A stretch of 22,654 nucleotides of DNA from positions 1 through 22,654 of the IMG/VR virus record IMGVR_UViG_3300046472_000086. The stretch is one strand, 5' to 3'. The position numbers were made by a program, and so were the translations under genes. The stretch is from a virus. This document shows, one piece after another, positions 1-22,654 of this stretch (position 1 is its first letter; each line of letters opens with the position of its first letter). Below the pieces are notes generated by a model. The model did not search any database and had not been told where the DNA came from. It worked only from the letters and a program-made list of their open reading frames with translations.

Positions 1-171
1 GTCTAGGGTGATGCTCCGTATCTGCCAGCGATCACTGCCGAACTCGCCGAGCCTGAATAGGACCGTAGCGTATTTCGTGTTCAGCCCCGGCCGGTCGTAA
101 GCGATTGCGATAACCGGGGTACCCCAATCCTCGTTACCCGCGATTGGCTGGCCGATATTGATTCCGCTCAT
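1..171 (-). CDS. Hypothetical protein, N-terminal part only
   Basis: An ATG at 171 opens a leftward frame with no stop before the window edge, giving 57 residues that begin MSGINIGQPIAGNEDWGTPV. The start is supported by a purine-rich ribosome binding site (AAGGAGAGAG) a few bases upstream. That leader is identical to the one in front of the 293-residue gene starting at 1502. The visible part has an alternating hydrophobic pattern (PVIAIAYD, TKYATVLFRL) that suggests beta strands, and no motif that I recognise. It is the last visible gene of the leftward group. Function unknown. Confidence 0.7.
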   Translation of the reverse strand, partial: MSGINIGQPIAGNEDWGTPVIAIAYDRPGLNTKYATVLFRLGEFGSDRWQIRSITLD

Positions 172-192
172 TTACTCTCTCCTTATCACTTG
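167..192 (-). repeat. Leader/start repeat, copy 1 (RBS plus ATGAG)
   Basis: A 26-base block is identical, base for base, to 1498-1523. It covers the first five coding bases, the start codon and the ribosome binding site of the partial gene ending at 171. The coding sequences on either side are not alike. Confidence 0.85.
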
Positions 193-204
193 CTGCCATG
201 CCAT

Positions 205-222
205 CATGTCTAGGCAGACATG
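205..222. other. Intergenic stem-loop
   Basis: CATGTCT at 205-211 pairs perfectly with AGACATG at 216-222 across a 4-base loop. It lies in the leader of the leftward partial gene, after the stop of the 44-residue ORF. There is no T-run, so it does not look like an intrinsic terminator. Confidence 0.6.
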
Positions 223-228
223 ACCGGG

Positions 229-245
229 CACGACTTTACGTCGTG
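229..245. other. Intergenic stem-loop
   Basis: CACGAC at 229-234 pairs with GTCGTG at 240-245 over a 5-base loop. Three more base pairs are possible on the outside with one mismatch. It sits next to the stem-loop at 205-222 in the same leader and has no T-run. Confidence 0.5.
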
Positions 246-268
246 ACCGACCAAGACGGCCTAGCTAG

Positions 269-403
269 CTAGTGCGCCACGAATATATCGAATAGCAAGA
301 ACAGCATCCAATAATTCGCCAGCCACTGAAACGCTTCGGCGCACCAAGCGGCTAGTTGCCAGAGAATGTCCAGCGCGAGTCTAGCTCGCAAGTCAACTAC
401 CAT
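269..403 (-). CDS. Small tryptophan-rich hydrophobic protein
   Basis: This 44-residue leftward ORF begins with ATG at 403 and ends at TAG 271-269. Its start overlaps the stop of the preceding ORF in the arrangement ATGGTAG, typical of translational coupling, which would compensate for a weak ribosome binding site. The product begins MVVDLRARLALDILWQLAA and ends in WMLFLLFDIFVAH, with four tryptophans and a hydrophobic C-terminal half. It could be a single-pass or peripheral membrane peptide. I do not recognise the family. Evidence is limited to the overlap, the plausible composition and the absence of any competing gene. Confidence 0.45.
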   Translation of the reverse strand: MVVDLRARLALDILWQLAAWCAEAFQWLANYWMLFLLFDIFVAH

Positions 404-525
404 CCCGAACCGCCGGGATTGCCGTTGAACGGCTCACGCTGCAACGGCCTGATGATGACCTCAGCGTGCTTGCGCGGCGCGACGTGACGGCCACGACGGA
501 ACCATGCCCTAAGTATCCTCAGCAT
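397..525 (-). CDS. Small basic hypothetical protein
   Basis: This is a 42-residue leftward ORF starting at ATG 525, with the run GAGAGAGG about eight bases upstream. An ATG 18 bases earlier, at 543, is in frame and would give 48 residues, but an AAGG run directly abuts it, so 525 is preferred. The product begins MLRILRAWFRRGRHVAPRKH, is strongly basic in its first half, and ends GNPGGSGW. The downstream 44-residue ORF overlaps its stop. Function unknown; it could be a small nucleic-acid-binding or regulatory peptide, which is inference from charge alone. Confidence 0.5.
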   Translation of the reverse strand: MLRILRAWFRRGRHVAPRKHAEVIIRPLQREPFNGNPGGSGW

Positions 526-578
526 CTCTTGATCCTCTCTCATCCTTACCCCCTGGTCACTGACTAGCCAGGCTGAGC

Positions 579-604
579 GAGCTACGGTTGGTTATCCGTA
601 GCTC
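579..604. other. Intergenic stem-loop
   Basis: GAGCTACGG at 579-587 pairs perfectly with CCGTAGCTC at 596-604, a 9-bp stem with an 8-base loop. It lies just past the stop of the 293-residue leftward gene and before the next small ORF. No T-run follows on the minus strand, so a processing, stabilising or regulatory role is as likely as termination. Confidence 0.65.
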
Positions 605-620
605 ACCCTAGCTTGTCTGT

Positions 621-1502
621 CTACTCGCCTCTTATTAGCCCCATGAGCCGAAGGTACCTGACCAACTCGTCATGAGCGTTGCTCTCTCCGTATGCCGGGT
701 TAGGTATGATGATCATACCGTCCGGCAGGCCGTTAAGGAACACGCTAGCCGAACTGCCACGGCCACGATTGTTCCTGACGTAGTTACTAACCGGGTTACC
801 ATCCTCGGAACCGAACTGCAACCGTCGCAGCATGCCGGGATGACAGTAGGCCATGAGCAGCATTCCCGGGTCCAATGAATCCATTGTGCCCTTGACCAGG
901 ATGCGTGAATGGTATTCGCCACCCTGGAACCGTGCGCCCATATCAACCCAAAACTCGGTAGCATGGCCGAGACGGTCAAGTGCGATAGCTAGTGCTGTTA
1001 GCACTTGCCCGCGCATCATGAACTCGTCAGAACCTACGCCAGCCATAGCGTCGGTTGAGCAGATAAGGCTTAGCACCTTACCTAGCCGGCTTGTCTTGAC
1101 CAGCGGGTAATCAACCATGTGCTCAGGATCGCCAGAACAGTACAGTCCGACTTCAACATCCGATCCCGCTACATCGTAGCGGGGAGTGAACGTGTCTATC
1201 TCATGCTCGGCTTCCATCGCCCGAACGGCATCCTCGGCCACTTCGATAGTTTCATCTAGTGGGCCGTGCCAGCCGTTGGTCATGGCCATTTCTGCGACGC
1301 GCTGTAGCGACTCATTGCCTGCCCAGTCGTCATTACCCGACGCTAGGCCGATATCCCAAAGCTCGCCATTGTCCGGCCGCTTGGCACGTCTCAGCGCAGC
1401 CTCACCGAAGTCCGCCATGCTGTAGAACGTCGATACGTAGCATGTACGGCCGCTTCCCGTCTTGGCTACCTTAACGTCTTCATAGGGATGCTCGTCACTC
1501 AT
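621..1502 (-). CDS. Phage protein with degenerate VWA-like domain, partner of the AAA+ ATPase
   Basis: The protein has 293 residues. The start at 1502 carries the same RBS-ATG block as the gene at 171. Residues 1-140 are acidic and unassigned; an early segment (CYVSTFYSMADF, 21-32) resembles phage proteins I recall as DUF7192-like, but that recall is uncertain. From about residue 141 the order strand, loop, helix, strand (VLSLICSTDAMAGVGS, then a helix ending ALDRLGHATEFWV) matches a von Willebrand A fold. The metal-binding D-x-S-x-S motif is not intact. It follows the MoxR-type ATPase gene in the same direction, and MoxR-VWA pairs such as RavA-ViaA and CobS-CobT act together. I infer an adaptor or substrate-recruiting partner; the VWA assignment is tentative. 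Confidence 0.7.
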   Translation of the reverse strand: MSDEHPYEDVKVAKTGSGRTCYVSTFYSMADFGEAALRRAKRPDNGELWDIGLASGNDDWAGNESLQRVAEMAMTNGWHGPLDETIEVAEDAVRAMEAEHEIDTFTPRYDVAGSDVEVGLYCSGDPEHMVDYPLVKTSRLGKVLSLICSTDAMAGVGSDEFMMRGQVLTALAIALDRLGHATEFWVDMGARFQGGEYHSRILVKGTMDSLDPGMLLMAYCHPGMLRRLQFGSEDGNPVSNYVRNNRGRGSSASVFLNGLPDGMIIIPNPAYGESNAHDELVRYLRLMGLIRGE

Positions 1503-1523
1503 TTACTCTCTCCTTATCACTTG
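1498..1523 (-). repeat. Leader/start repeat, copy 2 (RBS plus ATGAG)
   Basis: This is the second perfect copy of the 26-base block at 167-192, covering the start codon and ribosome binding site of the 293-residue gene. Identity covers the block only. Confidence 0.85.
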
Positions 1524-1554
1524 GTACCTAGCTAGATTTAGGCACACTCGGCCA

Positions 1555-1574
1555 GGCTAGGATTTCCCCTAGCC
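1555..1574. other. Intergenic stem-loop
   Basis: GGCTAGG at 1555-1561 pairs with CCTAGCC at 1568-1574, a perfect 7-bp stem with a 6-base loop. It lies between the ATPase stop and the leader of the 293-residue gene. No T-run follows on the minus strand. Confidence 0.6.
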
Positions 1575-1587
1575 CGACCGGCAGTGT

Positions 1588-2820
1588 CTAAATTGACGGC
1601 GCGCTCACTCCAAGCGTGAGCTTGCCCCAATCGGCGTCTGACAGTCCGCCACGGATACGCCATGTAATGGCCTCTTTGGCGCTAAGGCCGGCCATAACCA
1701 GTGAGCACAGACCCTCGGACTCCCTAACTCCCATGATCACCGGCAGCCGGTCGGCTTCCGCCTTAGCCCTAAGCTGACGTACGTAGGTCAGCACAGCGGT
1801 AACCTTTGACTGGCTCATGCCCGTTGCCAGGCAAAGCGATTCCTCAACCGCATCATCATAGTAGATCGGAATCTTGACGAATCGGTTAAGGGTAGCCTCA
1901 TCTAGAGCCTGCCTGCCCTTATAGGTCCGGTCGGCTCCCCGGCCGTACGTGTTGAGTGAAGCTATCACGTAGCAATCCGGGTGCAGCTTGATCATCTTGT
2001 CCGGGAAGCCGAAGTGCCCGTTGGACAACAGCGAGTTGAACACTGTCAGGACACCCGGATTACCGGCATCAAACTCGTCAAGGTGCAAGATGCCGCCATT
2101 CTCGGCCCATTCACGGACAAAGGTTGCCACCGTGTTACCGTTGGCATCCTTATAGCCGATCACCCGTGACTCGGCCATAGTCGGCCCAAGCGCAATCTCA
2201 TACAGCGTGACCTGCAACGCTTCTGAGACGTGTTGCGCAAGGGTTGACTTGCCACTGCCAGCCGGACCTACCAGCATGACATGCTTACGGATACCCGGCG
2301 CGTTCAGAACTGCCAGAACCTTCGGCAGCATCTTGTGAGCGCCGGTGATCGTAACCGACTGCTTGTCATGTTGCTTGATCTCGATTGTCAGTGGAGCGAA
2401 CTTGGCATCGATAGCTGTTACTACCTCTGTCATGCGCGCATTCACCACTGAGTCAACCTGAGCAATGATTGCGGTCATGTCTACGGTTGGTGCCAGGCTG
2501 GCCAGTAGTTCAGCCAGCTTGGTTGCAGCATCCGCGTTGCCTGCCGGCGTTGTCACAGCCGGGGCTGGCGGTTCGTAGATCGGCTCGCTTGGGTTGGTGC
2601 CAGGCTTGGGCAAGCAAGTGTGCCGCTTGCCCGTTGCCTTCTCAGTCAGGACAAAAGCACCATTGACCGTGTAACCCTCCCGATCCGTGCATTCCTTGCA
2701 CGTGTCGTCAGGGCGTGACTGGTCATGTGCCCAGTAAAGTCCATCCTGCCCAAACGTCTTGCAACGCTTGCACGGCTGGCGTGTAGTCCTACTGTTATGC
2801 TTGATCAGTATTTCTGACAT
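1588..2820 (-). CDS. AAA+ ATPase, MoxR/CobS-like, with N-terminal zinc finger
   Basis: The protein has 410 residues from ATG 2820, chosen because GAGGGAGAGG lies upstream; the open frame extends 28 codons further without support. An N-terminal zinc finger has C17, C20, C41 and C44. A linker with a helical stretch (about 98-140) precedes the AAA+ core: Walker A GPAGSGKS at 185-192, Walker B ILHLDEFD at 244-251, sensor 1 around N290 (ASLNTYGRG), arginine-finger candidate R313 (LNRF), and a C-terminal sensor 2 segment with VRESEG. MoxR-type ATPases are hexameric remodelling motors that usually work with a VWA partner, and the next gene downstream looks like one. In phages such ATPases are common but their targets are mostly unknown. 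The zinc finger may bind nucleic acid or a partner; that is inference. Confidence 0.9.
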   Translation of the reverse strand: MSEILIKHNSRTTRQPCKRCKTFGQDGLYWAHDQSRPDDTCKECTDREGYTVNGAFVLTEKATGKRHTCLPKPGTNPSEPIYEPPAPAVTTPAGNADAATKLAELLASLAPTVDMTAIIAQVDSVVNARMTEVVTAIDAKFAPLTIEIKQHDKQSVTITGAHKMLPKVLAVLNAPGIRKHVMLVGPAGSGKSTLAQHVSEALQVTLYEIALGPTMAESRVIGYKDANGNTVATFVREWAENGGILHLDEFDAGNPGVLTVFNSLLSNGHFGFPDKMIKLHPDCYVIASLNTYGRGADRTYKGRQALDEATLNRFVKIPIYYDDAVEESLCLATGMSQSKVTAVLTYVRQLRAKAEADRLPVIMGVRESEGLCSLVMAGLSAKEAITWRIRGGLSDADWGKLTLGVSAPSI

Positions 2821-2850
2821 TTGCCCGTTCCCTCTCCCTCTCACAGGATT

Positions 2851-2940
2851 TGTCCGGTTTTGCTTACCCGGACACTTAGCACTTGCCGTTACCCTAGCAA
2901 GCAACGGCAGACAGGTATCTGACTGACTGACGACCTGTCT
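2851..2940. other. Cluster of three stem-loops upstream of the ATPase gene
   Basis: Three consecutive perfect stems lie between the 46-residue ORF and the ATPase. TGTCCGG (2851-2857) pairs with CCGGACA (2868-2874). TGCCGTT (2884-2890) pairs with AACGGCA (2903-2909). AGACAGGT (2909-2916) pairs with ACCTGTCT (2933-2940), with a loop made of repeated GACT units. No T-runs are present. The first stem ends about 20 bases before the ATPase ribosome binding site, so it could affect translation. Confidence 0.55.
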
Positions 2941-2951
2941 CCCGCAACGCG

Positions 2952-3092
2952 CTAGCGAATGTGCCCTACGTAGATCAGATAGGCAACCCAGTAGTTCCGG
3001 CCGCCGCTATGCGGCAGGCAGTGACGGATTGCACAGTGAGCGTATTGCATGATCACCGGCAGGCATCCGCCGGTTATCAGGTGACCGATCAT
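2952..3092 (-). CDS. Small histidine/cysteine-rich hypothetical protein
   Basis: This 46-residue leftward ORF begins at ATG 3092 and ends at TAG 2954-2952. Its start overlaps the stop of the upstream gene as ATGA, a classic coupled arrangement, and GGAG lies about 11 bases upstream. The product begins MIGHLITGGCLPVIMQYAHC and ends YWVAYLIYVGHIR. It contains five His and three Cys, with a hydrophobic C-terminal segment. It could bind a metal or associate with the membrane; no family is recognised. Confidence 0.5.
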   Translation of the reverse strand: MIGHLITGGCLPVIMQYAHCAIRHCLPHSGGRNYWVAYLIYVGHIR

Positions 3093-3307
3093 GCGAACCG
3101 TACTCCGAGTGCTGATAGCTGAGTCATGGTCGGCACGCTGAGCGGCTGGCAGTCGAAATCAGGCAGAGTATCAACCGCCTTGAATCCTTCGGAGGTAAGC
3201 ACCTCAACAGTGTTGCGAAAGACGTTGCTCTCATGCCTTGTCTGCCGCATGACTGTTTTCTGTGAGCCGTAGCCATTGTTCTTAAACGTTATAACGAAAT
3301 ACATCAT
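3089..3307 (-). CDS. Small hypothetical protein, first gene of the leftward group
   Basis: The protein has 72 residues from ATG 3307, supported by AGGGAGA nine bases upstream. The same frame stays open to a GTG at 3406 (105 residues), but that start has no good ribosome binding site and the extra part does not resemble a conserved domain. It begins MMYFVITFKNNGYGSQKTVM. A short strand-turn-strand is followed by a basic stretch (RQTRHESNVFRNT) and a helix (VEVLTSEGFKAVD). It is coupled by a 4-base overlap to the 46-residue ORF. Function unknown. Confidence 0.55.
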   Translation of the reverse strand: MMYFVITFKNNGYGSQKTVMRQTRHESNVFRNTVEVLTSEGFKAVDTLPDFDCQPLSVPTMTQLSALGVRFA

Positions 3308-3701
3308 GCGTTGTTTCTCCCTATTCCTCACGGTGAATGACCACTTAGGAAGCATGGGACAGACAGGTTTGCTACTGGCAATTTGGTGAGTATCCTTAAC
3401 GATCACGAATCGTTCCGGTTTACGTCTTTTCAGCCACGTAGCCGGATGACGCCGGCTTACCCTTCCGACGTTACCTATCCACGCTGTTCATAGCACCCGC
3501 TAACGGGCTGTAGTGGCTTTCCCAGGTCGCGCCTAGCGTCTTACAGCGTTACCCATGCGCTAGGCATCCATCGGTTCCCATGCTCCCTAAGCAACCGCCA
3601 GTCTTACGGCTGGCAGTCACTTGTGAGAAGTGAGAGAGAGTCTTTAGGTCCGCACTGTTACGTTTCAGGACACTCGCACGTGTAAGCCGGTTTCGAGTAC
3701 G

Positions 3702-3742
3702 AGTTACTTAGCAACGATTGGATACGTCCGCCGTCCGCTCGC
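3702..3742. repeat. Imperfect direct repeat, copy 1
   Basis: The ordered blocks AGTT, AACGATTGG, GTCCGCC and CCGCTC match copy 2 at 3801-3846. Spacing between the first two blocks is identical, and between the later blocks it differs by one or two bases. The two copies begin 99 bases apart. Possible operator, iteron or repeated RNA element. Confidence 0.6.
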
Positions 3743-3800
3743 ACATGTGAACGTTAGCTAGCTCACCTATGCTTCCCGACCTTGCTCGGGATGACTATTC

Positions 3801-3846
3801 AGTTGACAAGTAACGATTGGCATTCAGTCCGCCTAGCCGCTCTTGC
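3801..3846. repeat. Imperfect direct repeat, copy 2
   Basis: This is the second copy of the AGTT / AACGATTGG / GTCCGCC / CCGCTC block series. Here the variable part after AGTT creates a TTGACA hexamer (3803-3808), but no matching -10 box lies downstream on the plus strand. No third copy was found in the window. Confidence 0.6.
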
Positions 3847-3996
3847 TAGCTAGACTCGCTGGCCTGTCTTGCTGTTGTCGTACGGTGGAACATGCACAAC
3901 ATTGCCGTAGAGGCTGAACCTTGTCAAACTGTACTGGCGAGTAACTTACGGCTAACCGTGTTTGCCCAGGTCAGGCTAGGTAAGAAAGTTCTTAGG

Positions 3997-4015
3997 TCGT
4001 TAGCTTTGCTAACGA
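3997..4015. other. Stem-loop with 3-base loop
   Basis: TCGTTAGC at 3997-4004 pairs perfectly with GCTAACGA at 4008-4015 over a TTT loop. It lies at the expected start of a leftward transcript from the candidate promoter at 4015-4044, so it could stabilise the 5' end. As DNA it is a near-palindrome and could also be a protein-binding site. Confidence 0.6.
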
Positions 4016-4044
4016 TAATCCCCTCCTAGTTAACCTGCGGTCAA
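4015..4044 (-). promoter_or_regulatory. Candidate leftward promoter
   Basis: On the minus strand TTGACC (4044-4039, five of six matches to the -35 consensus) is followed after 18 bases by GATTAT (4020-4015, four of six matches to TATAAT). It would drive the leftward genes beginning at 3307 through a leader of about 700 bases. A perfect TTGACA lies further downstream at 3927-3922 but has no good -10. Prediction only. Confidence 0.3.
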
Positions 4045-4616
4045 GTAGGGAATCCCCTGCGAGTGCCCGGTATGCCCTGGTAAACATGCGTGTCGTGATA
4101 CCCCGTGCCAGTGCAGCTCTCAGATGCCTTCTAAGCCTCTGGCTTGCTTCTTAGGGTACGGGTGAGGGTAGCCAGGGGTATCCGCCCGTAGGGGCTTCTC
4201 AGCCCCGTTCAGGGCATGGCCTGGCTTGGTCTTGCCTGCCTCTCGGGCTGGCGTGGTGCTGGCATGGGATGTGGGGAGGTAGGTGTCTCCCATCATCCGG
4301 CCCACGGGCCGGGCAACCATCCCCTACCCCCCACCAAGTGGTTAGCAAGGCTAACTACCTAAGGGTTCTTAGCCTCCGGCTAAGGGCATGGTCAGGGAGG
4401 GGCTTGCCATCGGCCGAGGGTGGTGGTGACCAGGGCAGTTGCCGGCGTTTGCCGGCCGGGATGGTGGGGAATGCCGGCTACCCAACCGCAAAATTTATAC
4501 TGGACCATCTGACACTGGTTTTTGATCTTGGTAGTGACAGGAGCCCAAAACTTTTTTCAGGTAGAACCCCAGGTCAGGGGCTATGTCTAAAAAATCATGG
4601 AAAAAGTGAGAAACGT

Positions 4617-4645
4617 TTGGGTAAGGTTTCCTCTATATATATAGT
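4617..4645 (+). promoter_or_regulatory. Candidate rightward promoter
   Basis: TTGGGT (4617-4622) is followed after 17 bases by TATAGT (4640-4645), five of six matches to the -10 consensus, within an alternating TATATATATA tract in the AT-richest part of the window. It would transcribe the tRNA cluster and perhaps the virion genes, starting about 330 bases before the first tRNA. The -35 is weak. Confidence 0.45.
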
Positions 4646-4671
4646 GGGGGTAGTTAGTTACTAGTAGTAAA

Positions 4672-4692
4672 GCGAGCCCTTGAGGGGCTCGC
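4672..4692. other. GC-rich stem-loop just downstream of the rightward promoter
   Basis: GCGAGCCC (4672-4679) pairs with GGGCTCGC (4685-4692) over a 5-base loop. It starts about 27 bases after the -10 box. The following sequence is GTATAGTAG rather than T-rich, so termination is unlikely on this evidence. Confidence 0.55.
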
Positions 4693-4782
4693 GTATAGTA
4701 GTAGTACCCCTGGTTAGTATCCACGGGTTGAGCTGTTACTGGATCAGGCCGGTTCTCCCCCGGTTACCCGCTACCCGTGGCG

Positions 4783-4878
4783 GATGCCCGAAGGGCATCT
4801 TTGATTGACAGCGGCTTCGCCGCTCAGTCAGGCTAGCTGGAAACCCGAGGCAGGCGTCACCCCCTCCGGGTGAGACGC
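4783..4878. other. Three consecutive stem-loops in the leader before the tRNA cluster
   Basis: GATGCCC (4783-4789) pairs with GGGCATC (4793-4799) around a GAA loop and is followed by TTTGATT, the nearest thing to a terminator here. TGAC-AGCGGC (4806-4815) pairs with GCCGCT-CA-GTCA (4819-4830), leaving CA bulged. GCGT-CACCC (4854-4862) pairs with GGGTG-AG-ACGC (4868-4878), leaving AG bulged. The last two share the design of a lower 4-bp helix, a 2-base 3' bulge and a GC-rich upper helix. Confidence 0.5.
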
Positions 4879-4979
4879 AGGGCAGCCGCTGGTGGGTGCA
4901 TCCACTACGGTTAAGGGATAACAAAGGCGGGTTCCCCGCTAACATGGGGGCCGTGTAGGGCTACCGGCTAGCCGACTGC

Positions 4980-5050
4980 GCCCGACTCGTTCAATGGCAG
5001 GACGCCAGCCTTCCAAGCTGGCTATATCGGTTCGAGTCCGGTGTCGGGCT
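4980..5050 (+). tRNA. tRNA-Gly(TCC)
   Basis: A full cloverleaf is present. The acceptor GCCCGAC pairs with GTCGGGC, the D stem is GTTC/GGAC, the anticodon stem CCAGC/GCTGG encloses loop CTTCCAA with anticodon TCC at 5012-5014, and the T arm is ATCGG-TTCGAGT-CCGGT. The discriminator is T73, as usual for glycine tRNAs. No CCA is encoded, so the host must add it. It reads GGA and, by wobble, GGG codons. First gene of the cluster. Confidence 0.95.
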
Positions 5051-5081
5051 CTTAGTTAGGTATTACGAAGAATGAAAACGA

Positions 5082-5155
5082 CGCGGTGTGGAGCAGTTCG
5101 GTAGCTCGGCGGGCTCATAACCCGTAGGCCGTGGGTTCAAATCCCACCACCGCTA
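5082..5155 (+). tRNA. tRNA-Met(CAT), initiator type (fMet)
   Basis: Acceptor positions 2-7 pair (GCGGTG with CACCGC), but position 1 is C (5082) and position 72 is T (5154). An unpaired 1-72 is the hallmark of bacterial initiator tRNA. The anticodon stem has three consecutive G-C pairs (GGG/CCC) around CTCATAA, anticodon 5116-5118, and the D stem GAGC/GCTC supplies the A11-U24 pair typical of initiators. The T arm is GTGGG-TTCAAAT-CCCAC and the discriminator is A. No CCA is encoded. These are the features recognised by the formyltransferase and IF2, so an initiator role is likely. Confidence 0.92.
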
Positions 5156-5157
5156 CT

Positions 5158-5234
5158 GAGGGCGAGGCGGAAGTAAACGAAGCGCAAGGCCGTGGACCTT
5201 GCATAAGCCAGTGAAAGTCTGGTCACCCTCCCCA
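5158..5234 (+). ncRNA. tRNA(His)-like element, non-canonical
   Basis: The stretch fits tRNA geometry position by position. Acceptor GAGGGCG pairs with CACCCTC with one C-A mismatch. There is a 17-base D region, a 5-bp anticodon stem CAAGG/CCTTG around the 7-base loop CCGTGGA (anticodon GTG), a 5-base variable loop, and a 5-bp T stem around 7 bases. C73 and an encoded CCA follow at 5231-5234. GTG with C73 is the histidine combination. Against a functional tRNA: position 8 is A, position 33 is C, the D stem has only two good pairs, the T loop is TGAAAGT instead of TTCRANN, and no G lies at -1. It may be a decayed or highly divergent tRNA, a tRNA mimic, or part of a larger RNA. It is the only member of the cluster with encoded CCA. 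Confidence 0.45.
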
Positions 5235-5341
5235 ATTAAGGCGGGCCTGACGGCTGATGTCCGGCAGGACCAAATGAAGGGGCACCCGATTAGGCACCGG
5301 CGAGGCCAGCCGGTGCTATTCTATTAATCCCCTCGCCCGCT
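5235..5341 (+). other. Structured non-coding stretch between tRNA genes
   Basis: Between the tRNA(His)-like element and tRNA-Ala there is no gene but clear pairing: GTCC-GGCA-GGAC at 5259-5270, and a strong 8-bp hairpin GCACCGGC/GCCGGTGC at 5294-5316. The 3' end CCTCGCCC (5331-5338) can pair with GGGCGAGG at 5160-5167, closing a domain of about 180 bases. Alternatively, GCCCGC (5335-5340) can pair with GCGGGC at 5241-5246. The two pairings are mutually exclusive. Identity unknown. Confidence 0.45.
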
Positions 5342-5361
5342 GCTTATTTGCTTACCCATAT

Positions 5362-5435
5362 GGGGCCGTAGCACAGTTGGATAGTGCAACTGGTTTGCAA
5401 CCAGTCGGTCGCAGGTTCAAGTCCTGCCGGCTCCA
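5362..5435 (+). tRNA. tRNA-Ala(TGC)
   Basis: The acceptor GGGGCCG pairs with CGGCTCC and includes the G3-U70 wobble that identifies alanine tRNAs. The D stem is GCAC/GTGC, the anticodon stem ACTGG/CCAGT encloses TTTGCAA with anticodon TGC at 5396-5398, and the T arm is GCAGG-TTCAAGT-CCTGC. The discriminator is A73 and no CCA is encoded. It reads GCA and related codons. Confidence 0.95.
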
Positions 5436-5502
5436 CGGCGGGGGTGATATCTGGCATGGTTCAGTTTTACCCTCGGCCCAGCAAGACTGCATAAAGATCG
5501 TT

Positions 5503-5575
5503 TCCCCCGTAGGCCAATTGGCAGGCCGCCGGTCTCTGGAACCGGAGACTGGTGGTTCGAGTCCACCCGGGGGAG
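5503..5575 (+). tRNA. tRNA-Gln(CTG)
   Basis: The acceptor TCCCCCG pairs with CGGGGGA, the D stem is GGCC/GGCC, the anticodon stem CCGGT/ACCGG encloses CTCTGGA with anticodon CTG at 5536-5538, and the T arm is GGTGG-TTCGAGT-CCACC. The discriminator is G73, as in other glutamine tRNAs. No CCA is encoded. It reads CAG, the preferred glutamine codon in the virion genes here. Confidence 0.95.
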
Positions 5576-5633
5576 CGAGGTCTCCGCAAGGGTAGGTGTC
5601 ATCCTGAGACTAATGAAAGCCTTTGCAAAACAG

Positions 5634-5706
5634 TCCGGTTTAGCTCAGTCGGCAGAGCGTCCGCCCGTTAAGCGGAGGGTCGCTGGTTCGAGCCCAGCAA
5701 CCGGAG
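5634..5706 (+). tRNA. tRNA-Asn(GTT) with C33
   Basis: The cloverleaf is otherwise canonical. The acceptor TCCGGTT pairs with AACCGGA, the D stem is GCTC/GAGC, the anticodon stem is TCCGC/GCGGA, the T arm is GCTGG-TTCGAGC-CCAGC, and the discriminator is G73. The 7-base anticodon loop is CCGTTAA, which places anticodon GTT at 5667-5669 but a C at position 33 (5666), where nearly all tRNAs have U for the U-turn. No CCA is encoded. The lysin gene starts 23 bases downstream. Confidence 0.9.
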
Positions 5707-5728
5707 CCCTCCTGACGAATGGACAGCA

Positions 5729-6313
5729 ATGTTCCCTCGCCTGTGGCACCGGATTGCCGGTGCAGTAGCAGTCCCTCTGCTTGCAGCCGGCCTGCTCATT
5801 ATCTCCCCGGCCGCCTCCGTGGCCTCACCCACGGGGGCCATGTCTCTTGTGTCATCTGCTGTTACGCAAGAGGTCACTGTGCCAGCTTTCCGTAAGCAGG
5901 CGGTCGAAATAAGCTCTGTGCTTAACTCCGGCCACGGCCTTCCCCCTCCGGCCCCCATGAGACTACGGGCCTACAGGTGGGCTAAGACCCAGCTAGGAAA
6001 GCCTTACGTATGGGGCGGTACCGGGCCGGCTAGTTACGACTGCTCAGGACTAGTCATGGTCTCCTATGACCATGCGGGCGTCAGTCTTCCCAGGACAACG
6101 TATGACATGCTGGCAAGCGACCTGCTGCGGCCAGAGACGCATGGCCAGGCCCGTAAGGGTGACCTGGCGTTTTTCGGCTCGGGGCATGTTGAGATCGTCG
6201 CGGGCAAGTGGATGACGTACGGAGCCCAGGAGCCAGGAACTAACGTTGGCTGGCACAGGTGGACCTACGCAGGCTGGTCTCCTACCATGTTTTTCCGGGT
6301 GGTCAAGGGCTAG
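5729..6313 (+). CDS. Secreted NlpC/P60-family cell-wall hydrolase (endolysin)
   Basis: The protein has 194 residues. The N-terminus has a basic tip (MFPRLWHR), a hydrophobic core at about 9-27 and small residues before a likely signal-peptidase site near 32-34, so Sec export is expected. The NlpC/P60 domain fills about residues 80-194: GKPYVWGGTGP, catalytic Cys105 in YDCSGLV and catalytic His153 in SGHVEIV. The third active-site residue is not certain. The family cleaves peptide bonds in peptidoglycan stems, often D-Glu to mDAP. It follows the tRNA cluster and precedes a tiny membrane peptide and the terminase, which suggests a lysis role; a virion-associated or host-wall-modifying role is possible. 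The ribosome binding site is weak. Confidence 0.88.
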   Translation: MFPRLWHRIAGAVAVPLLAAGLLIISPAASVASPTGAMSLVSSAVTQEVTVPAFRKQAVEISSVLNSGHGLPPPAPMRLRAYRWAKTQLGKPYVWGGTGPASYDCSGLVMVSYDHAGVSLPRTTYDMLASDLLRPETHGQARKGDLAFFGSGHVEIVAGKWMTYGAQEPGTNVGWHRWTYAGWSPTMFFRVVKG

Positions 6314-6396
6314 TGACCTTCTACGACGGCCTGATACTCAGCGCGGTGTCAGTAGCAGTCTTTTTCGTCCTGTTCATTCTCATGCTCCGCTACTAG
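6313..6396 (+). CDS. Tiny single-pass membrane peptide, possible holin-like accessory
   Basis: This 27-residue ORF starts with GTG at 6313, sharing one base with the lysin stop (TAGTG), and has AAGGG six bases upstream. The product begins MTFYDGLILS and continues as one uninterrupted hydrophobic helix ending LFILMLRY. That is a single transmembrane segment with a basic end. Its position immediately after a lysin and its coupling suggest a role in lysis or in membrane targeting. It is shorter than any typical holin, so the function is inference. Confidence 0.5.
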   Translation: MTFYDGLILSAVSVAVFFVLFILMLRY

Positions 6397-6408
6397 TGAG
6401 GGATCACT

Positions 6409-7080
6409 TTGACACTTGCCAGGAACCCGGCAGACCGTCTTGTCGTCAGCCCTGGCAGTGTGGGGCGTCCCGGTAACAGCGGGACCAAGGTAGCACTTGC
6501 TGAGGATGATCCACGGCGTTGCACGGCCCACTGGAAGGACGGGTCAGGCAAGCGCTGCGGGCGCTACGCAGACAGCGGGACGAACGTGTGCCATACCCAC
6601 GGTGCCGCCGCTCCCCAGGTCAGGCAGAAGGCCGCTCAGCGCCTCTCAGAGGCACGTCAGCGTGCGGAAGCCCAGAGGTTCCTGAACAAGCAGGGCATCC
6701 CTGATATAGACGACCCGCTGGACGAGCTTATGCGTCTGGCCAGTGAGGCTACGGCCTACCGTGAGGTCTACCGCAGTATGATGGACCAGTTGCTGATGGC
6801 CGATGAAGTCCGGTACGAGCATCGCGCTGGCGAGCAGCTTCGGGCTGAGATCGCCCTGTGGGAGCGTTCGGCTGAGCGCTGCCTGAAGATTTACGAGACG
6901 ATTACCCGTCTTGGCATCGCAGAGCGCCAGACCCGTATCCGCGAGGCAGAGCTTATACTCATAGCCGAGGGCATCAGGGAAATCCTGCGCCGGCTGGAAC
7001 TGTCGCCGGAACAGCGGAAGCTTAGCATCAGGGTAGTACCCGAGGTTCTGCGAGAGCTTGAAGCGCCCAAGGTTAAGTAA
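6409..7080 (+). CDS. Terminase small subunit (putative), zinc-motif type
   Basis: The protein has 223 residues from TTG 6409, supported by GAGGG seven bases upstream. Cysteines 38, 50 and 61 with His64 form a C-X11-C-X10-C-X2-H module (RCTAHWKDGSGKRC and NVCHTHG) that I associate with actinophage small terminase subunits and related DNA-binding proteins. The rest is strongly helical and charged (about 70-210), consistent with an oligomerising coiled coil. The gene overlaps the large terminase start by one base. Small terminases recognise phage DNA and start packaging. The assignment rests on position plus the zinc motif. Confidence 0.72.
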   Translation: MTLARNPADRLVVSPGSVGRPGNSGTKVALAEDDPRRCTAHWKDGSGKRCGRYADSGTNVCHTHGAAAPQVRQKAAQRLSEARQRAEAQRFLNKQGIPDIDDPLDELMRLASEATAYREVYRSMMDQLLMADEVRYEHRAGEQLRAEIALWERSAERCLKIYETITRLGIAERQTRIREAELILIAEGIREILRRLELSPEQRKLSIRVVPEVLRELEAPKVK

Positions 7081-8510
7081 TGGGAGCTTACGAGGCGCTT
7101 GCTCGTATCTTTGAAGACGAGCAGATGAACAATGACCCCGTTCAGTGGGCACTGGAACGGGCAGGGGTCCATCTCTGGTCTATCCAGCGGGATATAGCCA
7201 GGTCGGTATCCGAGCACGGGCATACAGCCGTCCAGTCTGCCCACGGCCTGGGAAAGAGCTTCCTTGCTGCCGTTCTCGCGGCGTGGTGGATCGACACTCA
7301 CCCGCCCGATGACACGATCGTCATCTCAACTGCACCCTCACAGGATCAGGTCCACGGCATCCTCTGGGAGGAAATCAGGGGCCTGCACTCTAAGGCTAAC
7401 CTCCGGGGCATCGTGCAGCGGACAGACAGGTGGCTGATCGGCGATAGGATTGTCGGCATGGGCCGCAAGCCCCCCGACTACTCACAGTCGGCGTTTCAGG
7501 GATGGCATCGCCGCTTCGTTCTCGTCGTTCTTGACGAAGCATGCGGAATCCCCTCAGGTCTCTGGACTGCCGTCGAAACCGTTACGACAGGGCAGCACTG
7601 CCGGATTCTGGCAATCGGGAACCCCGATGACCCTAACAGCCACTTCAGGCGGCTGTGCCAGGGCGCACCCGGCTGGAAGTCCTTCAAGATAAGCTGCTTC
7701 GACTCCCCGAACTTTACGGGTGAGCCTGTACCTGACTACCTGCGTGAAGTCCTGACGCCCGTGTCATGGGCCGACGAGAGGGCCGCAGAGTGGGGTATAG
7801 ACAATCCGCTGTACATCTCGAAGGTTCTCGGGGAGTTCCCGACAGATCACCCGTGGTCTGTCGTCCGCATGAGCGACTTGTACGCTTGCGGTATACCTGC
7901 CCCGCGTACCCAGAAGGAAATGCTGCCGGTCGAGCTTGGCGTTGACGTAGGCGGCGGCGGGGACGAAACCGTCATCAGGGAACGACGCGGGATAATCGCG
8001 GGCCGTGAATGGCGGGAGCGCTCAGACCGCCCGGAGACTATCTCCCGTCTTGTGCTGGCTGCTATCAACCAGAGTGGCGCAACGAGAGTCAAGGTCGATG
8101 CAATAGGCATCGGGGCCGGGCTTGTGGGAGAATTGCGTAACCTGCGTGACCGGGGAGCGCATAACGCGGACATCATAGCGGTATCGGTGTCCGAGAGGGC
8201 TTCAGACCCTAACATGTACTACAACCTCCGATCCCAGATTTGGTGGGAGGTAGGCAGGCTCGCTGCTGAGGCACGCATCATGGACCTGTCCCGCATGGAA
8301 AATGCGGACGCAACCATTGCACAATTGCTTGAGCCACGGTACAAGCATGACCTACGAGGACGGATACAGGTTGAGCCAAAGGACGAGATCAGGAAGCGGG
8401 CCGGCCGCTCGCCAGATAACGCAGATGCGCTGCTACTCGCCTTCTACACGCCACCCGGAATCTCGGTGGCCGAAGAATGGTTCGATCTAATTAAGACGGG
8501 ACGCTACTAG
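7080..8510 (+). CDS. terL: Terminase large subunit
   Basis: The protein has 476 residues; its ATG overlaps the previous stop as TAATG. The N-terminal ATPase has Walker A SAHGLGKS at 53-60, Walker B VLVVLDEA at 147-154 with D152-E153, and a coupling motif AIGNP at 178-182. The C-terminal RNase H-like nuclease has acidic residues at D289 (ELGVDVGGGGDE), D340 (KVDAIGIG) and D446/D449 (SPDNADALLLAF). It forms the motor that pumps DNA into the capsid through the portal and cuts it at the end of packaging. Portal follows three bases after the stop. Confidence 0.95.
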   Translation: MGAYEALARIFEDEQMNNDPVQWALERAGVHLWSIQRDIARSVSEHGHTAVQSAHGLGKSFLAAVLAAWWIDTHPPDDTIVISTAPSQDQVHGILWEEIRGLHSKANLRGIVQRTDRWLIGDRIVGMGRKPPDYSQSAFQGWHRRFVLVVLDEACGIPSGLWTAVETVTTGQHCRILAIGNPDDPNSHFRRLCQGAPGWKSFKISCFDSPNFTGEPVPDYLREVLTPVSWADERAAEWGIDNPLYISKVLGEFPTDHPWSVVRMSDLYACGIPAPRTQKEMLPVELGVDVGGGGDETVIRERRGIIAGREWRERSDRPETISRLVLAAINQSGATRVKVDAIGIGAGLVGELRNLRDRGAHNADIIAVSVSERASDPNMYYNLRSQIWWEVGRLAAEARIMDLSRMENADATIAQLLEPRYKHDLRGRIQVEPKDEIRKRAGRSPDNADALLLAFYTPPGISVAEEWFDLIKTGRY

Positions 8511-8513
8511 AAC

Positions 8514-10418
8514 ATGGCATGGCTATCCCGCAAGCGCCTGGCCGAGCTTGAGGAACTTGAGAAGGCACGCAATGCCGCTCCAATGGGAGGCAAGGATGCT
8601 TCTCAACTGGTCAACCTCATGGTCAGGGCGAGCGGCAGGGATGTTGACCTGGACTTTAACGGGTCTCCGCTGCTACGCCCCGAGGAATGGCTTGACGCCT
8701 TCGGGCCGGGGCATCCTCTCGGGATCGAGCCGCTAGACCGCCCACGGCCTGATAGCGGCCTTCCTGACCCACGTCAGTACCAGTACCCGGTCAGTAACAA
8801 CCTCCGGTACTTCTCTGACCGCCTGGTCGGCTGGGATACCCTCAGGTCAACCTCCGAGACTCCGCTGTTCCGTGCTTGCATCGAAGTTAAGAAGCAGGAG
8901 CTTAGCACCCTTGACTGGGTTATCAGGGTAAGCCCCGAGGCTGCGGAGCAGCAGGCGAGGGAAGCAGGCACCTCTAAGGAGGACATCGAAGCCCGGCTTC
9001 GCGTGCAGTACAAGGACGAGATCAAGCGCTGCACCGATTTCTGGGAGAATCCCGACCGCCGGAACGGAAGGGACTTTCAGGAGTGGATTTCGATTGCCCT
9101 TGAGGAACAGCTTGTTTTCGACGCCATCGCAATCTACCCCCGGCGCACCTACGGCGGGGAACTGCTGGACCTGATGCTCATAGACGGATCGACTATCAAG
9201 CCGATCCTTGACGAGCAGGGCAGCCGGCCGGAACCGCCTTCCGTTGCCTACCAGCAAATTCTGTACGGTTTCCCCCGTGGCGAGTTTCAGGCTGACTATC
9301 TTACCGACCCGAAGACTGGCCAGCAGACGGTACCTGGCGGGCTACAGTCAACACAGCTAGTATACCGGCGTCGTGTTCCCCGGCTGCATAACCCTTACGG
9401 GTTCGGGCCGACAGAGCAGGCGCTGCTTGACGGGCTGCTTTACAACAAGCGGTTTGAGTGGATGCTCTCGGAGTACACGCAGGGCACGGCAGCACGAGGC
9501 TGGGTTAAGGTACCCGAGAATTCGCCTTTTAGCGCCCGGCAGATTCTTGAGATGGAGAGGCAGTACAATGACCGTTACGGCGGTCAGACTGCCGAAAGGT
9601 ACCGCCAGCAGTTCATGCCCCCCGGCTTTGAGCTTCAGGAAAACCACGCGATCGAGGAACGCTACAAGGCCGACTACGATCTTCACCTGATCAAGCTTGT
9701 GGCAATGCACTTCGGGCTGACTGTGACTGAGCTTGGCTTCACGGAACAGGGTGGCCTTGGTTCCAGCGGTTACCATGAGGGACAGCAGGATATCCAATTC
9801 CGTAAGGGCCTCCTGCCGGACACCCGGTGGTTCAGCAAGTTCCTTACCATGATAAGCCGCACGCAGCTTCAAATGTCGCCTGACCTTGAATTTGCCTTCC
9901 TCGGGATGGATGACGAGGATGAGGCGTCCGCTGATAGCGTAGATGAGAACCGGGTTAAGTCTGGCCGGATGACCATCAATGAAGCACGAGTCCGTGCGGG
10001 AATGCCGCCTGTCGGCGTACCTGAGGCGGATATGCTTCACGAGCAGACCGCCCGTGGCGTAGTGTTCCTTGACGGTGCGTCTAAGCTCGCACCAGCGGGG
10101 GTAATGATCGAGCCCGCCAGCGAGAAGGTCAACACCGACCCGGAAGGGCAGCCGGTGTCACCGACACAGCGACGCCCGGTCAAGTCCACTAGCCCCCAGG
10201 CGGGGGCTGCCGCTAAGGATATAGCGGATGAGATCAGGGCATACCGGAAGTGGGACAAGCGTAACCCCGGTGCAGCCCGTCCATTCAGGTTCGAGATGGT
10301 GACCGCAGACCTTGCTAAGGACTTGGCCCCGGACCTGATCGGCCAGGGAAACGTAGAGTTCGCTAAGGGTGATGCTGACCCAAAAGCGCCCTGGTCGCCC
10401 TATTCGAGTCTAGGATAG
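8514..10418 (+). CDS. Portal protein (zero-frame product)
   Basis: The protein has 634 residues. It forms the dodecameric channel at the capsid vertex through which DNA passes. Recognisable portal features include a mixed clip and wing region around TPLFRACIEVKKQELSTLDW (about 113-132), the stem/crown segment with HNPYGFGPTEQALL, and the late region KLVAMHFGLTVTELGF. The gene lies directly after the large terminase, as usual. After residue 622 the sequence C CCA AAA allows a -1 shift into a MuF domain; without the shift, translation ends ten residues after the slip codons. The normal product would therefore be portal alone and a minority product would be portal-MuF, about 782 residues. Confidence 0.9.
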   Translation: MAWLSRKRLAELEELEKARNAAPMGGKDASQLVNLMVRASGRDVDLDFNGSPLLRPEEWLDAFGPGHPLGIEPLDRPRPDSGLPDPRQYQYPVSNNLRYFSDRLVGWDTLRSTSETPLFRACIEVKKQELSTLDWVIRVSPEAAEQQAREAGTSKEDIEARLRVQYKDEIKRCTDFWENPDRRNGRDFQEWISIALEEQLVFDAIAIYPRRTYGGELLDLMLIDGSTIKPILDEQGSRPEPPSVAYQQILYGFPRGEFQADYLTDPKTGQQTVPGGLQSTQLVYRRRVPRLHNPYGFGPTEQALLDGLLYNKRFEWMLSEYTQGTAARGWVKVPENSPFSARQILEMERQYNDRYGGQTAERYRQQFMPPGFELQENHAIEERYKADYDLHLIKLVAMHFGLTVTELGFTEQGGLGSSGYHEGQQDIQFRKGLLPDTRWFSKFLTMISRTQLQMSPDLEFAFLGMDDEDEASADSVDENRVKSGRMTINEARVRAGMPPVGVPEADMLHEQTARGVVFLDGASKLAPAGVMIEPASEKVNTDPEGQPVSPTQRRPVKSTSPQAGAAAKDIADEIRAYRKWDKRNPGAARPFRFEMVTADLAKDLAPDLIGQGNVEFAKGDADPKAPWSPYSSLG

Positions 10419-10435
10419 CGGCAGCACTAGGCGAC
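10365..10435 (+). promoter_or_regulatory. Programmed -1 ribosomal frameshift signal in portal
   Basis: The slippery heptamer C CCA AAA lies at 10379-10385 in the portal reading frame (CCA at 10380, AAA at 10383), matching X-XXY-YYZ. It starts right after the last -1-frame stop (TGA 10376-10378). An SD-like AAGGG at 10365-10369 lies nine bases upstream. After an 8-base spacer, GTCGCC (10394-10399) can pair with GGCGAC (10430-10435), extendable by two pairs with one bulged base. All parts are placed as in known bacterial -1 sites such as dnaX. Confidence 0.75.
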
Positions 10436-10861
10436 AAGGACAAGCTCTGGCGAGTCCTGGTCAACCTGTGGGCACGAGCCTACGATCTGGGCGTAGAGGA
10501 TATTGCCGATCTCCTTGGCATCGCATCTGATAACCCGTTCGGGCTGACGACGCTACTCGAAGCTCTCGGCCCCGGCTGGGTGAACCAGATACTCTCAGTG
10601 TCTAAGCCGATAGCTAACAGGGCTCTGATGATCGCGGTAACCGAGGTATCGCGTGCGTACAACGCCGGGCGGGTGGCGATGTACCGGAAGGCGGGTATAA
10701 CTACCTTCCGCTGGGATACTACGAGCCCAGTGCCCTGTGCCCTGTGCATAGAAAACTCGGAAGCACCACCCCGGTTCTACGGTAACCCCTACCCGACAGG
10801 GGCTATCGACCCGCCACAGCACCCGTATTGCGAGTGCATCCTAGTAGGAGAGACAGAGTAA
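10379..10861 (+). CDS. MuF-like minor head domain, expressed as -1 frameshift extension of portal
   Basis: This frame is open from 10379 to TAA 10859-10861. It has no ATG, GTG or TTG before a GTG at 10580, yet protein-like sequence starts around 10400 (helix LWRVLVNLWARAYDLGVED). The C-terminal half is the MuF signature: VSRAYNAGRVAMYRKAG, then PVPCALCIENSE and PPQHPYCECILV with paired cysteines. MuF (SPP1 gp7-like) proteins sit near the portal inside the head and aid assembly or DNA ejection. The frame is -1 relative to portal and the slippery site lies at its extreme 5' end, so a portal-MuF fusion is the best reading. Internal initiation at GTG 10580 would give only a truncated 93-residue form. 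Confidence 0.75.
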   Translation, partial: PKSALVALFESRIAAALGDKDKLWRVLVNLWARAYDLGVEDIADLLGIASDNPFGLTTLLEALGPGWVNQILSVSKPIANRALMIAVTEVSRAYNAGRVAMYRKAGITTFRWDTTSPVPCALCIENSEAPPRFYGNPYPTGAIDPPQHPYCECILVGETE

Positions 10862-10862
10862 C

Positions 10863-11366
10863 TTGCCAGAGACGGTAATTAAGCTGCGGATCAGCGTTGA
10901 AGACGCTGACCCCCGAGAGGTCTGGGACGGCCAGGGGCTAGCTGGCCTTGTCGTCAAAGAACAGGCTGAGCAGCGGTACACCCTTACCGTGGCATATCCG
11001 GTTAACAAGCCGGACGTGGCGATGGCCCGAGACGGGCATCGTGACTTTGCCAGCGTGGAAGCGGTGGAAAAGGCCGCCTGGCGTTACCTGGCCGACTCAC
11101 CTGTCGTGGGGCAGTGGCATGAAAGCGGAACAGACGGAGCAGGCCAGGTCGTAGAGTCCTATATCTGGCGCTTCGGCGATCAGGTAGTCAAGGCGGCTAA
11201 CGGGGCCGAGTACACCATAACCAAGGGTGACTGGCTCGTTGGCATCGTCTGGGACGAATCAGCGTGGGACAACTTCAAGAACGGCACGGCGACGGGCGTG
11301 TCAATGCAGGGCAAGGCCACCCGCAAGACCCCCGATGCCGAAACCATCATGAGCCTGAGGAATTAA
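10863..11366 (+). CDS. XkdF-like putative prohead protease
   Basis: The protein has 167 residues from TTG 10863, with AGGAGAG about 12 bases upstream. It matches the pattern of PBSX XkdF-type phage proteins, described as putative serine proteases. After a first strand region, a helix (VEKAAWRYLADS) leads to VVGQWHE (H86), VESYIW, KGDWLVGIVW and the closing GVSMQG (S147). The position before a scaffold-like gene and the major capsid gene fits a capsid maturation protease that removes scaffold or the capsid N-terminal arm. The catalytic assignment of H86 and S147 is inference. Confidence 0.8.
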   Translation: MPETVIKLRISVEDADPREVWDGQGLAGLVVKEQAEQRYTLTVAYPVNKPDVAMARDGHRDFASVEAVEKAAWRYLADSPVVGQWHESGTDGAGQVVESYIWRFGDQVVKAANGAEYTITKGDWLVGIVWDESAWDNFKNGTATGVSMQGKATRKTPDAETIMSLRN

Positions 11367-11367
11367 G

Positions 11368-12423
11368 GTGCCCGTTAGCAAGCAGATTTCAGTCGAGCTT
11401 GATCCTTCGATCACTGAGCTTGACGACATTAACCCTACCCGGATCGATCAGGTTGGACTGCCTGCTAGCGGTATCCCCGTCCTGTTCATGAAGTCGATTG
11501 ATGTCTCCAAGGCAGTTAACCCTGCCGGCGGCATAGACGAGAAGCCAGATATCGATGGTGCGGAGAGTATCCTGCAACTGCTGGCAGGTCTTATCCAGAG
11601 CGAAGCAGCCGAGATGAAGATCGGCTCATGGGATGAGGCTTACGATATCCAGCTTCTCAGCGAGATAGCTTCACTAGTCCGGTGCTTCCGTGACCGGGAG
11701 ATGTGGGGCGACGAAGACGACGGTACCGTGCAGAAGGCTCAGGATGACTTCGCTAAGGAAGTCTACGAGGTCTTTATCAAGGCTCACCGGAAGTTCTCGT
11801 CTGCTGACAGAAAGAGCCTGGCCGCACAAGGCCATGCTCTGCCGGATGGATCATACCCGATCCCTGACGCTGACGCCCTGCGACGGGCTGCCATTCTTGC
11901 CCGCTCCGGGCATGGCGATGTAGCCGCAGCAAAGCGTCTTATCGCTAAGAGAGCTAAGGAGCTAGGAGTGGGAAACCCACTTGCAGGAGAGGCCGCTAAG
12001 AGCGTTCCTACTCAGATGGACGGTTACGGTCCAGGCGCGACCGAAGACCCCAAGACTTCTGCGGAAGACCCAGAGACCGCAGACGGCGAAGACGAGCCGA
12101 CCGCTGGTGACCCCAACGGTGAAACCGTCGTTTCCAAGGCACAGCAAGATGTGCTGAAGGCCGTAATCACAGAGGCTATCGCTCCCGTGTGGACTGCTAT
12201 TGAGAGCATCCAGGGAGACATGGCAAAGGTGCTGAATACAGCCATTCCTGGTGGGCCGGCTATTACCGCCCCGCCCGCTGCACGCGCAGTGCGAACCCGC
12301 GATGAACTGCTTTCCAAGGCCGCTCGTGCCGAGCGTCTTGCGGATACAGTCCGCGAACCCGATCTAGTCAACTTCTACAAGGCCGAGGCGGTCCAGGCTC
12401 GCCTGGATGCCGCAGCCCTGTAA
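11368..12423 (+). CDS. Scaffold-like head assembly protein
   Basis: The protein has 351 residues from GTG 11368, with GAGGA nine bases upstream. Residues about 142-200 hold a module common in actinophage head proteins (FSSADRKSLAAQGHALPDG, then a helix-rich stretch with AAKRLIAKRAKELG), which I recall as DUF6582-like. An acidic, disordered linker follows (about 212-248) and then a long helical C-terminus (about 252-351). That layout, and the site between protease and major capsid gene, suggests an internal scaffold degraded during maturation. The first 60 residues resemble a small beta-rich domain. Sequence recognition is moderate. Confidence 0.65.
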   Translation: MPVSKQISVELDPSITELDDINPTRIDQVGLPASGIPVLFMKSIDVSKAVNPAGGIDEKPDIDGAESILQLLAGLIQSEAAEMKIGSWDEAYDIQLLSEIASLVRCFRDREMWGDEDDGTVQKAQDDFAKEVYEVFIKAHRKFSSADRKSLAAQGHALPDGSYPIPDADALRRAAILARSGHGDVAAAKRLIAKRAKELGVGNPLAGEAAKSVPTQMDGYGPGATEDPKTSAEDPETADGEDEPTAGDPNGETVVSKAQQDVLKAVITEAIAPVWTAIESIQGDMAKVLNTAIPGGPAITAPPAARAVRTRDELLSKAARAERLADTVREPDLVNFYKAEAVQARLDAAAL

Positions 12424-12444
12424 CCGAAAGAGGAATAGGCTAAA

Positions 12445-14208
12445 ATGCCAGACACCAAGGAAATGTTCCTTGATGCTACAAGCGTCGAGGAACGAGCACA
12501 GAGGCTGGGAGCGCTGCGTGACGCGCTTCAGAAGTCCATCGACCGGCATGACGCCGGGACTGATGGCTTCATCTCGGCTAAGGAAGCTAAGGCTGCCGGG
12601 ACCGAGAGAGTCGGAATCGTCAAGGGCGCTGGCCCTGGACAGGCCGACAAGGCCGTTAAGCTAGCCCGGCTGGCTGAGCGGTATAACGCTTCTCAGGGTG
12701 AGAATTCCCTGCTGAAGGGTCTTGCTCCTGATCAGATGAACGCCGTTCAGGAGGAACTGGCTGCTCTCCGCGAGCTTGCCGGTGAACTGGGCAAGGACTT
12801 GACTACCACGTCTCCCGGAAACCTGCACCCCTACGACCTTGAGGCACCAGCTAAGATTCTGGTCCCGAGGTTCACCCCGCTGCGTAACCAGATCGCACGT
12901 CAGCGCGGACAGGGTACCGCTCGTGAGTACCGCCGGATTCTCGGCTACACCAACACGGGCATGGGCGGAATCTCCGACCAGACCCCGTTCTTCTCGTCTG
13001 AGTCTGACTCTGGCACCCCCGCGTTCGGGTCGCTGACCCTGCGGCGTGGTCAGAAGATCAGCTACGCGATGGACATCCACACCGCGAATTACATGGAAAT
13101 GTCGCTCTCGGACCTCGTTACCTGGAAGGCGCAGTTCGCTAACCTTGGCTTCGAGGATACCCGGCAGCTTAGCCAGATGGCCCTCCTGTGGTCCCATCTG
13201 CTGGGCGAGGAAAAGGCGCTTCTGTGGGGACGTGGTGCAAGCGGTTCCGGTTACTCCGGTCCCGTCTCGGCTCCCGCCGGCTCTGTAGTCGCGTCGGGTT
13301 CGGGTGCAACCATCCCGGCAGCTACCTACGGCGTGAAGATCACCGCTAACAGCTCAGGCGGGGTCGCCCCCGCCCAGACCGCCCCGGTTACCCTGTCGGC
13401 GGCCCTCGTGGTCACGCTGGGACAGAACATCGTGGTTACCCTGACCTCGGAGCCTGTCGGCGGACTGAACTACTCGCTGTACGTCGGGCCTGCCGGTTCG
13501 GAAACCCTTCAGGGAGTCTTCATTCCCAACGATGCCACGGGTACTAAGATCACCCTTAGCGCCCTGGTAGCTGGCGGGGCAGCCTTCCCGTCTGGCCCCA
13601 ACGCTGACTCAAGCTCCAACGCCAACGCCTACGACGGCTACCTTACCGTGCTGAGCAACCCGGCTAACGCTGGTTACTTCGCCCGGATGAACGCGCTGTA
13701 CCCCGGTAAGTCGATCTTCACCACTGGTGGAACGAACATCGGAGACCAGCCGTTCCAGGACGCCTTCGCAGGACTGTACGCCAACGTGTATGCTGACCCG
13801 GAGGAACTGTGGGTGGCTGCTCCGCAGCGCCGGCAGATCACCGACTTCATGCGGTCGGCTACCAATGGTGCTGCGGCTTACCGCATCACCCTGGACATGA
13901 ACGCCGAAAGCAACATGGTCGTCGGCGGAATGGCTACGGGCATCGTGAACGAGTCCAGCCCGACTTCGCGGATCGTGGACCTCCGGGTTCACCCGTACAT
14001 GCCGGCTGGCGCGGCGTTCATCAACTCGCGCACCCTGCCAATTCCTGACAGCAACATCGGCGAGACCGCCGTTGTCACCGCTGTTCAGGACTACATGTCG
14101 GTTGACTGGCCTCAAATCCAGTTCACCTACGACATGTCCACCTACTGGTTCGGCACCATGATTCACTACGCGCCGAAGTGGTCCGCAGCCCTTCTGGGCC
14201 TTCAGTAA
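12445..14208 (+). CDS. Major capsid protein, HK97 fold with Ig/FN3-like insertion
   Basis: The protein has 587 residues; RBS AGGAATAG precedes the ATG. Residues 1-120 are helical and charged like a delta/scaffold arm, probably removed by the upstream protease. The HK97-type core begins near 130 (PYDLEAPAKILVPRFTPLRN) and includes the long spine-helix region (VTWKAQFANLGFEDTRQLSQ at about 225-244). A beta-rich segment at about 272-390 interrupts it (ATYGVKITANSSGG; VGGLNYSLYVGPAGSETLQG), resembling an Ig or FN3 insertion that would project from the capsid surface. The core resumes at about 392 and runs to 587. The gene is the largest of the head block and is followed by a very stable hairpin. 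Confidence 0.9.
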   Translation: MPDTKEMFLDATSVEERAQRLGALRDALQKSIDRHDAGTDGFISAKEAKAAGTERVGIVKGAGPGQADKAVKLARLAERYNASQGENSLLKGLAPDQMNAVQEELAALRELAGELGKDLTTTSPGNLHPYDLEAPAKILVPRFTPLRNQIARQRGQGTAREYRRILGYTNTGMGGISDQTPFFSSESDSGTPAFGSLTLRRGQKISYAMDIHTANYMEMSLSDLVTWKAQFANLGFEDTRQLSQMALLWSHLLGEEKALLWGRGASGSGYSGPVSAPAGSVVASGSGATIPAATYGVKITANSSGGVAPAQTAPVTLSAALVVTLGQNIVVTLTSEPVGGLNYSLYVGPAGSETLQGVFIPNDATGTKITLSALVAGGAAFPSGPNADSSSNANAYDGYLTVLSNPANAGYFARMNALYPGKSIFTTGGTNIGDQPFQDAFAGLYANVYADPEELWVAAPQRRQITDFMRSATNGAAAYRITLDMNAESNMVVGGMATGIVNESSPTSRIVDLRVHPYMPAGAAFINSRTLPIPDSNIGETAVVTAVQDYMSVDWPQIQFTYDMSTYWFGTMIHYAPKWSAALLGLQ

Positions 14209-14220
14209 CCCAAGCGTGAC

Positions 14221-14250
14221 GGGCTCCCGCCCCATTAAGGGCGGGGGCTC
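14221..14250. other. Very stable stem-loop after the major capsid gene
   Basis: GGGCTCCCGCCC (14221-14232) pairs over 12 positions with GGGCGGGGGCTC (14239-14250), two of them G-T, around a 6-base loop. It begins 12 bases after the capsid stop. No T-run follows, so partial termination, a 3' stabiliser for capsid mRNA, or insulation of the next ribosome binding site are all possible. Confidence 0.7.
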
Positions 14251-14275
14251 GTCGCACCAGCCAGGAAGTGAAATC

Positions 14276-14644
14276 TTGAGACTCATTTACGCACCGGAGC
14301 CGGTCGTAGCCGTAACCGCCTCGGGAAGCACCGGCCCCCTCGGCGTTAGTGACGTGCAGAATTTCTGGTTGTCGCTAGTAACGGGTACCCCAACGGGTAC
14401 CACTCCGACTCTTGCCGTGGTCGTAGACGGCTTTGATCAGTACGGAAACTCGCTAACCCCCCTAGTTACCCTGCCTGCGGGCTTCTCGCTGACCACGGTA
14501 GCAGGGAATGCGTTTAGCTCATTCGGCCTGAATGCTGCGGGCACCCTGTTTACATGTGCTCCCGCTACGATTCAGCTTCGCTGGACCGTTACCGGGACAA
14601 CCCCCTCTTACCCGAACTTCTCCCTAACTCTCCTGGGAAGGTAA
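14276..14644 (+). CDS. Small beta-rich head protein, decoration candidate
   Basis: The protein has 122 residues from TTG 14276, with AGGAAG seven bases upstream. An in-frame GTG at 14216 would place the N-terminus through the strong hairpin and adds 20 residues without protein-like character, so it is rejected. The sequence begins with LRLIYAPEPVVAVTASG and is mostly alternating beta strands with Thr/Ser/Gly-rich turns (VTGTPTGTTPTLAVVVDGFD). No family is recognised. The site just after the major capsid gene suits a capsid decoration or cement protein; that is inference. Confidence 0.65.
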   Translation: MRLIYAPEPVVAVTASGSTGPLGVSDVQNFWLSLVTGTPTGTTPTLAVVVDGFDQYGNSLTPLVTLPAGFSLTTVAGNAFSSFGLNAAGTLFTCAPATIQLRWTVTGTTPSYPNFSLTLLGR

Positions 14645-14646
14645 CA

Positions 14647-14988
14647 ATGACCGCCCCTACTTCAGGTGCTCTTACCACAGCGGGTTACACCCAGGTCGGT
14701 ACCACTGGCGTATGGAACAAGACTTTCGGTACTGCCGTGGTCACGTTCAGCATCGCTCAGGGTGCCTCAGGGTCTAGCCTGACAGTCACCCCGACCGGCG
14801 ACGTTTCTGCTGCCGACTTCGACAGCGTTGTAAACAGCCTCGCATCCCTCGGAATCCCCGGTTTCTTCCGTGGAATCGGCGGGAACGACGGAGGCGGAAT
14901 CGTCACCGGCAACCCGATCCCCGCTCCTACTATCCCAGTCAACCTTCTATCACAGAGCGGCCTTCAGTCGTTCGGAATGAGCCTGTAA
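14647..14988 (+). CDS. Small structural protein, paralogue of the next gene
   Basis: The protein has 113 residues. ATG 14647 has GGGAAGG upstream; the longer open frame from 14554 overlaps the previous gene and lacks support. The start region (APTSGALTTAGYTQ) resembles that of the next gene (RPTGGSLTGNGFTQ), and both have a later helix after S-x-ADF (SAADFDSVVNSLASLGIPG here). The C-terminus is glycine- and proline-rich (GGNDGGGIVTGNPIPAPT). It is probably a virion protein; the function is unknown. Confidence 0.65.
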   Translation: MTAPTSGALTTAGYTQVGTTGVWNKTFGTAVVTFSIAQGASGSSLTVTPTGDVSAADFDSVVNSLASLGIPGFFRGIGGNDGGGIVTGNPIPAPTIPVNLLSQSGLQSFGMSL

Positions 14989-15285
14989 ATGGCACGTCCT
15001 ACTGGTGGCTCCCTGACCGGCAACGGGTTTACTCAGGGAACCAACCCGACCACTAAGTACACCAAGGCACAGGGTTCGTCCGCTAGTGCCGTCGTGGATG
15101 TTGGCAACAACAACGCTTCCACCGGCCGGGGGGCTATCGAGCAGGTTACCCCTGCTACCCTCATCAGCCAGGCCGACTTCGCTACCGCCCTGGCAACCCT
15201 GGTCACCAACGGATGTATCGCCGGCAACCCGGCCAACTCGGTTGACACCGGGCGCGGCCTGGTGTACTTCGGCGTGACCATCTAG
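14989..15285 (+). CDS. Small structural protein, paralogue of the previous gene
   Basis: The protein has 98 residues; its ATG follows the previous TAA with no gap, so the two are translated together. It shares with its neighbour the opening PT-G-LT--G-TQ pattern and an S-x-ADF helix (SQADFATALATLVTNGCIAG), but ends in a strand (RGLVYFGVTI). Tandem duplication with divergence is the likely origin. No known family is recognised. Confidence 0.65.
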   Translation: MARPTGGSLTGNGFTQGTNPTTKYTKAQGSSASAVVDVGNNNASTGRGAIEQVTPATLISQADFATALATLVTNGCIAGNPANSVDTGRGLVYFGVTI

Positions 15286-15316
15286 CCAAGCTCAAGCTAC
15301 GGGAGGGATCGCCCGA

Positions 15317-15586
15317 ATGCCCATCGGTGACACTGTAGATGTAGTTAGCCCCGCTAAGGGTTGCATCGAGATAGACGGCCTGTCAGGTGAGAGATACCGG
15401 GCAAGAGACGGAATCTTCAAGATGTCACCAGGTGACGCTAAGGCCACCGTGCAATACGGTGGTTCCTATCGTAGCCTGCAAGGACCAACAAGCCGCAGGA
15501 TCGGCTACCGATGTACCGCATGCGGTTTCGGTAGCTGGTTCGTTAACTGCAACCGCTGCAACGCGGATTGCGTAAGAGAAGGTTAA
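15317..15586 (+). CDS. Small zinc-ribbon protein
   Basis: The protein has 89 residues; ATG 15317 follows GGGAGGGATCG. The N-terminal half is a small beta barrel-like stretch (VDVVSPAKGCIEIDGLSGER). The C-terminus has CTACG and NCNRCNADC, that is C66, C69, C78, C81 and C85, a zinc-ribbon arrangement. It lies in the head-completion block, one base before the next gene. A structural zinc site or a DNA-binding role is possible; the function is unknown. Confidence 0.65.
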   Translation: MPIGDTVDVVSPAKGCIEIDGLSGERYRARDGIFKMSPGDAKATVQYGGSYRSLQGPTSRRIGYRCTACGFGSWFVNCNRCNADCVREG

Positions 15587-15587
15587 G

Positions 15588-15881
15588 ATGCCAGAGCCGA
15601 CGACGACCGTCGAGGGTATCCCTGAGGACCAGCAGTGTGTCGCAACCACGAAGGCAGGTAACCGCTGTGCCCGTCCGAGAGTGCTCGATACGGAGTTCTG
15701 CTCGGTTCACGCTGCTCCCGCGAGCGCTAGCCAGGCTAAGCGTTTTGCCGCAGTGGACGGGGACAACGTTCCCGTACATGAAGCAGACTGGTCGGGCGGC
15801 TTGTGCTCCGTTCATTTCCCGCTTGGCTGGCCTGATGACGCTGAGTCTGCCGGCTGTGCTGACGGTACCTACACCCGCTAA
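15588..15881 (+). CDS. Small protein with C-C-C-H zinc module
   Basis: The protein has 97 residues; ATG 15588 has GAGAAGG upstream and lies one base after the previous stop. C17, C27, C38 and H41 (CVATTKAGNRCARP; EFCSVHA) form a C-X9-C-X10-C-X2-H module like the one in the small terminase of this phage. A second possible metal site (LCSVH) occurs at about 73-77. The remainder is short and acidic. Function unknown. Confidence 0.65.
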   Translation: MPEPTTTVEGIPEDQQCVATTKAGNRCARPRVLDTEFCSVHAAPASASQAKRFAAVDGDNVPVHEADWSGGLCSVHFPLGWPDDAESAGCADGTYTR

Positions 15882-15889
15882 GGCTTAGC

Positions 15890-16867
15890 TTGACCACCCC
15901 GGTAACCGCGCCGACCCCTTACACCGAGCTACAGGCACCGTATGTATCGGTCGCAGAGTTTCGTGCATCCCCGACCTGGCTCGATACAAACAACCTGATC
16001 GAGAGCGGTAACCAGGCACAGCAGGATGCCGAGCTTTACAACGTCCTGCTAAGAGCGTCAACCTGGGCTGACAACTGGTGCGGTCAGCAGCTTGGGGCTC
16101 ATACGGAGTTCGAGCAGCTTAGGGTCAGGGTAGACCGCAGCGGACAGGCATACATGCACCCGTCCGCAATCCCGGTCAGGCAGGTTACCGGCCTGGCGTT
16201 CGGAACTGACTTCAATAACATGCAGGTTCTGACGGACCTTACCCAGGTCTGGGTTGAGGACCAGCGGGGAATAGTCGTGTCCATGCTCCCCTTGCGGGGG
16301 AGCTTCCGGGGGACGCTTGAGTTCGGCTCCGTCCCTGCCAGCGGCCAGACCTACATGTACGTTCAGGTTCAGTACGTCGCTGGTTACGTCTCTACGGTCC
16401 TGAGTGCGACGGCCAACCCTACTGATACCTCCATCAACGTTGTGAACCCTACGGGCATCCTAGGGCCGCCTGTGACCCTTTTCGGGACGCTACCCGGTTC
16501 GGTGCTGCGAATATACGACCCGCTGAACCCGGCAGGCAGCACGGGCGGGGAGGAAGCCGTGCAGGTAGCCTCTGGCTACTCCAACGGGTCATCCAACGTG
16601 CCCATCATCGGGGCTATCGCCCTGAAGCATACCGTTGGCTCGGGAGCGGCGGGGCAGGTTCTCGTCTCTGAGATGCCAGCCGCTGTCCATCAGGCCGTTA
16701 TCGACTTCGGTGTAGCCCTCATGCAGAAGCAGGATGTCGCCTCTGATGAGCCGTTTGCAGACGAGCCCTACGGCCCGGCCATGAAGCGCTCGGGCAGCGG
16801 AGGGGCTAGCGCGGGTCTTGTTGACCATGCTTACGAGTTGCTAGAGCCTTACCGCCGGGTGCGGTAG
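15890..16867 (+). CDS. Head-tail connector protein with inserted beta domain
   Basis: The protein has 325 residues from TTG 15890, with AAGG six bases upstream. Residues 20-160 resemble gp6-like connector proteins: an initial helical bundle (NVLLRASTWADNWCGQQLGA), then strands ending in YMYVQVQYVAGY. Residues about 168-260 form a separate beta-rich module (TSINVVNPTG, EEAVQVASGYSNGS, ALKHTVGSGA) that also appears in the tail tube protein and in the gene at the right edge. A C-terminal helix (PAAVHQAVIDFGVALMQKQD) completes the connector fold. Such proteins bind the portal as a ring and close the filled head. Confidence 0.78.
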   Translation: MTTPVTAPTPYTELQAPYVSVAEFRASPTWLDTNNLIESGNQAQQDAELYNVLLRASTWADNWCGQQLGAHTEFEQLRVRVDRSGQAYMHPSAIPVRQVTGLAFGTDFNNMQVLTDLTQVWVEDQRGIVVSMLPLRGSFRGTLEFGSVPASGQTYMYVQVQYVAGYVSTVLSATANPTDTSINVVNPTGILGPPVTLFGTLPGSVLRIYDPLNPAGSTGGEEAVQVASGYSNGSSNVPIIGAIALKHTVGSGAAGQVLVSEMPAAVHQAVIDFGVALMQKQDVASDEPFADEPYGPAMKRSGSGGASAGLVDHAYELLEPYRRVR

Positions 16868-16869
16868 GC

Positions 16870-17415
16870 ATGACAACTACGACCCGTGAGATAGTCCAGG
16901 CGGGCGTAGCCAGCTACCTTGGCGGGACTTCCTTTGACCAGAATAGCCGGTCATGGCGCGGGGCCACGCCAGCGGCATTGTCGGCAGCCGGCCTGACGGT
17001 CGTGCGAACCCACCAGTCCAAGCGCGTTAACGATAACGACTTCGTGCTCGGCCAGGCAGCAGGACGCGGCATGGGTTCCTACGTGACAGTCGAGGCCAGG
17101 CAGACCACAAACGTAAGGTACTGCATACCTGCCGGGTCTGGCAGGCGCAAGCTTACCTACAGGATAACTCTGCACGTCTACCACCTGGCACATAAGGCTT
17201 ACGCCGAAGATGCCGAGTCGGACGTAAACGGCATCTGCGAGGCCGTCAACGACTACCTCCAGCTAGACCCTTCGCTGGGGGGAATCTGCTACCAGGCAGG
17301 AGAAAGCAGGTTCGGGATCAGGACCGACGTGCCGCCTTCAGAACTTACGGCGGCTGAGATTACCACCACGCATGCCCAGATACAGTTCGAGGTTCAGGTG
17401 ATGATAGTTGCTTAG
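16870..17415 (+). CDS. Tail terminator-like / neck protein
   Basis: The protein has 181 residues, starting two bases after the connector stop with GGTAGG as a partial ribosome binding site. An N-terminal helix (REIVQAGVASYLGG) is followed by a basic loop and alternating strands, KLTYRITLHVYH and the closing AQIQFEVQVMIVA, with a long helix between them (EDAESDVNGICEAVNDYLQL). That order matches tail terminator proteins that cap the tail tube. Placement between connector and tail tube supports it. Direct family recognition is weak. Confidence 0.6.
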   Translation: MTTTTREIVQAGVASYLGGTSFDQNSRSWRGATPAALSAAGLTVVRTHQSKRVNDNDFVLGQAAGRGMGSYVTVEARQTTNVRYCIPAGSGRRKLTYRITLHVYHLAHKAYAEDAESDVNGICEAVNDYLQLDPSLGGICYQAGESRFGIRTDVPPSELTAAEITTTHAQIQFEVQVMIVA

Positions 17416-17417
17416 GC

Positions 17418-17432
17418 TAAGGCTAAGCCTTA
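17418..17432. other. 15-base palindrome in the head/tail junction
   Basis: TAAGGCTAAGCCTTA is palindromic around its central A. It starts three bases after the terminator-like gene stop, in the only sizeable gap of the tail block. As RNA it would form just a small hairpin; as DNA it could be a binding site. Confidence 0.4.
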
Positions 17433-17487
17433 TCTGCTGGACATGCGGGCTGCCAGCAAGAATCTGCCCGTTTAAGGGGAAGCACTA

Positions 17488-17679
17488 GTGTCATCAACTT
17501 ACCGTTTCGATGGCGAGACGCAGGTTTTCTACCCGCGCCTGGCCGACTTCCCCTCCGAGGGCGAGTTTACCAATCTGGTAGCAAACCCGGGAGACGAAGT
17601 TGTCTTCGCAGACCGCCAGCCCCCGCCCGGCAACTGGGCACTTGTTCCGCCTAAGAATCCCAAGAGAGAGACTAAGTAA
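17488..17679 (+). CDS. Small hypothetical protein before the tail tube gene
   Basis: The protein has 63 residues from GTG 17488, with AAGGGGAAG upstream, abutting the tail tube start (TAA then GTG). It begins MSSTYRFDGETQVFYPRLAD, has an acidic middle with beta character (PGDEVVFAD) and ends basic (PPKNPKRETK). It is short, soluble and well placed for translation. Similar tiny genes are common before tail tube genes in actinophages. Function unknown. Confidence 0.65.
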   Translation: MSSTYRFDGETQVFYPRLADFPSEGEFTNLVANPGDEVVFADRQPPPGNWALVPPKNPKRETK

Positions 17680-18903
17680 GTGCCAGTTACCTCAATCGTT
17701 TTCCCCGAAGCACTAGAATGGCTCGGGGTCGCTCGTGAGCTTGTCGCTGGCATCATCGTAGCGCCCACGGTCACGATCCCCGTTGAGAAGGCGGACCCGG
17801 ATGAGAAGCCGGTCTTCCTTATCGACAAGGCCCTGCGTGGAATGATGGGAACTACGTACGGCGTCATCATCGGAACAGAGTCGGCTGAGCTTGACTTCAA
17901 CGGACCCGTGTTCATCGACACTCTCGGCCATTACCTGTTCAACATCTTCGGCGACTACTCGGCTACCGGGTCAACCCCGACTAGCGCAACTACCTTCACC
18001 GCCCCGCTTGCGGTTGGCGCTACCACGGGGACGCTTACAAGCGCCGCCGGTTACACGTCAAGCTCAATCGTCCAGATCGGATCAGGAGCAACCGCTGAGG
18101 TCGTCCAGTTCACCAACCTCGCGGGGTCTAACGCAACCTGGGCTAACAACCCGATCAGGTTTGCTCACTCTGGCACCCCGGCTGCGACAGTTGTAGCAGC
18201 ACCGTTTACCCACACGTTCTCGCTGCTTAACTCTGGCAATGGCCAGCCGATCACGCACACCATGACCTTCCACTCGGGTATCCCGGCTTCCACTGGTGCC
18301 AGGCAGTATGCCTACTGGTGTGCTAGCGAGATCGAACTTACCCTGGACGCTCAGCAGCTTTTCATGCAGGCGACTAAGGGCATGTCGTTTATCGGGGCAA
18401 TTGCCGGCGTTACGCCGACTAACACCCTGAACACTTCCGCAGCGCAGGCTGTATGGGAGGCTAAGGTCGGTATTGCCGGCCCGGCTTCAGGTGGTACCCT
18501 GATCAACGATGTGGTTTCCGCTAACTACACCATCCAGCGGGCACTGAAGGGGTACTGGACCGCCTCAGGGCAGCAGACCCCCTATGTCATCGCCCGGAAC
18601 GGGATCGAGATCGTCGGCAAGTTCACCGAGCTTGCCCAGAGCGAGCAGCCGATGCTGAACATGCTGAACAACACCCAGCCGCAGGTTCAGATCGTGATCT
18701 CCAACGGCCTAGCGGGGGCTAACCTGCTTAGCGTCACCATGAACTGCCAGGTGGCAGCTTATGACACCGTTAAGCTTCAGTCCAACGAGGAAATCACGTA
18801 TGACGTTAACTTCAAGGGCGTCATGAACACCACCAATGCTGGCGGGTCGGGCGGAATGTCGCCTGGGTCCGTTATCCTGGTGAACGCAGTTCCGACCTAC
18901 TAA
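17680..18903 (+). CDS. Major tail protein (tail tube)
   Basis: The protein has 407 residues from GTG 17680. It has the long beta-rich layout of phage tail tube proteins: an N-terminal part up to about 100 (with SAELDFNGPVFIDTLGHYLF), a core with HTFSLLNSGNGQPITHTMTF and ELTLDAQQLFMQATKGMSF, and C-terminal strands (YDTVKLQSNEEITYDVNFKG). Residues about 108-174 are an inserted module (GTLTSAAGYTSSSIVQIG, EVVQFTNLAGS, IRFAHSGTPA) like the one in the connector. It polymerises into the hollow tube through which DNA is delivered. The chaperone genes and tape measure follow. Confidence 0.85.
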   Translation: MPVTSIVFPEALEWLGVARELVAGIIVAPTVTIPVEKADPDEKPVFLIDKALRGMMGTTYGVIIGTESAELDFNGPVFIDTLGHYLFNIFGDYSATGSTPTSATTFTAPLAVGATTGTLTSAAGYTSSSIVQIGSGATAEVVQFTNLAGSNATWANNPIRFAHSGTPAATVVAAPFTHTFSLLNSGNGQPITHTMTFHSGIPASTGARQYAYWCASEIELTLDAQQLFMQATKGMSFIGAIAGVTPTNTLNTSAAQAVWEAKVGIAGPASGGTLINDVVSANYTIQRALKGYWTASGQQTPYVIARNGIEIVGKFTELAQSEQPMLNMLNNTQPQVQIVISNGLAGANLLSVTMNCQVAAYDTVKLQSNEEITYDVNFKGVMNTTNAGGSGGMSPGSVILVNAVPTY

Positions 18904-18922
18904 GCAACAAGAGGGATCACGC

Positions 18923-19315
18923 ATGCTTAAGCGCATCGAACTGGCAGATGGCCAGTGGGTTGACATCACCCCGGTCGAAGACCTCCGGGATTTCGACCGG
19001 AAGGCCCTTAACCGGGTTACCTCCATGAGGATCACTGATGACGGGCAGGCTATCGTCAGCGGTGACTACGAGGACAAGATCAGGGACGCCCTGCTTACCA
19101 GGGTCATTCAGGACTGGTCCTTCCCCGGCCTGCCGGTCCCGTCCAAGAACCCGTATGTTCCCGCCAAGGGAGACCAGCCCGAGAAGGCCGGAAGCCTGGA
19201 CCTCCTGACCATTCCTCAGGCACGGGAGCTTCGTTCCGTGGTGGATGAGCACATGAAGCTCATCCGTGATGGCGGCGGTCCTGGCGAGCGTGGCTCGGAC
19301 CCTACAACGGCCTAG
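18923..19315 (+). CDS. Tail assembly chaperone, zero-frame (G-like) product
   Basis: The protein has 130 residues; ATG 18923 follows GAGGGATCACGC. It begins MLKRIELADGQWVDITPVED, has a mixed alpha/beta core and a C-terminal helix (IPQARELRSVVDEHMKLIRD), then a flexible Gly/Pro-rich tail ending at TAG. Position between tail tube and tape measure, plus an overlapping -1 frame downstream with no start codon, is the standard G/GT arrangement. These proteins coat the tape measure before tube assembly and are absent from the virion. The fusion form would be about 215 residues. Confidence 0.8.
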   Translation: MLKRIELADGQWVDITPVEDLRDFDRKALNRVTSMRITDDGQAIVSGDYEDKIRDALLTRVIQDWSFPGLPVPSKNPYVPAKGDQPEKAGSLDLLTIPQARELRSVVDEHMKLIRDGGGPGERGSDPTTA

Positions 19316-19569
19316 TCCAGCTTAAGCGTTTCCTGGCTGGCGGTTCCTATGACCGCAACGCGGTTCCGTGGGAACAGTACCGTTATGCCCTTTTTGCTCA
19401 CCGTCTGGGATGGACACCTGACCAGGTGGACAACCTGACGATCCAGGCAGAGGGCTGGATACTGCCGATCCTGGCTGCCATAGATGATCAGCTAAGGACA
19501 AACCAGGAACGTGAGCAGGCAGACGCTGAGCGTCGGTCAAGGAAATTCGGAAGGCGCAGCCGGAACTAA
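19270..19569 (+). CDS. Tail assembly chaperone, -1 frameshift extension (T-like)
   Basis: The frame is open from 19270 to TAA 19567-19569 with no ATG, GTG or TTG before the conserved-looking part, which starts around GPYNGLVQLKRFLAGG and continues NAVPWEQYRYALFAHRLGW. It lies -1 relative to the 130-residue chaperone, so it should be made as a G-T fusion. No canonical X-XXY-YYZ heptamer is present in the window of overlap; a Pro slip at C CCT (19300-19303) is the best candidate. The end is charged and basic (ERRSRKFGRRSRN). The stop overlaps the next start as TAATG. Confidence 0.7.
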   Translation, partial: WRRSWRAWLGPYNGLVQLKRFLAGGSYDRNAVPWEQYRYALFAHRLGWTPDQVDNLTIQAEGWILPILAAIDDQLRTNQEREQADAERRSRKFGRRSRN

Positions 19570-20057
19570 TGGCAGGCATAGGGATAACCGTAGATGATGG
19601 TGACTGGCAGGTCGCCATGTCTCTTTTTGCCAGGCTGATACCTGACATGCTTGTCGAGGCCGGCATGGACGGCGGCGAGGAAATAGCTAAGGTTGCCATC
19701 GATCTGCTAGGTGAGCATGCCCACGGTGCCGGAACGTACAGCGGATCACCACCGGGAACACCGCCTGGGGCCATCTCGGGAGACCTGGGAGGCTCGTACC
19801 TTGTCACGCCAGCAGAAGACGGTGCCCTGGTAGGGCCGACTGCCGACTACGCCCGTGAGCAGGAAATGGGCGGGGAGATGCACGGGCATACCCACATGAA
19901 GTGGACGAACGAGGGCGGCAAGTGGTACCGCAAGCTGGTTGACCTGCCTGCCAGGCCGTACCACAAGCCGGCAACTAACAGGGTTGTCGATTCCGGGCAG
20001 TTGACCTCCATCTATTACGAGCATCTTGCAAGGGTGATTCAGGAAGTGACTGGCTAA
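19569..20057 (+). CDS. HK97 gp10-like head-tail joining / tail completion protein
   Basis: The protein has 162 residues. It matches the HK97 gp10-like pattern: an N-terminal helix (MLVEAGMDGGEEIAKVAIDL), the SGSPPGTPPG turn followed by LGGSYLV, then VGPTADYAREQEMGG, and near the C-terminus PARPYHKPA before a final helix. Such proteins normally act at the neck or tail terminus. Here the gene sits between the chaperones and the tape measure rather than before the tail tube gene, which is unusual. The start is coupled to the previous stop and the end lies one base before the tape measure. Confidence 0.75.
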   Translation: MAGIGITVDDGDWQVAMSLFARLIPDMLVEAGMDGGEEIAKVAIDLLGEHAHGAGTYSGSPPGTPPGAISGDLGGSYLVTPAEDGALVGPTADYAREQEMGGEMHGHTHMKWTNEGGKWYRKLVDLPARPYHKPATNRVVDSGQLTSIYYEHLARVIQEVTG

Positions 20058-20058
20058 G

Positions 20059-22326
20059 GTGGCAGGCGAGTACCTTCCCCCCGTCGTAACGGAGCTGACC
20101 GGCGATGCCGCCGGGCTGCTAAGGGCCATAGCTGAAGCTAAGACGGCCATGAAGGAACTCCGCGATATGGGCGGGGATATCCCGATTAAGTTCGATATCG
20201 ACACCCGATCCCTGGCTCGTGCCCGTACCTATGCCCGTCAGCTATCAGCGGCGTTTCCTGGTGACACCATCCCGATCAAGTTCAACGTGCAGGGTGCTGC
20301 CGCGACCATAGCCGCTGTTCAGACAGTCACGACCGCAACCAATCAGGGCCGGGCGGGCTGGGGATTCTGGGGACTTACGGCCACCCAGTGGCTGAAGGTC
20401 GTTCACAATCTTGTCATGGTATTCGGTGCTCAGGTCATTGCTGATACCATCGGTATCATAGCGTTCGGTGCTGCCGTTTCAGGCACCCTCGGGCCTGTCT
20501 TCTCGAACATCTCCAATCTTGGCAAGGCATGGTCGTCCTTCAGTGGCGCTCAGCAAGTAGCCGCCCTTAACACCTACAACTTCATCAACAGCCTGAAAAG
20601 CCACGACGTGCAGGTACTGGCTGTTTACGATAGCCTGCTAAGCACCATAACGTCTCACATGAAGCAAGCCGGCGGAGTTACCAACCAGGCTGCTTTCGCG
20701 TTCATGAAGTTCGCTGCCCAGGTTAAGAGTTCCCTTAACTCGCCCGAGTGGCAGCGTCTCATAGGATCGTCATCGGGTGTCGTCGGACAAGACCTGTCCG
20801 CCCTGCTTACCACGGTAGGACGACTGGGCAATGCCCTCGTTTCCCTGGCGCACAACTTCAACTTCCTCGGCCTGTGGGCTCTAAGCGGCATCGGCATGGT
20901 TGCGCACGCTCTCGTAGCACTTAACAATGCCAACCCGACGCTCGCCCGCCTCGCGCTGCTGACGCTCAGCGCTTACCACGCGTTCACCTTCCTCCAGAAA
21001 AGCGCGCTGGTGGGATGGTTCATAAAGCTAGGACAGGCCATCATGGACGCCGCGAAGGCGTCGGCCGCATGGGCGGCGATTACCGGCGGCAGCCGCATAA
21101 TGTCGTTTCTCCAGCTCCTGACCGGGCTCGGCGCCGGCATTCTCATCGCGATTGGCGCATTCACCGGGCTCGGTATTGCTATCGCCGCTTTTGTTATCGC
21201 CGCTAACAGCATCAAGACCCCGGCTGATCAGATGGTGGCCAGCCTGACTGCCCAGGACCATGCGGTCGGGGCGAACATCGCCGGATATCAGAAACTGATA
21301 GGCGATCTCAGAAACTACGAGAACGCCCAACTGCACGCCGCCAACGCCGGAAAGATATCCGGCCGTCAGGCTGAAGGCGCATTCCAGGCAGCCGGCCAGG
21401 CTATCCAGGACGCGCAGCAGCACGTTCAGACCCTCAATGCTAACTTCAGATACCTAGAACGTACCTTCGGCCTTACCCAGGCCCAGGCGTACCAGGTGGC
21501 GAAGGCGCTCGGCCTGCTCAATACCATAGGCAAGGGCGTTTTCAACTCTACCCAGCGCGCAGCCATTGCCAGCTATGTAGCCGCCATGAAGGCGGCTAAC
21601 AACCCGCTGACCGCGATGACGTTCGACATGCAGCAAGCCGCCAATGCGTCTCTCGGGCTGGCCAGCCAGCTTCAGGGCCTGGCCAATGCGTTCAACGACC
21701 TGCTTGCCCCGCTTGCCAGCACCCTTCAGGCACAGGTGCAGTGGAAGAACGACAACATCGCCCTTGCTACGGCAATTAAGGCATCCAATGGCCAGGTCGG
21801 GCTTAGCACCGTTGCTCAGCGTGCCTCCCAGGCTGCACTTGCGACTTCCCTGTCTGACACTATCGCGCTGTCTAACAGCACCTTGCAGTCAACGCACTCC
21901 TACCGTCAGGCTGCCGGTGTCATCCAGGCCGAGATAGGGGTTCTCAGGGGACTGCATAGCCAGTCGAGTGCGGTCAGGCAGGCCATACGAGACCTTCAGG
22001 CTCAGCTTAACTCCCTCCGCAACAAGACCGTCACGTTGCACCTCATCCAGATTTACAGCCAGATTGGCCAGCCTGCACCGGGTGGTGGCCCCAAGATTGT
22101 TAACGGGGCAAGCCAGTTCACGGGCGGGGCCTCGCAGTTCCGTCCCTCCGGGATGCCAACCACAGGCCCTAGCTCATCCTCTACCGTCATAGTAAGCCAC
22201 GCCCCGGCTGTCATCCAGAACCACATCTACATTGACGGCAAGGAAGTCTACCAGTCAGTTCAACGCCGGGCAGTAAGGCGTCAGAAGCTGTCTGGCACTA
22301 ATGGCCTTTCGAGAACCACGAGATAA
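20059..22326 (+). CDS. Tape measure protein
   Basis: The protein has 755 residues from GTG 20059, with AAGG just upstream. It is long, Ala-rich and mostly helical, with two strongly hydrophobic sections at about 113-147 (with HNLVMVFGAQVIADTIGIIA) and about 348-388 (with LGAGILIAIGAFTGLGIAI), as usual for tape measures that reach the host membrane. Residues 40-80 contain a duplicated strand motif (IPIKFDID, IPIKFNVQ). The C-terminal third is coiled-coil-like, rich in Gln and Ala, ending in a glycine-rich stretch and a small strand domain (NHIYIDGKEVYQS). It sets tail length; at about 1.5 angstroms per residue this would be near 110 nm. No lysozyme or peptidase domain is visible. Confidence 0.88.
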   Translation: MAGEYLPPVVTELTGDAAGLLRAIAEAKTAMKELRDMGGDIPIKFDIDTRSLARARTYARQLSAAFPGDTIPIKFNVQGAAATIAAVQTVTTATNQGRAGWGFWGLTATQWLKVVHNLVMVFGAQVIADTIGIIAFGAAVSGTLGPVFSNISNLGKAWSSFSGAQQVAALNTYNFINSLKSHDVQVLAVYDSLLSTITSHMKQAGGVTNQAAFAFMKFAAQVKSSLNSPEWQRLIGSSSGVVGQDLSALLTTVGRLGNALVSLAHNFNFLGLWALSGIGMVAHALVALNNANPTLARLALLTLSAYHAFTFLQKSALVGWFIKLGQAIMDAAKASAAWAAITGGSRIMSFLQLLTGLGAGILIAIGAFTGLGIAIAAFVIAANSIKTPADQMVASLTAQDHAVGANIAGYQKLIGDLRNYENAQLHAANAGKISGRQAEGAFQAAGQAIQDAQQHVQTLNANFRYLERTFGLTQAQAYQVAKALGLLNTIGKGVFNSTQRAAIASYVAAMKAANNPLTAMTFDMQQAANASLGLASQLQGLANAFNDLLAPLASTLQAQVQWKNDNIALATAIKASNGQVGLSTVAQRASQAALATSLSDTIALSNSTLQSTHSYRQAAGVIQAEIGVLRGLHSQSSAVRQAIRDLQAQLNSLRNKTVTLHLIQIYSQIGQPAPGGGPKIVNGASQFTGGASQFRPSGMPTTGPSSSSTVIVSHAPAVIQNHIYIDGKEVYQSVQRRAVRRQKLSGTNGLSRTTR

Positions 22327-22334
22327 GGAAGCTC

Positions 22335-22654
22335 TTGTTCTACTCATCTAGTGCAGTGCAGACCACGCTAGGCGGGGCACTGGGTTCCGTTGCCTCGGGC
22401 AGCACTGCGAGCATCATCGTTAACTCGATCACCGGGTTCCCGGCGAAGTTCCCGTTCACGCTGATCATCGAGTGGAACACGAACAACTCGGAAGTCGTCA
22501 CCATCACCCAGGCCGCTACCGGGGCTGGCCCGTTCACGTACGCAAACTCAATCCGTGGGGATGACAACAGCAACGCCCCGGCGCACTCGAACGGCGCTAG
22601 CGTTGTTCACGGCCCGGCTGCCAGGGACTTCTACGATGGTGGCCATGACTGGGT
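22335..22654 (+). CDS. Distal/minor tail protein, N-terminal part only
   Basis: A TTG at 22335, with AGGAAG just upstream, opens a frame that runs off the window after 106 codons. Residues about 14-90 form the same beta module found in the connector and tail tube proteins: ASIIVNSITGFPAKFPF, SEVVTITQAATGAG, then RGDDNSNAPAHSNGASVVHG. In other phages this type of module (strands, E-V-V, RG-D, AHxxGA) is common in tail and head appendage proteins. The gene after the tape measure usually encodes a distal tail or tail-tip subunit, which fits. Confidence 0.7.
   Translation, partial: MFYSSSAVQTTLGGALGSVASGSTASIIVNSITGFPAKFPFTLIIEWNTNNSEVVTITQAATGAGPFTYANSIRGDDNSNAPAHSNGASVVHGPAARDFYDGGHDW

Follow-up and report, generated by a model that had tools for sequence, protein, structure and literature searches.

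A predicted programmed -1 ribosomal frameshift at the portal-MuF junction of a phage and its mostly actinobacterial relatives

Portal and MuF frames in the window

The window, that is, the whole stretch of 22,654 nucleotides that was analysed, holds a portal gene whose 3' end overlaps an open frame for a MuF domain (Table 1). A sequence-only reading had placed this MuF-type frame at -1 to portal, with C CCA AAA exactly at its 5' limit, and the coordinates agree. The portal frame at the junction is GAT GCT GAC CCA AAA GCG CCC TGG TCG CCC TAT TCG AGT CTA GGA TAG, so that the heptamer stands in the correct X XXY YYZ register, and the -1 reading from it is CCC AAA AGC GCC CTG GTC GCC CTA TTC GAG, open as far as 10861. 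Because a TGA at 10376-10378 closes the -1 frame immediately 5' of the heptamer, the -1 ORF begins exactly there. The earlier statement that this frame has no usable start before 10580 is also correct, its first ATG, GTG or TTG being the GTG at 10580 (residue 68). An Rfam search at the predicted frameshift site gave no match. A second in-register heptamer, GGGAAAC (10346-10352), lies 33 nt upstream of C CCA AAA and has an early -1 stop; among the junctions listed, it occurs only in this phage and its near-copy L003.

Table 1. Features at the portal-MuF junction (positions in the window)
Feature	Position	Strand	Description	Evidence
Portal protein ORF, 0 frame	8514..10418	+	634 aa; product is the short form without MuF	phrog_2662 E 6e-57; PF04860 E 1e-5 (below the PF04860 cut-off)
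SD-like element AAGGGTGA	10365..10372	+	Internal to the portal gene, 5' of the heptamer	7th percentile for SD-like affinity among the control positions of the locus
Slippery heptamer C CCA AAA	10379..10385	+	-1 frame CCC AAA	Same seven bases in 70 of 72 in-register sites
MuF domain ORF, -1 frame	10379..10861	+	160 codons without a start of its own; predicted to be read only after a -1 slip	Stop-to-stop ORF, profiles, AlphaFold
Short tail of unshifted portal	10386..10418	+	10 codons and stop TAG	Sequence
Predicted downstream hairpin	10387..10433	+	Minimum-energy fold, -21 kcal/mol	z -1.44, modest

We identify the -1 ORF as MuF from its matches to PF04233 and phrog_2662 and from its C..C and HP.C.C motif. 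The PF04233 match has an E-value of 9e-4 and 20.3 bits, below the curated cut-off of 29.6; the same profile is matched by 30 of the 31 aligned family members, with a best E-value of 3e-12. The match to phrog_2662 (E 3e-11) is to a portal family with MuF as its C-terminal part, which recognizes both pieces, the portal ORF and the -1 ORF. In the AlphaFold model the -1 ORF folds confidently as a single domain (pLDDT 89, pTM 0.86), and its first helix already begins at residue 2, directly after the heptamer. Viral structure matches of this domain include head-morphogenesis and MuF-like proteins, with modest E-values; among solved structures, a sequence search gave a designed bundle only and Foldseek against the PDB nothing significant. 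MuF usually has a gene and a start of its own, but this describes its genomic context and does not define the domain; the missing start leaves the assignment intact.

The AAGGG that had been described as SD-like, nine bases upstream of the heptamer, was found at 10365-10369. Downstream, a stem of 10394-10399 with 10430-10435 had been proposed, and these segments are indeed complementary (GTCGCC with GGCGAC), but the minimum-energy fold of the region pairs the same bases differently. In energy, that fold ranks at the 2nd-3rd percentile of control positions from the same gene, and 20 of 200 shuffles are equally or more stable; with so modest an advantage over shuffles, the stem is the weakest signal element in this phage.

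Elsewhere in the window, 18923-19566 is a likely tail-assembly chaperone pair, in which an open -1 frame overlaps the end of ORF 18923-19315; it has no in-register X XXY YYZ heptamer. The C CCA AAA site lies at the 3' end of the portal gene and does not belong with the G/GT sites, which go by tail chaperones and a tape measure gene just downstream.

The junction in relatives

Relatives were collected by portal and portal-MuF searches of viral contigs and bacterial genomes (~280 loci), using patterns that did not contain the slippery site, and the junctions were placed with profiles for the portal core and MuF. In-register sites were found in 72 non-redundant loci, this phage included, 70 of them reading C CCA AAA and two G GGA AAA. 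A later set added 13 further in-register sites (12 CCCAAAA and one GGGAAAA), among them those of Arthrobacter phages Sonali and Mufasa8, of lake phages L258-L260 and of the -1 locus L272. The carriers are mostly phages and prophages of actinobacteria, and the bacterial genomes with prophage-like loci include Streptomyces, Kitasatospora, Actinocrispum (A. wychmicini, locus L147) and Amycolatopsis (A. vancoresmycina, locus L150). No isolated phage with a portal close to the one studied here was found, the nearest actinobacterial isolates being Arthrobacter phages at ~27% identity. Conservation of the heptamer and of the -1 frame had been proposed as a check, and the relatives pass it: the heptamer is kept across large protein divergence, and conservation of the MuF frame among relatives starts right after it.

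The frame of MuF relative to the site is variable. In 51 of the 72 loci MuF shares the portal frame, and in the other 21 it is at -1. Where it lies at -1, the 0 frame closes 7-32 codons past the site, with the exception of L020 (70 codons). Where it lies in the portal frame, the median distance from the site to the -1 stop is 7 codons, compared with a background median of 62.5 (mean percentile 0.18). The junctions of the cultured phages Sonali and Mufasa8 carry an in-register CCCAAAA with a -1 stop 9 codons on. As these fusions keep both the heptamer and the early -1 stop, a slip there should remove MuF. Slipping would add MuF in this phage and its -1 relatives, and the opposite outcome predicted for the 51 in-frame relatives had been missed. 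On the portal tree the -1 label needs at least four changes, with the heptamer kept, and the +1 label three, all forced by well-supported branches.

The +1 label belongs to a clade of six loci (L008, L009, L013, L085, L086 and L087) whose MuF is in the +1 frame and whose portal frame has CCC (or GGG) AAA AGT. Here the heptamer sequence is kept one base out of register, and a -1 slip gives no explanation; a +1 slip on AAA A is a possible candidate. The portal tail of this clade, of ~36 codons, resembles the predicted -1 product of its sister L006.

Affinity for SD-like pairing upstream and hairpins downstream are both enriched at the relatives' sites. Over the 72 sites, SD-like affinity has a mean percentile of 0.10 against control positions in the same genes, and the best early hairpin one of 0.16. 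The stems vary in sequence and keep their pairing (GCCAGGC/GCCTGGC, GCCCGG/CCGGGC, GGCCCC/GGGGCC, GCCTCC/GGAGGC), and among 22 sequences there are 12 double-change cells compared with 4.0 in shuffles, a number reached by 0 of 500, with p-values that ignore phylogeny. The 3' arms of many of these stems coincide with conserved W-P-G-W codons. We dropped the notion that stimulators are weaker in -1 than in in-frame architectures (mean fold percentile 0.37 vs 0.20), which would suit a small number of MuF domains in both; it fails in individual lineages, since L016 and L140 have strong stems.

Other portal-MuF lineages lack the site, and these, like the out-of-register +1 clade and the modest hairpin of this phage, speak against the frameshift explanation. 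L238-L248 form a separate lineage of in-frame fusions (portal core ~235 bits) with neither CCCAAAA nor GGGAAAA at the junction, and the site is also missing in L107, L116, L121, L142, L229, L267 and some others.

Several relatives show additional coding features around the junction. In L020 (1128-1347) the 70-codon unshifted tail carries CxxC...C...C, without a Pfam match, and this DNA has no stop in the -1 frame either, an apparent case of dual coding. Two in-frame portal-MuF ORFs have an extra C-terminal domain, similar to PI3/PI4 kinases in L006 (E 9e-5) and an ADP-ribosyltransferase in L018 (E 8e-21). A Nudix domain lies between portal and MuF in L250, L149 and L141, of the divergent lineage that includes Sonali and Mufasa8, and by eye also in L107, L108, L119, L126, L148 and L251; L132 and L141 have an apparent 2H-phosphoesterase-like stretch.

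Proposed mechanism and its alternatives

A programmed -1 ribosomal frameshift at C CCA AAA is the best explanation of this junction and very probably the correct one. The sequence-only reading had predicted such a shift joining portal to MuF, and its prediction is supported by the elements present in this phage and by the relatives, whose conservation makes frameshifting very likely. The two coding frames and the site can be read directly from the DNA, and from them we infer the slip itself. Ribosomes would translate the portal gene up to C CCA AAA and pause at the heptamer, where the upstream SD-like sequence, and probably the downstream hairpin too, would favour the pause, and the Pro and Lys tRNAs would re-pair one base back. 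Those that do not slip would add 10 more residues and stop, giving portal, and those that slip would read on through MuF, giving portal-MuF; where a relative has MuF in frame, this slip would yield a portal without MuF. According to one study in E. coli (PMC4066793), the V_VV.A_AA.R class, to which C_CC.A_AA.A belongs, ranks with the most efficient and shift-prone motifs, and C_CC.A_AA.G gave 54% frameshifting with a strong stimulator. Transcriptional slippage was rejected on general knowledge, four A's being too few.

MuF might instead be a separate gene of the ordinary kind, with translation beginning past the portal stop at a start that is internal or coupled, and with a heptamer that has no role. 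A distant group of relatives is organized in just this way: 45 loci have a separate MuF ORF, with a start codon within 30 nt of the portal stop in 44 of them, and most of the other -1 relatives have a GTG or ATG 39-99 nt past the heptamer, in some cases overlapping the portal stop. Relatives in which MuF has its own ATG had been named beforehand as a finding that would count against a frameshift; none of the 45 has an in-register CCCAAAA or GGGAAAA. Against a separate gene, six of the 21 -1 loci, this phage included, have no ATG, GTG or TTG within 100 nt of the heptamer, and a start at GTG 10580 would cost the confidently modelled domain at least its first three, N-terminal helices. Moreover, a conserved WPGW..D motif lies in the MuF frame upstream of nearly all the starts found in the relatives, and separate translation leaves unexplained both the heptamer and the early -1 stops of the in-frame fusions. 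We consider this alternative highly improbable.

The one-base offset could also be an error of sequencing or assembly, or the mark of a decayed gene, the true gene being the single portal-MuF ORF that is present in many relatives. The near-identical record L003 speaks against this, as it has the same site and the same offset and a MuF protein that is 98% identical. The two records differ at 12 bases in MuF. Read in the -1 frame, 8 of these codon changes are synonymous and 4 conservative, compared with 3 synonymous and 9 nonsynonymous for the 0 frame and 1 and 11, respectively, for the +1 frame. A frame that evolves as coding sequence at the same offset in a separate record excludes a one-base error, which the sequence-only reading had named among the findings that would refute it, and the -1 arrangement has arisen on the tree at least four separate times, in 21 non-redundant records and always at the same heptamer. 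An artefact is therefore extremely improbable.

Nor is there much to be said for a heptamer that is kept for something else, be it a Pro-Lys motif of the protein, a cleavage site or the binding of nucleic acid, with frameshifting incidental, an idea with next to no chance of being right: the portal frame does encode Pro-Lys at every in-register CCCAAAA site, but a protein motif would permit CCG AAG, the preferred codons of these genes, two loci swap CCC for GGG and lose the Pro while the heptamer stays slippery, and the early -1 stops, the SD-like element and the covarying stem are left unexplained. The genes of site-bearing relatives have a mean of 69% G+C, with CCA making up ~5% of Pro codons and AAA ~16% of Lys codons. 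At the site, by comparison, CCA is used in 56 of 57 cases (GGA in the remaining one) and AAA in 57 of 57. At invariant Pro columns elsewhere in these genes the top codon is CCG or CCC (49-80%), an invariant Lys column has AAG in 86%, and C CCA AAA is used by none of these ORFs' 59 other Pro-Lys pairs. Judging from conservation and codon statistics together, the heptamer is present beyond chance.

A programmed frameshift should give two products in either frame layout, a portal with a short tail and a portal-MuF, and the shared trait would then be the presence of both forms rather than the fusion. If MuF has moved between frames while the signal was kept, the slip would bring MuF in for some phages and take it away in others. 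Portal rings generally have 12 subunits. With a shift frequency f, a 12-mer would on average carry 12f MuF domains in the -1 architecture and 12(1-f) in the in-frame one, and f must be high in the latter if the same MuF copy number is wanted.

Known systems and implications for portal rings

The arrangement proposed here has its closest mechanistic counterpart in dnaX, with which it shares a heptamer, an upstream SD-like element, a downstream hairpin and two proteins with a common N terminus. Across bacteria, dnaX-type shifts can shorten or lengthen the product (PMC4066793), as the portal-MuF site would do across phages. The gene, heptamer and purpose are different, since the portal site concerns a phage head protein. 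Conserved -1 frameshifts in phage structural operons are represented by lambda G/GT and SPP1 17.5/17.5*, where the shift sets the ratio of short to extended protein (PMC6316719); G/GT is, however, a tail chaperone and no part of the portal, so that both the position and the proteins are others. SPP1 gp17.1/17.1* is alike in that frameshifting yields two forms of a virion ring or tube protein in a set ratio, and unlike in that the shift is +1, at CCC TAA, and the protein that of the tail tube.

The same two proteins occur in SPP1 as the gp6 portal and gp7 (MuF), which in contrast are encoded by separate genes and bind non-covalently; 17.1 and 17.5 are the only frameshifts listed in the paper on the SPP1 genome. 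That single-ORF portal-MuF fusions exist in some phages had been stated in the sequence-only reading, and they do, in Sonali and in Microbacterium clusters EA3, EA5, EA8 and EB. These fusions, which phrog_2662 represents, share the domain order of the phage studied here, but are annotated as one product only, whereas MuF of this phage is in the -1 frame. The Microbacterium fusions were reported in PMC7302621 without a portal frameshift. In full-text searches of open-licence literature, we found no description of a portal or portal-MuF frameshift.

Many single-ORF portal-MuF annotations, including those of the cultured Sonali and Mufasa8, probably miss a second product. In Sonali, if the slip occurs, the annotated 995-aa portal-MuF would be accompanied by a form of ~748 aa ending ...NPKSAYPSVLEG.

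Portal rings are normally regarded as homo-oligomers, and it is not obvious by what mechanism only one or two MuF proteins are placed per ring in SPP1-type phages. It is likely, as we infer from the two predicted products, that the frameshift sets a minority of portal-ring subunits carrying MuF on the capsid interior, in place of the separate, non-covalent MuF of SPP1-type phages. We lean towards the wider view that the signal is an old one in divergent, mostly actinobacterial phage portal lineages, giving mosaic rings with a set number of MuF domains, and that MuF moved between the -1 and 0 frames several times while the signal was kept. If true, MuF number would be under a simple genetic control, exerted by a conserved frameshift that ties MuF covalently to some of the portal subunits, and mosaic portal rings would be predicted in whole groups of actinobacterial phages. 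In phages whose MuF bears a toxin-like domain, how many subunits bear that domain would likewise be set by the slip.
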